In this document: piece after piece, positions 1 through 64,000 of the stretch
How positions within the stretch are numbered: position 1 is the first letter of the stretch
How the letters are laid out: the number at the start of each line of letters is the position of its first letter
Position numbers and translations under genes: made by a program
Origin: Roseibium marinum
GTDB taxonomy: Bacteria; Pseudomonadota; Alphaproteobacteria; Rhizobiales; Stappiaceae
Direction of reading: 5' to 3'
Assembly (NCBI RefSeq): GCF_002906165.1
Contig: NZ_PPCN01000015.1
Location: forward strand, 1 to 64,000
DNA length: 64,000 nucleotides
The notes under the pieces: generated by a model
Told to the model about the DNA's origin: nothing
Databases searched by the model: none
What the model saw: the letters and a program-made list of their open reading frames with translations, nothing else

Positions 1-126
1 CATCACCCGATCCAGGACATCCATGTCCGCGAGGTGATCAAGGAAGGCGATGTCTACACCAACAAGATCATCGGCACGGCGCTGACCAGCCATGCCGACG
101 CCTATTGGGCCGAATGCGATATGTAA
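1..126 (+). CDS. ABC transporter substrate-binding protein, branched-chain amino acid type (C-terminal fragment)
   Basis: An open frame enters from the left edge and stops with TAA at 124-126, giving 41 residues that begin HHPIQDIHV and end YWAECDM. The rest of the gene lies outside the window. It is followed on the same strand by LivH, LivM, LivG and LivF-type genes, so it is most likely the periplasmic ligand-binding component of that importer. The tail segment with HPIQDI followed by a lysine-rich turn is consistent with the last strand of a type I periplasmic binding protein. The ligand cannot be told from this fragment. Confidence 0.75.
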   Translation, partial: HHPIQDIHVREVIKEGDVYTNKIIGTALTSHADAYWAECDM

Positions 127-134
127 GACACTGA

Positions 135-162
135 GTCCGCGGCCTGGAAACGGGCCGCGGAC
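135..162 (+). terminator. Perfect 10-bp hairpin between binding-protein and permease genes
   Basis: Arms GTCCGCGGCC (135-144) and GGCCGCGGAC (153-162) are perfectly complementary around an 8-nt loop. A short T run (172-176) follows only after 9 other bases, so it is a poor intrinsic terminator. It more likely acts as a partial attenuator or 3' mRNA stabiliser that keeps the binding protein expressed above the membrane genes. A similar hairpin occupies the same place in another ABC operon at 34930-34955. Confidence 0.6.
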
Positions 163-198
163 TACCAATCGTTTTTGATGCTCCAGGGGCGGGGGTTC

Positions 199-1119
199 AT
201 GTCACTGATATTGCTCATAGAGCAGATTTTGAACGGTCTTCAGTTCGGCATCATGCTGTTTCTGATGGCGGCGGGGCTGACGCTGATCTTCGGTGTCATG
301 GGGCTGATCAATCTGGCCCATGGCTCGCTCTACATGATCGGCGCCTTCTGCGCGGCGGCGGTTGCCGGTAAGACGGGATCGTTTCTGCTCGGGCTGATCG
401 CCGCGCTCGCGGGGGCCGCAATTGCCGGGGCGCTTGTGGAACTGGTCGTCATAAGGCGGCTCTACCGGAAGGACCATCTGGACCAGGTGCTGGCGACCTT
501 CGCCCTGATCCTGATCTTCTCGGAAGGCACCCGCTGGATCTTCGGGTCTTTCCCGCTGTTCCTGGACGTGCCGGACTATCTGTCCGGCCCGATTACCCTG
601 CCGGGCGGGATCCAGTATCCGCTTTACCGGCTGGCGCTCATCGTTATCGGGCTGGCGGTCGGGCTGGGGCTTTATCTGCTGATCTCGAAGACCCGGCTCG
701 GCGTGCAGATCCGCGCCGGGGAAAACGACCGGGAGATGATTGCCGCCCTGGGGATCGACATCGCGAAACTCTACACCATCGTCTTCGCACTCGGCGCCGC
801 GCTGGCCGGCTTTGCCGGGGCGCTGGTAGGGGCCATTCAGTCGGTGCAGGTCGGCATGGGCGAACCGGTTCTGATCATGGCTTTCGTCGTTATCGTCATC
901 GGCGGCATCGGCTCCATCAAGGGAGCCTTGATCGGTGCTCTCCTCGTCGGGCTGACCGATACGCTGGGCGGTATCTTCCTGCCGGAAGTCATGAAACTCT
1001 TCTTCGATCCGTCAACGGCGACCTCGATCGGGTCTTCCCTTGCCTCCATGGCGATCTATGTGCTGATGGCCGCGGTGCTGGTTCTCAAGCCTGCCGGACT
1101 GTTCGGAGCGCGGGCATGA
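199..1119 (+). CDS. livH: Branched-chain amino acid-type ABC transporter permease (LivH family)
   Basis: 306-residue integral membrane protein forming one half of the channel of a HAAT-family importer. The sequence is almost continuous hydrophobic segments. It carries the family hallmark near the N terminus (GLTLIFGVMGLINLAHGS) and a conserved cytoplasmic loop near the middle (TRLGVQIRAGENDREMIAALGI) that contacts the ATPase. I chose the ATG at 199 because a purine-rich GGGGCGGGGG stretch lies just upstream; an in-frame ATG at 175 would add eight residues. The stop overlaps the LivM start by 4 bp (ATGA), indicating translational coupling. The substrate is unknown: this family also moves urea, amides and aromatic acids. 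Confidence 0.92.
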   Translation: MSLILLIEQILNGLQFGIMLFLMAAGLTLIFGVMGLINLAHGSLYMIGAFCAAAVAGKTGSFLLGLIAALAGAAIAGALVELVVIRRLYRKDHLDQVLATFALILIFSEGTRWIFGSFPLFLDVPDYLSGPITLPGGIQYPLYRLALIVIGLAVGLGLYLLISKTRLGVQIRAGENDREMIAALGIDIAKLYTIVFALGAALAGFAGALVGAIQSVQVGMGEPVLIMAFVVIVIGGIGSIKGALIGALLVGLTDTLGGIFLPEVMKLFFDPSTATSIGSSLASMAIYVLMAAVLVLKPAGLFGARA

Positions 1120-2099
1120 TCAGAGAAACCCATGTGAATGCATTCACCCTGGCGCTTTTCGTGGCGATCCCGCTCTGGGCGGTCATGGCGGACGAGCCTT
1201 TCACCATCACCCTGATGACCCGGGCGGCGGTCTTCGCCATCGCGGCCATCGGACTGAATGTCGCGCTGGGACTCGGCGGTCTGGTCAGTCTGGGCCACGC
1301 CGTGTTCTTCGGGCTCGGCGGCTATGCGATGGGCATTCTCGCCCACCACGCGCAGACCTATACGGCCCTCGCCGAATGGCCATTGCTGATCGAGGGCACG
1401 AAGTCCATGCCGGTCATCTGGCTGACAGCCATCGCCGTGTCGTCCCTTGCCGCGCTGGCGATCGGCATCCTGTCGCTGCGCACGGCCGGCGTCTACTTCA
1501 TCATGATCACGCTGGCTTTCGGGCAGATGTTCTTTTTCTTCGCCATTTCCTGGTCGGAATACGGCGGCGAGGACGGCTTGTCGATCTATGTTCGCAACGG
1601 CTTTCCGGGCCTGAACACGCTCGATCCGATCCAGTTCTACGGTCTGTGCCTGGCGCTTCTGTGTCTCGTGCTTGTCTTTGTCTGGCGGCTCGCCAAATCG
1701 CCGTTCGGGCTGGCGCTGAATGCGGCGCGTCAGGCGCCGGTCCGCGTGGAGACCGTCGGCCTCGATCCGGCCCGTCTGCGCCTGGTCGCCTTTGTACTGT
1801 CCGGCGCCATCGCCGGACTGGCGGGAGCCCTGTTCGCCGATCTCAACAGGTTCGTCAGCCCGGTGATGTTCAGCTGGCAGACAAGCGGCGAGATCATGAT
1901 ATTCGTGATCCTGGGCGGGGTCGGGCGGCTGTTCGGACCTGTGGTCGGAGCGCTGGTCTTCGTCGCCCTGGAACACTGGCTCGGCGAACTCAGCGAATTC
2001 TGGCACATCTATCTCGGCCTGCTGCTGCTGCTGATCGTGCTGTTCGGCCGGGGCGGGCTGATCGGAATGGTGTCGGGACGGGAGGCGGTCCATGACTGA
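1116..2099 (+). CDS. livM: Branched-chain amino acid-type ABC transporter permease (LivM family)
   Basis: 327-residue second channel subunit, partner of the LivH protein. It has about nine hydrophobic segments, the LivM motif IGLNVALGLGGLVSLGHA near residues 45-65 and the ATPase-contact loop with FGLALNAARQAPVRVETVGLD near residue 200. It starts inside the livH stop (4-bp overlap) and ends 8 bp inside the LivG gene, so four transporter genes form a tightly coupled operon. The family assignment is firm; the transported compound is not visible from sequence. Confidence 0.92.
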   Translation: MIRETHVNAFTLALFVAIPLWAVMADEPFTITLMTRAAVFAIAAIGLNVALGLGGLVSLGHAVFFGLGGYAMGILAHHAQTYTALAEWPLLIEGTKSMPVIWLTAIAVSSLAALAIGILSLRTAGVYFIMITLAFGQMFFFFAISWSEYGGEDGLSIYVRNGFPGLNTLDPIQFYGLCLALLCLVLVFVWRLAKSPFGLALNAARQAPVRVETVGLDPARLRLVAFVLSGAIAGLAGALFADLNRFVSPVMFSWQTSGEIMIFVILGGVGRLFGPVVGALVFVALEHWLGELSEFWHIYLGLLLLLIVLFGRGGLIGMVSGREAVHD

Positions 2100-2870
2100 A
2101 CAATCCGTTCCGTTGACACCTGCCCGGCAAACACCTGTTCTGGAAACGCGGGGCATCTGCAAGAGTTTCGGCGCCCTGCGTGCCAGCCGGGAAATCTCGC
2201 TGGATCTGAGGCCCGGAGAGATCCATGCGATCATCGGGCCGAACGGGGCGGGCAAGTCGACGCTGATCGCGCAGATCTGCGGCACGCTCAAACCGGACGC
2301 CGGGTCGGTTCACCTTCTGGGGAGGGACGTCACCCATCAGGCGACGCGGATGCGGGCCCGGGCCGGGCTCGGCCGGACCTTCCAGATTTCCTCTCTCGCG
2401 ATGGACGATACGGTTCTGCAGAATGCCGTTCTCGGCGCCCTGGGCGCCAGCGGCAGGCCCTGGCGGTTCTGGAAAGATGCGCTGCACGACAGGACGCTTA
2501 CCGAAACGGCGGAGGAAGCTCTGCTGCGAGTCGGCCTTGAGGACCTTGCCCGTCAGCGGACGGCCGAACTCAGCCACGGCCAGCGCCGCCAGCTCGAAGT
2601 CGCGGTGGCGCTGACACTGCGCCCGAAAGCCCTGGTGATGGACGAGCCGATGGCCGGAATGGGGCCGGAAGGCTCAAGGCTGTTGACCGGCTTTCTGGAC
2701 CAGCTCCGCCAGGAAGCGCCGATCCTTCTGGTGGAACATGACATGGATGCGGTCTTCTCCCTGGCCGACAGGATCAGCGTGCTGGTCTATGGCGAAGTGA
2801 TCGCCACCGGTTCCGTGGAGGAAATCCGTGCCAACGCGGCTGTGCGCGAAGCCTATCTGGGGGATGAGGC

Positions 2871-2874
<4 letters not shown>
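2092..2874 (+). CDS. livG: ABC transporter ATP-binding protein (LivG family)
   Basis: 260-residue cytoplasmic ATPase powering the importer with LivF. Walker A GPNGAGKST lies at residues 49-57, the signature LSHGQ at about 160-164 and Walker B LVMDEP at about 181-186, with the H-loop in LLVEHDMD. The signature has His in place of the usual first Gly (LSHGQ versus LSGGQ), a change common in LivG proteins. About 18 residues precede the ABC core. It overlaps livM by 8 bp and livF by 4 bp. Confidence 0.93.
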
Positions 2875-3557
<683 letters not shown>

Positions 3558-3731
3558 CCGAAGCTGAATTGGTCAAGACCGGAATAGGGAAGAACAGGAA
3601 CAATGACAACCATTCCCCAACGCTCGCGCATATCACGTCCTTCACTGGCGGCAACAGGTTCAAGTGATCGCAAGTCCGCCTGCGCCGGCAGGCCAACCGG
3701 ATCGTGGCACAAGCCGCGGGGAGTGTGAGAG

Positions 3732-4127
3732 ATGCCGGCCAGGATCGTTCAACCGCAGGGCTGGGTTCCCGCGAAAGGCTACGCAAACGGTGTGCTGACC
3801 GAAGGGCGGACGCTTCATATCGGCGGCCAGATCGGCTGGAACGGGGATCAGGTCTTCGAGACCGGGGACTTTGTTGCCCAGATGGAGCAGACGCTCGCCA
3901 ATATCGCCGCCATCGTCGAAGAGGCGGGGGGCGCGGTGACCGATATCGTGCGTCTGACCTGGTTCATAACCGACAAGCGCGCATATCTGGCGCGGCAGAA
4001 GGAAGTCGGCGAAGCCTACCGCCGCGTCTTCGGCCGGCATTTCCCGGCCATGTCGGTTGTCGTGGTCGCCGGGCTGATCGAGGACGAGGCCCTCATCGAG
4101 ATCGAAGCCACCGCCCAGATCGGCTGA
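3732..4127 (+). CDS. RidA/YjgF/YER057c/UK114 family protein
   Basis: 131-residue protein of the RidA superfamily, trimeric enzymes that hydrolyse reactive enamine/imine intermediates or act on related small substrates. Family features are the NGVLTEGRTLHIGGQIGWNG strand-turn near residues 19-38, the QMEQTLANIAAIVEEAG helix and the C-terminal IEIEATAQIG strand. The conserved RidA Arg before the last strands is not in the canonical position (PAMSVVVVAGLIEDE), so it may belong to another Rid subgroup. A GGGGAG sequence lies about 9 bases before the ATG. It follows the LivF gene in the same direction, which suggests detoxification or processing linked to the imported amino compound. Confidence 0.88.
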   Translation: MPARIVQPQGWVPAKGYANGVLTEGRTLHIGGQIGWNGDQVFETGDFVAQMEQTLANIAAIVEEAGGAVTDIVRLTWFITDKRAYLARQKEVGEAYRRVFGRHFPAMSVVVVAGLIEDEALIEIEATAQIG

Positions 4128-4539
4128 GATGGAGGGTCATCTCTTGAGCCGGTCCATACCGGCATATTGCGAGGGATATTTCTATTAATACTTACATTTG
4201 AAATTTTTATACAAATATTTTTCAAGTTGATTTAATTAATTAACGAAAATTGTGGCGGAGAGAGCCTCCGCCACTGAATATTACCTAAAAAAAGATCTTA
4301 TTGAAAAATTATTTGCACTTCCATATTCCCTAAGTGCGCACCTATAATACTTGAAATTTTCTGAGTTGTCAAATCTGTTTTTATTTTTGCTTCATTAAAG
4401 CTTCAATTACGTTGCGTCGTCTAGAGTAAATTCGGCCTCTATAAACAGGTACCGTTCTCTCTTTTGGATGCCCGGCCACTTTAGAATCGATCTGCTTTCA
4501 GACCTGCAGTTGTTTCCGATTGCAGGTCTGAAAGTTGAT
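4128..4539. other. AT-rich non-coding stretch
   Basis: After the RidA gene the composition drops sharply, with long A/T runs around 4180-4250 and 4290-4400. No frame of useful length with coding character was found on either strand. It contains the 4495-4534 inverted repeat. The composition break against the GC-rich LivF/RidA side marks the left edge of the unusual block that runs to about 11.2 kb. Confidence 0.7.
4495..4534. repeat. Perfect 14-bp inverted repeat
   Basis: CTTTCAGACCTGCA (4495-4508) and TGCAGGTCTGAAAG (4521-4534) are perfectly complementary around a 12-nt loop. Allowing two mismatches, the arms extend outwards through GATC on both sides to about 20 bp. It lies immediately after the stop codon of the small reverse-strand gene at 4540-4740. 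It could be a 3' stabiliser or terminator for that gene, although no T run follows on the reverse strand, or a protein-binding palindrome. Confidence 0.75.
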
Positions 4540-4740
4540 CTAGTCGCGATCCTCTTTTTCAAGATCTGAAAGACTCACCCGGTCAGCCATCTTCACCAGC
4601 CAGGACAGTGTTTTCTTTTGCTGCTCGCTCAAATCACCTATTTCGCAAATCTGAATCACGGTTTGCCGGTGATAATTCCATGCAAGGAAGAAATCGACGA
4701 TATCCGCGACATCATCAATGTTCGTGCTCTTGGCTGACAA
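4540..4740 (-). CDS. Small hypothetical protein, 66 residues
   Basis: Reverse-strand gene encoding a 66-residue, strongly acidic, soluble protein. It starts MSAKSTNIDD and ends DLEKEDRD, with a predicted helical core (VADIVDFFLAWNYHRQTVIQI, then LSEQQKKTLSWLVKMADRVSL). There is no signal peptide, membrane segment or recognisable motif. The amphipathic helix pattern and the hairpin right at the stop favour a real gene over a chance frame. It is divergent from the SARP-like regulator at 4885, so the 4741-4884 gap probably holds both promoters. I do not recognise the family. Confidence 0.55.
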   Translation of the reverse strand: MSAKSTNIDDVADIVDFFLAWNYHRQTVIQICEIGDLSEQQKKTLSWLVKMADRVSLSDLEKEDRD

Positions 4741-4816
4741 TTCTCGCGCTCACTTTTAAGTTTACGATGCCGTGAGTTTAGAGGCATGGAACCGGTTGCG
4801 AGCGTGAAAAAAGTGT

Positions 4817-4841
4817 GAACCTATTGGTTCCGCCACGGAAC
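4817..4841. promoter_or_regulatory. Alternating GAACC/GGTTC/GGAAC half-sites
   Basis: GAACC (4817-4821) and GGTTC (4826-4830) form a perfect palindrome around TATT. The overlapping GTTCC (4827-4831) pairs again with GGAAC (4837-4841). This cluster of mutually complementary half-sites sits 44-68 bp before the regulator's ATG, in the divergent gap, and is followed by a TATAAA sequence at 4850-4855. It is a candidate operator, perhaps for the regulator itself; this is inference from position and symmetry only. Confidence 0.4.
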
Positions 4842-4884
4842 TGCTGTTTTATAAAACTACGCATTTTTGTCGAGGCAATGGGCT

Positions 4885-6528
4885 ATGTGCGCCAAAATAT
4901 TGGAAATAAACCTGTTCGGGTCCTGTTTCGTCCGTTCCGCTGAACCTGGAGCGTTCGAAATAACCGGCAAGAAGCACCGCGCGATCTTCGCTTTATTGGC
5001 GACGGCTCCGCACGGTTGCAGAAGCCGGACCTTTCTGCAGGAAACGCTTTGGGGGGTTGCGTGCTACGACACGGGCCGCCAAAGCCTGCGCCGTGCCCTT
5101 TCCGACATCAAGGCGGCTATGGGCCCCTATTACGGGCAACTGATCACCACCAACAATTCCGAGGTCACGCTCGATCTCGGCAAGGTCGCTTTCGCGGGCC
5201 GTCCCGGTCAGGGAACCTTTCTGGAGGGCCTGGACGTTCAGTCGCCGGATTTCATCGACTGGTGCAACGGGATCAGAGCCAGTCCTGACCAGATCTATTC
5301 CCTTTTCAGGCCGTCGTCCTCCTCCTCCCTGTCGAGGCCGCCTGTACCCACAGTCACGGTTCTGCCGCTGCTCAGCATCGAGAACAATCCGGAATTGACC
5401 GTTCTTGGAGACTGGTTCGCCGAAGAGATCTGCCGGTCCCTTTCGCGAACCAATCTTCTGTCGGTTATTTCCCACCTGTCGAGCCGCGCATTTGCCGGGA
5501 GACGGATCGATATTGAGGTTATTCGTGACAAGCTTGGTGTCGATTACTGCGTGAGTGGAAACATTCACAAGCTGGACGATCAGGTGATCACCGATGTCGA
5601 TTTTCTGGATGCCAGCTCAGGCCGGATCCTGTGGACCCGCCGTTTCAGTGGAAAATTCAGGGATTTCATCAGCGATGCGGGTCAAGGTCTCACCAACATC
5701 GTGCAGGCAGTCGGCAGTGCCATTGCGTCCGACACCCTGAATTATGTTCGCGGACGTCCCATTACCGAAATCTCCGACCACAGACTTCTCATGGCCGGTG
5801 TCAGCCTGATGCACAGGACGACCCTCCGTGATTTTGCGCAGTCCCGCGAGTTGCTTGACGAGGCGGTCAAACGGTCTCCGAGGTCCGCGGAGGTTCTTGC
5901 CTGGCGTGGCAAGTGGCACATCCTGAGTGTCGTCAACGGGTGGAGTTCCGATCCGGCCCAGGATACCAAAAGCGCTGTCGGCAGCACGGCGAAAGCGCTC
6001 GACATCGATCCCGAGAATGCGTTCTGCCTGACAATTGACGGATTCGCGCATAACAACCTGCTCAGAAGGCTGGACGTTGCTTCCGAACGCTACGGAATGG
6101 CTCTTACCGAGAACCCGAATGAAGCGCTGTCCTGGCTGTTGCGGGGCGCCTTGTTTGCATTTCAGGACGCCGGGCAACAGGCGGTTCACGCAGCGGAAAA
6201 AGCACGTCAACTTTCCCCCATCGACCCGTTCAAATATTTTTTCGATTCTCTGTGCTCCACAGCCTACCTGTCGGCAGGGGACTACACGCAGGCCTTGAAG
6301 TTCGCCGATATGTCGCTGGAGCGCAATCAGCGCCATTTGTCTACGCTGCGCGCCAAGATAACGGCGCTCCATTTTCTGGATAGGACAGAAGAAGCACGGG
6401 ATGTCGGCGAGGAACTTCGTCGCAGGCAACCGGGGTTTTCAGTCGAAGCATATATGCGCGCGCATCCGGCGGCGGATTATCATCTTGGGCAGAATGTTGC
6501 ACGCGCGTTAAGCGCGGTTGGATTTTAA
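4885..6528 (+). CDS. SARP-like winged-helix transcriptional regulator with TolB-like and TPR regions
   Basis: 547-residue soluble regulator. Residues 1-105 resemble the SARP/AfsR N-terminal DNA-binding domain (LFGSC, ITGKKHRAIFALLA, RTFLQETLWG, RQSLRRALSDIKAAMG). Residues 155-265 match the TolB-like segment often found in such regulators (VTVLPLLSIENNPE, FAEEICRSLSR, LGVDYCVSGNI, DASSGRILWTRRFSG). The rest, to about 520, is helical repeat of TPR type (LDIDPENAF, ERYGMALTENPNEALSWLLRGA). The ATG at 4885 is preceded by GAGG at a normal distance; a TTG at 4867 would add six residues. It lies 29 bp before the Gly-Val-repeat PAP2 gene on the same strand and is the likely controller of the cassette. 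No receiver domain is present, so how it senses a signal is unknown. Confidence 0.82.
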   Translation: MCAKILEINLFGSCFVRSAEPGAFEITGKKHRAIFALLATAPHGCRSRTFLQETLWGVACYDTGRQSLRRALSDIKAAMGPYYGQLITTNNSEVTLDLGKVAFAGRPGQGTFLEGLDVQSPDFIDWCNGIRASPDQIYSLFRPSSSSSLSRPPVPTVTVLPLLSIENNPELTVLGDWFAEEICRSLSRTNLLSVISHLSSRAFAGRRIDIEVIRDKLGVDYCVSGNIHKLDDQVITDVDFLDASSGRILWTRRFSGKFRDFISDAGQGLTNIVQAVGSAIASDTLNYVRGRPITEISDHRLLMAGVSLMHRTTLRDFAQSRELLDEAVKRSPRSAEVLAWRGKWHILSVVNGWSSDPAQDTKSAVGSTAKALDIDPENAFCLTIDGFAHNNLLRRLDVASERYGMALTENPNEALSWLLRGALFAFQDAGQQAVHAAEKARQLSPIDPFKYFFDSLCSTAYLSAGDYTQALKFADMSLERNQRHLSTLRAKITALHFLDRTEEARDVGEELRRRQPGFSVEAYMRAHPAADYHLGQNVARALSAVGF

Positions 6529-6557
6529 CAATAGTTTATTCTTAAGTGGAGGGCGAA

Positions 6558-7685
6558 ATGGCCTATTTCGGTGGTGTCGGTGGTGTCGGTGGTGTCGGTG
6601 GTGTTGGGGGTGTCGGCGGTGTTGGGGGTGTCGGTGGAGTAGGCGGCGTTGGAAATTTGAATCTGACAGGAATTGGCAGCTTTCTCGGCGCCGGTGCGGG
6701 TCCGGCTCTCGACCCGCTCACGGTTCAGGGATTGCAGACAAGTGCGCAGGCGATCTCTCACGCGGCCGGCGACGCAGCGGCGCACACGCCGAAAGAGCTC
6801 AAGTTTTCCTCTTCGGACAATCTGGATAAATGGGCGGATTGGGTGAGGGCGTCGCTTTATCTCAGCGACTTTTTGAGCGAACTGCACTGGGACATACGAG
6901 AGGAGCCGAACGGCGCCGTCGTCCTGTCGCATCAGGCCCGTGGCGGCAGTGCCCAGCCGTTTTTCGAGGTGACCCGTCCGGAGATGTCCGTGTTCGAGCA
7001 ACAGGTGAAGATCGTCCGGTCCTATATCGATCAAAGGCCGGAACGGACCCCCGAAATACTCAGCCAGCTCGGCTTCCCGACGCCCTATTTCGCCATGATC
7101 CTGGGCCTTTATCCGGCACGCAACCCGAAAACTCTGGAGCTGATCGCGATCACGCAGGTTCTGGCCTCGCACGTTGCCATGATCGTCAAACATCATCTGG
7201 CTATTCGTCGACCGGATCGGATTGATGCGACCGTTCTACCGATGATCACCACTCCGGGGCACGGGAGCTTTCCAAGTGCCCACGCGACGGAGGCCTTTGC
7301 CGTTGCGCGCGTGCTGGAAGGTTTGATCGACGAGAAAAAGTCCCACTATCCCGACCCTGACAAGCGCAAGAAGCTGGTGCGTAAACAGGCGGAACGGGTT
7401 GCGGTGAGCCGGACTGTCGCCGGCGTGCACTATCCGGTCGACAGTTGGGCTGGAGCGTTGCTTGGTAAAATGATCGGCGAAATCGTTTTGAACAAATGTG
7501 GCGTTTCACAGCTCATGACCGGCCTGAAATATGAAGCAAAGGCGGACTCCGATTTCATGCTCGCCCATTACAGGGATCCCGTCTGGAAAGACCATGGCGT
7601 GAGCGAACTCCAGAATTGCAAGGTCGCAAAAAGTTCCCTGTTTGAATGGCTCTGGGAGAGAGCGGTCGGCGAGTTCGACCAGTAA
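6558..7685 (+). CDS. PAP2/vanadium-haloperoxidase-fold protein with N-terminal Gly-Gly-Val repeats
   Basis: 375-residue protein. Residues 5-31 are nine GGV repeats. The C-terminal half carries the complete PAP2/vanadium-haloperoxidase signature: K211-x6-R218-P219, P239-S-A-H242, and S284-R-x5-H291-x3-D295. The fold either dephosphorylates lipid or soluble phosphoesters or, with vanadate, oxidises halides. There are no long hydrophobic segments, unlike membrane PAP2 lipid phosphatases, which favours a soluble haloperoxidase-like or non-specific phosphatase form. GGAGGG lies 5-10 bases before the ATG. The gene sits between the SARP-like regulator and the subtilase with short gaps (29 and 14 bp), so an operon is likely. 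The substrate is not predictable. Confidence 0.85.
   Translation: MAYFGGVGGVGGVGGVGGVGGVGGVGGVGGVGNLNLTGIGSFLGAGAGPALDPLTVQGLQTSAQAISHAAGDAAAHTPKELKFSSSDNLDKWADWVRASLYLSDFLSELHWDIREEPNGAVVLSHQARGGSAQPFFEVTRPEMSVFEQQVKIVRSYIDQRPERTPEILSQLGFPTPYFAMILGLYPARNPKTLELIAITQVLASHVAMIVKHHLAIRRPDRIDATVLPMITTPGHGSFPSAHATEAFAVARVLEGLIDEKKSHYPDPDKRKKLVRKQAERVAVSRTVAGVHYPVDSWAGALLGKMIGEIVLNKCGVSQLMTGLKYEAKADSDFMLAHYRDPVWKDHGVSELQNCKVAKSSLFEWLWERAVGEFDQ
6570..6650 (+). repeat. Nine tandem 9-bp units encoding Gly-Gly-Val
   Basis: The first three units are identical (GGTGGTGTC). Units 4-9 drift by third-position changes while keeping Gly-Gly-Val, which shows selection on the protein rather than a very recent expansion. 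Being a multiple of three, copy-number change would lengthen or shorten the tail without breaking the frame. Confidence 0.95.
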
Positions 7686-7699
7686 GCGGGAGCTCTGAC

Positions 7700-9838
7700 A
7701 TGACTGACGCAAGCACTGCAAGCGGCGATGGGAATTCCATCGCCGCGCTCGAGAGCTATCTCGGCCCTTACGAAGCCTGGAATTTCGGGATCGGAAGACC
7801 CTATGCCTTTCCCGTCTTCCGCGAAAACGACAACCACTTTCTAACGGCTCTCGCCGAACATCCGTCACCGAGGAAGCCTGAGCTTCTTGCAAGCACGGCC
7901 TCGACGGCCGGCCGACGGATGTGGCTGCCTACTGTCTGGGGCAAAAGCGAAAACATACCCCTGCGGTTCTGGCCGATTGTTGTCGAAAATAAAGCGAGAG
8001 GCGAGATCGGCCTGAAGAGTTTGCGGGTAGATCTTCAGGAAGCCGTCCAGTTCCAGGGGATCGATGAGCCCCGCTTTCGAATGGCGTTTCCGGTAGCCCC
8101 GGCCGCGATGCATGACGACATCGGCACCCTTCCGGCGGATCCCGACTGGTCACCGGATCCCGAGGTCAGAAAAAACAGCCAGGGCAAGGTCATCAATGTT
8201 CTGGCGGTCATCGACGACGGCATTCCCTTTGCCCATCGCAATTTCAGGGCCGCCGACGGCCTTAGGACGCGCGTTGAATTCTGCTGGGTTCAGTCGGCCG
8301 ACAAAAAGCCGGGCGCAGAGGCCTCGAGCGTTCTTTTCGGCAGGGAGTACACCCGTGATGTGATTGAACGGTTCATTCGTGAAAACGATGACGAGGATGC
8401 GCTCTATGCCGGCGCAGGGGTGTCCTCCGAACAGTTCGGATCACCTGCGGCAATCAATCGGCTCGCCACCCATGGTGCGCATATCATGGATGCTGCTGCG
8501 GGCTATGACCCGAACAAGTTCACTGACCCGCCGGAGGAAACCCGTCTGATCGCGGTGCAGCTTCCCAACACACTCGCGTGGGATACGTCGAGCTTCGGCA
8601 AAGACATGTATATGCTTTCGGCGGTTCATTACATTCTGGAGCGAGCCGAGAGGATCGCTGCCGGATATGGGGTTGAGGATATTCGCGTTGTCATCAACTT
8701 CAGCTACGGATTTTCCGCGGGCAGGCATGACGGGGCGAGCGAACTTGAGGCGGCAATAAACGAGATCGTGACAAAGCGCCGTGAACTCGGCAGAGCAACG
8801 GCACTCGTCATTCCATCGGGCAACACCTACCTGCAGCGCCTGCACGGCGAAATTACCGCGGAAGACCTCAAACCAGGTGCATTTGAATTTACCTGGACCG
8901 TTCAGCCGACCGACCGGACGTCCAATTATCTGGAAATCTGGTTCCCTGCCGGGTTTGATCCGGGCGCGTTCACAGTCGAGCTCGAGGGACCTTTTAAAAA
9001 AGCCAGTGCCGCGCTGAAGCTCAAGCCGAACGCCGATTTCGAAAATGGCGACCCGCGTAACTTTGAAGTCATACGGCTCGGTAACCGTCATCCCGCTCCG
9101 CATGTCGGTCAGATGAGTCTCGACAACCATCGCACGTCGGGGCGCTGGCGTGTCGTGATCGCGCTGGCTCCGAGTGAACCGGACGATCTTGATCTCCCCG
9201 CAGCGCCTGCCGGTGATTGGCGGGTCACATTGAAGCGTGGAAAGGGTGGGCCAGTTGACCATCCGCCGATCAATCTCTGGGTTCAACGCGATCTGGATCT
9301 GGAGGCTTTTCAAAAAGGGAGCCGGCAGAGCTATCTGGGCGATCCGCGCTACCGCATCTACAATGATCGCGGTGAACAATCCCAGAGCGATGACGCCGGC
9401 AGCCATGTCCGGCGATTTGGAAGTCTCAACGGTATGGCGACCGGCGAAACAACGCTGATTGTTTCCGGGTGCAAACCCGCCGCGGAGACACATTGGGATA
9501 CCAAAAAGCCTGTCCCAACAAGTTACAGTTCCTCCGGCAAGGTGTCCGCGGATAATCCGGTCGGCACCGTTGACTGTACCGCGCAAGCGGACCGGTCGAA
9601 TGTCCTGCCGGGGATGATCGGGGCGGGGACCCGCAGCGGGTCCTACGCGGTCGTGCAGGGAACGAGTGTCGCGGCGCCCCTGGTGGCAAGGCGGCTTTCG
9701 GAAGCCTTCGCGACCTGCTCACCTGAGGAAGTCGAGAAGGCCGGAAAGAAAAATTATCTTCCATTACTGAAAAAGATCCGCCTTCCGGACAACGATAAGG
9801 AAGCTTGCGCCAGACTCGGAAACTTCCTCATAATATAA
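7700..9838 (+). CDS. Cytoplasmic subtilisin-like serine protease (S8 family)
   Basis: 712-residue S8 peptidase. The catalytic triad is visible: Asp172 in VIDDGIP, His258 in ATHGAHIMD and Ser656 in QGTSVAAP, with the oxyanion Asn375 in IPSGN. About 160 residues precede the catalytic core. A roughly 200-residue insertion (about 380-600, rich in beta-like segments) separates the oxyanion Asn region from the Ser block. No Sec or Tat signal and no membrane segment are seen, so the protease appears intracellular or exported by a non-classical route. The ATG at 7700 has AGCGGGAG just upstream. It follows the PAP2-fold gene by 14 bp and is closed by a strong terminator, ending the transcription unit. 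Confidence 0.9.
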   Translation: MTDASTASGDGNSIAALESYLGPYEAWNFGIGRPYAFPVFRENDNHFLTALAEHPSPRKPELLASTASTAGRRMWLPTVWGKSENIPLRFWPIVVENKARGEIGLKSLRVDLQEAVQFQGIDEPRFRMAFPVAPAAMHDDIGTLPADPDWSPDPEVRKNSQGKVINVLAVIDDGIPFAHRNFRAADGLRTRVEFCWVQSADKKPGAEASSVLFGREYTRDVIERFIRENDDEDALYAGAGVSSEQFGSPAAINRLATHGAHIMDAAAGYDPNKFTDPPEETRLIAVQLPNTLAWDTSSFGKDMYMLSAVHYILERAERIAAGYGVEDIRVVINFSYGFSAGRHDGASELEAAINEIVTKRRELGRATALVIPSGNTYLQRLHGEITAEDLKPGAFEFTWTVQPTDRTSNYLEIWFPAGFDPGAFTVELEGPFKKASAALKLKPNADFENGDPRNFEVIRLGNRHPAPHVGQMSLDNHRTSGRWRVVIALAPSEPDDLDLPAAPAGDWRVTLKRGKGGPVDHPPINLWVQRDLDLEAFQKGSRQSYLGDPRYRIYNDRGEQSQSDDAGSHVRRFGSLNGMATGETTLIVSGCKPAAETHWDTKKPVPTSYSSSGKVSADNPVGTVDCTAQADRSNVLPGMIGAGTRSGSYAVVQGTSVAAPLVARRLSEAFATCSPEEVEKAGKKNYLPLLKKIRLPDNDKEACARLGNFLII

Positions 9839-9858
9839 AATAATTTATATTATCGATC

Positions 9859-9889
9859 TGGCCCGGTATTCACCGGGCCATTTGTTTTT
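9859..9889 (+). terminator. Intrinsic terminator after the subtilase gene
   Basis: Stem TGGCCCGGT (9859-9867) and ACCGGGCCA (9872-9880) with a 4-nt loop, followed by TTTGTTTTT. This is a textbook rho-independent terminator 20 bp after the subtilase stop. It also separates the SGNH-like gene at 10327 into its own transcription unit. Confidence 0.92.
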
Positions 9890-10058
9890 GGAACGGTTCA
9901 TTCACGCTTTTCTCACGAGCTTCCAAATCGAAATTGCTTATTATTACTGATGTCGGAAGGCGCAATGATGCGGCTCCGGTATAAGAGAGTTGTCTCGAGA
10001 TCATATGATTTCGCTTTGAACGACCTCTCCTTGGCAACATGACAAATTGTTTTCCGGT

Positions 10059-10078
10059 GCCGCCTGGGATCAGGCGGC
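10059..10078. repeat. 8-bp perfect hairpin in the gap before the SGNH-like gene
   Basis: GCCGCCTG (10059-10066) and CAGGCGGC (10071-10078) around GGAT. No T run follows. It lies in the roughly 440-bp gap 9890-10326 that separates the terminator from the SGNH-like gene and could be a leader structure. The left part of the gap (9890-10020) is AT-rich and probably carries the promoter. Confidence 0.45.
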
Positions 10079-10133
10079 TCGAGGGACTGTCATGCCTCAA
10101 GGAGCAGGCCACATTGTTGGCAGGAATGGAAAG

Positions 10134-10337
10134 ATGTCAGTTCAATCGCAGGTCCCCCGAAATGTTCCGGTTTCACGCCGCATCCGCTCGTCCGCGGAAG
10201 AGCCGCTTGGAACCATGGTCCTGGGTGACGTGCCCCATCGACCGCTGGACCGCGCAGTATTGCTTGCGGATCCCGCGGTCCCTGCACGCGCTGACTACTG
10301 CAATCTGCCCGGCTTAGGAGGTAGACATGTACGCTGA
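10134..10337 (+). CDS. Possible small upstream ORF (67 residues)
   Basis: A frame starting at ATG 10134 (MSVQSQVPRN) and ending GGRHVR overlaps the start of the SGNH-like gene by 11 bp, a layout compatible with translational coupling. A purine-rich GGAATGGAAAG precedes it; an in-frame ATG at 10092 would add 14 residues. The protein is rich in Arg and Pro, with no motif I recognise. Third-position composition is only moderately GC-rich compared with neighbouring genes, so it may be a chance frame. Confidence 0.28.
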   Translation: MSVQSQVPRNVPVSRRIRSSAEEPLGTMVLGDVPHRPLDRAVLLADPAVPARADYCNLPGLGGRHVR

Positions 10338-11226
10338 AGTCCTGGAAGCAACGGTACTGAATAATACGAGATTTGAAAAAGATCCGAACAAATGCCTTGT
10401 TTATCACATCCTCGATGAGAACAGGGCTCCCCTGACACCGGAGCAGGTGGCGGTGGAATGGTCCGCGATCGGCAAGGGTGACGATGCGCTTGCGCACAGG
10501 ATACGGCGATCGCCTACCAGTGTTTGCGCCGGCGGTGACGCCTGGGTCAACGTTCTGATCGAAGTGTCGCGTTTCCTCGGTTACAACAAGACTTTCTTCG
10601 ATGTGCTGGAAGGTTACTACGAAACCGCGAGCACCGCCTGGCCGAGCATCACATTCGCTCAGGTGGTCGAAAGAAAACCCTTCAAGCTGCATATCGATAA
10701 GGGACGTTTCGACTATTTCGTCTTTTCCGGCGGTGGCAACGAAATTCTCGGATGCGGTGTGCTGCAAAAGCTTTTGAAGGACCGCAGTGCCGGAAACGGC
10801 TCCGGCAAGCCCGAGGACTATCTGATGCCCGACAGGCTCGACGCCATCCTCGGCAAGCTCAAGGACGGATATCTGGACATCGCGCGGTATGTGAGAAACA
10901 CCTCACCCGGAACGCAGATGCTTGTCCATGGCTACGACTATCCCGTGGCCCGTGCCGACGGTCCCTGGCTGGGCAGGCCGTTCGTGCGGCGGAGTTTCGA
11001 CATGGGGGCGGACAAGGAACTGATCGCGGAAATTCTGGCCCATGTCATCGACCGGTTCTACGGCATGCTGGAGGAGGTTTCCGAAAAACACGCCAATGTG
11101 ACGGTCGTCGACATTCGCAACATCGTCCGCGGACGCTGGACCGACGAGATGCACCCGGATCTGGAGGCCTCGAAAGACATCGCGGCTTTCTACCGAAACG
11201 TCATCGACGGCTATCCGTCCATGTGA
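10327..11226 (+). CDS. SGNH-hydrolase-like protein with the nucleophile Ser replaced
   Basis: 299-residue soluble protein. It has the outline of an SGNH/GDSL hydrolase: block I as GGDAW (69-73), block III as SGGGNEILG (134-142), a middle strand LVHGYDYP (199-206) and block V as TDEMHPD (272-278), which supplies the Asp and His of the triad. At the block I position, where the family has Ser (GDS), the codon is GCC, giving Ala72, so the classic nucleophile is missing. The strong AGGAGG 4-10 bases before the ATG fixes the start. It lies after the subtilase terminator and is probably the fourth protein of the cassette. It may be a pseudoenzyme or binding protein; an unusual nucleophile elsewhere cannot be excluded. 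Confidence 0.7.
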   Translation: MYAEVLEATVLNNTRFEKDPNKCLVYHILDENRAPLTPEQVAVEWSAIGKGDDALAHRIRRSPTSVCAGGDAWVNVLIEVSRFLGYNKTFFDVLEGYYETASTAWPSITFAQVVERKPFKLHIDKGRFDYFVFSGGGNEILGCGVLQKLLKDRSAGNGSGKPEDYLMPDRLDAILGKLKDGYLDIARYVRNTSPGTQMLVHGYDYPVARADGPWLGRPFVRRSFDMGADKELIAEILAHVIDRFYGMLEEVSEKHANVTVVDIRNIVRGRWTDEMHPDLEASKDIAAFYRNVIDGYPSM

Positions 11227-11359
11227 CTTTCGCGAACGCCGCCCGGTCTGACTGAGGCCAATTCCTCCCGACTGAAGACATCCACCCTGAAATAAGCGGT
11301 GTCCTCAGAGACCTTTCACGCCGGGCGGCACCTGCCTGATTGTCGATCCTTTCCCAACT

Positions 11360-11394
11360 CCCCGGCAGGCGTCCCCAGCGGTCGCCTGCCGGGG
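11360..11394. repeat. Perfect 12-bp inverted repeat after the SGNH-like gene
   Basis: CCCCGGCAGGCG (11360-11371) and CGCCTGCCGGGG (11383-11394) around an 11-nt loop, 133 bp downstream of the SGNH-like stop. No T run follows, so it is not a standard terminator. The rest of the gap 11227-11548 shows no gene; composition turns AT-rich from about 11480, marking the right edge of the unusual block. Confidence 0.7.
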
Positions 11395-11548
11395 TGAATG
11401 CGCGGGTGCGTGCTGCATGCCGCCGGCGGGCGATTTGCCGCTTTTATTGTGGTTCCATGATCGAATTTTCCGCCGACATCAAAGACTCTTTCCATGTATA
11501 TTAATAAATATCAATAACTTACGCCTTTCCTTCTTGTTCAAAAAAACA

Positions 11549-11580
11549 TTGTCTGACAAAGTATTTACAATGTCAGACAA
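11549..11580. promoter_or_regulatory. Tandem FadR/GntR-type operators
   Basis: TTGTCTGACAA (11549-11559) is a perfect palindrome about a central T and fits the FadR-subfamily consensus TNGTNNNACNA. ATGTCAGACAA (11570-11580) is a second copy whose inner nine bases are palindromic. Centres are 21 bp apart, two helical turns, so dimers would sit on one face of the DNA. Position just upstream of the GntR gene suggests autoregulation. Confidence 0.7.
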
Positions 11581-11625
11581 AGTGATATCGTGAATGAGAA
11601 CAATGAGAAAGGTCGCTCCCGGTCC

Positions 11626-12354
11626 ATGCCGCAGAATCCAGCGCAGAAACGTTTTGACAAGGACGCGGATCGGGATGACGGTCCGTGGGACGTACCGCGT
11701 GCCCTCATCAGGCTGATCGAGGAGGAAGGGCTGAAGGTGGGGGACCGCCTGCCGCCTGAACTCGATCTTGTTCAGCGTCTCGGTTTTGGCCGGTCGACCA
11801 TCCGCGAGACTCTGAAAACCTGGGAAAGCATGGGTGTTGTCAGCCGCAACAAGGGGGCGGGAACCCGGCTCACGGCCGAGATCTCCCGCAACACCGTGCG
11901 CGTGGCGCTGACGATCAAACACGAGGCGATCAGCCTTCTGAGGATGCTGCAGGTGCGGCGCCCGCTTGAAATCGAGGCGGTGCGGATCGCCGCCCGTCTC
12001 GCGACGCCGGAACAGCGCAAGCTCATAAACGCGCGGGCGGCGGAACTGATGGCGGTCTTCGAGGCCGGAGAAGACTGGCGCCCGGCCGATCACAGGTTTC
12101 ACAACGCCATCCACGACGCGACGGGCAATCCCCTGTTCCGCCAGTTCGTCGAGCAGATCCAGAAGTGTTTCCACGACATCTACGACACGCCGTTCGGCAA
12201 GGCCCATCTCGGCGAGGACACCATCCCGCTACACCGTCCGCTGGCGGATGCGATCATCGCCGGGGACGAGGAAAAGGCCGCCGGGCTGACCGCGACGATC
12301 ATCGACATGGTTTGCACAGAGACGCAGAAAATTTCCGAGGAACATCATGGCTGA
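11626..12354 (+). CDS. GntR-family transcriptional regulator, FadR/FCD subfamily
   Basis: 242-residue regulator. The winged helix-turn-helix is seen in ALIRLIEEEGLKVGDRLPPE, then GFGRSTIRETLKTWESMGVV. The C-terminal FCD ligand domain follows with metal-site residues in the D..H segments (ADHRFHNAIHDATGN and a later LHRPLADAI). I prefer the ATG at 11626; a GTG at 11590 would extend it by 12 residues but lies only 10 bp from the operator. It overlaps the downstream PLP enzyme by 8 bp. The ligand is likely an acid or sugar derivative handled by the following genes, but this is inference. Confidence 0.85.
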   Translation: MPQNPAQKRFDKDADRDDGPWDVPRALIRLIEEEGLKVGDRLPPELDLVQRLGFGRSTIRETLKTWESMGVVSRNKGAGTRLTAEISRNTVRVALTIKHEAISLLRMLQVRRPLEIEAVRIAARLATPEQRKLINARAAELMAVFEAGEDWRPADHRFHNAIHDATGNPLFRQFVEQIQKCFHDIYDTPFGKAHLGEDTIPLHRPLADAIIAGDEEKAAGLTATIIDMVCTETQKISEEHHG

Positions 12355-13513
12355 GACCGTGCCGGATCCCTATTCCATCGATACCTTGCTGGCAGCGGCG
12401 GCAACCGGCTTTGGCGGGGCCGCGGTGCCGCCCATCGTGCAGACCTCGCTGTTCACCTTCGACAGCTATCAGGCCTTTGAAGACCGGATGGCGGGCCGGT
12501 CGGCCGATCCGCTCTATACGCGGGTTCAGAACCCGACCGTCGCCGCGTTCGAGAATCTGGTCGCGGTCGCGGAAGAGGGCGAGGCCGCGGTCGGTTTCGC
12601 ATCCGGAATGGCGGCTATTTCCTCCACGGTCTTCGCTTTCGTTCAACCGGGCGACCGTATCGCCTGCGTGGAGCATGTCTATCCGGACGCCTACCGGCTG
12701 TTCGAGCGCATGTTGCGTCCTTTCGGCGTCGAGGTTTCCTACCATTCCGCCGAGGCGTTCCAGAACGATCCGGATCTGCTTGAGGGGGTAAAGCTCGCCT
12801 ATCTGGAAAGCCCGAACTCTGTGGTCTTCCAGACGATGGACCTGGCGGCGGTGGCCGCTCATGCCAAACGTCACGGAACGCTGACAGCCGTGGACAATTC
12901 CTGGGCGACGCCCCTGTTCCAGCGGCCGCTGACGCTCGGCATCGATATCGTCATTCATTCGGCATCCAAATATCTGTCGGGCCATTCGGATACGGTCGCC
13001 GGCGTGGTGATCGCCCGCGCGGACCTCATCAACCGCATCCGCGACCTGACCCTGACGCTGCTGGGCGGCAAGCTTGCGCCCTTCGAGGCGTTCCTGCTGA
13101 CGCGGGGTCTGCGCACGCTGGGCGCCCGCATGCGCCAGCACCAGGCGTCGGCGAACCTGTTCGTCGACAGGCTTTCCTGCCATCCCAACGTCACGGCTGT
13201 CATGTCGCCAGGTCCCAACATGGTGCCGGGCTTGAGCGGACGGTCAGGCCTCCTTTCGGTCGAGCTGGATGAGAGCATCGATATTCCGGAGCTCGCGGAC
13301 AGGCTGAAGCTGTTCCGTCTCGGTGTCAGCTGGGGCGGCTTCGAGAGCCTGATCCTGCCGACGCGGATCGGCCTCAGGCAGGCCGGTGAACAGAATTCCA
13401 TGCAACGCTTTGGCGTCTCCGACAGGATCGTGCGTCTGAGCCTGGGTCTGGAAGACCCCAACGATCTTTGGGCCGACTTCGAGGCGGCCCTGAGGACAAG
13501 CGCCCGGCAATAA
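12347..13513 (+). CDS. PLP-dependent Cys/Met metabolism (trans-sulfuration) family enzyme
   Basis: 388-residue fold-type I PLP enzyme similar to cystathionine beta-lyase and gamma-synthase. The internal aldimine Lys is K208 in SASKYLSGHSD, the cofactor Asp is D183 in AVDNSWATP, the phosphate-binding segment is GFASGMAA (83-90), and the neighbour-chain Y57-x-R59 is in LYTRVQNPT. It would eliminate or exchange a gamma or beta substituent of a sulfur or related amino acid. It is translationally coupled to the FadR-type regulator (8-bp overlap) and is followed 46 bp later by an ABC importer, so the true substrate may be an imported compound rather than cystathionine. Confidence 0.87.
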   Translation: MAETVPDPYSIDTLLAAAATGFGGAAVPPIVQTSLFTFDSYQAFEDRMAGRSADPLYTRVQNPTVAAFENLVAVAEEGEAAVGFASGMAAISSTVFAFVQPGDRIACVEHVYPDAYRLFERMLRPFGVEVSYHSAEAFQNDPDLLEGVKLAYLESPNSVVFQTMDLAAVAAHAKRHGTLTAVDNSWATPLFQRPLTLGIDIVIHSASKYLSGHSDTVAGVVIARADLINRIRDLTLTLLGGKLAPFEAFLLTRGLRTLGARMRQHQASANLFVDRLSCHPNVTAVMSPGPNMVPGLSGRSGLLSVELDESIDIPELADRLKLFRLGVSWGGFESLILPTRIGLRQAGEQNSMQRFGVSDRIVRLSLGLEDPNDLWADFEAALRTSARQ

Positions 13514-13559
13514 GACGGCGCTTTCAAATCATAAACCTTAAAGAGGAGCGGAGCAGATT

Positions 13560-14816
13560 ATGAGAGGACTAATAGGAGCCATCAGTGCATTGGCATTTCT
13601 TGCCGGATCAGCGGCAAGTGCAGAGACCCTGAAGCTTGTGGAGGTCATCACAAGCCCGGAGCGGACGGAAGTTCTTCAAAAACAGGTGGATGCTTTCGAA
13701 GCGGCCAATCCGGGAACCGAAGTCGAGATCGTCTCGTTGCCCTGGGGGCAGGCGTTCGAAAAATTCGCGACCATGGTGGCCGGCGGCGACATTCCCGATG
13801 TGGTGGAAATGCCTGACCGCTGGGCGGGGATCTACAAGGACAAGCTTGTCGACCTGAACAGCAGGATCGCGGACTGGGAATACGGCAAGACGCTGACCCA
13901 GAAGGCCCTGGACATGGGCCGCCAGACGGACGGCAAGACCGCCCGGATGATCCCTTACGGCTTCTATCTGCGCGCCCTGTTCTACAACAAGAAGCTGCTT
14001 GAGGAAGCGGGCGTCAAGGAGCCGCCGAAAACCATGGAAGACTTCATGGCGGCCTCCAAGGCGGTTTCCGAGCTGGACGGCAAATACGGTTACTGCCTGC
14101 GCGGCGGTCCGGGCGGTCTGAACGGCTGGATCATGATGGCCGCGACCATGAACGGCGATAACACTTTCTTCGACGAGAACGGCAAGAGCACGCTCAACCA
14201 GCCGGGATCCGTCGAGGGTCTGCAGTTCCTGATCGATATGTATCAGAACGGCTATGCGCCGAAGGATTCCGTGAGCTGGGGCTTCAATGAAATCGTCGCC
14301 GGGTTCTATTCGGGCACCTGCGCGTTCCTCGACCAGGACCCGGATGCGCTGATCGCGGTTGCCGAACGGATGGACGCGGAAGACTTCGCCGTTGTTCCAA
14401 TGCCGGTCGGTCCCGCGGGCAAGGCGTTTCCGACAATCGGTTTCGCGGGCTGGGCGATGTTCGACAGCACGCAGAACGAGGACCTGTCCTGGAAACTCAT
14501 CGCGCATCTTTCCGGCCCGGAAGCAAACAAGGACTGGGCGAAGCGCGTCGGCGTCATTCCGATCCATGAAGGCGCGGACCAGGATCCCCACTTCAAGACC
14601 GAGCAGTTCGCCGGCTGGTTCGAGACCCTCAACGGGGAAAACTACGTCCCGACGGTGATGCCGACCTATCTTGAGCAGTTCGGTTACTTCGCCGATTCCA
14701 TCGCTCTGGAAACAAGCCAGGAAGCCCTGCTTGGCCAGATCAGCGCGCAGGAAATGGCCGATACCTGGGCCGAGTTCCTGACGGAAGAGTACGGCCGGTG
14801 GAAAGCCGCGCAATGA
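13560..14816 (+). CDS. Carbohydrate-type ABC transporter substrate-binding protein (family 1)
   Basis: 418-residue periplasmic binding protein with a Sec signal peptide (MRGLIGAISALAFLAGSAASA, cleavage after residue 21). The family-1 pattern FEAANPGTEVEIVSLPWGQAFEKFATMVAGGDIPDVVEM in the N-terminal third is typical of MalE/UgpB-like proteins. A ribosome site AGAGGAG lies about 8-14 bases before the ATG. It overlaps the first permease by 4 bp, starting a four-gene importer. The ligand is likely a sugar, glycoside or polyol conjugate. Confidence 0.92.
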   Translation: MRGLIGAISALAFLAGSAASAETLKLVEVITSPERTEVLQKQVDAFEAANPGTEVEIVSLPWGQAFEKFATMVAGGDIPDVVEMPDRWAGIYKDKLVDLNSRIADWEYGKTLTQKALDMGRQTDGKTARMIPYGFYLRALFYNKKLLEEAGVKEPPKTMEDFMAASKAVSELDGKYGYCLRGGPGGLNGWIMMAATMNGDNTFFDENGKSTLNQPGSVEGLQFLIDMYQNGYAPKDSVSWGFNEIVAGFYSGTCAFLDQDPDALIAVAERMDAEDFAVVPMPVGPAGKAFPTIGFAGWAMFDSTQNEDLSWKLIAHLSGPEANKDWAKRVGVIPIHEGADQDPHFKTEQFAGWFETLNGENYVPTVMPTYLEQFGYFADSIALETSQEALLGQISAQEMADTWAEFLTEEYGRWKAAQ

Positions 14817-15742
14817 CTGCGAGAAAAATCACCGCGCCCGGGATCCCCCGGGCGCGGCCTTCCTTCTATCTGCGCTACATGGTGGAGCCGTATGTCTACC
14901 TTTCGCCCGCGCTCGTCCTGATCGCGCTGGTGATGCTTGTTCCGCTGGTCATCGGAATTTCCTATGCGTTCCAGTCCGTCAACCTGCTGCGCCCGATCGA
15001 GACGGGCTGGACGGGGTTCGACAATTTTCGCACCCTGTGGAGCGACCGGAAATTCTGGCTCGCCCTGACCAACACATTCTGGTGGACGGCCGGATCCATC
15101 ACTTTCCAGTTCTTTCTCGGCCTCGGCCTGGCGCTGCTGCTCAACACGAGCTTTCATGGCAAGCGACTGGTTCAGGCCCTGGTTTTCCTGCCCTGGGCGG
15201 TCCCGACATTCCTGTCGGCGCTGACCTGGGCCTGGCTCTTCAACCCCACCATCGGCCCGTTGCCGCACTGGCTCGCGGCGCTCGGCATCCTGCCCGAGCC
15301 GTTCAATATCCTCGGCGACCCGAACCTCGCCATGTGGGGGCCGATCACGGCCAATGTCTGGTTCGGCATTCCGTTTTTCGCCATCACCCTGCTGGCCGCC
15401 CTTCAGTCGATCCCGGGTGAGCTCTACGAGGCCGCGGAGATCGACGGGGCATCGGCCTGGCAGATGTTCACCAAGATCACGCTGCCGTTCCTGGCGCCAA
15501 TGATCGCCATCACCGTCATGCTGCGGACAATCTGGATCGCCAATTTCGCCGATCTGATCTTCGTCATGACGGGGGGCGGGCCGGCCAATTCGACACAGAT
15601 CCTGTCGACCTATATTTTCACCACCGCGTTCCGGAAGCTCGACTTCGGCTATGCGTCGGCGATTGCCGTGGCGCTCCTGGGGCTGCTGCTCGTCTATGCC
15701 GCGGTCCTGCTGGTCCTGCGCCGCAAGCTGGTAAAGATCTGA
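14813..15742 (+). CDS. Carbohydrate-type ABC transporter permease 1 (UgpA/MalF family)
   Basis: 309-residue inner-membrane protein with about six hydrophobic segments. The EAA loop that contacts the ATPase is EAAEIDGASAWQMFTKITLP, around residues 205-225. The ATG at 14813 overlaps the binding-protein stop (ATGA). The N terminus before the first membrane segment is basic and proline-rich. It pairs with the permease at 15751. Confidence 0.92.
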   Translation: MTARKITAPGIPRARPSFYLRYMVEPYVYLSPALVLIALVMLVPLVIGISYAFQSVNLLRPIETGWTGFDNFRTLWSDRKFWLALTNTFWWTAGSITFQFFLGLGLALLLNTSFHGKRLVQALVFLPWAVPTFLSALTWAWLFNPTIGPLPHWLAALGILPEPFNILGDPNLAMWGPITANVWFGIPFFAITLLAALQSIPGELYEAAEIDGASAWQMFTKITLPFLAPMIAITVMLRTIWIANFADLIFVMTGGGPANSTQILSTYIFTTAFRKLDFGYASAIAVALLGLLLVYAAVLLVLRRKLVKI

Positions 15743-15750
15743 GGTTCGTC

Positions 15751-16593
15751 ATGAGTGCGCATCGTCACAGTTCGCCTCTGGCGATTACCGGCAAATATCT
15801 GGCTCTGGCGCTTTATGTCGGCTTCGCCCTGTTTCCCCTCTATTGGCTCGCCAAGATCGCGGTCACGCCGGACAAGCTGATCTACACGGAGGGAACCGCG
15901 CTGATTCCGAGCAGCTTCACGCTGGAGAATTTCCGCTCGGTTCTGCTGGCGACCGACTTCCTGTTCTATTTCCGGAACAGCCTTGTCGTCTCGATCACCA
16001 CCGCCGCGATCACGACCTGCATCGCGGCGGCGGCCGGCTACGCCTTCTCGCGCTTCGATTTCCGCGGCAAGCGGCTCGTGGTGGCCATCATGCTGATCAC
16101 GCAGATGTTTCCGCTGCTGATGATCATCGCACCGATCTACAAGATCGTCGCGGCGGTCGGGCTGCTCAATTCGCTCACCAGCCTGATCATCGTCTACACG
16201 GCCTTCAACATACCTTTCGCGACCTTCCTGATGCAGTCCTTCTTCGACGGTATTCCGAAGGATCTGGAGGAGGCCGGCATGATGGATGGATGCACGCGCT
16301 TTCAGGCGCTCCGAAAGATCGTCCTGCCGCTGACCCTGCCGGGCCTCGGCGCCACGCTCGGGTTCATCTTCACGGCGGCCTGGAGCGAATTGCTGTTCGC
16401 GCTCATGCTGATCAACTCGAACGACACCATGACCTTTCCGGTCGGGCTGTTGACCTTCGTTTCGAAATTCTCGGTCGACTGGGGGCAGATGATGGCGGCC
16501 GGCGTGCTCGCGCTGGTGCCGTCCTGCCTCTTCTTCATCTTCATCCAGCGGTATCTGGTCCAGGGGCTGACCTCCGGAGCCGTCAAAGGGTAG
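15751..16593 (+). CDS. Carbohydrate-type ABC transporter permease 2 (UgpE/MalG family)
   Basis: 280-residue inner-membrane protein with six predicted segments and the EAA loop EEAGMMDGCTRFQALRKIVLP near residues 175-195. It starts 8 bp after the first permease and is followed 11 bp later by the ATPase. C-terminal IQRYLVQGLTSGAVKG is the characteristic ending of MalG-type subunits. Confidence 0.93.
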   Translation: MSAHRHSSPLAITGKYLALALYVGFALFPLYWLAKIAVTPDKLIYTEGTALIPSSFTLENFRSVLLATDFLFYFRNSLVVSITTAAITTCIAAAAGYAFSRFDFRGKRLVVAIMLITQMFPLLMIIAPIYKIVAAVGLLNSLTSLIIVYTAFNIPFATFLMQSFFDGIPKDLEEAGMMDGCTRFQALRKIVLPLTLPGLGATLGFIFTAAWSELLFALMLINSNDTMTFPVGLLTFVSKFSVDWGQMMAAGVLALVPSCLFFIFIQRYLVQGLTSGAVKG

Positions 16594-16604
16594 GGCGTTT
16601 CAGC

Positions 16605-17681
16605 ATGGCACGCATCGAACTGCAGAATATCGCCAAGAACTACGGTCCCGTTGAAGTCATGCGTGACATCAACCTGGAAATCGAGGATGGCGAATTCATT
16701 GTGCTGGTCGGCCCGTCCGGCTGCGGGAAATCGACACTCCTGCGCATGATCGCAGGACTGGAGCCGATCACGGAAGGCGAGTTCCGGGTCGATGGGCGGC
16801 GCATGAACGAGGTGCAGCCGCGCGACAGGGACATGGCGATGGTGTTCCAGTCCTACGCGCTTTATCCGCATATGGATGTTGCCCGCAACATGGGGTTTTC
16901 ACTCGAAATCCGCAAAGCTCCCTCGCAGGAGCGGGCAGACAAGGTGCGCGATGCGGCCAAGACGCTTGGCCTCACATCGTTGACCGCCCGCCTGCCGAAG
17001 GCCTTGTCGGGCGGTCAGCGCCAGCGTGTTGCCATGGGCCGGGCGATCGTCCGCGATCCGAGCGCGTTCCTGTTCGACGAACCGCTGTCCAACCTGGACG
17101 CCGCGCTGCGGGTAGAGATGCGCCTGGAAATCGCCCGGCTGCATCAGCGCCTGGAAACGACCATGATCTACGTCACTCACGATCAGGTCGAGGCTTTGAC
17201 CCTCGCCGACAGGATCGTGGTGCTGAATGCGGGCAAGATCCAGCAGGTCGGGACGCCGCTGGACCTTTACGAACGCCCGGCCAACCGGTTCGTCGCCCAG
17301 TTCATCGGGTCTCCGACCATGAACATTCTGGAGGTCGAACCGACGGACAAGGGTGTACTTCTGAAAGACGGCACGGTGATCGGGATCTCACCCGGAGCGG
17401 AGCGTCCCGTTGCCTGTGACCTGGGTGTGCGGCCCGAGCATTTGAACATCGTTCCGCAAGGATCCGCGCATTTCTCCGGAAAGGCGGAACTGGTCGAGCA
17501 TCTGGGGTCGGACACGAACATTCACGCGCATGTGCCGTCTATCGGGCAGGTGCTTGTCCGCCAGCACGGGCATTTCCCGCTGAAGACAGGCGACCCCGTC
17601 CACATTGCGCTGGAGCTCGACAAGGTCCATCTCTTCGCTCCGGACGGCCAAAGGCTGGACACTGTCCTGGGTTCAGGCTGA
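16605..17681 (+). CDS. Carbohydrate-type ABC transporter ATP-binding protein (UgpC/MalK family)
   Basis: 358-residue ATPase. Walker A GPSGCGKST at 36-44, signature LSGGQ at 134-138, Walker B FLFDEP at 155-160 and the H-loop in YVTHDQVEALT. The last 110 residues form the TOBE/OB regulatory domain typical of MalK (LGVRPEHLNIV, LVEHLGSDTNIHAHV). The start is fixed by the short gap after the permease. It ends 6 bp from the oppositely oriented phosphoribosyltransferase gene. Confidence 0.93.
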   Translation: MARIELQNIAKNYGPVEVMRDINLEIEDGEFIVLVGPSGCGKSTLLRMIAGLEPITEGEFRVDGRRMNEVQPRDRDMAMVFQSYALYPHMDVARNMGFSLEIRKAPSQERADKVRDAAKTLGLTSLTARLPKALSGGQRQRVAMGRAIVRDPSAFLFDEPLSNLDAALRVEMRLEIARLHQRLETTMIYVTHDQVEALTLADRIVVLNAGKIQQVGTPLDLYERPANRFVAQFIGSPTMNILEVEPTDKGVLLKDGTVIGISPGAERPVACDLGVRPEHLNIVPQGSAHFSGKAELVEHLGSDTNIHAHVPSIGQVLVRQHGHFPLKTGDPVHIALELDKVHLFAPDGQRLDTVLGSG

Positions 17682-17687
17682 TTTGTC

Positions 17688-18398
17688 CTACGCTTCCGGC
17701 TGCCATCCGCCGCCGGGGTGGCGGATGAGCTTCGGTGTCCTGAAGACGCCGATAACCCGTTCCGGCAGGCCGCTTTCTTCCTGCTCCAGCGCTTCTTTCC
17801 AGCGCATCGTCTGAAGCATTGCGGCGCCGATCGCCACCGGTTCGATGCCGCAGAGTTTCAGCAGGCGAAGCCCTGCGAGGATGGAGGTGCCGCTGCTCAG
17901 GACATCGTCGACCAGCAACACCCGTCTGCCCTTCAAAAGCGGCAGCATGCGCGGATCGAGATAAAGGCGTTTCGTCTGGTCCGGGCTGGTGATCGAGCGC
18001 AGGGGAACGGAGAGCTCGTCCCGGTACCAGAATTTGCGCGAGGTACTTAAAGCGACGAAGCGGCTGTGGCCGAGGTTGCGCGCGGCCGGGGCCGCCAGGG
18101 TCAGGCCGAGCGTCGGCAGGCCGACCACCACGTCCGGTGAGAAGGGACGGGCAAGCCCGGCAAGCGCCGCGGCCAGCCGGTCGACGACTTCGAAGGACGC
18201 CTGATTGACGATGAGAGACGCCAGAGCCGATTGACCATCCGCCAGTTCGCGGATCGGCAGCGCGAGTTGGTCTCCGTCCGGCAGCAAGGCGGGAAAGAAG
18301 ATCCGGTGCCCGTCCGGCGGAGAGGTTTCGAAGGTGCCCGCCGGGACGGTTTCCTGCCAGAAAACATGGGGTTCTTTTTCGAAGACGTCGCCGATCAT
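17688..18398 (-). CDS. Phosphoribosyltransferase family protein
   Basis: 236-residue cytoplasmic protein. The PRPP-binding signature VLLVDDVLSSGTS is at 160-172, with a preceding FSPDVVVGLPTLGLTLA strand (86-102) and the flexible loop around YRDELSVPLRSITSPDQ. This matches type I phosphoribosyltransferases of purine or pyrimidine salvage, though the N-terminal 50 residues (PHVFWQET, RIFFPALLPDGDQLALPIREL) are not part of a standard PRTase core. It is divergent from the M20 amidohydrolase with a palindrome in the 124-bp gap, suggesting shared control. Base specificity is unknown. Confidence 0.82.
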   Translation of the reverse strand: MIGDVFEKEPHVFWQETVPAGTFETSPPDGHRIFFPALLPDGDQLALPIRELADGQSALASLIVNQASFEVVDRLAAALAGLARPFSPDVVVGLPTLGLTLAAPAARNLGHSRFVALSTSRKFWYRDELSVPLRSITSPDQTKRLYLDPRMLPLLKGRRVLLVDDVLSSGTSILAGLRLLKLCGIEPVAIGAAMLQTMRWKEALEQEESGLPERVIGVFRTPKLIRHPGGGWQPEA

Positions 18399-18422
18399 TG
18401 TCTGCTTTCCGGGGTTCGACTA

Positions 18423-18452
18423 TGATAAATCCGCTTATCGCGGGATTTATCA
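18423..18452. promoter_or_regulatory. Perfect 10-bp inverted repeat in a divergent promoter
   Basis: TGATAAATCC (18423-18432) and GGATTTATCA (18443-18452) are perfectly complementary around a 10-bp spacer. The site lies between the divergent phosphoribosyltransferase and amidohydrolase genes. The 20-bp centre-to-centre half-site spacing suits a dimeric repressor. The responsible regulator is not obvious from the window. Confidence 0.6.
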
Positions 18453-18522
18453 GATCCCGGCCGCCTTGTCCGGTCCGGAACGGGGTTCAGCCTTTTCTTC
18501 CTCGAAAGGATCAACAAATCCG

Positions 18523-19692
18523 ATGACCAAGATATCGCTGGATGCGGAGGAACTGACATTTCTCAAGAATCTCCGGCATAACCTGCATGCCCATCCCGAG
18601 CTTGGTTTTGAGGAAGTGCGCACAAGCGCCATCGTTGCCGATCTCCTGAAAGAGGCCGGTGTAACCGTGCACCAGGGCCTGGGCGGTACGGGCGTCGTCG
18701 GCACGCTGACGAACGGCAACGGGCCGCGCCGCATAGGCCTGCGAGCGGACATGGATGCCCTTGCCATGCCGGAGACGGCGGACCGGCCTTACAAATCCAC
18801 GGTTCCGGGCAAGATGCATGCCTGCGGTCATGACGGGCATACAACTCTGCTGCTGGGGGCCGCGCGATATCTTGCAAGGACCCGGCATTTCAACGGCACA
18901 GTCCATTTCATCTTCCAGCCGGCAGAGGAAGGCCGGGGCGGCGCGCGGAAAATGGTGGAGGACGGCCTGTTCGATCTCTTCCCCTGCGATGCGGTCTACG
19001 GCCTGCACAACATGCCCGGCCTCGCCGTGGATGAGATGGCGGTCACGGCGGGACCGCAGCTTGCATCCTCCGATAGCTGGAAGGTCACTTTCCAGGGGGT
19101 TGGAACCCATGGCGCCAAACCGCATCTGGGCAAGGACCCGGTGACGGCTTGCGGCCATTTCCTGGCAAGCCTTCAGACGATTGTCGGCCGGGTGGTGGAC
19201 CCTCTGCAGCCCGCGGTCGTCAGCGCCTGCTCGGTTCATGCCGGGGACCCCAATGCCCTGAATGTCATTCCGGACTTCGTCGAAATCGGCGGGACGGCGC
19301 GGGCCTATTCGCCGGTAGTCAGGGATCAGCTCGAGACGGAGATCGGCCGCCTCGTCCGGGGCGTTGCCATCATGTTCGGGATTGCCGCCGATTATGATTT
19401 CATCCGGCGGATTCCGCCCGTGGTGAACAATCCGGACGTCACGGAGCGGGCACTGGAGGCCGCCCGTGCGGTCTGCGGCAACAATGTGCGAACAGATTTC
19501 CCGCCGTCCACCGCCGGCGACGATTTCGCGTTTTTTTCCGAAGAGGTCCCAGGCTCCTATGTCTGGCTTGGCAACGGACCCGCCGTCGACGGCGCGCTTC
19601 ACCACAACACCGCCTATGATTTCAATGACGCGGCCATCGGGACCGGCGTCGGTTTCTGGGTCCGGCTGACCGAAAGCGAACTGACGGCGTAG
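18523..19692 (+). CDS. M20 family metallo-amidohydrolase (hippurate hydrolase/HipO-like)
   Basis: 389-residue zinc-dependent hydrolase of the M20D group, which cleaves N-acyl or amidated amino acids. Metal ligands are in CGHDGH (101-106) and QPAEEG (132-137), followed by LHNMPG and the dimerisation domain with GVGTHGAKPHLGKDP. The C-terminal ligand is in LHHNTAYDF. AAAGGA lies 12 bases before the ATG at 18523; the frame continues open upstream but without coding character. It is divergent from the phosphoribosyltransferase. It probably processes a compound brought in by the neighbouring importer. Confidence 0.9.
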   Translation: MTKISLDAEELTFLKNLRHNLHAHPELGFEEVRTSAIVADLLKEAGVTVHQGLGGTGVVGTLTNGNGPRRIGLRADMDALAMPETADRPYKSTVPGKMHACGHDGHTTLLLGAARYLARTRHFNGTVHFIFQPAEEGRGGARKMVEDGLFDLFPCDAVYGLHNMPGLAVDEMAVTAGPQLASSDSWKVTFQGVGTHGAKPHLGKDPVTACGHFLASLQTIVGRVVDPLQPAVVSACSVHAGDPNALNVIPDFVEIGGTARAYSPVVRDQLETEIGRLVRGVAIMFGIAADYDFIRRIPPVVNNPDVTERALEAARAVCGNNVRTDFPPSTAGDDFAFFSEEVPGSYVWLGNGPAVDGALHHNTAYDFNDAAIGTGVGFWVRLTESELTA

Positions 19693-20072
19693 CGGCAACC
19701 TTGCCGGAAGCCGTGAGGCTCAGGCTCCTGCAGGCCGAAGTTGAAATTTGCGAAGGATCTGGTTCGCAACGCTGTCTGAGTTCGCCGGCGCTGGCGGCTT
19801 GAGCTTTGACGTCTCGAGTGCCGGCAATCGAGAAAACATCCGCCAAAGACAAAACAACTGCCCAAGACTCCGGCAATACGCAAAGCGGCATCTTGCGCAA
19901 TAGCGGTAGACCAACAAGTCCAACCATCGCGATGCGTTACGAAAGCCCCTCGGTGGGAACGGGTTTTCTTCGAACGCGGTGTATCCAAGGGCCTGTTTCG
20001 GGCATGCCTATTTTTTCATCGTCATGGTAACGGGAATCCATTTGACAGCCGGAAACATATGGATCAGGTTTT
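19693..20072. other. Intergenic region without a recognisable gene
   Basis: About 380 bp between the M20 gene and the LacI operators. Short frames exist on both strands, but none has coding character, a ribosome site or recognisable protein features. Decayed gene remnants are possible. A promoter for the LacI gene must lie toward the right end. Confidence 0.6.
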
Positions 20073-20073
20073 G

Positions 20074-20098
20074 TAAACCGATTTACTAAATCGCTTTA
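20074..20098. promoter_or_regulatory. Two adjacent LacI-family operators
   Basis: TAAACCGATTTA (20074-20085) and TAAATCGCTTTA (20087-20098) each match the LacI-family half-symmetric pattern TNAANCGNTTNA with a central CG. Their centres are 13 bp apart, and the second ends 10 bp before the LacI start codon. Autorepression, and repression of the downstream transport genes, is the natural reading. Confidence 0.72.
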
Positions 20099-20108
20099 CG
20101 GGACGGAT

Positions 20109-21134
20109 ATGGCCGAGCGAAGAACGACAAGTCTGAAGGATGTAGCCAAGGAAGCCGGTGTCTCCGTGACAACTGTCTCACGCTTTCTCAATGGCAAACT
20201 GGACTTGCCTGACTCCACAAAAAAACGCATCGAGTCTTCCATTGCCCGGCTCAAGTACGAACCGAACCCGCATGCCCGGCGGCTGAGCCGGGGCCAGACG
20301 GATACAATCGGTCTGGTCGTTCCGGATATCGCCAATCCCTTTTTCGCTACGCTGGTTGCCGCGGTTGAAGAAGAAGCGGACAGTCGCGGTTTGGCGGTGA
20401 CGCTTTATGCCACCCTCAACCGCGCCGACAGGGAACTGGCCTATTTGAGCCGGATCGAGCGCAACCATGTGGACGGCCTGGTCTTTGTTACCAATCACCC
20501 GGACAACGGTGACCTGGCGGAATTGATCAATCGCACCGGAAAGGTCGTGGTCGTCGACGAAGACGTCCCTCTGGCGACCGTACCCAAGCTCTTTTGCGAC
20601 AACGAGAACGGCGGCTTTCTGGTGGGCCGCCATCTGGCGGAATTCGGCCACCACCGGGTTCTCTACATCGGAGGTCCTGAGGAAATGATCTCTACGCAGC
20701 GGCGCTACAAGGGTCTTGAACGCGCGCTTCAGCAAACCCACGGCGATAGGGCTACGATCGATCGTTACATCGGCGCTTACACCATTGAATTCGGCCGGGA
20801 GGCCGCGCGCCGGTTCATAGCCGAAAACCTGCCCGCCACCGCGATCTTCGCCGCCTCGGACGAAATCGCCATCGGGCTGATTGAGGTGTTCAGGGAAAGC
20901 GGCATTTCAATCCCGGCCGACGTGTCCGTCATCGGATTTGACGACGTCGGTCCCTTGCATCTTTTCGGACCGCCCCTGACGGCAATCCGGCAGCCGGTGC
21001 GCAAATTAGGCCAGCGCGCCCTCTTTCTTCTCATGGATACCGATTGGCAGCCGGATGCCCCCCTTGCGTCCGAAGAACTGCTGCCGGTCGAAATCGTCGT
21101 ACGGGATTCTGTTGCACCTCCGACGAAAAAATAA
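20109..21134 (+). CDS. LacI-family transcriptional regulator
   Basis: 341-residue repressor. The helix-turn-helix and hinge are TSLKDVAKEAGVSVTTVSRFLNG (8-30) and SIARLKYEPNPHARRLS, with Leu-type minor-groove insertion at the hinge. The ligand domain is of the ribose-binding fold (TDTIGLVVPDIANPFF; IFAASDEIAIGLIE; VSVIGFDDV). It starts 10 bp after two LacI-type operators and is followed 38 bp later by the binding protein of a ribose-type importer, which indicates a sugar- or nucleoside-responsive repressor of this locus. Confidence 0.93.
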   Translation: MAERRTTSLKDVAKEAGVSVTTVSRFLNGKLDLPDSTKKRIESSIARLKYEPNPHARRLSRGQTDTIGLVVPDIANPFFATLVAAVEEEADSRGLAVTLYATLNRADRELAYLSRIERNHVDGLVFVTNHPDNGDLAELINRTGKVVVVDEDVPLATVPKLFCDNENGGFLVGRHLAEFGHHRVLYIGGPEEMISTQRRYKGLERALQQTHGDRATIDRYIGAYTIEFGREAARRFIAENLPATAIFAASDEIAIGLIEVFRESGISIPADVSVIGFDDVGPLHLFGPPLTAIRQPVRKLGQRALFLLMDTDWQPDAPLASEELLPVEIVVRDSVAPPTKK

Positions 21135-21172
21135 AAGCAACGCACCACCACCAAACAGAGGACTATCAAACA

Positions 21173-22123
21173 ATGAGATCTCTTTCCCGCAGGACCTTTG
21201 GTGCTGCTCTTGCCGCGACAACGGCTCTGGCCTGTCTCGGTGCGGGCCCAGCCCTTGCAAAAGACAAGACATATGCGCTTATCCAGATCAATCAGCAGGC
21301 GCTGTTCTTCAACCAGATCAACGAAGGTGCCCAGGAAGCTGCCGACAAGAGCGGCGACAAGCTGGTGATCTTCAATGCCAACAACGATCCTTCGGCGCAG
21401 AACAGCGCTATTGAAACCTACATCACCCAGAAGGTCGACGGTTTCATCGTCGTCGCAATTGACGTCAATGGCATCATGCCAGCCGTTGAAGCCGCCAACG
21501 AAGCGGGTATTCCGGTGGTCGCCATTGACGCGGTTCTTCCGGAAGGCCCGCAAAAGGCTCAAATTGGTGTCGACAACGGTCAAGCCGGCGCGGACATGGG
21601 CGCTTATTTTGTCGACTATGTGAAAAGCAATATGGACGGCAAGGCCAAGGTTGGCATAGTCGGAGCCCTGAACTCCTTCATTCAGAACCTGCGCCAGAAG
21701 GGTTTCGAGGACGCGATCAAGGACAAGGACGGCATTGAAGTCGCCGGCGTTGTCGATGGCCAGAACATTCAGGACAACGCTCTGACGGCGGCGGAAAACC
21801 TGATCACCGGCAACCCGGATCTGACCGCTATCTATGCCACGGGCGAACCGGCTCTTCTGGGCGCGATCGCCGCCGTTGAAAGCCAGGGCAAACAGGACGA
21901 CATCAAGATCTTCGGTTGGGACCTGACGGCTCAAGCCATTTCCGGGATCGATGCCGGCTATGTCGCGGCCGTCGTTCAGCAGGACCCGAAAGGGGAAGGT
22001 GTTGCCGCCGTTGAGGCTCTGGACAAGGTCACATCGGGCGGCACCGTCGAGAAAAGCATCGACATCCCCGTAACCATCGTGACCAAAGCGAACGTCGATC
22101 CTTACCGAGACACTTTTAAATGA
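21173..22123 (+). CDS. Ribose-type ABC transporter substrate-binding protein (Tat-like signal)
   Basis: 316-residue periplasmic binding protein of the RbsB/family-2 type. The leader MRSLSRRTFGAALAATTALA carries a twin-arginine SRRTFG motif, so Tat export is possible; cleavage is predicted after ALA near residue 29. The mature part shows YALIQINQQALFFNQINEGAQ and QKVDGFIVVAIDVNG, typical of sugar-binding family 2. Its last codons overlap the ATPase gene (ATGA). The ligand is probably a pentose, polyol or ribosyl compound. Confidence 0.92.
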   Translation: MRSLSRRTFGAALAATTALACLGAGPALAKDKTYALIQINQQALFFNQINEGAQEAADKSGDKLVIFNANNDPSAQNSAIETYITQKVDGFIVVAIDVNGIMPAVEAANEAGIPVVAIDAVLPEGPQKAQIGVDNGQAGADMGAYFVDYVKSNMDGKAKVGIVGALNSFIQNLRQKGFEDAIKDKDGIEVAGVVDGQNIQDNALTAAENLITGNPDLTAIYATGEPALLGAIAAVESQGKQDDIKIFGWDLTAQAISGIDAGYVAAVVQQDPKGEGVAAVEALDKVTSGGTVEKSIDIPVTIVTKANVDPYRDTFK

Positions 22124-22935
22124 TCGATGACCAACAGCCATTGACCGCTGTTGGCGGCACCGGGGATCCCAGCGATCCCCGGTCAACCGGAATGGCGGCC
22201 GCGACTACGCCGGCTGTGTCCTTGCGCGGCATCCGCAAGACCTTCGGCTCTCATGAGGCTCTGCGCGGGGTCGACCTGGATCTTTACCCGGGTGAGTGCC
22301 TCGGATTGGTGGGCGACAATGCCGCCGGCAAGTCGACGCTCTCCAAGATCATTTCAGGAACCCATATCCCCGACGAGGGAACCATCACGCTGAACGGGAA
22401 GACCGTGCGCTTTTCCGGTCCGGCCGAGGCCCGGCGGGGCAGCATCGAAATGGTGTTCCAGGACCTCAGCCTGTGCGACCACATCGATGTGGTGGGCAAT
22501 CTTTTTCTGGGCCGCGAGCTGACAAAGGGGCCTTTTCTCGACCGCAAGCGCATGATCGAAGAAGCCCGGAAGATGCTGGATTCTCTTGAAATCCGCATTC
22601 CGCGCCTCACCGCGAAAGTGGAGAAACTGTCCGGCGGTCAGCGTCAGGCAATTGCCATCGCCCGCGCCGCGTCCTTCCAGCCCAAGGTTCTGATCATGGA
22701 CGAACCGACTTCCGCGCTTGCCGTGGCGGAAGTGGAGGCGGTGCTGTCCCTCATCAACCGCGTCAAGGCCAGGGGCGTTGCCGTCGTGCTCATCACCCAT
22801 CGCCTGCAGGATCTCTTCCGCGTCTGCGACCGTATCGCGGTCATGTACGAAGGAACCAAGGTGGCCGAACGCAACATAGCTGAAACCGATCTGGAAGATT
22901 TGGTGAAACTGATTGTCGGAGAGGAAAGACATTGA
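22120..22935 (+). CDS. Ribose/fructose-type ABC transporter ATP-binding protein (single ATPase domain)
   Basis: 271-residue ATPase with only one ABC domain, about half the length of RbsA, as in rhizobial FrcA. Walker A GDNAAGKST follows LGLV near residue 63; signature LSGGQRQ is in the middle and Walker B VLIMDEPTSAL follows. It starts with ATG overlapping the binding-protein stop by 4 bp; an internal ATG at 22192 could give a shorter form without the 24-residue proline/glycine-rich leader. It overlaps the permease start. Confidence 0.92.
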   Translation: MIDDQQPLTAVGGTGDPSDPRSTGMAAATTPAVSLRGIRKTFGSHEALRGVDLDLYPGECLGLVGDNAAGKSTLSKIISGTHIPDEGTITLNGKTVRFSGPAEARRGSIEMVFQDLSLCDHIDVVGNLFLGRELTKGPFLDRKRMIEEARKMLDSLEIRIPRLTAKVEKLSGGQRQAIAIARAASFQPKVLIMDEPTSALAVAEVEAVLSLINRVKARGVAVVLITHRLQDLFRVCDRIAVMYEGTKVAERNIAETDLEDLVKLIVGEERH

Positions 22936-23936
22936 CGGTCTACACCGAGCGTACCAAAGGGCACCCGTTCGCCGATTTCCTCGGTGAGCATGCCCAGGTC
23001 CTGTCCATCGCCTTCTTTTTTCTGGTCTGCATCGTGTTCTTCTCTGTCATGACGACGACATTCTTCTCCGTCGGCAATGTCCTGAACATCGTGCGTCAGG
23101 CCGCGCCAATTCTTGTCGTGGCGATTGCCATGACCCTCGTTATTCTGACGGGGGGCATAGACCTTTCTGTCGGATCGATGGTGGCACTGATCAATGCGAT
23201 CGCCGCGATCGTTCTGGCCCTTGGGGTTCCCTGGCCCCTTGTCATCGTTGCGATGCTGGTTCTCGGGGGCGTCATCGGTCTCATGCAGGGCTGGTTTGTC
23301 TCCTACCAGGGCATTCCCGCCTTCATTGTCACACTGGCAGGCCTGTCCATCCTGCGCGGCTTCGCCCTTTATCTGACCCAGGGCTATTCCATTCCGATCC
23401 GCGATGTGCCCGGCTTCTTTTTCATTGGCCGGGGCGAACTCTTCGGCATGCCCTTTCCGGCCATTCTCGGAATTCTGGTGGCGATCGCCGGGTTCGTGGT
23501 GATCTCCGTAACCAAATACGGCCGTCAGGTCGTCGCCGTGGGGTCCAATCTGGAAGCCGCCCGCCGGGTCGGCATGCCGGCCAAATGGATCGTGGCATCC
23601 GTGTACATGGTATCGGGGTTCGCCTGCGCGCTTGCCGCCATCCTGATCTCCGCCCGCCTCGGCTCCGGATCGTCCAATGCGGCGGTCGGCTTCGAGCTGC
23701 AGGTCATCGCGGCGGTCGTTCTCGGCGGAACCTCTCTCATGGGCGGCCGGGGAACCATGATCGGTACTGTGCTGGGGACCCTGACGATTGCGGTGATAGG
23801 TAACGGGTTGATCCTGATGCATATCTCGCCATTCTTCACCCAGATCGTAACCGGTGCGATCATCCTGCTGGCCATCTGGTTGAACACCCGGATATTCACC
23901 ACCAACTTCCGATTTGGCGGCAAGAAGCGGAATTGA
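22932..23936 (+). CDS. Ribose-type ABC transporter permease (RbsC/FrcC family)
   Basis: 334-residue inner-membrane protein with eight to ten hydrophobic segments. Family motifs are ILTGGIDLSVGSMVAL near residues 70-90, PAFIVTLAGLSILRG and VLGGTSLMGGRGTMIGTVLG in the C-terminal third. It uses a TTG start overlapping the ATPase stop by 4 bp, supported by GGAGAGGAAAG just upstream. It is probably a homodimeric channel. The next gene starts 1 bp after its stop. Confidence 0.92.
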   Translation: MTVYTERTKGHPFADFLGEHAQVLSIAFFFLVCIVFFSVMTTTFFSVGNVLNIVRQAAPILVVAIAMTLVILTGGIDLSVGSMVALINAIAAIVLALGVPWPLVIVAMLVLGGVIGLMQGWFVSYQGIPAFIVTLAGLSILRGFALYLTQGYSIPIRDVPGFFFIGRGELFGMPFPAILGILVAIAGFVVISVTKYGRQVVAVGSNLEAARRVGMPAKWIVASVYMVSGFACALAAILISARLGSGSSNAAVGFELQVIAAVVLGGTSLMGGRGTMIGTVLGTLTIAVIGNGLILMHISPFFTQIVTGAIILLAIWLNTRIFTTNFRFGGKKRN

Positions 23937-23937
23937 C

Positions 23938-25008
23938 ATGAGCAAGAAGGAACTTTCTCCTGGCCATGTGCGCTCCGGACAGGTCATGAGTGTCCAGGGA
24001 CCCATCCCGGTGGAGCAGCTCGGCGTCACATTGATGCACGAGCACATCCTCAACGATTGCCGCTGCTGGTGGAACCCGCCCCGCACCCGGGACCGTCAAC
24101 ATCTGGCCGACAGTTTTGTCTGCATGGAGATCCTCGGCGAGTTGCGCCAGGATCCCTTTGTGAACAAGCACAATATTTCGCTGGATGACGAACGTCTGGC
24201 CATCACCGAACTGGCGGCTTTCGCCCGGCAGGGCGGCAACACCGTTGTCGAGCCGACCTGTCACGGCATCGGCCGGGATCCGGAAGCGCTCGCCCGCATC
24301 TCCAGGGCGACCGGTCTCAATATCGTCATGGGGGCCGGTTTCTATCTGGATGGGTCGCATCCGGCGAGACTGGCGGACATGACCGTTGAACAGATCGCGG
24401 ACGAGATCGTCGCCGAGGCCATTGACGGCGTGGACGGAACCGGTTTGAAGATAGGACTTATCGGCGAAATCGGTGTCTCCGCGGCATTCACGGACGCCGA
24501 ACGCAAATCCCTGCGCGGTGCCGCTCAGGCTCATGTGCGAACGGGACTTCCCCTGATGGTCCATCTGCCCGGCTGGTTCCGCCTCGGCCACGAGGTTCTG
24601 GACCTCGTCGCGGAGGAAGGCGCGGACCCCCGCCACACGGTATTGTGTCACATGAACCCCTCCTGGGACGATCTCGCTTATCAAAGCGAACTCGCCTCCA
24701 GGGGAGCTTTCATCGAATACGACATGATCGGAATGGATTTCTTCTATGCCGACCAGCAGGTGCAGTGTCCGAGCGACGACCAGGCCGCGGCCGCGATCGT
24801 CAAGCTGGTGGATGAGGGATACCGGGACCGGATCCTGCTCTCCCACGATGTCTTCCTGAAGATGATGCTCACCCACTACGGTGGCAACGGTTACGGCTAT
24901 GTGCAGCGCCACTTCCTGCCGCGCCTGAAGCGGCATGGATTGGACGACGAAAGCCTGACCGTTTTCCTGCGCGACAACCCCAGATCGGTATTTCAGGCCG
25001 CAGCCTGA
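23938..25008 (+). CDS. Phosphotriesterase-family metallohydrolase (Php/lactonase-like)
   Basis: 356-residue amidohydrolase-superfamily barrel. Metal ligands: HEH at 34-36, Glu in LIGEIGVS replacing the carboxylated Lys of true phosphotriesterase as in E. coli Php, His in MVHLPG, His in LCHMNP and Asp in LSHDVF. Relatives linked to sugar operons hydrolyse sugar lactones or their phosphates. It lies 1 bp after the permease gene and is probably the first catabolic step of the locus; its real substrate is unknown. The C-terminal LRDNPRSVF ending is family-typical. Confidence 0.88.
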   Translation: MSKKELSPGHVRSGQVMSVQGPIPVEQLGVTLMHEHILNDCRCWWNPPRTRDRQHLADSFVCMEILGELRQDPFVNKHNISLDDERLAITELAAFARQGGNTVVEPTCHGIGRDPEALARISRATGLNIVMGAGFYLDGSHPARLADMTVEQIADEIVAEAIDGVDGTGLKIGLIGEIGVSAAFTDAERKSLRGAAQAHVRTGLPLMVHLPGWFRLGHEVLDLVAEEGADPRHTVLCHMNPSWDDLAYQSELASRGAFIEYDMIGMDFFYADQQVQCPSDDQAAAAIVKLVDEGYRDRILLSHDVFLKMMLTHYGGNGYGYVQRHFLPRLKRHGLDDESLTVFLRDNPRSVFQAAA

Positions 25009-25040
25009 ACCAACGTAACGTACACTAGATTGGAATAGTA

Positions 25041-25811
25041 ATGACCACCAAAGTCCTGCTCGTCGGCGAAAGCTGGATAAGCTCCGCCACTCACTACAAG
25101 GGGTTCGACCAGTTTGGCAGCGTGACCTTTCACCTGGGTGCCGAACCCCTGGTGAAAGCCCTCAAGGGCAGCGAATTCGAATTGACCTACATGACCGCGC
25201 ACGACGCCGTCGAGCAGTTCCCGTTCGAAATGGAAGGGCTGGATGCCTACGACGCGATCATTCTCTCCGACATCGGCGCGAATTCCCTTTTGCTGCCTCC
25301 GGAAGTCTGGTTGCATTCGCGAACGGTGCCCAATCGCCTCAAACTCATCAGGGCCTGGGTTGAAAAGGGTGGAAACCTCCTGATGATCGGCGGCTATTTT
25401 TCCTTTCAGGGCATTGACGGCAAGGCCCGCTGGCGGCGTACGCCGGTCGAGGAAGTCCTTCCGGTGACATGCCTTCCCTATGACGACCGGGTTGAAATTC
25501 CCGAAGGCACCACCGCCGATATTCTCAAGCCGGATCACCCGGTATTTGCCGGTATCGACGGTGAATGGCCGCCGCTGTTGGGCATCAACGAGGTGGAAGT
25601 CCGGGAGCGTGAGGATGTCGAAGTCGTCGCCAGGCTGCCGGAAGACCAGGGCGGCTTTCCGCTTCTGGTGCTCGGCAGTTACGGCAAGGGCCGCACGGCA
25701 GCCTGGACATCGGACATCGGTCCGCACTGGCTGTCGCCGGCGTTTTGCGAATGGGAGAACTACGGCAGGCTCTGGAAGAACCTGCTTGGCTGGATGACTG
25801 AAAAAAAGTGA
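25041..25811 (+). CDS. Glutamine-amidotransferase-like protein (DUF1355-type)
   Basis: 256-residue protein with a class I glutamine-amidotransferase-like fold: N-terminal strand KVLLVGESW, then YDAIILSDIGANSLLLPPE, WVEKGGNLLMIGGYFSFQG, and FAGIDGEWPP with LGSYGKGRTAAWTSDIGPHW at the C terminus. This layout matches the family listed as putative glutamine amidotransferase/DUF1355, of unknown activity. No clear Cys nucleophile is seen at the elbow (IGGYFS). It starts 32 bp after the phosphotriesterase-like gene. Members recur in sugar-catabolic operons, so a role in processing the imported compound is likely. Confidence 0.75.
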   Translation: MTTKVLLVGESWISSATHYKGFDQFGSVTFHLGAEPLVKALKGSEFELTYMTAHDAVEQFPFEMEGLDAYDAIILSDIGANSLLLPPEVWLHSRTVPNRLKLIRAWVEKGGNLLMIGGYFSFQGIDGKARWRRTPVEEVLPVTCLPYDDRVEIPEGTTADILKPDHPVFAGIDGEWPPLLGINEVEVREREDVEVVARLPEDQGGFPLLVLGSYGKGRTAAWTSDIGPHWLSPAFCEWENYGRLWKNLLGWMTEKK

Positions 25812-25832
25812 GGTGATGCGGGGAGAATTGGA

Positions 25833-26729
25833 TCAATCGGCAAGAATGCCTGCCAGTTCCTGTTCGGTCGGAAAGGCGGAACGTGTTCCGCACCGGCCGA
25901 CTGTCAAGGCCGAGGCTGCCGAGGCGTGACGCAGGGCACGCTCGTCCAGGTCGCAGCCGCGCAGGGCGGACGATGCGATGGCAACCGCCATGAACGTGTC
26001 GCCGGCTCCCGTGGTGTCGAGAACCGTCGCCGGGAAGGCGGGCACGCTCACGAAACCCGTCCTGTCCGCGAGCGTAGCTCCTTCGCCTCCGGCTGTAAGC
26101 ACCACCTGGCGCACGCCTTCGGCAAGAAGCTTCCGTGCCGCCGCTTCACCGTCGGTGCCGGTCAGGCTTTGAGCCTCGCCCTTGTTCAGAAAGGCAAGGT
26201 CGACGTCCGGCCAAAGATCAGGGAAATAGGATCGCAAGGGAGACGGGTTGAAGGCGGTAACCAGGGCTTTCTCACGTGCCGTTTTCAGGATCCCGCGGGT
26301 CACGGCTTCGGACAGGTTCCCCTGCAGAACGGCGATGTCGCCGGGCCGTGCTTTGGAAAGGGTGCGAAGAACGGCGTCGAGCGTAAGGCTTTCCGCCGCT
26401 TCGGTGGTCGTAACGATGGCATTTTCGCCGTCAGGCGTGGTGAAGACGATGGAGAAATCGCTTGCGACGCCGCTGAGACGGATCAGTTCGCTCTCGATGG
26501 GTTCCCGAGCGAGCTGGTCCTGGATCATCCTGGAGCGGAAGCCCTCGCCAACCGCGGCGATCAGGGTTGTGGGAAGGCCGCAACGGCCGCAGACAACCGA
26601 CTGATTGGCGCCCTTGCCACCCAGGTCGCGGCTTTGCTCGCGGCCGAGAAGGGACGCCCCGGCTTGCGGGAAGGAAGAGACAGAGATGGTTTCGTCGATG
26701 GCGACGTTCCCGATTACGTAAGCACGCAT
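25833..26729 (-). CDS. PfkB-family carbohydrate/nucleoside kinase (ribokinase-like)
   Basis: 298-residue kinase. The sugar-side motif GGKGAN is at 38-43 and the anion-hole motif DTTGAGDTF at 238-246, with catalytic Asp244. It probably phosphorylates a sugar or nucleoside using ATP. The ATG at 26729 was chosen because MRAYVIGNVAIDE is the expected first strand; the open frame upstream is not family-like. The gene lies on the opposite strand inside an otherwise forward locus, ending 21 bp after the DUF1355-type gene and starting 28 bp from the SgcQ-like gene. Its promoter must therefore overlap that of the next gene. Confidence 0.9.
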   Translation of the reverse strand: MRAYVIGNVAIDETISVSSFPQAGASLLGREQSRDLGGKGANQSVVCGRCGLPTTLIAAVGEGFRSRMIQDQLAREPIESELIRLSGVASDFSIVFTTPDGENAIVTTTEAAESLTLDAVLRTLSKARPGDIAVLQGNLSEAVTRGILKTAREKALVTAFNPSPLRSYFPDLWPDVDLAFLNKGEAQSLTGTDGEAAARKLLAEGVRQVVLTAGGEGATLADRTGFVSVPAFPATVLDTTGAGDTFMAVAIASSALRGCDLDERALRHASAASALTVGRCGTRSAFPTEQELAGILAD

Positions 26730-26757
26730 GTGTAGCTTTCGCTCAAAAGGAAAGAAA

Positions 26758-27600
26758 ATGCAGGACGTATCAAACAAGTCATCCAGCGCAATACGGGAAA
26801 TATTCGGTACAGACAAGGCATTGATCGGAATGGTGCATTGTCCTCCCTTCCCCGGTGCTCCACGCTATTCAGGCGCTGCAATGGACGGTATCTACGATGC
26901 CTGTATGCGCGATGCGGATGCTCTGATCAAGGGTGGTCTGCACGGACTGATTATCGAAAACCACGGTGATGTACCCTTTTCGAAGCCCGAGGACATTGGC
27001 CATGAAACCGCGGCTTTCATGTCCGTTGTGACGGACCGCATCGCGCGCGCCACAGGCATGCCCCTCGGCATCAATGTCCTCGCCAATGCACCGCTGCCGG
27101 CCTTCGCTGTCGCAGCGGCCGGAGGAGCCGGCTTCATCCGGGTCAACCAATGGGCAAACGCCTATGTGGCAAACGAAGGGTTCATGGAAGGCCGTGCGGC
27201 GGAGGCACTGCGCTACCGCTCCCTGTTACGCTCGGAGCATATCAAGGTCTTCGCCGACAGCCACGTGAAGCATGGCGCTCACGCGATCACCGCCGACCGG
27301 ACAATCGAGGAGCTGACCCGCGACCTTGCCTTCTTCGACGCGGATGTGGTGATCGCCACAGGTCAACGCACCGGAAACTCCGCCACTCTGGAGGAAATCG
27401 ACCAGATCGGCTCAGCCACCAGTCTCCCCGTTGTCGTCGGTTCCGGCGTTACTCCGCAGAATGTTGCCGATATCCTGGCGCGTACCGGCGGCGTGATTGT
27501 CGCGTCTTCCCTGAAGGAGGGGGGAGTCTGGTGGAACCCGGTCGATCCGGTCCGGGTGAAAACCTTCATGGATGCCGCGGCCCCCGCGCTGGAGACATGA
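26758..27600 (+). CDS. BtpA/SgcQ family protein
   Basis: 280-residue TIM-barrel protein of the BtpA/SgcQ family. Conserved segments are LIGMVHCPPFPGAPRY near residue 25, GLHGLIIENHGDVPF, LGINVLANA, GAGFIRVNQW and the phosphate-site-like VVVGSGVTPQNV with GVIVASSLK near the C terminus. SgcQ is encoded in sugar phosphotransferase loci, and BtpA was named for an effect on photosystem I in cyanobacteria; no activity is established. AAAGGAAAG lies close before ATG 26758. It overlaps the TenA-like gene by 4 bp, so these genes are coupled. Confidence 0.85.
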   Translation: MQDVSNKSSSAIREIFGTDKALIGMVHCPPFPGAPRYSGAAMDGIYDACMRDADALIKGGLHGLIIENHGDVPFSKPEDIGHETAAFMSVVTDRIARATGMPLGINVLANAPLPAFAVAAAGGAGFIRVNQWANAYVANEGFMEGRAAEALRYRSLLRSEHIKVFADSHVKHGAHAITADRTIEELTRDLAFFDADVVIATGQRTGNSATLEEIDQIGSATSLPVVVGSGVTPQNVADILARTGGVIVASSLKEGGVWWNPVDPVRVKTFMDAAAPALET

Positions 27601-28265
27601 GCCCGATGCAGGAGCCTCTTTCGGACCAAATTCTGCTTGAGAACCGGACGGTTCTGGAGGCGATGGTGAACCATCGCTTCATACAGGACATCAAGGCCGA
27701 TCGATTGGACCGTGGCGTTTTCGACCGTTACCTCGTTTACGAAGGCGCCTTTGTCGATACCGCGGTCGCCATCTTCGCCTTTGCGACGGCGAAAGCCGTC
27801 ACGATGGCCCACAAGCGAAGGCTGATCGCCATTCTCGATGCGCTGGCCAATCACCAGATCGCCTTTTTCGGGAGAGCTTTCGCGGAACGCGGCATCGATC
27901 CGAATGCCCATGACACCGGCCTGCCGGAAGTTGCCGCTTTTCGGGACGGCATGCTGGCCATTGCCCGTGAGGGCGATTTTCTGGACATCGTTGCGGCAAT
28001 GTTCGCGGCCGAGTGGATGTACTGGACCTGGTCGAAAGCGGCCGTGGAATGCACGATCACCGATCCTCTGTTGAAGGAATGGGTCGAGATGCACGTGGAG
28101 CCGGCTTTCGAAGCCCAGGCCCGCTGGTTGAAAGACATTCTGGATACGGCGGGCAAGACCCTCGGTCACGAGGAACGAGCCCGTCTCAGCACCATATTCG
28201 CTCATGTCCAGGCGCTGGAAATCGCCTTTCATGATGCTCCCTATCTTGAAGCAGCCGTCAAATGA
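27597..28265 (+). CDS. TenA/thiaminase-II-like protein lacking the usual Cys
   Basis: 222-residue all-helical protein of the TenA family, whose members hydrolyse aminopyrimidine parts of thiamine in salvage. The helix YLVYEGAFVDTAVAIFAF and the C-terminal ALEIAFHDAPY, with Glu208, match the family. In the motif that usually reads P-C-x-W-x-Y the sequence is AAEWMY (137-142), so the catalytic Cys is Ala138, with Glu139 beside it, resembling the Cys-less TenA-E subgroup. It overlaps both neighbours by 4 bp (ATGA at each end), so it is co-translated with the SgcQ-like protein and the amidase. It may cleave another heterocycle. Confidence 0.8.
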   Translation: MSPMQEPLSDQILLENRTVLEAMVNHRFIQDIKADRLDRGVFDRYLVYEGAFVDTAVAIFAFATAKAVTMAHKRRLIAILDALANHQIAFFGRAFAERGIDPNAHDTGLPEVAAFRDGMLAIAREGDFLDIVAAMFAAEWMYWTWSKAAVECTITDPLLKEWVEMHVEPAFEAQARWLKDILDTAGKTLGHEERARLSTIFAHVQALEIAFHDAPYLEAAVK

Positions 28266-29551
28266 GCACCAGCCACACGATAAACGGCAATCGTCTTCTC
28301 CTGCGCCTGGAAGAATTCGCCCGGATCGGGGCAACCGCGAAAGGTGGCGTCAACCGCCAGGCTCTCACCGAACTCGACCGCCGGGCCCGCCGACTTCTCA
28401 CGGAACTCGCGCGTGCGCGCGGGTTTTCCGTGTTTCAGGATCCCGCGGCCAATCTGTTCGTACGACGTGAGGGGCGTGATGCGGACCTGCCTCCGCTTTT
28501 GATCGGAAGTCATCTGGACAGCCAGCCGACCGGCGGCCGGTTCGACGGCGCTCTGGGTACCCTTGCCGCCTACGAGGTGCTGGAAAGCCTGGAAGACAAA
28601 GGCATCGAAACCGAATGTCCGGTCGAGGTCGTTGCCTGGATGAATGAGGAAGGCTGCCGCTTCGCGCCAGGATGCATGGGGTCTTCCGCCTTTGCGGCCG
28701 GCGCTATTCCCCAGAGTTGGGCCACGATTATCTCCACGGACGGTTCGTCCTTGAAAGAGGAACTGGCAGCCACGCTCGAAGCTCTGCCGGAGGCGGCCAT
28801 GCGTCCTCTTGGATTTCCCGTTGCCGCCTATCTCGAAGTCCATATCGAGCAAGGACCGTCGCTCGAAAAGGAAGGCATTCCCATCGGGATCGTCACCGGT
28901 ATACAGGGGACGCGATGGCTTGAGGTGAAGGTCACCGGCCAGGCCGCCCATGCGGGCACCACGGGGCTCGAATATCGACGCGATCCCATGCGTGCCCTGA
29001 GCGAAGCCCTCGCCGAACTCTTCGGGACGGTGATGCCGCAAGACGAAAGGGCCCGGTTCACAGTCGGCCAGATGACGCTTTCCCCTGGGGCGGTCAACGC
29101 CATTCCGGAGATTGCGTGCTGCACCGTTGACGCGCGCCATGTGGAAACCGGTCTTCTGGACAGTCTTGTAAAGCGCATCGGGGAGGTTCTGAAAAGGCAC
29201 GCGGAGACAAACGGGTGCACGGTCGAGCTGCGCGAGACCTTCAATATGGCGCCGGCGACTTTTCCGTCCGGCATGCTGGACGTCCTTTCCAGCGCAGCCG
29301 AAACGGCGGGACTTCAATCGAAGAAAATACTCTCCGGCGCTTTCCATGACGCCCTTTTCGTGAACCGTGTTGCCCCGTCGGCAATGATTTTCGTGCCATG
29401 CCGCGACGGTCTCAGTCACAACGAAGCCGAATTTGTGGAGCCGGACTGGTCCATCGCGGGAGGCAGCATGCTTTTTTCCGCGGTGATGGAGCTCCTCGCA
29501 AGAAGGGGCAGCGCCGGGTCAGGTGCACTTGAAGGGGAAACTCCCAAGTGA
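28262..29551 (+). CDS. M20-family N-carbamoylase/allantoate-amidohydrolase-type enzyme
   Basis: 429-residue zinc amidase of the AllC/HyuC group, which removes carbamoyl or related N-acyl groups from amino acids and ureido compounds. Metal and substrate motifs are GSHLDSQPTGGRFDGALG (His/Asp), WMNEEGCRFAPGCMGS (Glu), YLEVHIEQGPSLE (His) and the C-terminal GLSHNEAEF (His). It starts inside the TenA-like stop (4-bp overlap). It is the last forward gene before the oppositely oriented adenine deaminase, 23 bp away. It could open a pyrimidine-derived ureido compound, consistent with a heterocycle or nucleoside degradation theme. Confidence 0.88.
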   Translation: MSTSHTINGNRLLLRLEEFARIGATAKGGVNRQALTELDRRARRLLTELARARGFSVFQDPAANLFVRREGRDADLPPLLIGSHLDSQPTGGRFDGALGTLAAYEVLESLEDKGIETECPVEVVAWMNEEGCRFAPGCMGSSAFAAGAIPQSWATIISTDGSSLKEELAATLEALPEAAMRPLGFPVAAYLEVHIEQGPSLEKEGIPIGIVTGIQGTRWLEVKVTGQAAHAGTTGLEYRRDPMRALSEALAELFGTVMPQDERARFTVGQMTLSPGAVNAIPEIACCTVDARHVETGLLDSLVKRIGEVLKRHAETNGCTVELRETFNMAPATFPSGMLDVLSSAAETAGLQSKKILSGAFHDALFVNRVAPSAMIFVPCRDGLSHNEAEFVEPDWSIAGGSMLFSAVMELLARRGSAGSGALEGETPK

Positions 29552-29574
29552 GTTCCATCCACTCGGTATGGAGC

Positions 29575-31362
29575 CTAACCGAGTATCTTGAGGACGGGGC
29601 TTTCCATCGGTGTGTCGAGGGTGGCGTCCGCAAGGCCGAGGTCGGTCAGATGGGGGCCGGCATTGCAGGCAAGGGTGGCGCCGAAACAGGCCTTGAAGAC
29701 CAGGTAGGGCGGCTGCCATGTGACGATCTCTTCCATGGCTTGCCGGACTGCCGCAAAGTCGCAGGCCGTTTCACTCAGCGGTGCGTCGGTGATCAGGCCG
29801 GAAAGCGGCAGGGCGAGTCCGGCAAGGATCTTTCCGTCTTTGGCAACGGCCATTCCGCCCTGGCGGGAAATCACCCAGTTCGCCGCAAGCGCCATATCCT
29901 CCTCGTTGCCGCCGAAGACCGTGACGTTGTGGCTGTCGTGGGAGACCGTGGTGCAGAAGGCGCCCCGCCATGTCCCCCAGGACGTCAGGTAGCCGGTCGC
30001 GGGGCCGGTATCGCCGCGTCCGTGACGGTGGATGACGCTCATCAGGGTGGCGCCTTGCGGGGGAACGACACAGCCGTTCTCGACCTCTGTAATGGCGGTG
30101 CCCCAGCGTGTGAACCGGGGCCGGTCGATGGTCGCGACCTCGACGCTCCTGCCGCCGGAGCGGACCTTGAAATCCTCCGCAGTGACCTGCGTGCAATGAA
30201 CGGAGTTCCGCAACAGTGCCGGGTCCGTGCCGGCGAGCGGAGCGGTCAGGGTGCCGTTTTCCGCTATGGCAACGCCGTTGGCGATAACCTTCGCCGCCAT
30301 AAAGCTCTCAAGATCTTCAAACAGCGCGATATCCGCCCGCCGGCCGGGGGCGACGAGACCGAGGTCGGCGCGCCCGAGCCGGTGCGCGGCGTTGAGGGTG
30401 CCCGCCTGAATTGCCCTCACCGGTGCCAGGCCGTAGCGGACGAGCCGGGCGACGACGTCGTTGAGGCCGCCGGTGGCGTGAAGATCGTCGGGGAAGACAT
30501 CGTCCGTGCACAACGTCAGCGTGGACGGCAGGGCATTGAGCGCGTTGAGGGTTTCCACGAATTCCGGCAGCAGATGATCGTGGGAACCGCGCAGCTCGAT
30601 GGTCAGCCCCGCCCTGAGCTTGCGCATCAGATCCGCGCCGGAAGTCAGCTCGTGGTCGGAGGTGATCCCCGCCGCCATGAAGGCATTGAGGTCCGTCCCT
30701 TCCAGGCCCCGGGCGTGACCGCAGACAAGCTTGCCGCTTTCAAGGCCCGCCTGCACCACGTCCGTCATGCGCGGGGCACGGTCGATCACGCCTTGCATGT
30801 TCATGACCTCGGCGACACCGGCAATGGCCTTGCGTTCGAGCAGGCCGTTCAATTCCGCCCGTCCGAAATCCGCGCCGGACCTTTCCAGTCCGGGCGCCGA
30901 GGGGACGCAGGACGGGGCAAGCAACAGGATCCGCAAGGGCAGGGGAAGCGAAGCCCCGATGGCCCAGTCCACCCCGGCCATGCCATGAACATTCGCCAGC
31001 TCGTGCGGGTCCCAGACGATGGTGGTCACCCCCCGGGGCAGCACCGCTTCGGCATAGCTTGCCGGGGTGACCATGGAGCTTTCCACATGCATATGGGTGT
31101 CGATGAGACCGGGAGAGACGAACAGTCCGGCGGCGTCGACGATTTCCGCCGCATCGTTGCGGGTGCCTGCTTCGTGAACGCTGGCGATCAAGGCTCCGCA
31201 AACACCGATATCGGCCTGCCTCAGTTCTCCGGTGACCGCATCGACAAGCGTGCCGCCCCTTATCAGGAGGTCGAAAGGTTCAATGCCCTTGGCTGCCTTT
31301 ACAGCCCGGTCCCGCAAGGGGCGTGCGGCAAGGTCGGCGGGTTCGTTTGCAACGTCGGTCAT
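29575..31362 (-). CDS. ade: Adenine deaminase
   Basis: 595-residue amidohydrolase converting adenine to hypoxanthine and ammonia. Metal site H90-x-H92 in LIDTHMHVESSM; further motifs WDPHELANVHG, the EVMNMQGVI segment, GHARGLEGTDLNAF, TLCTDDVFPDDL and DSHNVTVFGGNEEDM in the C-terminal part. Length fits the Ade family. It overlaps the nucleoside hydrolase by 4 bp and is the last gene of a reverse operon with a LacI regulator and PotABCD-type importer, so the pair would turn imported adenosine-like nucleosides into ribose and hypoxanthine. Confidence 0.94.
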   Translation of the reverse strand: MTDVANEPADLAARPLRDRAVKAAKGIEPFDLLIRGGTLVDAVTGELRQADIGVCGALIASVHEAGTRNDAAEIVDAAGLFVSPGLIDTHMHVESSMVTPASYAEAVLPRGVTTIVWDPHELANVHGMAGVDWAIGASLPLPLRILLLAPSCVPSAPGLERSGADFGRAELNGLLERKAIAGVAEVMNMQGVIDRAPRMTDVVQAGLESGKLVCGHARGLEGTDLNAFMAAGITSDHELTSGADLMRKLRAGLTIELRGSHDHLLPEFVETLNALNALPSTLTLCTDDVFPDDLHATGGLNDVVARLVRYGLAPVRAIQAGTLNAAHRLGRADLGLVAPGRRADIALFEDLESFMAAKVIANGVAIAENGTLTAPLAGTDPALLRNSVHCTQVTAEDFKVRSGGRSVEVATIDRPRFTRWGTAITEVENGCVVPPQGATLMSVIHRHGRGDTGPATGYLTSWGTWRGAFCTTVSHDSHNVTVFGGNEEDMALAANWVISRQGGMAVAKDGKILAGLALPLSGLITDAPLSETACDFAAVRQAMEEIVTWQPPYLVFKACFGATLACNAGPHLTDLGLADATLDTPMESPVLKILG

Positions 31363-32273
31363 GAAAGGGCTGCCTTTTGCAGCGTCTCCAGTGCGAGCGA
31401 AAGAACGCGGGGCGCGTCCGCATGCATCGCCCAGCGGCAGTTCGGCGTGATCCCGGGCCGTTGATCCAGGACCGTCCGGCCGCGGGTATGCGTGCCCGTG
31501 AGTTCAACTTCGACAAAGCCGGGAGCGAAGGTGAAGGCCTCGGGAATGACCAGGGCCGCCGCCGCGCAAGGATCATAAACGGCCATTTTCTCTCGGCCTC
31601 TCTCAAGGGCGATATCCACATAGGCACCGCAGAGATCGGCGAGCACGCGGCCTTTTTGCGTGCCGGTTGCTTCCAGCGCCCGCAGGTCATCCGGCCCGAT
31701 CAGGACCTGGCGGCACAGTTCCAGATCGACAAAATCCAGGGAAACGCCGCTGTCGAGGACAATCTTCAGCGCTTCTGGATCCGCATAGGCGTTGAATTCG
31801 GCGGAAGGGGTCTGATTGCCCCGGCCCGCCGCACCGCCCATCCATGTGACCTTTGCGATCTTCGGGAGAAGATCGGGGCGGGAAAGGGCAAGAACGGCAA
31901 GATTGGTCAAAGGTCCGAGCGCCAGAATCTCTCCCGGCTCCTCAAGCGCCTCCAGCCAACCCGATAGAGCAGCCAGAGCGGGCGATACCGGAACGGGTGG
32001 GCATTCCGGAAGCCGGGCGCCCCGGGTCGGGATGCCGGTCGGGCCGAGCACATGTCCGGGCGTGATCAGCTCACCGAGGATGGCCTTCGCCGCGCCTGTA
32101 TGGATCGGCATTCGCCAGCCCAGCAGAGAACGGGCTCCGGCCGCATTTTTGCGGACTTCTTCAAGCGGAGCGTTGCCGAAAACCAGGGAAATGCCGGATA
32201 TTTTCCGGCTGTCGGCGATTATCATCACCGCCAGGATATCGTCGAAACCCATATCCGTATCGATCCAGATCAT
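31359..32273 (-). CDS. Nucleoside hydrolase (IunH family)
   Basis: 304-residue enzyme that splits ribonucleosides into base and ribose. The calcium-binding signature DTDMGFDD lies at residues 5-12; ALGPLTNLAVL and the VTWMGGAAGRGNQTPSAEFNAYADPEA segment (a Gly/Asn loop) are conserved. The C-terminal calcium Asp is in VYDPCAAAALV. Its start is 7 bp after the ATPase stop and its end overlaps the adenine deaminase gene. Base preference is not evident, but the operon partner suggests adenine nucleosides. Confidence 0.93.
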   Translation of the reverse strand: MIWIDTDMGFDDILAVMIIADSRKISGISLVFGNAPLEEVRKNAAGARSLLGWRMPIHTGAAKAILGELITPGHVLGPTGIPTRGARLPECPPVPVSPALAALSGWLEALEEPGEILALGPLTNLAVLALSRPDLLPKIAKVTWMGGAAGRGNQTPSAEFNAYADPEALKIVLDSGVSLDFVDLELCRQVLIGPDDLRALEATGTQKGRVLADLCGAYVDIALERGREKMAVYDPCAAAALVIPEAFTFAPGFVEVELTGTHTRGRTVLDQRPGITPNCRWAMHADAPRVLSLALETLQKAALS

Positions 32274-32280
32274 GGTCTTG

Positions 32281-33315
32281 TCACTCCATCCGGTTCAGCC
32301 GGGCGGCGTGTTCCGGCGCGAGGTCGAAGGCGATCCGGTCGCCGATGGCATAGGCATCGTGCGGAACGGGCTGTTCCGCCTTGATCGGGCCAAGGGCACT
32401 GTCGAGCAGGTACTCGCGGGCATGGCCGGCAAAGGACGACCCTTTGACGATGCCGGAGAACGACCCGGATCCAAGCGTCACTTTGGACGGGCGCCACGCC
32501 AGACCCTTCACGGTGCCCTCGATCGGCGCGCCCGGGTTGAGGGGGACCTCGCCGTCGGCGGTTTTCAGCTTGCCGTTTTCCACGGCGAAAATGTTCTCGA
32601 AACCGACGAAGTCGGCCACGAAGCGGGTCGAGGGCCGGTCATAGACGTCCTCGGGCGTGCCGAGCTGTTCGATATAGCCGTCCTTCATGACGACGATCCG
32701 GTCGGCAAGCGCCAGGGCCTCGCTCTGGTCGTGGGTGACGAAGACCATGGTCACGCCGCTCTCGCGCTGAACCCGCTGCAGCTCCGTGCGCATTTCCAGC
32801 CGCAGCCTCGCGTCGAGGTTGGAGAGCGGCTCGTCCAGCAGAAGCACCTTCGGGTCCATGACGAGGGAGCGCGCCAGGGCGACGCGCTGCTGCTGGCCGC
32901 CGGAAAGCTCCGCGGGTTTGCGGTTCGTCAGATGGGACAGGCCGACAAGGTCCAGCCCGCCGTCGACCCTGGTATCGAGCGTCTTGCCGTCCAGCCTTTT
33001 GAGGCGCAGGCCGAAGGCGACGTTTTCGAAGACGTTCAGGTGGGGAAAGAGGGCGTAGGACTGGAACACAAGTCCGACCTGACGCTTGTTCGCCGGCAGA
33101 TAGGTGATGTCCGCGCCGTCCAGGGTGATACGGCCGGCGGCCGGACGCATGAGGCCGGTGATCGCCCGCATGGTTGTGGTCTTGCCACACCCGGACGGGC
33201 CGAGCAGAGCGATCAGTTCGCCCCTTGTGATGTCGAGACTCAGTCTGTCGACGGCAACCGACTTGCCATAGGCCAGCGTGACGTCTTTCAGCGAGAGATA
33301 GGTCAGATCAGACAT
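32281..33315 (-). CDS. Spermidine/putrescine-type ABC transporter ATP-binding protein (PotA family)
   Basis: 344-residue ATPase. Walker A GPSGCGKTT at 39-47, LSGGQQQRVALARSL signature, Walker B VLLLDEPLSNLD and H-loop FVTHDQSEALAL, with a TOBE domain in the last 100 residues. The ATG at 33315 overlaps the upstream permease end by 8 bp. Context with a nucleoside hydrolase and adenine deaminase in the same operon suggests a nucleoside or purine substrate rather than a polyamine. Confidence 0.9.
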   Translation of the reverse strand: MSDLTYLSLKDVTLAYGKSVAVDRLSLDITRGELIALLGPSGCGKTTTMRAITGLMRPAAGRITLDGADITYLPANKRQVGLVFQSYALFPHLNVFENVAFGLRLKRLDGKTLDTRVDGGLDLVGLSHLTNRKPAELSGGQQQRVALARSLVMDPKVLLLDEPLSNLDARLRLEMRTELQRVQRESGVTMVFVTHDQSEALALADRIVVMKDGYIEQLGTPEDVYDRPSTRFVADFVGFENIFAVENGKLKTADGEVPLNPGAPIEGTVKGLAWRPSKVTLGSGSFSGIVKGSSFAGHAREYLLDSALGPIKAEQPVPHDAYAIGDRIAFDLAPEHAARLNRME

Positions 33316-34087
33316 AACGGGAAAATCCGAGGAAACGTTCGGCCAGAAACACGATGGCGATGGACAGGAAGGCCAGCAGCGCGGCAAGCGCGGCCACGGA
33401 CGGGTCGTAGGTGATTTCCATGTACCAGATCATGTCGATGGGCAGGGTTCTGACGCCGGGGCCGGACAGGAACAGGGAGACCGGAACCTGATTGAAGCTG
33501 GTGACGAAACCGAGGATGAAAGCGGCGAGGATGCCGTTGCGGATATTGGGCAGCACCACCCGGAAGAAAGCCCCGGCGCGCGACGAGCCGAGAATGACGG
33601 CGGCCTCCTCGATGTCGCTGCGCAGGTTTTCCAGGGAGGCGGAGACGACCCGCACCGCATAGGGCAGGATAAGGGCCGTGTGCGCGATGAAGAGCGCCAG
33701 TCCGACGCCGACATCCAGCGGGATCACCAGGTAGCGCAGGAGCGCGAGGCCGACGATGATCCCCGGTACGATGATAGGCGCGGAGACGATGGTGCGCAGG
33801 GTCTCGCGGAAGGGCAGCTTGTAGCGTGAGGCGGCATAGGCGACCGGAACCCCGAGAACGAGCGCCGCCAGCGTGCCAAAGACGGCAAGGAACATCGACA
33901 GGGCGAAGCTTTTCCGGAAACTCTCGATCTCGAAGACCTTGAAGACCCATTTCAGGGACAGGCCCTGGGGCGGAAAGGCCAGCGTCTCTCCGGCGGACAG
34001 GGCCGCCGCGACGATGATCAGGAACGGACCCAAAAGGAAGGCGAGCACCAGGGTGAGGGTGGCATAGGAAAGAAGACGGCCGGTCAT
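33308..34087 (-). CDS. Spermidine/putrescine-type ABC transporter permease (PotC family)
   Basis: 259-residue inner-membrane protein with six hydrophobic segments and an EAA loop EEAAVILGSSRAGAFFRVVLP near residues 165-185. It overlaps the PotB-type gene by 4 bp and the ATPase gene by 8 bp. The N-terminal segment LLSYATLTLVLAFLLGPFLIIV is the first membrane helix. Confidence 0.91.
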   Translation of the reverse strand: MTGRLLSYATLTLVLAFLLGPFLIIVAAALSAGETLAFPPQGLSLKWVFKVFEIESFRKSFALSMFLAVFGTLAALVLGVPVAYAASRYKLPFRETLRTIVSAPIIVPGIIVGLALLRYLVIPLDVGVGLALFIAHTALILPYAVRVVSASLENLRSDIEEAAVILGSSRAGAFFRVVLPNIRNGILAAFILGFVTSFNQVPVSLFLSGPGVRTLPIDMIWYMEITYDPSVAALAALLAFLSIAIVFLAERFLGFSRYV

Positions 34088-34911
34088 CGTCTGTTCCTCG
34101 CTGTTGCGAGGCGTTTCAGCAGCATGTTCGCAGAGAAGCTCATGACGATCAGGATCATGGCGATGATGCTCGCGGATGCGAAGTCATTGGCGACCGTCAC
34201 TCGCTGATAGAGGAGGGTTTCCAGCATGAGAACCTTCGAGCCGCCGAGAATGGCGGGGGTGATATAGGCGGTGAGCGATCCGGTGAAGACCAGCGTGCCG
34301 CCGATGACGAGGCCTTCCCGTGTCAGTGGCAGGATCACCTTGAAAAAGACCTGCAGCCAGTTGGCGCCGAGCACCCGCGCGGCGGGAACGGCGTCCTTGG
34401 GCATGTTTTCCAGGGCGCTGAGCAGGGAAAGGATCATCAGGGGCAGGAAAAGCTGCAGCAGGCCGATGAAGACGGCGGTTTCGGTGAAGAGAAACCGGAC
34501 AGGCGTGTCGGACAGTCCCAGACCGACGATGATCTGGTTGACGAAGCCGGTGCGGCCGAGGATGACGATCCAGGCATAGGTCCGGGCAACCGGAGAAATC
34601 ATCAGCGGCATGACCACAAGGCCGATCATGCGGCCGCGCGCCGTGGGAGGCAGCGTGACGATGGCATAGGCGGTGGCATAGCCGATGACCGCCGAGACGG
34701 CCGTCACCATGGCGCCGAGTTTCAGGGTGCGCCAGAAGACGGTCTGATTGAGCGGTTTTGAGAAAAAGTCGACATAGGCGCTCAAGCTCCACGCGCCTTC
34801 CATCCGGAAACCTTCCGACAGAAGAATGCCGACGGGAACGAGAAAGACGACCGCCGCGAACACGACCGCCGGCAGAGCGAGGGCGAGTGCTTCCGCCCGG
34901 TTCTGAAACAT
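34084..34911 (-). CDS. Spermidine/putrescine-type ABC transporter permease (PotB family)
   Basis: 275-residue inner-membrane channel subunit with six predicted segments. The EAA-like loop is in DAVPAARVLGANWLQVFFKVILP, around residues 175-197. It is separated from the binding-protein gene by a 74-bp gap that holds a perfect hairpin and overlaps the second permease by 4 bp. Confidence 0.91.
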   Translation of the reverse strand: MFQNRAEALALALPAVVFAAVVFLVPVGILLSEGFRMEGAWSLSAYVDFFSKPLNQTVFWRTLKLGAMVTAVSAVIGYATAYAIVTLPPTARGRMIGLVVMPLMISPVARTYAWIVILGRTGFVNQIIVGLGLSDTPVRFLFTETAVFIGLLQLFLPLMILSLLSALENMPKDAVPAARVLGANWLQVFFKVILPLTREGLVIGGTLVFTGSLTAYITPAILGGSKVLMLETLLYQRVTVANDFASASIIAMILIVMSFSANMLLKRLATARNRR

Positions 34912-34929
34912 GAAACCTGCCTTGTATGC

Positions 34930-34955
34930 GCAGGCAGCGTTGTTACGCTGCCTGC
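34930..34955 (-). terminator. Perfect 10-bp hairpin between binding-protein and permease genes
   Basis: GCAGGCAGCG (34930-34939) and CGCTGCCTGC (34946-34955) around a 6-nt loop. In the reverse-strand transcript it follows the binding-protein stop and precedes the permease. No T run follows, so partial attenuation or protection of the upstream mRNA from decay is more likely than full termination. Confidence 0.65.
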
Positions 34956-34985
34956 TGACTTTGGGTTATCCGGAAACGGGCAGCT

Positions 34986-36008
34986 TTACTGGCCGACCTT
35001 GTCGTTCCATTCGGCGAGCCAGGTTTCGCGGTTGTCCAGAATGACGGCCGGCGGCAGCAGATGAAGGTTCTTCACCGTTTCCTCGCCATATGTTAGGTTT
35101 TCCGCCACTTCGTCGGAGACCTTCACGTCTGCGTTGGCCGGGCTGTCGACCAGGGCCTCGGCGAGTTTCGTCTGGATCTCGGTGGACAGCCAGTAATCCA
35201 TGAACTGGTAGGCCAGGTCTTCGTGTTTGGCGCCCTTGGTCAGGATCATGACATTCATGCCGCCGGTCTGGCCTTCCTTCGGCGTTGCCCAGGCAATGTT
35301 CATGTCCATTTTCGGATAGGCGCCCCAGGCGAAGCGGCCGATGGGCGCTGCCAGGATTTCTTCCTGCTGCATGAGCTGCGCGACCTGGGAGGAGCGGACG
35401 TAGAATGTGAGGATATCGTCCTTGTTCGCACCGACTTCAGCGATTGGCGCGGAAAGCGAGGGGGCATCGTCGCCCATGGCCTTGCCGAGCATGTAGAGCG
35501 CGGGAGGACCCTGGTTGGTGGTCACATTGGGAAATGCCACGCGGCCCTTCAGGTCGTCCTGGAACAGATCGGACCAGCTTTCGATCTTCACCTTGTCGGC
35601 GCGGTAGGCGATGGACGTGGCGTAGAAGGTGTAGCCGATGCCGAGATGATCGCCCAGCGGGTCCTTGGCGATGTCGTAGAGCTTGTCGAAGTTGGACAGT
35701 TTCGTGACGTCGATGGACTGGGTGATGCCTTTGCGTGCCGCTGAAAGAGCATCATGTGTGGACATGACCGCCATGTCGATCTCCGGATCGTCCTTGCGGG
35801 CTTCCAGTTTCGCCAGGCGCTCCACGCTGTTGCCGGTCTCCACCACCAGCTCGCAGCCGCAGATCTTCTCGAAGGGATCGTAGACGATTTCCTTGAATGC
35901 ATCCTGGCCAAATCCGTAAACGGAAATGACCAGCTTGTCGTCGGCGGCAAGCGCCGGTGCGGTGAAAGCGCAGAGGGCGACGCCCGCGGCGAGGGTTCTT
36001 CTAAGCAT
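34986..36008 (-). CDS. Spermidine/putrescine-type ABC transporter substrate-binding protein (PotD/PotF-like)
   Basis: 340-residue periplasmic protein with a Sec signal (MLRRTLAAGVALCAFTAPALA). The mature part begins ADDKLVISVYGFGQDAF and carries the family segments YDPFEKICGCELVVETGNSVERLAKLEA and GLKGRVAFPN-like DDLKGRVAFP. The two adjacent Cys (CGC) near residue 49 could form a disulfide. The start at 36008 overlaps the LacI stop by 8 bp, so repressor and importer share one transcript. The likely ligand is a nucleoside or purine, by context. Confidence 0.88.
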   Translation of the reverse strand: MLRRTLAAGVALCAFTAPALAADDKLVISVYGFGQDAFKEIVYDPFEKICGCELVVETGNSVERLAKLEARKDDPEIDMAVMSTHDALSAARKGITQSIDVTKLSNFDKLYDIAKDPLGDHLGIGYTFYATSIAYRADKVKIESWSDLFQDDLKGRVAFPNVTTNQGPPALYMLGKAMGDDAPSLSAPIAEVGANKDDILTFYVRSSQVAQLMQQEEILAAPIGRFAWGAYPKMDMNIAWATPKEGQTGGMNVMILTKGAKHEDLAYQFMDYWLSTEIQTKLAEALVDSPANADVKVSDEVAENLTYGEETVKNLHLLPPAVILDNRETWLAEWNDKVGQ

Positions 36009-37080
36009 TGTTTGTTCCTTCTCTGGAGGGGAGGGTGTCAGGATCTGTGTTGTTGTTATCCTGCGATGGGAAAAGGTTGCCATGCGGCGAGGCGCTGGAG
36101 CTTCGGACAATGAGTTCCATCGGCACGGCCTGAGGTCGAGCGGCCTCGTCCACGGGTGGAGCGATCCTGTCCGGTTCGATCTGCAAAAGGAGATCGGCCA
36201 CGGCGAGCCGGGCGATCCTTTCCATGTCCATGCGCACCGTCGTCAGGGCGGGTGAAATGGAGCGGGCCCAATGCAGATCGTCAAAGCCGGTGACAGTGAC
36301 GTGCGCGGGCACCGAGAGGCCGGATCGCTGCAACTCGCTGACGGCGCGCAGGGCATGAATGTCGGACACGGCGGCGAAGGCCGTGTAGCCATGACGGACC
36401 AGCTCCGCGAGCCCGAGCTCGCAACCCGGTCCGGCTGCCGCTTCCAGGGCGTCGATCCACAGCGTGCGGACAGAGCCTTCCGGGCCGAAGCCCGTGCGGA
36501 TGCCGCCGATGCGGTCGGCCTGAACATTTGAATCCTGGTGAAGCCCGATGATGGCAAGGCGGGTGTGCCCGAGATCGCGCAAATGCGCGCCGATCAGCCT
36601 GCCGCCCTGCCAGTGGTCGGCGGAAACGGTGTTTCCGGGTGTCGACGGTGTGTCGATCACCGCAACGGGACTGTTGATTTCCGCGATCCTGGTGCCGTGC
36701 CGGGGTACGAGGATAATGCCGTCGGCGCCGCGTTCGATAAGCTGGTCGATGGCGGCGGTCTGGGTTTTGACGTCACCGCGGCTGTCGCCGATCAGAACGC
36801 CGTAGCCGGCCCTTGTGGCGGCCTGCTCGATCGCCTGGGCGAATTGGGGGAACAACGGATGGCCGATATCGGCCAGCACCAGGCCGAGAACATGACTGCG
36901 CCCGGTGCTCAGGGCCCGTCCCGCAAGGCTGGGAACATAGCCGAGTTCTTTCGCTTTTTCCGCAATCTGCCGTGACAGCTGCGCAGAGACCCTTCCCTTG
37001 CCCGATAGGGCGTTGGATACGGTCGCGCTGGAAACGCCGAGGGCTCTGGCAATATCCGAAAGATTGGGGCGCGGTGCCAT
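36001..37080 (-). CDS. LacI-family transcriptional regulator
   Basis: 359-residue repressor. HTH NLSDIARALGVSSATVSNALSG at 6-27 with hinge KELGYVPSLAGRALS; the ligand domain shows SHVLGLVLADIGHPLF, GADGIILVPR, TAFAAVSDIHALRAV and VTVTGFDDLHWA. It is the first gene of the reverse operon for importer, nucleoside hydrolase and adenine deaminase, and a perfect palindromic operator lies 31-52 bp upstream, so it most likely represses its own operon until a purine or nucleoside (or sugar) is present. Confidence 0.93.
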   Translation of the reverse strand: MAPRPNLSDIARALGVSSATVSNALSGKGRVSAQLSRQIAEKAKELGYVPSLAGRALSTGRSHVLGLVLADIGHPLFPQFAQAIEQAATRAGYGVLIGDSRGDVKTQTAAIDQLIERGADGIILVPRHGTRIAEINSPVAVIDTPSTPGNTVSADHWQGGRLIGAHLRDLGHTRLAIIGLHQDSNVQADRIGGIRTGFGPEGSVRTLWIDALEAAAGPGCELGLAELVRHGYTAFAAVSDIHALRAVSELQRSGLSVPAHVTVTGFDDLHWARSISPALTTVRMDMERIARLAVADLLLQIEPDRIAPPVDEAARPQAVPMELIVRSSSASPHGNLFPSQDNNNTDPDTLPSREGTNNA

Positions 37081-37110
37081 CTGTTTTGGAGTGCCGACCG
37101 TTGGAACAAA

Positions 37111-37132
37111 TCTGATTAAGCGCTTAATCAGA
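37111..37132. promoter_or_regulatory. Perfect 22-bp LacI-type operator
   Basis: TCTGATTAAGC (37111-37121) is followed directly by its exact reverse complement (37122-37132). The core TTAAGCGCTTAA matches the LacI pattern TNAANCGNTTNA. It is centred about 41 bp upstream of the LacI start codon. The rest of the 209-bp gap to the SDR gene shows nothing else clear. Confidence 0.88.
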
Positions 37133-37289
37133 CTATGCAGAATATCCGCTGATGTCGACTCCTTTCATGACGTGAAAACGTCTCCCGGGTCGATTCAACC
37201 TGTGGCGGCAAAAAGGAAAAACGGGTCCCCATGGACAGGGCGCGGCTTCGGTTCTCGCTGTTTTCCGGTCAGCCAATCCTGGGCCGATC

Positions 37290-38039
37290 TCAGTTCTCCC
37301 GGGCGATCTGCCAGCCGGTCCAGGACTGGCTGACGGGCATGATTTCCAGGGAGTTGATGTTGAGATGGGCCGGCTGGGTTGCGATCCAAAAGACCGTGCC
37401 GGCGATGTCCTCAGGCTGGATCGCGTTGGCGCCGCCATAAAGCGCGTCATAGCTTTCTCTGTTGCCGCCGGTGCGCACCAGGGTGAACTCGCTTTCGCAC
37501 AGGCCCGGTTCAATCGAGGTCACCCGGACGCCCTTGCCGTGAAGGTCCGAGCGCAGCCCGAGCGAAAACTGACGCAAGAAGGCCTTGGTTCCCGCATAGA
37601 CATTGCCGCCCGGATAGGGCCAGTTGGCGGCGATGGAGGAAATGTTGACGATCATGCCCTTGCGCTCGATGAGCTTCGGCAGGAGCAGGTCGGTGATGGT
37701 GACAAGGCCGGTGATGTTGGTATCGATCATGGTCTTCCAGTCGGACAGCCTGGTGTCCGGCGCCAATGCGGTGCCAAGGGCGAGGCCGGCGTTGTTCACC
37801 AGAATGTCGATGTCCTGAAAGTCTTCCGGCAGGCCGGAAAGGGCGGCTCTCGTCGCCGCCTCGTCCATGATGTCGAAGACCACCGGGCAAAAGGCGTCGC
37901 CAAGCTCTTCGTTCAGCTTTTCCAGCCTGTCCGCACGCCGGCCGGTGCCGATGACCTTCCAGCCGTTTCGGGTAAACAGCCGTGCCATGACCTGGCCGAA
38001 ACCCGATGTGGTTCCGGTGATGAGAATTGTGCCGGTCAT
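37290..38039 (-). CDS. Short-chain dehydrogenase/reductase (YdfG-like)
   Basis: 249-residue NAD(P)-dependent oxidoreductase. Cofactor motif TGTTSGFG at 8-15, NNAG at 82-85, catalytic Ser134/135 and Y148-x3-K152 (YAGTK). Arg34/Arg35 after the second strand (GTGRRADRL) favour NADP. The overall pattern, including PYPGGNVYAGTKAFLRQFSLGLRSDL, is like YdfG, which oxidises L-allo-threonine and 3-hydroxy acids. It is transcribed toward the LacI operon but separated from it by 209 bp with the operator, so it is probably a separate unit. Confidence 0.9.
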   Translation of the reverse strand: MTGTILITGTTSGFGQVMARLFTRNGWKVIGTGRRADRLEKLNEELGDAFCPVVFDIMDEAATRAALSGLPEDFQDIDILVNNAGLALGTALAPDTRLSDWKTMIDTNITGLVTITDLLLPKLIERKGMIVNISSIAANWPYPGGNVYAGTKAFLRQFSLGLRSDLHGKGVRVTSIEPGLCESEFTLVRTGGNRESYDALYGGANAIQPEDIAGTVFWIATQPAHLNINSLEIMPVSQSWTGWQIAREN

Positions 38040-38134
38040 GGGCCTGCCTTTTCTGAGTTTGCGTGCAGCATTCGATTTGACCGGACCATACGAACAGGGC
38101 GCGCCGGCACAATGGCAAAACAGGCGGCAAGCGC

Positions 38135-38170
38135 CTCTGGCCCTTACGAATGAGAGCTCTGGCTCTACGG
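38135..38170. promoter_or_regulatory. Direct repeat upstream of the aminotransferase (MocR site candidate)
   Basis: CTCTGGCCCTTACG (38135-38148) and CTCTGGCTCTACGG (38157-38170) repeat in the same orientation with a 22-bp period. The second copy shares the 11-mer CTCTGGCTCTA with the site at 41345-41358 in front of the MocR and importer genes. MocR regulators of the GabR/TauR type usually bind direct repeats, so this is a likely activator site. Confidence 0.6.
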
Positions 38171-38230
38171 CCGCGGAACGTCAGGTCCTAGGAGTGATTG
38201 GACCGTTTCGATCTTGAGGACCCCCGTGCC

Positions 38231-39547
38231 ATGACCCAGATGCCGATCAACATGGACCATCACTGGATGCCGTTCACCAACAACCGGCTGTTCCACCAGG
38301 AACCTCAGATGTTCGAACGGGCGGAGGGCGTGCGCTACTGGACGCCGGAGGGCCGGGAAGTGCTGGACGGGTCGTCGGGTCTGTTCACCTGTGCGGCCGG
38401 TCACGGCCGCAAGGAAATCGCCGAGGCTGTCTATAAACAGCTTCAGAAGCTGGACTATACGCCGCATTTTCAGCGGGCCGCGCCGATCTCCTTCAAGCTG
38501 GCCGAAGCCCTGAGCGACATTCTTCCCGAAGGCCTGGATAGGGTCTTTTTCGGCTCCTCCGGCTCCGAGGCGGTCGATAGCGCCATCAAGATCTGCCTTG
38601 CCTATCACAAGGCCATGGGGGAACCCCAGCGCACCCGTTTCGTTTCGCGCTCCTGGGCTTATCACGGGGTCAATCTCGGCGGTACGTCCCTGGCGGGCAT
38701 GGTCGGCAACCGGCGGGACTTTGCCGGCGTGACCTGCGACGTGGTTCACATGCGCCACACCTGGAACGAAGAACAAAGGTTCACAACGGGTCAGCCGGAA
38801 GAGGGAGCCCATCTGGCCGAGGATCTTGAAGAGATCTGCATGACGTATGGCGGCGAGACCATCGCGGCCGTCTTCGTCGAACCCATCGCCGGGTCCATCG
38901 GCACCATCGTTCCGCCCCTCGGCTATCTTCAGCGCCTGCGGGAGATCGCCGACAAATACGGCATTCTTCTGGTGTTCGACGAGGTGATCACCGGGTTCGG
39001 CCGTACGGGCTCCGCGTTTGCCGCGCAGGAATTCGGCGTGACGCCGGATGTCATGACATTGGCGAAGGCCCTGACCAACGGGGCCATCCCGATGAGCGCC
39101 GTCGCCGTGAAAACCGAAATCCAGCAAACCGTGATAGGCTCCATTTCCGCCGACAGGCCGGAGCTGATGCACGGCTATACCTATTCGGCCCACCCTGTCG
39201 CCTGCGCCGCCGCGCTGGCGACCCTCGGCATCTACGAGAGTGAAGGCCTGTTTGACCGGGCCGCCAGCCTGTCGCCGATCTTCCTCGACGCAGTCTTCAG
39301 CCTGCGCAACCTTCCCCATGTCACCGACCTGCGCGGCTACGGCATGATGGCCGGCATCCAGCTGACACCTGGCGAGGCGCCCGGGGCGAAGGGATCCATC
39401 GTGCAGCGTCGGCTGTTCGACGAGGGCCTGCACGTGAAGGCAACCGGCGACGCCCTGATTTTCGCACCTGCTCTGACAACGTCGGAAGAGGACCTGTCGA
39501 TGATGGTCGATATTCTCCAGACCGTGCTGGGTCGGGCGGAGCTTTAG
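38231..39547 (+). CDS. Omega-amino acid:pyruvate aminotransferase (class III)
   Basis: 438-residue class III PLP aminotransferase. Internal aldimine Lys279 in LAKALTNGA, cofactor Asp250 in VFDEVITGFGRTG, phosphate-cup GSSGSEA (108-114). The N-terminal segment DHHWMPFTNNR and GLFTCAAGHGRKEIAEAV closely resemble beta-alanine/omega-amino acid:pyruvate aminotransferases. Substrates would be beta-alanine, taurine, GABA or monoacetyl/diamine derivatives with pyruvate as acceptor. The ATG at 38231 is preceded by GAGG at a long spacing. The MocR gene converges on it from the other side, and a polyamine-type importer follows, so an amine or omega-amino acid pathway is likely. Confidence 0.9.
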   Translation: MTQMPINMDHHWMPFTNNRLFHQEPQMFERAEGVRYWTPEGREVLDGSSGLFTCAAGHGRKEIAEAVYKQLQKLDYTPHFQRAAPISFKLAEALSDILPEGLDRVFFGSSGSEAVDSAIKICLAYHKAMGEPQRTRFVSRSWAYHGVNLGGTSLAGMVGNRRDFAGVTCDVVHMRHTWNEEQRFTTGQPEEGAHLAEDLEEICMTYGGETIAAVFVEPIAGSIGTIVPPLGYLQRLREIADKYGILLVFDEVITGFGRTGSAFAAQEFGVTPDVMTLAKALTNGAIPMSAVAVKTEIQQTVIGSISADRPELMHGYTYSAHPVACAAALATLGIYESEGLFDRAASLSPIFLDAVFSLRNLPHVTDLRGYGMMAGIQLTPGEAPGAKGSIVQRRLFDEGLHVKATGDALIFAPALTTSEEDLSMMVDILQTVLGRAEL

Positions 39548-39740
39548 GATTCGGACCCATAAAATCATGCTTTCAGGTCGTTCAGAAAGCGACTGTCTCC
39601 GGTGGTGCAAAATCTTGAAAACCTGAAGGCCTTGAGCGGGGAGCTTCTCTCCTGCGACGCGGGGTTTACCGCAACGCGAAGTCCCGGATCTCCGCTTGGC
39701 TGCGTCCGCGACGGCGATGGGAGGGGGGCGTTAGGCCTTG

Positions 39741-41225
39741 TTAACTCGCGATTTGCGCAAGGAGCTCGGCGAGCCGCCGGATGCCGGGTTCCATCTTCTC
39801 CTCGGCGACAGCACCGAAGCCGAGCCGGATGCGGTTGCGGGGTTTTTGCGGTGACAGATAGTGGATGTCGCCTGCTTCGATCAGGATGCCGTGCCGGGCG
39901 GCCAGGGCCTGAAGCTCCATGGCTCTTATTCCGTCGGGAAGCCTGATCCAGACACCTGACCCGCCAGTGGTGACCGTCGCTTCGCAGGCGGGAAGGTGGG
40001 TTTCGATCAGCTTGAAGATCTTCTTCCACTTCTGCGACAGGATTTTCCTCTGGCGGCGAATGTGGGAATCATATTGGCCCTCGGAGAGGAAGATCGCCAT
40101 GGCCCGCTGGTCGAGCGCGGAAGGGTGCCGGTACATGAGCCGCCGCAACGCCCGCAGTTCCCGGATGATGCGCCTGTCCGCCGCGATGAAGCCGAGACGC
40201 AGGCCCGGAAAAAGCGCCTTCGACAGGCTGGCGACATGGATGACGCGGCCCGTCCGGTCGAAACTGCGCAGGGAAGGCTTCTGCGCGCCGACAAAATTCA
40301 GTTCATGCTCATAGTCGTCTTCCAGAATGATGAAATCGTTGGTTTCCGCCTGAGCCAGCAATCTCAGCCGCCTTTCCATGGACATGGTGACATTGGTCGG
40401 CGACTGATGTCCCGGCGTGACATAGACCAGCCGCGCGCCTTCCAGATCATCGCCGACGCGCATGCCGTTCGAATCCACCCGGTGGTGCCTGATTTCCGCA
40501 CCCAGCGCCTGGAATATGTTGCGCGCATCCACGTAGCCCGGTTCCTCGATATCGACGCGAATGCCGGGCCGGCAGAACATGTGGGCCACCATGAACAGGG
40601 CGTTCTGGGCCCCGACCGTGATCAGGATCTCGTCCGGATCCGCCCGAAAGCCCCGCTGCGGCAGCATGCGGCGGATGATCTGGTCGACCAGCATCGGATC
40701 GTCCCGATCGACCAGGTCGCCGATCCAGGTCGGCGCGTGCTGGGCGGTTCCGGCCAGGCGGACGCAATCCCGCCAGCGGGCGACGGACGTTTTGTCGGGC
40801 GAGAGTTGGCCGAAAATGAAGGGGAAATCGAAACTCTGCCAGTCGGCCGGTTTGTGAATGTTCTCCTGATCCGAATAGTGGCGGGTCATAAGCGCGCCAG
40901 GGTCGAAGGGATGCTTTGACCGGGGAAGGATCTCCTTGGCATGATCGTCGATGCGAATATTGAGCTGTTCGCGGATATGGCGCTCATTTATGAAATATCC
41001 GCGCCGGTTGACCGATTTCAGGTAACCGTCCTCCACCAGCCGTTCGTAGACGATGGCGACGGTATTGCGGGACACGTTGATCTGCCTTGAAAAGACGCGT
41101 GTGGCCGGCAGGGGCTCGTGCAGCGGCCAGACACCGTCGAGGATCGCCTCGATCAGCCGCTCCTGGATCTGGTGCTGCAGGCGCCGGCACGGATCGAGAG
41201 GTTTGTCGAAATAGGTCGTAAGCAT
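39741..41225 (-). CDS. MocR/PdxR-type GntR regulator with aminotransferase domain
   Basis: 494-residue regulator. An N-terminal GntR winged helix (LIEAILDGVWPLHEPLPATRVFSRQINVSRNTVAIVYERLVEDGYL, about 22-70) is joined to a fold-type I aminotransferase-like domain with PLP Lys in ASLSKALFPGLRLGF and the cofactor Asp in ILEDDYEHE. Such proteins (GabR, TauR, PdxR) use PLP and an amine to sense their effector. ATG 41225 was chosen because MLTTYFDKPLD begins the family-like part. It is divergent from a Pot-type importer and converges with the aminotransferase; shared direct repeats suggest it controls both. Confidence 0.92.
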   Translation of the reverse strand: MLTTYFDKPLDPCRRLQHQIQERLIEAILDGVWPLHEPLPATRVFSRQINVSRNTVAIVYERLVEDGYLKSVNRRGYFINERHIREQLNIRIDDHAKEILPRSKHPFDPGALMTRHYSDQENIHKPADWQSFDFPFIFGQLSPDKTSVARWRDCVRLAGTAQHAPTWIGDLVDRDDPMLVDQIIRRMLPQRGFRADPDEILITVGAQNALFMVAHMFCRPGIRVDIEEPGYVDARNIFQALGAEIRHHRVDSNGMRVGDDLEGARLVYVTPGHQSPTNVTMSMERRLRLLAQAETNDFIILEDDYEHELNFVGAQKPSLRSFDRTGRVIHVASLSKALFPGLRLGFIAADRRIIRELRALRRLMYRHPSALDQRAMAIFLSEGQYDSHIRRQRKILSQKWKKIFKLIETHLPACEATVTTGGSGVWIRLPDGIRAMELQALAARHGILIEAGDIHYLSPQKPRNRIRLGFGAVAEEKMEPGIRRLAELLAQIAS

Positions 41226-41322
41226 TTGAATTTCCCGCAGTGCGAAAACGGCGCCGGTGCCCATCTGATTTCGCGACGACAGTTTTGGCTGTAACCTCGC
41301 GCGGAGCAAGCCCTGTTGCATG

Positions 41323-41358
41323 CCCTGGCACCATAGTTTTCACCCTCTGGCTCTAAGG
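41323..41358. promoter_or_regulatory. Direct repeat in the MocR/importer divergent region
   Basis: CTCTGGCTCTAAGG (41345-41358) preceded 22 bp upstream by a diverged copy CCCTGGCACCATAG (41323-41336), 9 of 14 bases identical. The intact copy shares 11 bases with the site before the aminotransferase. The remainder of the 289-bp gap 41226-41514 shows no gene and should hold both promoters. Confidence 0.55.
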
Positions 41359-41514
41359 CTGGATGTTGCACCGCAATAGTCTTCCGGTCAACGCGGCGCA
41401 GGATCGTCACGGGCATTGCGGCCCATGCAAAAAAGACCCGGGCAAAAAGATCCGGCCTGTACCGCGCCAGAGCGATGAACAGTTTGGCGAGTCCAACAGA
41501 CAGGGGATGTCACA

Positions 41515-42651
41515 ATGAATTTCAAAAAGGGTGCACGCACCACGCGGCGCGATTTTCTGAAGAGCGCTGCCGCGGCCGGCGCAGGGCTGTCCATGCCCGC
41601 TATCGTCAGTTCCAGCGTGCTGGCCTCGTCCGGCGAGATCAACATCATGATGTGGTCGGACTATCTGCCGGAAAGCTTCGTCAGCGGCTTCACGGACAAG
41701 ACCGGGATCAAGATCAATTTCACCGGCATCGGCTCCAACGAGGAAATCATCAACAAGCTGAAGGCCACCAGCGGCGAAGGCTTCGACATCGTCTCCCCGA
41801 CCGTGAATCGCAACCTGCTCTGGGCGGAGCTGGGCCTGCTGCAGCCGTTCGACATGTCGAAGGTGGACCTCGACAAGGTCAATCCCTCCATGGCGCTGGG
41901 CGAGACCCACTGGAATTTCGACGGAAAAGGCGTTTTCTGGCTGCCGCATATCTGGGGCACGGAAGGCATTGCATGGCGGACGGACGCATTCGTGCCGGCA
42001 GGTGAATTCCCGAGCTATTACGATGTCTGGGACGAGGCCAATGCGGGCAAGACAATGGGCCGCGGCCACTCCATGCTACTTGGCCTCGGCCTCGGTCTGG
42101 AAGGACGCGGAGAACTGGATGCCGGTTCCATGTGGGCAGCCTACGAGAGCCCGGAGAAAATGGACGAGGTCTGGACCAAGCTCGTCGAGGCCGCCATCGC
42201 CAAGAAGCCGAACATCAAGCTGATCTGGAACGATGCCGACACGCAGAAGAACGGTCTCCTGAACGAAGGCGTCATTGTCGGCCAGACCTGGGACGGCCCG
42301 CCGCTGGCGCTCAAGACCGCGGGTGAGCCGGTCATGTACCGGGCGCCGAAAGAAGGCGCGATGGCGTGGGTCGACGGCATGGCCATGCCGACAGGTGCGA
42401 AAAATATCGAGCAGATCTACGCCTTCATCGAGGCTGCCTATGATGCAAAGCTGGCCGGAGAGGCCATCAAGACACATGGTTACAATTCGCCTGTCGTCGG
42501 CGCTGCGGAATTCGGCGGGGAAATCTATGCCAAGAACTTCGCCGATGCCTATCCGGGAGAGGCGCTGGGCAATCTGAACGCGTGGCCTGCCGAGGCTCCC
42601 TGGTACTCGGAAAAGCGGACCGAATACACCAACAAGTTCCTGTCCGCATAA
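41515..42651 (+). CDS. Spermidine/putrescine-type ABC transporter substrate-binding protein with Tat signal (PotD family)
   Basis: 378-residue binding protein. A clear twin-arginine signal, TTRRDFLKSAAAAGAGLSMPAIV, directs Tat export of the folded protein. The mature part begins with INIMMWSDYLPESFVSGFTDKTGIKI, the PotD pattern, and has EGFDIVSPTVNRNLLW. A GACAGGGGATGTCACA leader supplies the ribosome site. It starts a four-gene importer divergent from the MocR regulator. The ligand is probably a polyamine or an omega-amino acid related to the aminotransferase substrate. Confidence 0.9.
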   Translation: MNFKKGARTTRRDFLKSAAAAGAGLSMPAIVSSSVLASSGEINIMMWSDYLPESFVSGFTDKTGIKINFTGIGSNEEIINKLKATSGEGFDIVSPTVNRNLLWAELGLLQPFDMSKVDLDKVNPSMALGETHWNFDGKGVFWLPHIWGTEGIAWRTDAFVPAGEFPSYYDVWDEANAGKTMGRGHSMLLGLGLGLEGRGELDAGSMWAAYESPEKMDEVWTKLVEAAIAKKPNIKLIWNDADTQKNGLLNEGVIVGQTWDGPPLALKTAGEPVMYRAPKEGAMAWVDGMAMPTGAKNIEQIYAFIEAAYDAKLAGEAIKTHGYNSPVVGAAEFGGEIYAKNFADAYPGEALGNLNAWPAEAPWYSEKRTEYTNKFLSA

Positions 42652-42675
42652 CACGTCTGGATAAACGGGTACTGG

Positions 42676-42701
42676 ATGCCGGGCGCAGTCTCGTCCGGCA
42701 T
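42676..42701 (+). terminator. Hairpin between binding-protein and ATPase genes
   Basis: ATGCCGG (42676-42682) and CCGGCAT (42695-42701) with a 12-nt loop; TGTTTT follows at 42711-42716. It lies in the 99-bp gap after the binding protein, the same place as hairpins in two other ABC operons of the window. A weak terminator or mRNA stabiliser is likely. Confidence 0.45.
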
Positions 42702-42750
42702 TCTGCCGTCTGTTTTCCCCGTTCCGTTCAGCCGTCTTTCCGAGAGCTCC

Positions 42751-43839
42751 ATGGCCACAAGAGATATTGTTCTGGATCACGTTTCCATTCGCTTCGGGGC
42801 CTATACGGCAGTCGACAACGCGCATCTCGTGATCAAGGGCGGGGAGTTCTTTTCCTTTCTGGGTCCGTCGGGGTGCGGCAAGACCACGCTGCTGCGCTGC
42901 ATTTCAGGCTTCAGCGAACCGACCGAGGGCCGGGTCCTGATCGGCGGGCAGGACATGAAGGGCATCGGCCCCAACAAGCGCCCGACGGCTCTGATCTTCC
43001 AGAACCTTGCCCTGTTTCCGCTGATGAGCGTTGCCGACAATATCGCCTTCCCGCTGGAAGTGCGCGGTATCGGCAGGAAGGAGCGCCGCAAGCGCGCGGA
43101 AGAGCTTCTGGAGATGATCGCGCTGCCCGGCGTCGGCGACAAGAAGGTTCACGAATTGTCGGGTGGGCAGCGGCAGCGCGTGGCGATCGCCCGTGCGCTG
43201 GCGGTGGAGCCGGACATCCTGCTGCTCGATGAGCCACTGTCGGCTCTCGATCTGAAATTGCGGCATCACATGCGCACGGAATTGCGCACGATCCAGCAGC
43301 AGGTCGGGCTGACGTTCATCTATATCACCCATGACCAGGGCGAGGCCCTGACAATGTCCGACCGGGTCGCGGTGATGAATGCCGGTGTCATCGAACAGGT
43401 CGATCCGCCCGAGACGATCTACAATCGCCCCAAGACATCCTTCGTGGCGTCCTTTGTCGGCCAGTCCAACGCGATCGAAGGCAAGGTAGCCTCCCAGTCG
43501 GAAACGCTGGTATCGGTCGAAACGCCGCTCGGCCGTCTGCAGGGGCGGGCCGCCGGAGGGCGCCAGTACAAGACCGGCGAGGACTGCATCCTGTTCATCC
43601 GGCCCGAGCAACTGAGCCTCGGCGACGGCCTGCCGAACGCGATAGAGGCCAAATGGGTCAAGGAAGAGTTCGAGGGCAACGCGCGGCAGATGTTCCTGGA
43701 GGCGAACGGTGTTCCCCTGCGCCTGTCCCGGGTCAATCTCGGCGGCACCGCCGACACGCTGTCAGGCGCGGCGATGCCGGTCGGTTTCGAACCGGACCAG
43801 GCCATCGTCCTTCCGCACGGCGTACTGGCGGGGGCATAG
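42751..43839 (+). CDS. Spermidine/putrescine-type ABC transporter ATP-binding protein (PotA family)
   Basis: 362-residue ATPase. Walker A GPSGCGKTT near residue 40, LSGGQRQRVAIARAL signature, Walker B ILLLDEPLSALD and H-loop YITHDQGEALTM; a TOBE domain occupies the last 100 residues. The ATG at 42751 was chosen as the first Met of the family-like sequence (MATRDIVLDHVSIRFG); the open frame continues upstream through the hairpin. It ends 2 bp before the first permease. Confidence 0.91.
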   Translation: MATRDIVLDHVSIRFGAYTAVDNAHLVIKGGEFFSFLGPSGCGKTTLLRCISGFSEPTEGRVLIGGQDMKGIGPNKRPTALIFQNLALFPLMSVADNIAFPLEVRGIGRKERRKRAEELLEMIALPGVGDKKVHELSGGQRQRVAIARALAVEPDILLLDEPLSALDLKLRHHMRTELRTIQQQVGLTFIYITHDQGEALTMSDRVAVMNAGVIEQVDPPETIYNRPKTSFVASFVGQSNAIEGKVASQSETLVSVETPLGRLQGRAAGGRQYKTGEDCILFIRPEQLSLGDGLPNAIEAKWVKEEFEGNARQMFLEANGVPLRLSRVNLGGTADTLSGAAMPVGFEPDQAIVLPHGVLAGA

Positions 43840-43841
43840 GG

Positions 43842-44765
43842 ATGCAGGCTCTTCGGACAGCCTTGAAGGAAATCGCCGGCAAGCACGGACTCGGCGCCGC
43901 CGCCTTTGTCGGCATCGCTGTCCTGATCTGGGTGATCTTCCTGATCGCCCTGCCGCAGATCGCAATGCTCGACTATTCGTTCCGCTTCAACCTGCCCGCC
44001 TCGGACGTCGGCGGCCCGCAGGATGTCTATACACTCGAAAACTACGCCTATTTCTTCCAGGGTAATGACGGCACGGTGAATACGCTCGATATCGGCATCC
44101 TGGTCAGGACGCTGGTCGCGGCGGTCTTCGTCACCTGTATCGACATCATGCTGTGCTATCCGATTGCGTTCATCCTGGCGCATTCGGCCACCGGCGTTGC
44201 CGCGCGGATGATGGTCATCGGCCTGATCGTGCCCTTCTGGGTCAATGAAATCCTGCGCGCCTTCGCCTTCCGCGTGCTCTTCGGCGCTACGGGGCTGATC
44301 AACGGCGTCGGCATGTCGATGGGACTGTGGGACCAGCCGGTCGACTTCATCCGCGCGGATGTGGCGCTCTATTCCGGGCTGACCTATGCCTACATTCTGC
44401 TGATGGTGTTTCCGATCTTCAACGCCGTGGAGGCGCTGGACCGGAACCAGATCGAAGCGGCGCGGGACATGGGCGCGAGCTGGTGGCGGGTGCACTGGCG
44501 GGTGGTGCTGCCGGTCGCCAAGCCGGGCATCGCCTCCGGCGCGACCATGGTGTTCATGCTGACGGCGGGGGCGCTGGCCGCCCCGCAGATCCTTGGCGGT
44601 CCGTCCAGTCTCTGGTTCACCCAGCTCATCTACCAGTGGTTCAACGAGAGCGCCAACTGGCAGCGCGGCTCGGCCTATGCGGTCATCCTGCTCATCGTCT
44701 GCATCTCCTTCGTGATGATGCTGATGCGGGTCTTCAAGGTATCCATCGGGGAGATCGGCCGATGA
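43842..44765 (+). CDS. Spermidine/putrescine-type ABC transporter permease (PotB family)
   Basis: 307-residue inner-membrane protein with six hydrophobic segments; EAA loop QIEAARDMGASWWRVHWRVVLP near residues 205-225. The ATG lies 2 bp after the ATPase stop with GCATAGGG as ribosome site. It overlaps the next permease by 4 bp. Confidence 0.91.
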   Translation: MQALRTALKEIAGKHGLGAAAFVGIAVLIWVIFLIALPQIAMLDYSFRFNLPASDVGGPQDVYTLENYAYFFQGNDGTVNTLDIGILVRTLVAAVFVTCIDIMLCYPIAFILAHSATGVAARMMVIGLIVPFWVNEILRAFAFRVLFGATGLINGVGMSMGLWDQPVDFIRADVALYSGLTYAYILLMVFPIFNAVEALDRNQIEAARDMGASWWRVHWRVVLPVAKPGIASGATMVFMLTAGALAAPQILGGPSSLWFTQLIYQWFNESANWQRGSAYAVILLIVCISFVMMLMRVFKVSIGEIGR

Positions 44766-46012
44766 ACCGGGGCACGGGCGGCGGCGGCGTCGCGGCGGGA
44801 TTTTCCCTTCTTTTCTTCTCCTTCCTGTTCGGTCCGCTGATCATCATGGTGATCACGGCGTTCAACTCCTCGTCCTTTCCGAGGATCACGCCGTGGGAGT
44901 GTTTCACCACGGAATGGTTCGGTGTTCTGTTCGCCAACGACCGGCTGATGAGCGGTCTGCTGAACAGCCTGGTGATTGCCGTCAGCGTCGTCGCCATCGC
45001 GGTGCCCATCGGCCTTGCCGGCGCACTGGCTCTTTCGGAGCTCAGCTCCCGGCTGCGGGCGGTGCTCTACACGGTTCTGATCACACCGATCCTGATCCCG
45101 GGCGTGGTTCTGGGAATCTCGACCATCGTCTTCTGGGGCGCGCTGGGCCGCAGCGTCGGAGCGGAATATGGCTCGTTTTTCTTCGACGGCATGTTCCTGA
45201 CCCTGGCCGGCCAGGTGACCTTCATATCGGCCTACGCCATGCTGGTGTTCCTGGCGAGGCTGCAAAGGTTCGATCCGATCCTGACCGAGGCTGCCCTCGA
45301 TCTGGGGGCAACGCCCGGTCAGGCTTTCCGCAAGATTCTCCTGCCGTTCCTCGGGCCGGCCATTGGGTCGGCGGCCTTCCTGACCTTCCTGGCGTCCTTC
45401 GAGAACTACAACACCACCGTGTTCACGATCCTGTCCGGCAACACCTTCACCACAGCGCTGGCCTCCAAGGTGCGGCACGGCACCGATCCCTCCCTGTCGG
45501 CGTTGGCGGTGATCATCATCGGAATTACCCTGATCGGTGCGATCGTTCATGAAGCGCACACGCGCCGCAAGGAAGTGCTGCGCACGGGCATCGCCACACG
45601 GTCGCGGATCTACGGCAATCCGGTTCTGAAGACCCTGGTCCATCCGTTGACGGTTTTCCTGATCCTCGCCGGTATCGCGGGCCTTGCCGCCTGGCAGGGC
45701 ACACGGCACGACGCTTCTGTCTGCAAGCAGCAGATCCTCGACGACAAGCGTGCGCGTCAGCACGAGCTTCTGGAAGAGCAGCGCCGGAAAATGCAGGAGC
45801 AGCAGAAAACCACTGCGCCGGTGACCTCACCAGCCGATGCGGCCGGGAAAGCCAACCCGTCGCCTTTCGGCGGGGCGTTCAGCCCCAATGGCCTGGCGCC
45901 GGGACAGGAAGAGCCGGCGCCCGCCGCAGCTCCGACAGACGCGCCGGCCACGGCCAATCCTTCGCCGTTCGGAGGAGCATTCACCCCGAACGGTCTGAAG
46001 CCTTCGCAATAG
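44762..46012 (+). CDS. Spermidine/putrescine-type ABC transporter permease (PotC family) with unusual C-terminal extension
   Basis: 416-residue protein. Residues 1-270 are a normal PotC-type permease with EAA loop EAALDLGATPGQAFRKILLP (176-195). It continues well past the usual length, with a further membrane segment at about 294-311, a charged Gln/Glu/Arg-rich likely coiled coil (322-349), and a Pro/Ala-rich tail with two copies of NPSPFGGAF-x-PNGL (365-378 and 399-412). The extension is in one uninterrupted frame, so it is not a sequencing artefact in this window. Its position after an added helix suggests a periplasmic tail, perhaps for partner binding. The function of the tail is unknown. 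Confidence 0.88.
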   Translation: MNRGTGGGGVAAGFSLLFFSFLFGPLIIMVITAFNSSSFPRITPWECFTTEWFGVLFANDRLMSGLLNSLVIAVSVVAIAVPIGLAGALALSELSSRLRAVLYTVLITPILIPGVVLGISTIVFWGALGRSVGAEYGSFFFDGMFLTLAGQVTFISAYAMLVFLARLQRFDPILTEAALDLGATPGQAFRKILLPFLGPAIGSAAFLTFLASFENYNTTVFTILSGNTFTTALASKVRHGTDPSLSALAVIIIGITLIGAIVHEAHTRRKEVLRTGIATRSRIYGNPVLKTLVHPLTVFLILAGIAGLAAWQGTRHDASVCKQQILDDKRARQHELLEEQRRKMQEQQKTTAPVTSPADAAGKANPSPFGGAFSPNGLAPGQEEPAPAAAPTDAPATANPSPFGGAFTPNGLKPSQ

Positions 46013-46085
46013 GCTCAGGGTGAAGGTGTTGTGTTTGCGTCGGACTGATTTCTGGTTGCTGGGGAAAAGCACGGAAGGCCCGGCA

Positions 46086-46105
46086 CCCGGTCGCTGTCGA
46101 CCGGG
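46086..46105. terminator. Bidirectional hairpin between convergent genes
   Basis: CCCGGTCG (46086-46093) and CGACCGGG (46098-46105) around CTGT, in the 104-bp gap between the importer's last gene and fmdB, which face each other. GTTGTTT follows on the forward side. A shared terminator is the natural role. Confidence 0.65.
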
Positions 46106-46116
46106 CGCCTGTTGTT

Positions 46117-46491
46117 TCAGTGGCTGATCATCCATGGCCGTTTTGAGGGGAAGGTCTTGCTGCCGTCGGCCTTGTAGACCGCGCTGGAGCGGAAGTTTCC
46201 CTTGCCGCCCGAGCAGCAGGAACACCCGGACGGATGGCGTTTGCGGGCTTCCTTCGCCCGGTCCTCCCGTCCGGATCTGGTCGAGAAGGCCGGGTTGTGG
46301 CGGGCGACCTCGTTGCGCTCATGGGCCGAGCGCTGTTCTGTTGAAAGACCCGGCATGTTCGGCGCCCGCAGGAGGGCCCTGGGGGCCTCCTGCCTGCACG
46401 CCGGACATTCGATAGGATCGGCATGCGCGGACATCGGCCGCTGGGCGGTGATCGGTCCGCAGGATGCGCAGAGATAGTCATAGACCGGCAT
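46117..46491 (-). CDS. fmdB: FmdB-family zinc ribbon protein
   Basis: 124-residue protein. The N-terminal zinc ribbon of the FmdB type has Cys pairs CASC (8-11) and CPAC near 29-32 after MPVYDYLC. A second Cys cluster GCSCCSGG lies near residue 90. FmdB was first described as a putative regulator of the formamidase gene in Methylophilus methylotrophus; its exact role is unsettled. It follows fmdA by 9 bp at the end of the reverse operon, matching that arrangement. Confidence 0.88.
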   Translation of the reverse strand: MPVYDYLCASCGPITAQRPMSAHADPIECPACRQEAPRALLRAPNMPGLSTEQRSAHERNEVARHNPAFSTRSGREDRAKEARKRHPSGCSCCSGGKGNFRSSAVYKADGSKTFPSKRPWMISH

Positions 46492-46500
46492 GGGTGCTCC

Positions 46501-47730
46501 TTAAAGATCCGGTGCCAGCGGCACGTCGATGGACCCGTCGAGATGTTTCACCGGCCCGTCCGAACCCGGCATCATGTCGAATTCGAAGATGTCGGTGGGC
46601 AGCCACAAGGTAGCGCAGGCATTGGGGATATCGACCACTCCGGAGATATGTCCCTGCACCGGGGCGGTGCCGAGAATGGCGTAGGCCTGGGCGCCGGTGT
46701 AGCCGAATTTCTTCATGTATTCGATGGCGTTGAGACAGGCCATGCGATAGGCGATATGGACGTCCAGGTAATGCTGGGTGCCGGCCTCGTCGACGGAAAT
46801 GCCTTCGAAGATCAGGTAGTCGTCGTATTTCGGCGTGATCGGTGAGGGCTTGAAGATCGGGTTCCTGACGCCGTATTTGGCGATCCCGTCCTTGATGAGC
46901 GTCACACGGATGTGCAGCCAGCCCGCCATCTCGATGGCGCCGCAGAAGGTGATCTCGCCGTCGCCCTGGCTGAAGTGCAGGTCGCCCATGGAGAGACCGG
47001 CCCCGTCCACATAGACCGGGAAGTAGATCTTCGAACCGCGGGACAGATCCTTGATGTCGCAGTTGCCGCCATGTTCGCGCGGCGGCACGGTGCGGGCGCC
47101 TTCCGCGGCGGCCTTGTCCCTTGCCTCGCCTTTCATCTGGCCCATATGCGCCGACTGGGTGTTTGGCAGGGCGGCAAGGGCAGGAACGCGGTCCGGATCG
47201 GTGTTGAAGAGAGACGTCTCGCGCTCGTTCCAGGTGTCGAGCATCTTGCGGTCCGGCAGGCAGCCGATCAGGCCGGGGTGGATCAGCCCGGCATAGTTGA
47301 CGCCCGGTACGTGGCGCGACCGGGTGAACATGCCCTCGATGTCCCAGATCGACTTCTGCGCTTGCGGGAAATGTTCGGTCAGGAAACCGCCGCCGTTCTG
47401 CTTGGAGAAGAAGCCGTTGAAGCCCCAGAGCATCTCTTCCTTGGCGCCGATGTCGAGAATGTCGACCACCAGAAGATCGCCCGGCTCGGCTCCTTTGACG
47501 CCGATGGGGCCTGACAGATAGTGCACCTGTTCCAGTTCCACGTCGCGCACGTCGGCGGCATCGTCGTCGTTCTTGATCTGGCCGCCGGTCCAGTCGTAGG
47601 TCTCGATCTTGAAGTCGTCGCCCGGCTCTACCCACACGGCCATCGGGATATCCGGATGCCAGCGGTTGTGGATCTTCTCGTTGGTATGCGGAGACTCGCT
47701 CAAGTCTACCGAGATCAGCGTATCAGCCAT
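46501..47730 (-). CDS. fmdA: Formamidase (acetamidase/formamidase family)
   Basis: 409-residue amidase that hydrolyses formamide (or acetamide) to ammonia and the acid. Family features: HNRWHPDIPMAVWVEPGDDFKIETYDWTGG near the N terminus, GPIGVKGAEPGDLLVVDILDIG, the EGMFTRSRHVPGVNYAGLIHPGLIG region and MGDLHFSQGDGEITFCGAIEMAG. It lies 62 bp after urtE in the same direction. With the Urt-type importer it would allow growth on short amides as a nitrogen source. Confidence 0.93.
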   Translation of the reverse strand: MADTLISVDLSESPHTNEKIHNRWHPDIPMAVWVEPGDDFKIETYDWTGGQIKNDDDAADVRDVELEQVHYLSGPIGVKGAEPGDLLVVDILDIGAKEEMLWGFNGFFSKQNGGGFLTEHFPQAQKSIWDIEGMFTRSRHVPGVNYAGLIHPGLIGCLPDRKMLDTWNERETSLFNTDPDRVPALAALPNTQSAHMGQMKGEARDKAAAEGARTVPPREHGGNCDIKDLSRGSKIYFPVYVDGAGLSMGDLHFSQGDGEITFCGAIEMAGWLHIRVTLIKDGIAKYGVRNPIFKPSPITPKYDDYLIFEGISVDEAGTQHYLDVHIAYRMACLNAIEYMKKFGYTGAQAYAILGTAPVQGHISGVVDIPNACATLWLPTDIFEFDMMPGSDGPVKHLDGSIDVPLAPDL

Positions 47731-47792
47731 GGGGTTCTCCTCTTGAAAATGCGCCGTGTTGTCGAGCGCGGTTGAACTTTGAAAGCTCCGGT

Positions 47793-48482
47793 TCAGACGG
47801 ACAGGAAGGCGGAGACCTTCGCCTCGTCGACATCGGCACGCGGTTCGTCATGGACGAGCTTGCCGTTTTCCAGAACGAGGACGCGGTCGGCGACATCGAG
47901 CGCGAAGGACAGGACCTGTTCGGACACGACGATGGAAAGGCCGCGCTCGTCACGGATGCGTTTGAGCACGCGGGCCATTTCGCGGATGATCGACGGCTGG
48001 ATGCCTTCGGTCGGCTCGTCCAGCAACAGGACCTTGGGATTGGTGGCCAGCGCCCGGGCGATGGCGAGTTGCTGCTGCTGGCCGCCGGAGAGGTTGCCGC
48101 CGCGCCGGCCCTTCATGTCGAGCAGCACCGGGAAGAGTTCGTAGATGTCCCCCGGCACCTTGCTTCGCCCGCTGATGGTGAGGCCGGTCTCGATATTCTC
48201 CTCGACCGTCATGGTCGGGAAGATCATCCGGCCCTGCGGCACATAGGCGATGCCCCTGGCGACCCGCTCGTAGCTTTTGAGCGTGGTGATGTCGACGCCA
48301 TCGACGGCGGCGTTGCCGTTGCTGGTCGCAACGATGCCCATCAGCGATTTCATCAGCGTGGTCTTGCCCATGCCGTTGCGGCCCATGATGGCGATGATCT
48401 CGCCAGGTGCGACCGTGAAATCCAGCCCGTGCAGCACTTCGCTCTGGCCATATGCGACGTGGTAATGCGCAACATTCAGCAT
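47793..48482 (-). CDS. urtE: Urea/short-chain amide ABC transporter ATP-binding protein UrtE
   Basis: 229-residue LivF-type ATPase. Walker A GRNGMGKTT near residues 34-42, YVPQGRMIFPTMTVEENI typical of UrtE, LSGGQQQQLAIARAL signature and Walker B VLLLDEPTEGIQ. It follows urtD by 9 bp. The VAYGQSEVLHG N terminus is diagnostic of the urea-type subgroup. Confidence 0.92.
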   Translation of the reverse strand: MLNVAHYHVAYGQSEVLHGLDFTVAPGEIIAIMGRNGMGKTTLMKSLMGIVATSNGNAAVDGVDITTLKSYERVARGIAYVPQGRMIFPTMTVEENIETGLTISGRSKVPGDIYELFPVLLDMKGRRGGNLSGGQQQQLAIARALATNPKVLLLDEPTEGIQPSIIREMARVLKRIRDERGLSIVVSEQVLSFALDVADRVLVLENGKLVHDEPRADVDEAKVSAFLSV

Positions 48483-48491
48483 GGCTCTCTC

Positions 48492-49247
48492 CTAATGTCC
48501 CAGATAGACGTCGATGACTTTCGGGTCGGCTTGCACCTTGGCCATGGAGCCCTCGGAGAGGATCTTGCCCTGATGCAGGACCGTGACGCGGTGGGCGATG
48601 TCCTCGACGAATTTCATGTCGTGCTCGACAACCATCACCGAGCGCCCCTTGGTGATCTCGTTGAGGAGTTTCGCGGTCTGCTTGCGTTCCGAGACGCTCA
48701 TTCCCGCAACCGGTTCGTCCAGCATGAGGAGTTCGGGGTCCTGGATGAGCAGCATGCCGATTTCCAGCCACTGCTTCTGACCGTGGCTGAGAAAGGCGGC
48801 CTGGGTGTCCAGAAGCTCCTTCAGGAACACCATCGCCGCGATTTCGTGGACGCGGTCGATGACTTCGGCATCGCGCTTGAAGGCGAGCGCGCCGAACACG
48901 CTGCGGCCGCGCGGGAAGGAGATCTCCAGGTTCTCGAAGACGGTCAGGTCCTCGTAGATCGACGGGTTCTGGAACTTCCGGCCGACCCCTTCGCGGACGA
49001 TCTCATGCTCGCGCATCTCGGTCAGCTCCCTGTTGCGGAACTTGATCGAGCCGTCCGTCGCCTTGGTGCGGCCGCAGATCAGGTCGAGGACGGTGGTCTT
49101 GCCGGCGCCATTGGGGCCGATGATGACGTGGATCTCGTTCTCGTCGACATAAAGATTGAGGTCGTTGACCGCCTTGAAACCGTCGAAGGAGACCGTCAGG
49201 TTTTCGATGGCGAGCAGGAAGTCCGTGTTGTTGGTAACGGTGTTCAT
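48492..49247 (-). CDS. urtD: Urea/short-chain amide ABC transporter ATP-binding protein UrtD
   Basis: 251-residue LivG-type ATPase. Walker A GPNGAGKTT near residues 44-52, LSHGQKQWLEIGMLL signature characteristic of UrtD, Walker B LLMLDEPVAGMS and MVVEHDMKFVEDIAHRVTVLHQGKI. It is 12 bp after urtC. Together with UrtE it energises the two permeases. Confidence 0.93.
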   Translation of the reverse strand: MNTVTNNTDFLLAIENLTVSFDGFKAVNDLNLYVDENEIHVIIGPNGAGKTTVLDLICGRTKATDGSIKFRNRELTEMREHEIVREGVGRKFQNPSIYEDLTVFENLEISFPRGRSVFGALAFKRDAEVIDRVHEIAAMVFLKELLDTQAAFLSHGQKQWLEIGMLLIQDPELLMLDEPVAGMSVSERKQTAKLLNEITKGRSVMVVEHDMKFVEDIAHRVTVLHQGKILSEGSMAKVQADPKVIDVYLGH

Positions 49248-49259
49248 CGGGGTGCGCTC

Positions 49260-50429
49260 CTACTCTGCGGGCCTGGCGGCGGGTTCGGGTTCAAACGCCG
49301 GTGTGTCGAGAGGACCGGCGCCGGTGAAGCCTCCCGCCGGAGGTTTGCGGAAGATCCAGCGGTCGACATGCGGCGCCAGATAGCTGCGGTAGAGACCGGA
49401 CAGACCGTTCGGGAACACCAGCACCACGGCGATGAAGAGAGCGCCGAGGCCGAAGAGCCAGAGTTCCGGGAAGGTTTCAGAAAAGGTGGTCTTGGCCCAG
49501 TTGACCAGCAGCGTTCCGTAGACCGCGCCGAAGATCGACAGGCGGCCGCCGACCGCGCAGAAGATCACCATCTCGATGGAGGGCACGATGCCGACGAAGG
49601 AGGGCGACATGAAGCCGACCTGCAGCGTGAACATGGCCCCGCCGATGGCGGAGAGGACGGCGGCGAAGCAGAAAACGAATATCTTGAAGTTGGCGACGTC
49701 GTAGCCGGAAAAGCGGACCCTGTCCTCCTTGTCGCGCAGGGCCACGAGAAGCCGGCCGAGCTTGCTCTGCAGCACGAACTGGCAGAGCACCAGAACGCCG
49801 ATCAGCAGCGCGCCGTTGACGTAGTAGAGGATGTATTTGGCCTCGTCGGTGCGGATGTCCCAGCCTTTCAGTGTCCTGAGATCGGTGATGCCGTTGACGC
49901 CGCCGGTGTAGCCCTGCTGGCCGATGATCAGGATCGTCAGGATTGCCGCGATCGCCTGGGTGATGATGGCGAAATAGACCCCGCCCACGCGGCGCTTGAA
50001 CATCGCGGCGCCGATGACGAAAGCAAACAGCGCCGGGACGACGAGGATCGCTACAAGCGTGAAGGTCAGGCTGTTGAAAGGTTCCCAGAACCAGGGCAGT
50101 TCCGTGATCTGGTTCCAGTCCATGAAGTCCGGAATGCCGGGTGTGGACTGGATGGCGGTCGCCTCCGGGGTGGAGGATTCCAGTTTCAGATACATGGCCA
50201 TGCAGTAACCGCCGAGGCCGAAGAAGACGCCCTGGCCGAGGCTGAGGATACCGCCCTTGCCCCAGCACAGCACCAGACCGATCGCGACGAAGGCATAGGT
50301 CAGATATTTGCCGAACAGGTTGAGCCTGAAAATGTCCATGGACATCGGCATGACGACGAAAAGCACCGCGGCCAGGATGAGAAGGGCAAGGATGTCCTGT
50401 CGCGCCATGAAGGATTTAACGTTGGTCAT
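49260..50429 (-). CDS. urtC: Urea/short-chain amide ABC transporter permease UrtC
   Basis: 389-residue LivM-type inner-membrane protein with nine or ten hydrophobic segments. Motifs: GLVLCWGKGGILSLGQGVFFGLGGYCMAMYLKLE and VRFSGYDVANFKIFVFCFAAVLSAIGGAMFT, both typical of UrtC. It starts 10 bp after urtB. The C-terminal tail is proline- and alanine-rich. Confidence 0.93.
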   Translation of the reverse strand: MTNVKSFMARQDILALLILAAVLFVVMPMSMDIFRLNLFGKYLTYAFVAIGLVLCWGKGGILSLGQGVFFGLGGYCMAMYLKLESSTPEATAIQSTPGIPDFMDWNQITELPWFWEPFNSLTFTLVAILVVPALFAFVIGAAMFKRRVGGVYFAIITQAIAAILTILIIGQQGYTGGVNGITDLRTLKGWDIRTDEAKYILYYVNGALLIGVLVLCQFVLQSKLGRLLVALRDKEDRVRFSGYDVANFKIFVFCFAAVLSAIGGAMFTLQVGFMSPSFVGIVPSIEMVIFCAVGGRLSIFGAVYGTLLVNWAKTTFSETFPELWLFGLGALFIAVVLVFPNGLSGLYRSYLAPHVDRWIFRKPPAGGFTGAGPLDTPAFEPEPAARPAE

Positions 50430-50439
50430 GGAAACCTCC

Positions 50440-51366
50440 TCAGCGGCGGATCTTGTGGGAGAACAGGCCTTCCGGGCGCAGCATCAGGATGCCGACCACG
50501 GTCAGGAGCGTGAGAACCTTGGCCATCGAACCGGAGAGGAAGAACTCCATCGTCGACTGCGCCTGGCTGATGGCGAAGGAGGAGGCGATGGTGCCGAGCA
50601 GGCTGGCCGCGCCGCCGAAGACGACGATCAGGAAGGTGTCGACGATATAGAGCTGGCCGGCGGTCGGTCCGGTGGATCCGATCATGGTGAAGGCGCTGCC
50701 TGCCACGCCGGCGATGCCGCAACCGAGGGCGAAGGTCATGCGGTCGACCCTCTCCGTGTTGATGCCGACGGCGCCTGCCATAACCCGGTTCTGCACCACG
50801 GCCCGGGACTGCATGCCAGTACGCGAGCGAAACATCAGGAAATAGACGCTGACCGCGATCACCAGCGTCAGCACCATGACGAAGATCCCGTTGATCGGAA
50901 TTTCAATGATGTCGCTGAGCGGCACCGAGCCGAGCAGCCAGTTGGGCAGCGTCACACCGACTTCGCGTGCGCCGAAGATCGAGCGGTAGGCCTGCTGCAG
51001 GATGAGGCTGAGGCCCCAGGTGGCCAGCAGCGTGTCGAGAGGCCTGCGGTAGAGATGCCGGATCAGCGACCATTCCACCAGCGCTCCAAGCGCTCCGGCG
51101 GCGAAAAAGGCCAGGATCATGGCGAAGAAGAAATAGACGCCGAACAGTGCGGGGATAAACGCTTCGACGAAGTTGGAGCACAGATAGGTGACATAGGCGC
51201 CGAGGATCATGAACTCGCCGTGAGCCATGTTGATGACGCCCATCTGACCGAAAATGATTGCAAGACCCAGAGCCATCAGGACGAACACGGAAAACAGGAT
51301 CAGTCCGGCAAAGCCCTGCATGGCGAAAATGGACCCGAGTTCTGTCCATGTGTAATCGGCGAACAT
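50440..51366 (-). CDS. urtB: Urea/short-chain amide ABC transporter permease UrtB
   Basis: 308-residue LivH-type inner-membrane protein. Motif MALGLAIIFGQMGVINMAHGEFMILGAY near residues 30-57 and ATPase-contact segment RSRTGMQSRAVVQNRVMAGAVGINTERVD. I chose ATG 51366, which has GGAG upstream at a normal distance; ATG 51381 is possible. It is shorter than UrtB proteins that carry a periplasmic N-terminal domain, as is usual for the amide-linked version. A 199-bp structured gap separates it from urtA. Confidence 0.9.
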   Translation of the reverse strand: MFADYTWTELGSIFAMQGFAGLILFSVFVLMALGLAIIFGQMGVINMAHGEFMILGAYVTYLCSNFVEAFIPALFGVYFFFAMILAFFAAGALGALVEWSLIRHLYRRPLDTLLATWGLSLILQQAYRSIFGAREVGVTLPNWLLGSVPLSDIIEIPINGIFVMVLTLVIAVSVYFLMFRSRTGMQSRAVVQNRVMAGAVGINTERVDRMTFALGCGIAGVAGSAFTMIGSTGPTAGQLYIVDTFLIVVFGGAASLLGTIASSFAISQAQSTMEFFLSGSMAKVLTLLTVVGILMLRPEGLFSHKIRR

Positions 51367-51448
51367 TGCGCGCGTCTCCATGCTGCGGGGCCGGCGTTGC
51401 GAACCTGCGCCCCTCTTTCGGGAAGAAATTCTGGAACGGTGTCGGAGT

Positions 51449-51511
51449 GGGGCGCCGCGCAGGCTGCATCCGAGCAGCGCCCCGGGTGTGACCCGCCTTG
51501 ATGGAGCGGGT
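51449..51511 (-). terminator. Stem-loops in the urtA-urtB gap
   Basis: GGGGCG (51449-51454) pairs with CGCCCC (51478-51483), enclosing a smaller CTGC/GCAG pair, and ACCCGC (51491-51496) pairs with GCGGGT (51506-51511). They lie in the 199-bp gap after the binding-protein gene. No T run is present, so differential mRNA stability is more likely than full termination. Confidence 0.45.
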
Positions 51512-51565
51512 GGTTCCTCCCTTGGACCTCCCCAGGGCCTGCCCGGGGGGGAGATCAACCAGGCC

Positions 51566-52819
51566 TTACTGGTAGCCTTCCGGGAACGGATCCGGCTCCA
51601 TCAGGTCCGCGGTTTCATAGACCAGCTCGTATTGCCCGTCGGGTTTGGCCAGGCCGATGCGGGTCTTGGACCACAGGTGATGGTTCTCATGCACCCGGAC
51701 ATAGCCTTCCGGTGCCGTGGTCAGCTCGATACCGGGCGAGGCCAGACGCACCTTGTCGATGTCGAAGCTTCCGGCCTTTTCGACAGCCGCCTTCCAGAGC
51801 CAGGGGCCGAGATAGGCGGCCTGGGTCACATCGCCGATGACGATGTCGTCGCCCCACTTTTCCTTGAAAGCGGCAACGAATTCCTTGTTGTTCTCATTGT
51901 CGAGGGACTGGAAGTATTTCATCGCGGCATAGGCGCCATCGATGTTTTCCCCGCCAATGCCGCGGATTTCGTCTTCCGTCACCGAGATGGTGAGCAGAAC
52001 CGGCTTCTCCTTGGTCATGTCGATGCCGGCCGCCTTGAGCTGCTTGTAGAAGGCAACGTTGGAACCGCCCACGACGATCGCGTAGATCACGTCCGGCTTC
52101 TTCAGCTTGATCTTGTTGATGACCGAGTTGAACTGGGTGTGGCCGAGCGGATAATACTCCTCGCCCACGACTTTCATGCCCAGCTTCTCGATGTGCTTGC
52201 GGGCGATCTTGTTGGAGGTGCGCGGCCAGATATAGTCGGAACCGAGCAGGTAGAAGCTCTTGGCGCCCTTCTCCTTTGCGACCCAGTCGATGCCGGCGAT
52301 GATCTGCTGGGTGGCTTCCTGGCCGGTGTAGATCACGTTCGGCGACTGCTCGAGGCCTTCATAGAAGGTCGGGTAGTAGAGCATGCCGTTATACTGCTCG
52401 AAGACCGGCAGGACGGCCTTGCGCGAGGCGGAGGTCCAGCAGCCGAAGACCGCGGCAACCTTGTCGCTCACCAGAAGCTTCTTGGCTTTTTCAGCGAAAG
52501 TCGGCCAGTCCGAGCCACCGTCTTCCTGGATGAATTCGATCTTGCGTCCGAGGACACCGCCCATGGCGTTGATCTGTTCGATCGCGAGCTTTTCGGCCTG
52601 TACCGATCCGGTTTCGGAAATCGCCATGGTGCCGGTGACGGAATGCAGGATGCCGACTTTCACCGTGTCTTCGGTGACCGCGAGACCTGTCGTGTTCACG
52701 TCATCGGCGTATGCCGGCGCAATGGCGCCCGCAGTGACCAGCATCGCCGCGGCGGCTGTCCCCGACAGGACAGACCGGCGGGAGAGCCGGTTTTCAATCA
52801 AGTCTTTCAGACGTCGCAT
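51566..52819 (-). CDS. urtA: Urea/short-chain amide ABC transporter substrate-binding protein UrtA (FmdD/AmiC-like)
   Basis: 417-residue periplasmic binding protein. A Tat-type leader, LSRRSVLSGTAAAAMLVTAGA, ends at AYA near residue 40. The mature part has VKVGILHSVTGTMAISETGSVQAEKLAIEQINAMGG and the EYYPLGHTQFNSVINKIK segment of the urea/amide subgroup. GGAGGGG lies 8-14 bases before the ATG at 52819, fixing the start. It is the first gene of urtABCDE-fmdAB. Co-location with formamidase rather than urease makes formamide/acetamide or urea the likely ligands. Confidence 0.92.
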   Translation of the reverse strand: MRRLKDLIENRLSRRSVLSGTAAAAMLVTAGAIAPAYADDVNTTGLAVTEDTVKVGILHSVTGTMAISETGSVQAEKLAIEQINAMGGVLGRKIEFIQEDGGSDWPTFAEKAKKLLVSDKVAAVFGCWTSASRKAVLPVFEQYNGMLYYPTFYEGLEQSPNVIYTGQEATQQIIAGIDWVAKEKGAKSFYLLGSDYIWPRTSNKIARKHIEKLGMKVVGEEYYPLGHTQFNSVINKIKLKKPDVIYAIVVGGSNVAFYKQLKAAGIDMTKEKPVLLTISVTEDEIRGIGGENIDGAYAAMKYFQSLDNENNKEFVAAFKEKWGDDIVIGDVTQAAYLGPWLWKAAVEKAGSFDIDKVRLASPGIELTTAPEGYVRVHENHHLWSKTRIGLAKPDGQYELVYETADLMEPDPFPEGYQ

Positions 52820-53117
52820 TCTTGGACCCCTCCGTGTTTGAGGTTGAAGCAGAGTGCCGGCCGGCATCTCCGCATGGCTCAAGGCTCGTCTGAAATTGTG
52901 CGCTGCCGCAATGCGTCAGTTGCTGTGGGTTAATTGACTTATTTCGCGACCACGCTGTCTGTGAAATAATTTAAAGTTTGCGAAGCGAAGAGAGAGTGAA
53001 AATTCATAATGTATTCTTGGTTATTCTTCTAATTCTCGTTTCTCTTCTTTGGAGAAACTGAATATTCTGATCTAAAATCGATAATTTTAGACTTTTTCCT
53101 GAAAAATCGCACCAAAG
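52820..53117. other. Divergent promoter region, AT-rich
   Basis: The left part of the 454-bp gap between urtA and the permease-kinase gene. It is strongly AT-rich from about 52930 to 53105 with no coding frame. It should carry the urtA promoter. No convincing sigma54 element was found facing urtA. Confidence 0.55.
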
Positions 53118-53133
53118 AGGCATGAATATTGCA
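53118..53133 (+). promoter_or_regulatory. Sigma54-type promoter upstream of the permease-kinase gene
   Basis: AGGCATGAATATTGCA matches the -24/-12 consensus TGGCACGNNNNTTGCW at 10 of 12 fixed positions, with the invariant GG and GC correctly spaced by 10 bases. A start near 53144 would give a leader of about 130 nt. GCACC at 53109-53113 resembles half of an NtrC site. Sigma54 control would fit nitrogen regulation. Confidence 0.5.
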
Positions 53134-53273
53134 AAACAAACCGCGGAAACGCGTTGAGGCTGGATGTTTCTGCCGGTTTTGCCGGGAGAATAAGCGGCTT
53201 TTGCATGAATGATGGTTGCGGTGCACAATCGATAGGCTCCGCATCGAACGACCTGAGCGTCAGGTGGGGGTGA

Positions 53274-56200
53274 ATGGCAAGTCATCAGCGGGTGGTCCGC
53301 TTACGTCGAACCTACAATCAATGGGTGGCCAACCAGACCCTGGAAGACTTTGCCCTGCGCTTTACCGCGAAGAGTGCGCGCCGCTGGTCTCCGGTCTGGG
53401 TCGCCAATACCGCGCTTGGCGCCATATCCTTTCTTGCCTTGGAGGCCATCGGGGCCTCCATCACCTGTAATTACGGCTTCACCAATGCGGTCTCGTCGAT
53501 CCTCGTGGTCGGGTTGATCATTTTCATCACCGGGCTGCCCATTGCGTTCTACGCGGTGAAATACGGGGTCGATATCGATCTGCTGACCCGCGGGGCCGGC
53601 TTCGGCTATATCGGCTCGACGGTCACCTCGCTCATCTATGCCAGCTTCACCTTCATCTTCTTCGCGCTGGAAGCGGCGATCATGGCCACCGCGCTGGACC
53701 TGTTTTTCGGCGTGCCGGTCAATATCGGCTATCTGGTCTGCACACTGGTGATCATTCCGCTGGTGGTCTACGGGATCACCCTCATCAGCCGTCTGCAGAT
53801 CTATACCCAGCCGGTCTGGATCGTGCTTCAACTCCTGCCCTTCGCGTTTCTGGCCTGGCAGGGTCTCGCGCCGCTGGAGGACTGGCAGAGTTTTTCGGGG
53901 CGCTTTGGGGATGAGGGCGGCCGGTTCGATCTGCTGCTGTTCGGGGCCGCCAGCGCCGTTTTGTTTTCCCTGATCGCCCAAATCGGCGAACAGGTGGATT
54001 TTCTCCGCTTCCTGCCGAGAAAACGGCAGGGGCAGAAGCTCAAGTGGTGGCTGGCCATGCTGGCGGCGGGGCCGGGCTGGATCGTGATCGGGGCCATCAA
54101 GCTGCTGTTCGGATCCTTCCTGGTGGTGGTCGCGCTGCAGAGCGGACTCAGCCCCGACAAGGCCGTCGAGCCGACACATATGTATCTGGTCGCCTTCACC
54201 AGGGCGACGACCCCGGAAATGGCCGTCGCCCTGACCGGGATCTTCGTGATCGTCTGCCAGATCAAGATCAACGTCACCAATTCCTATGCGGGCTCGATCG
54301 CCTGGTCGAATTTCTTCTCCCGCCTGACGCACAGCCACCCGGGCCGGGTGGTCTGGCTGGTCTTCAACGTGGTGATCGCCCTCGCGCTGATGGAGCTGGG
54401 CGTCTACAAGGCGCTTGAACGCACGCTGGGGCTCTACTCCGTGGTGGCGGTCGCCTGGATAGGCGCGCTTTTCGCCGATCTGGTGATCAACAAGCCGCTC
54501 GGTTTGAGCCCGCGTCATATCGAGTTCAAACGCGCCCACCTTTACGACATCAATCCGGTCGGGCTCGGTTCGATGATCCTTGCCAGCCTGACCGCGCTGG
54601 TCGCCTATTCCGGCGTGTTCGGCCAGACCGCCCACGCGCTTGCCAGCTATATCGCCCTTGCCGTCGCCATCGTGCTGGCGCCGCTGATCGCCTATGCGAC
54701 CAAGGGAAAATACTATATCGCCCGCCAGCCGGAGCCTGCCGCACAAGGCGTGGAAGCGCAGAAACTGTCCCTGCGCTGCTGTATCTGCGAGCATTCCTTC
54801 GAGAGCGAGGACATGGCGCATTGCCCGGTCTATTCGGGTCCGATCTGCTCGCTGTGCTGTTCCCTGGACGCGCGCTGCGAGGACGACTGCAAGGAAAACG
54901 CGCGCATCGGCGACCAGATGAAGGCGCTGCTGCACGCCCTGTTGCCGACGGACGTGGCGGGGTGGATCAGTTCGCGTCTCGGCATTTATCTTTCCGTGAT
55001 GACGATCGTCACGCTGTCGCTCGGGGCGATCCTGTCGCTGGTCTTTGTCGAGGCGAACACACTCGGCGCGGATGCCAGCCGCGAGGGAATCGGGCGGGCG
55101 CTCACCCAGGTGTTTTTCATTCTTCTGGTGATTTCCGGCGTGATGGCCTGGCTGTTCGTGCTGGTTCACGAAAGCCGCAAATTCGCCAATGAGGAGACCC
55201 GCCGCCAGACCAGCCTGCTGATGCGCGAGATCAGGGCGCACAAGCGCACGGACGCCAAGCTCCAGAAAGCCAAGGAGGCGGCGGAATCCGCCAACGAGGC
55301 GAAGAGCCGCTACGTGGTGGGGATCAGCCACGAACTGCGCTCGCCGCTCAACGCGATCGCCGGTTATGCGCAGCTCATGCGCAAGGATCCGGCGATCCCG
55401 GTGCACCGGCGCGACGCGGTCAAGGTGATACAGCATTCAGCCGACCATCTCGCCGGCCTCATCGAAGGGCTGCTGGATATTTCCAAGATCGAGGCCGGGC
55501 ATCTGACGATCTACCGGGAGCGCTTCAACCTGCATGAATTCCTGACCCAGATCGTCGACATGTTCCGGCTGCAGACCGATGCCAAGGCGCTGCGGTTCAG
55601 TTTCGTGCCGGCGGATAACCTGCCGGTCTATGTGTTCGGCGACGAAAAGCGGCTGCGCCAGGTTCTCATCAACCTGTTGTCCAATGCGATCAAATGGACG
55701 GATGGCGGAAGTGTCAGCCTGAAGGTGACCTATCACAGCCAGGTGGCCGAGTTCTCGGTGATCGACACCGGGATCGGGATCGCCCCTGAAAATCTGGAGA
55801 GGATCTTCAATCCCTTCGAGCGCATCGAGGAGGAAGGCCAGGTTTCCGTGCCCGGCACCGGGCTCGGGCTGACCATCACCAAACTGCTCAGCGAGGTCAT
55901 GGGCGGGGACATCCAGGTGGAAAGCGAGCCGGGCAAGGGCAGCCGCTTCAAGGTCCGCATGCTCCTGAGCGCGGCGGAGGCTCCGGCCAGAGCCGTCAGA
56001 GCCGAAAAGCGTATCGTCGGCTATCACGGTCCCGTCCAGACGGTCATGGTGGTCGATGACGACCCCACGCAGCGGACCCTGATCAGGGACGTCCTGACGC
56101 CGCTCGGTTTCAAGGTCCTCACGGCTCCGGGCGGCCAGGCCTGTCTCGAGATGGCCGCCGGCGAGCAGCCGGACGCCTTTCTGCTGGATATCAGCATGCC

Positions 56201-56687
56201 GGGGATGAGCGGCTGGCGGCTGGCGCGCAAGCTGCGCGACAGCGGCCATGGCGATGCGGTCATCATCATGATTTCGGCGAATGCGGACGACAGCGGCCGC
56301 GATCCGCTGCACCGGATCTACCACGACGATTATCTGGTCAAACCCGTGCGCCTGAACGAGCTGCTGGAAAAACTGCACCTGGCGCTGAAACTGGTCTGGC
56401 GCACGGATGAGGCTCAGAACCGGTTTGCGCTGCTGGAGAATGCACCGGCAGGTGCTCCGGATTTCAAAAGCTCCGCGCTGCCGTCGGTGGAAAGCCTCGG
56501 CATGCTGAAACAGCTCAGCAGCATCGGCTATGTGCGCGGCATCCGGGCCAAGCTGGACGACATCGAGGCGCATGAGCCGCATGCGGCTGATTTCGTCACC
56601 CACATGCGGGAGCTGATCCGCGAATTCGACCTGACCCGATATGACAAGCTACTGGAGAGACTCGGACATGATCATGAATGCTCCTAG
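53274..56687 (+). CDS. Hybrid sensor kinase: NCS1-like permease fused to Cys-rich segment, histidine kinase and receiver
   Basis: 1137-residue membrane sensor. Residues 1-490 contain about 12 hydrophobic segments resembling NCS1 (purine/cytosine permease) transporters (ANTALGAISFLALEAIGASI, KYGVDIDLLTRGAGFGY). A cysteine cluster at 502-539 holds ten Cys, suggesting a metal site. Two more membrane segments lie near 570-640. The HisKA box has His686 (ISHELRSPLNAI), the ATPase domain has DTGIGIAPE and GTGLGLTI, and a receiver has Asp972 (LLDISMPG). A 70-residue C-terminal helical tail follows. AGGTGGGGG precedes the ATG. It is divergent from urtA and overlaps its LuxR partner by 20 bp. The transporter part probably senses or carries a nitrogenous solute. 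Confidence 0.9.
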   Translation: MASHQRVVRLRRTYNQWVANQTLEDFALRFTAKSARRWSPVWVANTALGAISFLALEAIGASITCNYGFTNAVSSILVVGLIIFITGLPIAFYAVKYGVDIDLLTRGAGFGYIGSTVTSLIYASFTFIFFALEAAIMATALDLFFGVPVNIGYLVCTLVIIPLVVYGITLISRLQIYTQPVWIVLQLLPFAFLAWQGLAPLEDWQSFSGRFGDEGGRFDLLLFGAASAVLFSLIAQIGEQVDFLRFLPRKRQGQKLKWWLAMLAAGPGWIVIGAIKLLFGSFLVVVALQSGLSPDKAVEPTHMYLVAFTRATTPEMAVALTGIFVIVCQIKINVTNSYAGSIAWSNFFSRLTHSHPGRVVWLVFNVVIALALMELGVYKALERTLGLYSVVAVAWIGALFADLVINKPLGLSPRHIEFKRAHLYDINPVGLGSMILASLTALVAYSGVFGQTAHALASYIALAVAIVLAPLIAYATKGKYYIARQPEPAAQGVEAQKLSLRCCICEHSFESEDMAHCPVYSGPICSLCCSLDARCEDDCKENARIGDQMKALLHALLPTDVAGWISSRLGIYLSVMTIVTLSLGAILSLVFVEANTLGADASREGIGRALTQVFFILLVISGVMAWLFVLVHESRKFANEETRRQTSLLMREIRAHKRTDAKLQKAKEAAESANEAKSRYVVGISHELRSPLNAIAGYAQLMRKDPAIPVHRRDAVKVIQHSADHLAGLIEGLLDISKIEAGHLTIYRERFNLHEFLTQIVDMFRLQTDAKALRFSFVPADNLPVYVFGDEKRLRQVLINLLSNAIKWTDGGSVSLKVTYHSQVAEFSVIDTGIGIAPENLERIFNPFERIEEEGQVSVPGTGLGLTITKLLSEVMGGDIQVESEPGKGSRFKVRMLLSAAEAPARAVRAEKRIVGYHGPVQTVMVVDDDPTQRTLIRDVLTPLGFKVLTAPGGQACLEMAAGEQPDAFLLDISMPGMSGWRLARKLRDSGHGDAVIIMISANADDSGRDPLHRIYHDDYLVKPVRLNELLEKLHLALKLVWRTDEAQNRFALLENAPAGAPDFKSSALPSVESLGMLKQLSSIGYVRGIRAKLDDIEAHEPHAADFVTHMRELIREFDLTRYDKLLERLGHDHECS

Positions 56688-57597
56688 CGAGACCGTGCTC
56701 GTTGTCGACGATACGCCGTCCTCTCTGGGCATGCTGACGGATGCGCTGGAAGAAGCCGGTTACACGGTGCTTGTGGCGCAGGACGGAAGGAAGGCGCTCG
56801 ATATCGCCAGGCGGGTGACCCCGGACGCGATCCTGATGGATGCCGTCATGCCCGAACTCGACGGCTTCGAGACCAGCAAGCGGCTGAAGGCCTTCGAGGC
56901 CCTTCGGGACGTGCCGGTCCTGTTCATGACGGGACTGAGCGAGACCGAACACATCGTTCGCGGGCTGGAGGCGGGCGGCGTCGACTACATCACCAAGCCC
57001 GTAGACCCGGAGGAGCTGATCGCCCGCCTGCGGGTGCATATTTCGAATGCCCGCAATTCCCACAGCGCCCATGTCGCGCTGGATGCCTCAGGCCGGTTCC
57101 TCCTGTCGGTCGACCTGTCCGGCAACATCTGCTGGGCGACGCCCCAGGCCCTCGAACTGGTCGAAGGGCGTCCGGCCGGCGAAACCGCCTCAGGCGGGAA
57201 ACTTCCGGCGCCGACGGTCGAGTGGCTGCGCCAGCTTCTGCTCGATTCCGGCAAGGCGCCGCAGATGGGCCGGGACACCGTCGCCAGCATGTCCGGACGC
57301 GAACTGAGGTTCAGCTATGCGGGTGTGATCAGCACCACGGAGCACCTTTTAAGGGTCGTCGAGGTGGCCGGGGGCGAGCCGACGGACGTGCTGAAGGCGG
57401 CCTTCAATCTGACGGAGCGCGAGGCGGAAGTCCTGAGCTGGATCGCGAACGGCAAGTCGAACAAGGAAATCGCCGCGATCCTGGAGATGAGCCCGAGGAC
57501 GGTCAACAAGCACCTGGACCGGATCTTCGGCAAGCTGGGCGTCGAGAACCGCACGTCGGCGGCCATCCTGTCCCTCAGGAAGCTGCTGGAGCAGTGA
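56668..57597 (+). CDS. LuxR/NarL-type response regulator
   Basis: 309-residue two-domain regulator. The receiver has acidic pair DD in LVVDDTPSS, phospho-Asp in AILMDAVMPELDG and Lys in DYITKPVDPE. The LuxR HTH is at the C terminus (LTEREAEVLSWIANGKSNKEIAAILEMSPRTVNKHLDRIFGKLGVENR). About 110 residues between the two domains form a longer than usual linker region. It overlaps the sensor kinase gene by 20 bp; GGAGAG lies about 10 bases before ATG 56668. It is the obvious output of the permease-kinase, with the urt-fmd operon as a likely target. Confidence 0.92.
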   Translation: MIMNAPSETVLVVDDTPSSLGMLTDALEEAGYTVLVAQDGRKALDIARRVTPDAILMDAVMPELDGFETSKRLKAFEALRDVPVLFMTGLSETEHIVRGLEAGGVDYITKPVDPEELIARLRVHISNARNSHSAHVALDASGRFLLSVDLSGNICWATPQALELVEGRPAGETASGGKLPAPTVEWLRQLLLDSGKAPQMGRDTVASMSGRELRFSYAGVISTTEHLLRVVEVAGGEPTDVLKAAFNLTEREAEVLSWIANGKSNKEIAAILEMSPRTVNKHLDRIFGKLGVENRTSAAILSLRKLLEQ

Positions 57598-57828
57598 AGC
57601 CGGCCAGAACCTGCCCCGGCGCGTTGCCGTTGGTGAACACATAGACCGAATGAGGCGATGTGGTGCCGCATCGGGCGCTCCGCCCGGGAGGCCGAGTGCT
57701 GTCCCGGCATGCATTCCGGATGTTTCGGTAAATCGGAACACCGATCATACGATGATCGCGGCGGCGGAATGCGGAAAGGAACCGCCGTCCGCCTGCCGGA
57801 GTTGCGTTGTCCGCACCGTGTATTCCGT

Positions 57829-58683
57829 TCAACGCATGAGCAGGATCGGCACCTTGCAGGTGCGTATCATCTCCGAAGTGGTCGAGCCGATGATCAGACT
57901 GCGGATCCGGGAATGCCCGTAGGCCCCCATGACGACCAGATCGAAGCCCTTTTCCTCGACCAGCTTGCCGAGCGTGTTTTCCGGCTTGCCGTTCTCGATG
58001 AGGATTTCGGCTTTAAAACCGCCGGCCGACAGAGTTGACTTCGCGTTTTCGAGGGCCTTGCGAATGTCCGGGGTTTCCACTCCCGCGAACGCCAGCGCGA
58101 CCGGCAGATCCGCAAGCAGCCGGTTGCGCGCCAGATAGTCCACTGCCTTCAGCGAGGAGTGTCCACCGTCGAAGGCAATCAGGACCTTGCTGACCGGCTT
58201 GAACTCGCGGTTGGCGACGAAGACCGGCTTGCTGCTGGAGCGGACGACACGCTCCAGGTTCGACCCGAGATGGAGCTTGGCAAAGTCGGCCGCTTCGCCG
58301 CGTTTGCCGATGACGATCATGTCGCCGGTGTCTTCCTTGGCGAGGACGGTCTCGACAAGATCGCCCTGGCGCAGCCGCGTCTCAACGCTCACGCCGGCGG
58401 CCTCGACGATTGCCTGGGCATCTTCGAGGATCGCCCGGCCCTGGGCGTGTGCGAGTTTGGCGCGCCTTGTGTCGAGTTCGCTCAACTCCTCCAGAATGTG
58501 GGAGCGTGCGCCGAGTTCGATTGCTCCGCTGAGATCCTGCCGGTCGACACCCTGACGGCGTCCGAGGACGTGATAGATCTTGACCGTGGCCTCGATCCGC
58601 TTCGCGATCCATGCCGCGTAGTGACAGACGCTTTGCGAATATTTCGAACCGTCCACAAGGGCAATCAATGTGCCTGTTGTCAT
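57829..58683 (-). CDS. Universal stress protein with two Usp domains
   Basis: 284-residue cytoplasmic protein. The first Usp domain starts GTLIALVDGSKYSQSVCHYAAW, the second at about residue 155 (KVLIAFDGGHSSLKAVDYLA). Only the C-terminal domain has the ATP-binding G-x2-G-x9-GS/T pattern (GAYGHSRIRSLIIGST), which suggests the N-terminal domain is structural. GGGAGG precedes ATG 58683. It is 10 bp after the SulP gene in the same direction, so the two are co-transcribed. The 231-bp gap to the LuxR gene (57598-57828) shows nothing recognisable. Confidence 0.92.
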   Translation of the reverse strand: MTTGTLIALVDGSKYSQSVCHYAAWIAKRIEATVKIYHVLGRRQGVDRQDLSGAIELGARSHILEELSELDTRRAKLAHAQGRAILEDAQAIVEAAGVSVETRLRQGDLVETVLAKEDTGDMIVIGKRGEAADFAKLHLGSNLERVVRSSSKPVFVANREFKPVSKVLIAFDGGHSSLKAVDYLARNRLLADLPVALAFAGVETPDIRKALENAKSTLSAGGFKAEILIENGKPENTLGKLVEEKGFDLVVMGAYGHSRIRSLIIGSTTSEMIRTCKVPILLMR

Positions 58684-58693
58684 GTGAGCCTCC

Positions 58694-60184
58694 CTAATGC
58701 CCCAGAAGTTTTTCCATGGCGCCCGGCTTGTCGTGGATCGCAAGGCTGTCGACGATGGTTTCCGATGCCTCGTTCATTCCGACGATGTCCACTTCCGCGC
58801 CTTCCCGGCGGAATTTCAGGACTGCCATGTCGAGTGCGGCGACCGATGAGATATCCCAGATATGGGCGCGGCTGACATCGATCGTCACCTTCTCAGCGGC
58901 TTCCTTGAAGTCGAGCGCTTTCATGAAATCCTCCGAAGAGGCGAAGAACAGCTGTCCAGCGATCCGGTAGGTCCGGTGGCGCCCGTCCGGGCTGATCGTC
59001 GTGGTCACGCGGAAGATCTGCGAGATCTTCCAGGCGAAGAACAGGCCCGAGAGCAACACGCCGACGAGCACGCCGATGGCAAGGTTGTGGGTGTAGACCA
59101 CGAAGAACACCGTCGCCAGCATGACGATGGAAGACGAGCGGGGATGTTCCTTCAGGTTCTTGATCGAACTCCACGAGAATGTCCCGATCGACACCATGAT
59201 CATGATCGACACCAGGGCCGCCATGGGGATCTGGCCGACGAGATCGCCCAGAACGACCACCATGAACAGGAGAAAGACGCCGGCGGCGAAGCAGGACAGG
59301 CGTCCGCGTCCACCGGATTTCACGTTGATCATCGACTGGCCGATCATGGCGCAACCGGCCATGCCGCCGATGAAGCCGGTCGCCGTGTTGGCGATGCCCT
59401 GGCCGATGCATTCCTGGTTCCGGTCGGAAGGCGTATCGGTGAGATCGTCGACGATCTGCTGCGTCATCAGGCTTTCCAGCAGGCCGACCACTGCGACGGC
59501 GAGCGAATAGGGGAAGATGATCTGCAGGGTCTCGAAAGTCAGCGGGATGTCCGGGAGCAGGAATATCGGCAGCGTGTCCGGGAGTTCTCCCATGTCGCCG
59601 ACGGTGCGCACGTCCCAGCCGAAGGCGATCGACAGGACGGTCAGCACGATGATCGTGACCAGCGGCGAGGGGATGACCTTGGTCACGCGCGGGAACAGAT
59701 AGATGATCGCCAGACCGGCGGCCACGAGAGCGAATGTCAGGAGCGGGACGCGCGAGGGATCCAGTTCCGGCAGCTGCGCCATGAAGATCAGGATCGCAAG
59801 CGCGTTGACGAAACCGGTCATGACGGAGCGGGAAACGAACCGCATCACGTATCCGAGCTTCAGCAATCCCGCGCCGATCTGCAGCAGACCCGCAAGAACG
59901 GTCGTGGCAAGCAGATATTGCAGTCCGTAATCCTTGACCAGCGTCACCATGAGCACCGCCGTCGCGGCGGTCGCCGCCGAGATCATGCCCGGACGGCCAC
60001 CGGTTATGGCGACAAGCACGGCAATGGAAAAGGAGGCATACAGGCCGACCTTCGGATCGACACCGGCGATGATGGAGAAGGCGATCGCCTCCGGGATCAG
60101 GGCGAGCGCGACGACGAGGCCCGACAGCAGGTCCGCCCGGACGTTGCCCGTCCATTGGTTTTTGTATTGAGTAAAGGAGATCAT
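58694..60184 (-). CDS. SulP-family anion transporter with STAS domain
   Basis: 496-residue inner-membrane transporter. The N-terminal membrane part has the SulP signature ([25 protein letters not shown], residues about 30-55; [25 protein letters not shown] near 275-300). The C-terminal STAS domain occupies the last 110 residues ([30 protein letters not shown]). SulP proteins move sulfate, bicarbonate or related anions. It is co-transcribed with a universal stress protein. Which anion is carried is not clear; the short STAS-ended form resembles the bicarbonate-type branch but that is uncertain. Confidence 0.91.
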
Positions 60185-60658
60185 AAACAGCCCAAAGTCC
60201 TGTCATCCGGAGCGGCATTTCCGGCTACGGTGGTTCAAGATAATGTTTCGGGTTGTCCGGCGGATAGGCGGCCGGAAGAGCCACCCGGGAATCTCACCCG
60301 GGTCCGTGTGATCCGGATCTCATAGCGTGTTGCAGTGCAAAAGCCAAGTCTTGAAAGGGCCGGAACCGCGACGGCCCGCACCAGCGTTCAGACAGGAGGA
60401 CCCTGGCTTCTTTCACCAAACGGCTATGATGATATCATGGCAATCCTTCCTGCAATGAAGGGTGGATTGCCTGGTTGTCCAAGGGTAAAATTTTCCCCGC
60501 GAGGTCGGCTTTGCCGGTGCTGCGTTCCTTCCTCCATGTGCAAAGATCAGGAAAGATTTGACAACAGCGCCCGTGTGATGGCGTTTGTGGGCAAAGACGC
60601 GGATCGTGCTTCGGGCACATGCGTTGACGCATAATGATGTTGAATTTGGAGGCTTAAA
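60185..60658. other. Divergent intergenic region
   Basis: About 474 bp between the divergent SulP and transaldolase genes. No frame with coding character was found. A short palindrome ATGATATCAT lies at 60429-60438. GGAGG at 60648-60652 is the transaldolase ribosome site. Promoters for both genes should be here. Confidence 0.6.
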
Positions 60659-61615
60659 ATGGCGAGTGTGCTTGAACAACTCAGAAACATGACGGTCGTT
60701 GTCGCGGACACCGGCGATGTTGCGGCTGTAAAGGCCTTTGCACCGGTGGATTGCACAACGAACCCGTCGCTGGTGCTGGGAGCGCTCAAGGACCCGGCAT
60801 CGGAAGCCCTGATCGTACGTGAGATCGAAACCGGGCGCAAAAACGGCCTTTCGCCGGAGCAGGTCACGGATGTCCTGACGGTCGCCATCGGCGCAGAGTT
60901 GACGACGCTGGTGCCGGGCCGTGTCTCGACGGAAGTGGATGCCTGCCTGTCTTTCGATACCGAAGCTTCGGTCAAGCGGGCACACGCGATCATCGCCGAA
61001 TACGACAGGCGCGGCGTCGGCAAGGAACGGATCCTCATCAAGCTCGCTTCGACCTGGGAAGGCATCCGCGCCGCCGAGATCCTGCAGCGCGAGGGCATCG
61101 ACTGCAATTTGACGCTGCTGTTTTCCATGGCTCAGGCGGTGGCCTGCGCCGATGCCGGCGCCTTTCTGATTTCACCCTTCGTCGGCCGCATCACCGACTG
61201 GTACAAGAAGGCGGAAGGGCGCGACAGTTATGCGCCCGACGAAGACCCGGGTGTCAAATCGGTCCGCTCGATCTACGACTATTACAAGTCCAACGGCATC
61301 TCCACCATCGTGATGGGGGCTTCGTTCCGCAACACCGGGCAGATCAAGGCCCTGGCGGGTTGCGATAACCTGACCATTGCGCCGAAGCTGTTGACCGAGC
61401 TGGAAAACGATACCTCCGAATTGAAAAGGGTGCTGTCGCCGGAAAACGCCACGGGCGTCGCTCCCGTCAAAATGGGCGAGGCGGCGTTCCGCTGGCAGAT
61501 GAACGCGGACCCGATGGCAACCGAAAAACTCGCCGAGGGCATCCGCAACTTCGACAAGGACCACAAGACGCTGATCACCCTCGTGGCGGAGCGCATGAAG
61601 GCTTCCGCCGCCTGA
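60659..61615 (+). CDS. tal: Transaldolase
   Basis: 318-residue TalB-type transaldolase of the non-oxidative pentose phosphate pathway, transferring a dihydroxyacetone unit between sugar phosphates. Motifs: [11 protein letters not shown] near residue 34, the Schiff-base Lys in [16 protein letters not shown] (about 130) and [30 protein letters not shown]. Length is right for the E. coli type. GGAGG precedes the ATG. It stands alone with a terminator-like hairpin downstream. Confidence 0.95.
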
Positions 61616-61631
61616 CGATGGACGTTGCCTG

Positions 61632-61665
61632 AAGCCGCGTGTCCGTTCCGGCGGACCGCGGCTTT
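61632..61665 (+). terminator. Terminator-like hairpin after transaldolase
   Basis: AAGCCGCGTGTCCG (61632-61645) pairs with CGGACCGCGGCTTT (61652-61665) with one bulged base; only a short T run ends the stem. It lies 17 bp after the transaldolase stop and before the lumazine synthase gene. No FMN riboswitch pattern was found in this leader. Confidence 0.6.
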
Positions 61666-61747
61666 CAAATTGCGCGGCGGCAATTTCCGGCGTTAAACAT
61701 TAAGGGGGGCGCTGACCCGGCTGGGCGCACAGCAAACCTCAAGAAAC

Positions 61748-62218
61748 ATGCAAAAAGGAACGGGATCTTTGAGCAGAACCAGGAAATTCGCCTTCATAAA
61801 GGCGCGCTGGCACGCGAACATCGTCGACAAGGCGTTCGAGGGCTTCAAGCAGAGACTGTCGGAGCTGGATGCGGAGGCCGACGTGGAAAGCTTCGATGTT
61901 CCAGGCGCTTTCGAAATGCCGCTCATTGCGCTCAAATTGGCCGAAACGGGAAAATACGACGCTATCGCCGCCGCTGCGCTTGTCGTCGACGGTGGTATCT
62001 ACCGCCACGATTTTGTCGCTCAGGCGGTCGTTTCAGGACTGATGGATGCCGGGCTCAAGTCGGGCGTTCCGGTGCTCTCGGTCTCCCTGACGCCGCATCA
62101 TTTCCAGCCGACCAGTGACCATGAAGGCTTTTTCAGCGAGCATTTCGTCAAGAAGGGCAGGGAAGCCGCGGACGCCGCAGTCAGCGCGGCCGATCTGGTG
62201 GCGCAGCTCGGCGCGTAA
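61748..62218 (+). CDS. ribH: 6,7-dimethyl-8-ribityllumazine synthase, type 2 (RibH2)
   Basis: 156-residue enzyme of riboflavin synthesis that condenses the ribityl-aminouracil with the butanone phosphate. Conserved segments: FIKARWHANIVDKAFEGF (N-terminal strand with Trp as in type 2), DVPGAFEMPLIALKLA (pyrimidine site) and the catalytic His-containing loop VVDGGIYRHDFVAQAVV, with GVPVLSVSLTPHHF replacing the usual type 1 VLTxxxxEQA region. These mark the decameric RibH2 type seen in Brucella and rhizobia. The first ATG is used; a TTG at 61769 with AAAGGAACGGG before it is an alternative. Confidence 0.92.
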   Translation: MQKGTGSLSRTRKFAFIKARWHANIVDKAFEGFKQRLSELDAEADVESFDVPGAFEMPLIALKLAETGKYDAIAAAALVVDGGIYRHDFVAQAVVSGLMDAGLKSGVPVLSVSLTPHHFQPTSDHEGFFSEHFVKKGREAADAAVSAADLVAQLGA

Positions 62219-62271
62219 CCAGTTGCTTCCGCGCGGAGACTGCCCGACTCTGGTTATCACCCGTCGGCCGC

Positions 62272-62317
62272 CCCGGACTTGATCCGGAGCCGCCGGTGGT
62301 CCCGGATCAAGTCCGGG
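62272..62317. repeat. Intergenic palindromic repeat, 16-bp perfect arms
   Basis: CCCGGACTTGATCCGG (62272-62287) and CCGGATCAAGTCCGGG (62302-62317) flank a 14-bp spacer. Each arm is itself nearly self-complementary. Such CCGGACTTGATCCGG elements recur in intergenic regions of many alphaproteobacteria, so this is probably a dispersed small repeat that also acts as a transcription barrier between the converging ribH and SorC genes. Confidence 0.8.
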
Positions 62318-62365
62318 ACAGCACTCGGGGTGCGGTTGACGTACCTGCATATCGGCACTCTGGTA

Positions 62366-62388
62366 CCGGTTGGCGCTTTGCCAACCGG
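62366..62388. terminator. Hairpin between convergent genes
   Basis: CCGGTTGGC (62366-62374) and GCCAACCGG (62380-62388) around GCTTT, 41 bp beyond the SorC stop on its reverse-strand transcript. No T run is seen. Likely a stabilising or terminating structure shared by convergent ribH and SorC transcripts. Confidence 0.5.
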
Positions 62389-62429
62389 GAACAGGAATGC
62401 ATATGCTGGCCTTTCCGCCAGACTGAATC

Positions 62430-63413
62430 CTAAAGTGGCTTTGCCTGCGCTTCGGCTTGAGGCGTGGCGACCAGCCGTTCGGCGGTGAACCTGTCGGTGA
62501 TCAGGACGTCGATCTTGCCGGTTCTCAGCGCGCCGCGTATGGCCTCGGTTTTGGTTTCGCCGCCCGCCAGCGCGACGACACGCTCTATATGCTCCAGATC
62601 TTCCAGCGGCATGCCGATCACCCGGTCATCGAGCGGGGTTTTGACGGTTCCGCCGTCCTGGTCGAAGAACCTCAGGCTGATGTCGCCGACGCCCCCGGCC
62701 TCCTTGACCGCGGCCAGTTCGTTCGGCGTGAAAATATTGCCGGAGCGGGCCAGCATCCAGGACGGTTCGAGCGCGCCGATGCCGACAATGGCGAGCGTTA
62801 TGCGGCTGAACAGGTCGATGGTCTCGCGGATGTAAGGGTCGCTGAGCAGAACGAGCTTGGCTTCCCGCGATTGTGCGACACCGGGGGCGCTCAGCAGCCG
62901 CGCCTCGGCGCCGGTCAGTTTGGCAAGGCGCGAGGTCAGTTGCGTGGCGTGGATCTGAACCGTCGGGTCGCCCATGCCGCCCAGGGTCTGGACAACGTAT
63001 TTCGCCTTGCCGTTCTTCATCGGATGGATGTTGTCGACCATCTTGAGAATGGTCTGGCTCCAGCTGGAAACGCCGATGATCTCGCCGGGCTGCAAGGTGG
63101 CCTCGATGATATGCGCGGCCGCTTCGCCGATGCGGGCCATGATCGCGCCTTCGCGGTCCTCGGAGCATTCCACCACGATGGCCTCGGCGAGCCCGAACGC
63201 TTCCCTGAGCCCCGTCTCCAGTTCGCTGTAGGTCCCCGACGGGGCGACGACCGTGGTGCGCACGATCTCCTCGTCCTGAGCCTTCTTGAGCATTCGGGAG
63301 ACCGTTGCCTGGGAGATGCGCAGATGTTTGGCGATATCGGCCTGCCGCTTGCCTTCGATGTGATACATCTGGGCAACCCGAGCGATCATGCGTAATTCAT
63401 TCAGGCGCGACAC
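62430..63413 (-). CDS. SorC/DeoR-type sugar-responsive transcriptional regulator
   Basis: 327-residue regulator. N-terminal HTH MIARVAQMYHIEGKRQADIAKHLRISQATVSRMLKKAQDEEIV, then the SorC sugar-binding domain with GVSSWSQTILKMVDNI, VVQTLGGMGDPTVQIHATQLTSRLA, LAIVGIGALEPSWML and GDISLRFFDQDG. It starts with GTG at 63413, supported by TGGAG nine bases upstream. It lies 46 bp after an FGGY kinase gene in the same direction, suggesting control of a sugar or polyol operon by a phosphorylated sugar. Confidence 0.91.
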   Translation of the reverse strand: MSRLNELRMIARVAQMYHIEGKRQADIAKHLRISQATVSRMLKKAQDEEIVRTTVVAPSGTYSELETGLREAFGLAEAIVVECSEDREGAIMARIGEAAAHIIEATLQPGEIIGVSSWSQTILKMVDNIHPMKNGKAKYVVQTLGGMGDPTVQIHATQLTSRLAKLTGAEARLLSAPGVAQSREAKLVLLSDPYIRETIDLFSRITLAIVGIGALEPSWMLARSGNIFTPNELAAVKEAGGVGDISLRFFDQDGGTVKTPLDDRVIGMPLEDLEHIERVVALAGGETKTEAIRGALRTGKIDVLITDRFTAERLVATPQAEAQAKPL

Positions 63414-63448
63414 GTCATCAGCTCCAGTTGGTTCGGGTCCGGCTCCTA

Positions 63449-63462
63449 TGAATAAATATTCA
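63449..63462. promoter_or_regulatory. Palindrome upstream of the SorC gene
   Basis: TGAATAAATATTCA is symmetric except for its two central bases; the adjacent TCAAATATTGA (63460-63470) is symmetric about its central T and overlaps the kinase stop. The AT-rich pair sits 36-57 bp before the SorC start. A SorC-family operator is plausible but unproven. Confidence 0.35.
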
Positions 63463-64000
63463 AATATTGATAATTGTCGAGCGGGTAATTGCGATCTGCC
63501 AGTTTTCCAGCGATCGAGCCCGCGTTTCGTCGGCCATATCGGGGCTCAGTTCCGTGCCGCTTCTCTTCAGTCCTGAAATGGTCGCCAGGTCCGGCCAGAC
63601 ACCCGCCGCGAGGCCTGCCAGATAGGCCGCTCCCAGGGCGGAGGCCTCGGTATTGTCGCACATCGTGACAGGGTGGTTGAGATAATCGGCAACCAGCTTC
63701 ATCAGGAAGGGATTGCGGCTCGGGCCGCCATCGACGTAAAGCCGCCCGATTCCGTGCCCGGTCGCGCTCGCCATGATCCGGTAGATGTCGTTCACCTGAA
63801 AGGCCATGCTCTCGGCGGCCGCGCGGGCGACATGGGCCGGACCTGAGGAGAATGTGAGGCCGCTTATCAGGCCACGTGCGTCCGCCTGCCAGTGAGGCGC
63901 GCCGAGACCGACATGCGCCGGCACCAGGGTAACGCCCAGGCATTCGTCGACGGTCTGCGCGAGCTCCAGAAGGGCGTCGACGCTTTCCAGGCCAAGCAAT
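63460..64000 (-). CDS. FGGY-family carbohydrate kinase (C-terminal part, cut by window edge)
   Basis: About 180 residues of the C-terminal actin-like domain of an FGGY kinase; the N-terminal part lies beyond 64000. Visible motifs: LVPAHVGLGAPHWQADARGLISGLTFSSGPAHVARAAAESMAFQ and the ATP-site LYVDGGPSRNPFLMKLVADYLNHPV with ASALGAAYLAGLAAGVW. The pattern is close to glycerol kinase and related polyol kinases (erythritol, xylitol). The SorC regulator follows downstream, so a polyol catabolic operon probably continues to the right. Confidence 0.9.
   Translation of the reverse strand, partial: LLGLESVDALLELAQTVDECLGVTLVPAHVGLGAPHWQADARGLISGLTFSSGPAHVARAAAESMAFQVNDIYRIMASATGHGIGRLYVDGGPSRNPFLMKLVADYLNHPVTMCDNTEASALGAAYLAGLAAGVWPDLATISGLKRSGTELSPDMADETRARSLENWQIAITRSTIINI

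Follow-up and report, generated by a model that had tools for sequence, protein, structure and literature searches.

What joins a TPR-bearing regulator (REG), a PAP2-fold enzyme that opens with a tandem peptide array, and an S8 subtilase (S8) in one operon, and what the array is for, are the questions raised by a locus in the 64,000-nucleotide stretch of Roseibium marinum DNA analyzed here (the window). The first-pass annotation saw in it a cassette of four proteins in an AT-rich setting, possibly a stress, defense, or maturation system. Its reading of the layout (Table 1) is confirmed in part. REG, PAP2, and S8 share a strand and are separated by 29 and 14 bp, a terminator-like stem is followed by TTTGTTTTTG, and an SGNH-like gene comes after S8, although its Pfam match (Lipase_GDSL_2, E 0.042) is weak and below the cut-off. 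The AT-rich flanks were recovered on the left, where GC is 0.44-0.48 at 4001-5000 versus 0.60-0.66 in the preceding DNA, but not on the right, where 500-bp windows give 0.59 and 0.56 and no dip. Right of the SGNH-like gene, near 11440-11600, a short AT-rich stretch can be made out by eye. A perfect 14-bp inverted repeat upstream of REG (arms 4495-4508 and 4521-4534, found by eye) could be an operator. The REG reading frame could open at a TTG at 4867; the ATG at 4885 agrees with the orthologues.

Table 1. Coordinates of features in the window
Feature	Position	Strand	Detail or basis
AT-rich intergenic stretch upstream of operon	4148-4866	.	composition
REG (regulator)	4885-6528	+	547 aa
REG word-tracking codons 6259 (T), 6361 (T)	6259-6363	+	column scan
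REG word-tracking codon 6352 (A)	within 6259-6363	+	column scan
REG C-terminal helix residues L, V	6484-6486, 6496-6498	+	two of three "reading" residues
PAP2-fold enzyme with N-terminal tandem array	6558-7685	+	375 aa
(Gly-Gly-Val)9 array in PAP2	6570-6650	+	9 copies, 6 different 9-bp units
PAP2 motif K-x6-RP	7188-7214	+	alignment
PAP2 motif PSAH	7272-7283	+	alignment
PAP2 motif SR-x5-H-x3-D	7407-7442	+	alignment
S8 subtilase	7700-9838	+	712 aa
S8 catalytic codon starts D, H, N, S	8213, 8471, 8822, 9665	+	alignment
Terminator-like stem-loop (intrinsic type)	9859-9880	+	sequence
SGNH-like accessory gene	10327-11226	+	weak Pfam match

The operon is conserved across loci. The three-gene set occurs in many alphaproteobacteria and some betaproteobacteria, and among the 80 relatives with the most similar PAP2, S8 lies downstream of PAP2 in all 80 and REG upstream in 79. 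Because the order and strand of all three genes are retained in 79/80 loci, the outcome set beforehand as a refutation, independent occurrence of the homologues without adjacency, does not hold for REG, PAP2, and S8. Within the genus, 17/20 loci carry the three on one strand, with REG divergently placed and diverged in sequence in two of the others and S8 alone in the last. The distribution of the module is patchy, some genomes have two copies, and one genomic site holds different modules (L055-L058 versus L068). What does not survive is the fourth member of the proposed unit. The SGNH gene was found in the fetched flanks of only 4/80 loci, all Roseibium, and not in the other 76; it adjoins the module in 9/9 same-genus genomes having it at 64% identity or more, and weak matches occur in five other genomes. 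It is a Roseibium accessory, and its block I reads GGDA, not GDS. No description of a REG-PAP2-S8 operon was found in the titles and abstract openings of the open-access papers listed. Together, these observations support a conserved unit of REG, PAP2-fold enzyme, and protease.

Each of the three proteins has recognizable relatives. By analogy, REG would begin with a SARP-like winged helix-turn-helix (wHTH) domain, continue with a TolB-like part, and end in TPRs. In the window protein, TPR models are the only Pfam matches; among 35 relatives, TPR_2 and TPR_14 match 30, FlgO 7, Guanylate_cyc 6, and Trans_reg_C 4, so that the head is predicted to be a wHTH in some operons and nucleotide-cyclase-like in others. 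These matches place REG beside TolB/TPR regulators whose head is a wHTH or an adenylate cyclase, and no published function for such regulators next to PAP2 and S8 was found among the open-access matches listed. The median length of REG is 553 aa (79 loci, longest reading frame taken, the two shortest being pieces of split genes).

The PAP2 protein (Pfam PAP2, 1.5e-9) carries K-x6-RP, PSAH, and SR-x5-H-x3-D, which agree with the catalytic motifs of this superfamily (PS-G/A-H in the second). In alignments, the K, R, P, PS, H, R, H, and D columns are invariant, and the residue before R in the third motif, S in the window, is N in many relatives. In its AlphaFold model (pLDDT 87.5), residues 1-46 score below 50, and the best Foldseek matches are the class A acid phosphatases 7f17 and 7f18, with TM 0.61-0.67 when normalized to the target and 0.36-0.40 when normalized to the query. 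It shares a core fold and catalytic motif with these enzymes and with vanadium haloperoxidases, and differs from both in parts outside the shared core, in the N-terminal array, and in showing, by eye, no signal peptide. Acid phosphatases rank ahead of vanadium-dependent haloperoxidases in both sequence and fold comparison; judged by the modeled fold, the chemistry is probably more like that of the phosphatases.

S8 (Pfam S8, 9.2e-6; AlphaFold pTM 0.91) retains the Asp-His-Ser triad and oxyanion Asn. These four positions do not vary across 33 aligned sequences, and one same-genus locus (L055) has E in place of D. Its closest solved relatives in both sequence and fold are the CspA/B/C germination subtilases of Clostridioides and Clostridium (4i0w, TM 0.75 by target length, 0.51 by query length), with about 15% identity in structural alignments; S8 has no spore context, and no signal peptide was seen by eye. 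The identity of the third gene is itself variable at a distance: it is S8 in 80/80 main loci, whereas 14 distant loci include five with an A4/G1 peptidase unrelated to S8, two with a shorter S8, and three with no recognized protease adjoining PAP2. The third gene, where recognized, is a protease, of unrelated kinds.

The repeat that had been taken for a Gly-Val tail of the PAP2 protein is instead an N-terminal array, and such arrays typify the family. One short word repeated several times opens 173/175 PAP2 proteins, with 73 different words among them (five assigned by hand), and the word varies from species to species. Ten loci have a REG C terminus identical to that of another locus and probably represent a species already counted. 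Applied to controls, the array detector found 0/90 in REG, 2/90 in S8, 1/94 in PAP2 cores, and 88/1880 in shuffled N termini, and a search of the other flanking reading frames of 80 loci for the locus's own word, in runs of at least five copies, found none. Changes of word number at least 47 on a 94-row PAP2-core tree and at least 46 on an S8 tree. Where two operons share a genome, their words differ in 8/8 genomes read, although genomes with two PAP2 matches mostly lie outside these eight.

The uniformity of the arrays is maintained under selection. Only 12 of 853 units in 89 arrays deviate, and pS within arrays is 0.75 while pN is 0.035: units have been shuffled among synonymous codons, with their residues unchanged. 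Recent DNA slippage is rejected as the cause for most arrays because synonymous differences between their units approach saturation; it does fit a few young cases (L138, L171, and blocks within L173).

Which protein, then, follows the word? In a scan of 1464 alignment columns of the three proteins from 58 loci with clade-restricted permutations, the top three columns all belong to REG (z 11.2, 10.9, and 10.1), followed by best values of 8.0 for S8 and 6.4 for PAP2. As 63/527 REG, 28/654 S8, and 15/283 PAP2 columns exceed z 4, the permutation null leaves some phylogeny in. The three best columns sit in the last TPR and the C-terminal helix of REG, and codons 6259 and 6361 fall, in a register set by eye, at matching places in successive TPR helices A. 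Prediction across clades sharpens the picture. With 63 GGX loci, the variable residue to be predicted, and four columns chosen on training clades, leave-one-clade-out prediction from REG was correct for 51, 50, 46, and 42 loci with 39, 23, 20, and 12 clades, versus 21, 6, 5, and 9 for S8, 12, 14, 14, and 11 for the PAP2 core, and 9, 5, 5, and 11 for a majority guess. Every fold picked the same three REG columns. These alone gave 54/63 with 23 clades; the other columns of the REG end gave 25/63, REG minus the three 12/63, and random REG triples a mean of 11.9 with a maximum of 28 in 300 draws. In independent pairs drawn on the S8 tree, with traits defined after inspection of the data, the association held for arrays of V (8 versus 0 of 10 pairs, p 0.008), F (8-0 of 9, p 0.008), I/T (8-0 of 10, p 0.008), and I (6-0 of 9, p 0.03). 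Neither L arrays (4-0 of 5, sometimes 4-1) nor the residue at 6352 (about 4-0 of 8) reached significance.

Three REG residues co-vary with the word in one large subfamily. On loci outside the training set the reading rule held only in part: it was correct in 12 of 22 GGX loci, and seven of these 12 repeat a training species; five of the 22 have letters absent from training, and of 10 new predictable loci five were right. In another subfamily, an F/Y contrast, examined in 13 loci whose second C-terminal site is Phe and whose motif matches, is suggestive at one or two independent pairs, and a Tyr word outside this group (L223) goes with Met. S8 as the reader of the word was rejected, with no signal in distance tests and poor prediction. 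Since REG columns predict the word in 50/63 loci versus 6/63 for S8, REG probably binds the array; from sequence, the neighboring REG seems to change in step with the word and so can still read it.

These patterns lead us to favor, with rather more confidence than doubt, one signaling device made of REG, PAP2, and S8, with REG matched to the word of the array. The N terminus of PAP2 displays an array of identical short peptides, predicted to be disordered, whose units would be bound specifically by the TPR groove and C-terminal helix of REG. The N-terminal output domain, wHTH or nucleotide-cyclase-like, would respond to the amount of bound array, probably through cyclase activity or by repressing or activating the operon that encodes it, and the adjacent protease would most likely cut the array or the complex, changing or ending the signal. 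Physical binding, signal, protease substrate, and PAP2 chemistry are all things we infer. Because reader and word would be matched, any change would have to sweep all units and REG, and the match would account for uniform arrays, species-specific words, and two words in a cell with two operons.

A second way to read the array, which extends the first-pass idea that the subtilase cleaves the repeat, is as a multicopy peptide precursor or cleavage site from which the adjacent protease releases tri- or hexapeptide signals. The constant presence of S8 beside the array gene in the main loci, its exchange for an A4/G1 peptidase or a shorter S8 in distant ones, the disorder of the array in the AlphaFold model, and the tandem pheromone copies in the protease-cut propeptide of Rap-Phr systems (PMC11343458) would all suit such a role; S8 columns, however, are poor predictors of the word (5-21 of 63 as clade size varies), and inspection by eye showed the array protein to have no export signal. 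We regard this reading as unlikely, though one to be taken seriously. Less probable still is hitch-hiking, in which the REG 3' end and the array, about 40 bp apart, recombine together without mutual binding and the array has some other use. In close clades, synonymous sites near the 3' end of REG do track the word (r 0.40, p 0.002, versus r 0.68 for amino acids), a signal that declines along the gene and reaches zero by REG codons 300-400, so in part this end of REG and the array are passed on or exchanged as a single piece of DNA. A weak association is also seen for the first 90 columns of the PAP2 core (r 0.22, p 0.03 in fine clades; r 0.0 in coarser ones). Against this stand the focus of the signal on three residues rather than on the rest of the REG end, its persistence between clades 0.5 amino-acid distance apart (44/63 with 12 coarse clades), and the independent pairs.

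It is improbable, too, that the array is structural, forming a fiber or bundle or serving oligomerization or phase separation, with repetitiveness alone needed. Gly in 57/73 words and three letters in 58/73 would suit a three-residue helix, but words such as ADN, ARD, AEN, NTS, and ASLWPR, and (NR)n in L043, have no evident common structural propensity, and the link to REG residues is left unexplained. As an explanation by itself, a three-residue helix or a collagen-like role is weakened by words that lack Gly or carry charges. The idea of a defense or conflict cassette with PAP2 as a toxic haloperoxidase-like effector, to which the patchy distribution, second copies, differing modules at one site, animal-haem-peroxidase matches in 4/121 flanking proteins, and single flanking matches to DndC, LmuB, TIR, and BrxP models lend something, is hard to credit given that PADLOC models matched 0/4 proteins (REG, PAP2, S8, and SGNH), that no defense family occurs in more than 2/121 flanking proteins (among the 25/37 families listed), and that the PAP2 core is closer to acid phosphatases, leaving the first-pass suggestion of a defense system with scattered matches and no consistent setting.

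The proposed pairing of REG and array resembles known TPR-peptide signaling. In the RRNPP(A) systems of Bacillota (Rap-Phr, PlcR-PapR, NprR, and PrgX), as described in PMC11343458, PMC3601957, and PMC10075063, a TPR receptor adjoins its own peptide gene, the peptide is released by proteolysis and fits residues that line the concave face of the receptor's TPRs, and its copies are sometimes tandem; PMC10075063 lists a propeptide of 10-100 aa, secretion by Sec/PptAB, a receptor of 250-500 aa, TPRs, and adjacency. Here the putative reader and the array gene are likewise adjacent (79/80 loci), and REG has TPRs, whose A helices, like its C-terminal helix, contain residues that co-vary with the word and may contact peptide. 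Other features differ: the array of about nine copies opens a 375-aa enzyme rather than a small propeptide, REG exceeds the receptor range at 547 aa and adds a wHTH or cyclase head and a TolB-like part, the operon includes a protease gene of its own, and the hosts are Pseudomonadota. No secretion signal was seen by eye at the N terminus of the array protein. More speculatively, and with the odds against it, the operon may be a proteobacterial, intracellular counterpart of RRNPP, in which a multicopy peptide borne by an enzyme is freed by a protease of exchangeable fold and its word is read by the TPR regulator and rewritten together with three reader residues, giving each species and each copy a private channel.

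An array uniform in protein and scrambled in codons is a clean instance of selection acting on repetition itself. If the array is read by REG, this family would offer scores of natural cases in which a short peptide word is matched to its TPR reader, complete with the changes that re-aim them. They would form a data set for rewiring protein recognition without loss of function, and orthogonal peptide tags could be drawn from them. The operon would also place a peptide-TPR device in a phylum that, according to PMC10075063, typically uses small-molecule signals.

The genes for a regulator built from a winged-helix or cyclase-like head, a TolB-like part and TPRs (REG), a PAP2-fold enzyme (PAP2) and a CspB-like subtilase (S8) lie 29 bp (REG/PAP2) and 14 bp (PAP2/S8) apart in the window. 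The arrangement described in the first-pass annotation, three closely spaced same-strand genes followed by a terminator-like stem and an SGNH-like gene (SGNH), is present in full. The AT-rich DNA proposed for both sides is found in the left flank, but the right flank shows no dip in 500-bp windows. A perfect 14-bp inverted repeat with a 12-bp spacer, located by eye in the AT-rich DNA upstream of REG, is a candidate operator of the operon. None of the four window proteins (REG, PAP2, S8, SGNH) matched a PADLOC model, and the matches listed from the open-access literature contained no description of a REG-PAP2-S8 operon.

Features of the module and its surroundings in the window
Feature	Positions	Strand	Pfam
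Inverted repeat	4495-4534		
REG	4885-6528	+	TPRs
PAP2	6558-7685	+	PAP2
S8	7700-9838	+	Peptidase_S8
Terminator-like stem	9859-9880		
SGNH-like gene	10327-11226		GDSL, below threshold only

Among 61 related genomes, S8 and PAP2 each had matches at E 0.001 in 19, with the window's genus the source of all 19 S8-positive and all but one of the PAP2-positive genomes. REG, PAP2 and S8 occur in that order on one strand in 17 of 20 regions fetched from related genomes; a diverged REG faces away in two of the others, S8 stands alone in the third, and four genomes carry two diverged copies of the module. Scanning 84,980 species genomes gave more than 594 pattern matches, 504 of them encoding a relative. 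In the best 80 loci, which were ranked by PAP2 similarity and so are not representative of more distant relatives, PAP2 is always followed by S8 and is preceded by REG in 79, the remaining locus beginning at a contig end. The nearest named relatives among these 80 are Labrenzia/Roseibium, and hosts include Bradyrhizobium, Bosea, Microvirga, Hoeflea, Marivita, other Rhodobacteraceae, Kiloniella, Hydrogenophaga and a Comamonadaceae bin. A gene is broken into two frames in four loci (L119, L123, L140, L176). PAP2 matches at 1e-40 were found in 90 of 394 genomes of one sampled family, judged to be Rhodobacteraceae from several REG ends identical to those of named loci, and in 31 of 250 genomes of a second. 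In the former family (that of genome G391), 17 PAP2 matches have one in-frame stop inside the matched stretch, and may be either proteins with a shortened C-terminus or decaying genes. One chromosomal neighborhood holds a window-like module in L055-L058 and a very different one in L068, and may be a site of module exchange.

The four-gene cassette proposed earlier is borne out as a unit for REG-PAP2-S8 in the loci examined and fails for SGNH: in the flanking DNA fetched for the 80 loci, this gene was present at four, each of them Roseibium. Nine same-genus genomes have SGNH at an identity of at least 64%, adjoining the module in every one, and it may be a lineage-specific partner; weaker matches (25-36% identity) occur in five other genomes. 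Across the nine, it adjoins the module at differing sites (L052-L058, L068 and the window). Its block I reads GGDA, apparently with the serine substituted.

Window PAP2 begins MAYF(GGV)9, and 173 of 175 PAP2 proteins open with a single short word in tandem copies, the array starting at the fifth residue in 60 of 89. The array detector responded to 0/90 REG, 2/90 S8, 1/94 PAP2 cores and 88/1880 shuffled N-termini. Of 73 words found (among them GGV, GGI, GGF, GGL, GGA, GTS, GLN, AMT, ATQ, AAH, ADN, ARD, AEN, GTT and ASLWPR), 58 have three letters and the remainder four, six or nine; words were set by hand for L095, L104, L140, L162 and L171, and ten loci share a REG end with another locus, probably the same species twice. 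Synonymous sites in 89 arrays are almost saturated (pS 0.75), whereas 12 of their 853 units deviate (pN 0.035, somewhat low by construction because arrays were found as exact runs with trimmed ends). In a few cases the DNA of the array is young, as in L138 with 10 copies and 3 different units. Neighboring units are more divergent in DNA (mean 0.262) than the average over every pair within an array (0.233), which may reflect an avoidance of identical neighbors to limit slippage. Residues 1-46 of PAP2 are modeled without confidence by AlphaFold. At least 47 word changes fall on the 94-row PAP2-core tree, and 46 on the S8 tree. In the eight two-operon genomes read, the operons are diverged paralogues and the words differ within each genome (GGV/GLN; GGV/GSL; GGI/GSL, twice; GVS/NK-type; GGF/AEN; ADN/NTS; FGS/EGGG).

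Of the three proteins, REG varies most closely with the word. When distances were compared within close clades, the end of REG was associated with the word (r 0.68, p 0.002, the floor of 500 permutations), the PAP2 start weakly and in finer clades only (r 0.22, p 0.03), and the REG N-terminal half, PAP2 end and S8 showed no association. Among 1464 columns scanned over 58 loci with Gly-Gly-variable residue (GGX) words, the top three are all in REG, at codons starting at 6496 (z 11.2), 6484 (z 10.9) and 6352 (z 10.1), followed by REG 6022 (8.5), REG 6154 (8.0), one S8 column (8.0) and REG 6259 (7.5); REG 6361 reaches 6.7. The permutation null is imperfect, as many columns of all three proteins exceed z 4 (REG 63/527, S8 28/654, PAP2 15/283). 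In a register set by eye, 6259 and 6361 are equivalent positions of two successive TPR helices, and one helix turn separates 6484 from 6496.

REG residues 6352, 6484 and 6496 (the triplet) by word class
Words	Triplet	Others
V	ALV, 9/11	
I	A-I/L/V/F-A, 13/16	VIA (one), AIW (two)
F	T/S-T-V, 14/19	TSI, TSV, ITL, VAV, VGV
L	T/S-A/V/I-V/M, 10/11	VIS (one)
T	TFA, 2/2	
A	VTW, 4/4	

Leave-one-clade-out prediction at 63 loci, with four columns picked on the training clades, was correct with REG columns in 51, 50, 46 and 42 cases (39, 23, 20 and 12 clades, respectively), with S8 columns in 21, 6, 5 and 9, with PAP2-core columns in 12, 14, 14 and 11, and with the majority label in 9, 5, 5 and 11; every fold picked the same three REG columns. 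With 23 clades the triplet alone gave 54/63, REG minus the triplet 12, the REG end minus the triplet 25 and 300 random REG triples a mean of 11.9 (maximum 28); with 12 clades the first three figures were 44, 9 and 29. The nested figures are the fairer, since the triplet was chosen on these same loci. Independent pairs on the S8 tree, for traits set after the alignment was seen, agree for V (8-0 of 10), F (8-0 of 9), I/T (8-0 of 10) and I (6-0 of 9); for L (mostly 4-0 of 5) and for the residue at 6352 (about 4-0 of 8) significance was not reached. Joint inheritance of adjoining DNA contributes, as within close clades the word is also tracked by synonymous sites at the REG 3' end (r 0.40), and less so farther upstream. 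On later loci the reading rule was correct in 12 of 22 GGX cases and thus holds in the window's subfamily and is not universal; five cases had letters not in training, seven of the 12 correct ones were training species again, and new predictable loci gave 5/10. In another subfamily (13 loci), F words occur with Val and Y words with Asn, Thr or Ser, a contrast resting on one or two independent pairs.

The third gene varies in fold. S8 structure models lie nearest the CspA/B/C germination proteases. In 14 distant loci, PAP2 is followed by a shorter S8 in L192 and L193 (Pfam 7e-15, 2e-22); an A4/G1 glutamic peptidase is found in L194, L196, L197, L198 and L203 (2e-18 to 1.5e-28), the usual S8 in L204 and L205, and an S8 of rearranged order, matched by the S8 profile of this analysis and by no Pfam model, in L200 and L202; no recognized protease was found in L195, L199 and L201. 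This exchange for an unrelated fold argues that proteolysis would be the function required of the third gene. The PAP2 motif (K, R, P, S, H, R, H, D) is retained in all aligned members, and its modeled fold is nearest class A acid phosphatases, with vanadium peroxidases lower. The head of REG resembles either a wHTH or a cyclase: of 35 relatives, 4 match Trans_reg_C, 6 match Guanylate_cyc and the remainder neither. Animal-haem-peroxidase genes recur among the nearest neighbors (4 of 121 flanking proteins, one identified individually at L155:11382-12935) and may hint at an oxidative function. In Roseibium sediminis the operon is followed directly by a second subtilase, which has PatG_C and PatG_D domains (cyanobactin-type; L156:11507-13549). 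Another REG-PAP2 operon is closely preceded by a second protein, of 711 aa, that matches the PAP2 profile weakly (24 bits; L192:3952-6084).

In RRNPP systems a TPR receptor is paired with an adjoining peptide gene. PhrF docks on the concave side of the RapF TPRs, with specificity relaxed by one residue change (PMC3601957), and some propeptides hold tandem peptide copies matured by proteases (PMC11343458). Among the criteria are a propeptide that is small and secreted and a receptor of 250-500 aa (PMC10075063). PAP2 and REG exceed these sizes, and no signal peptide was seen by eye on the array protein, so that the module is not classed as an RRNPP member. By analogy, however, the proposed recognition of the array by REG would work in the manner of these systems.
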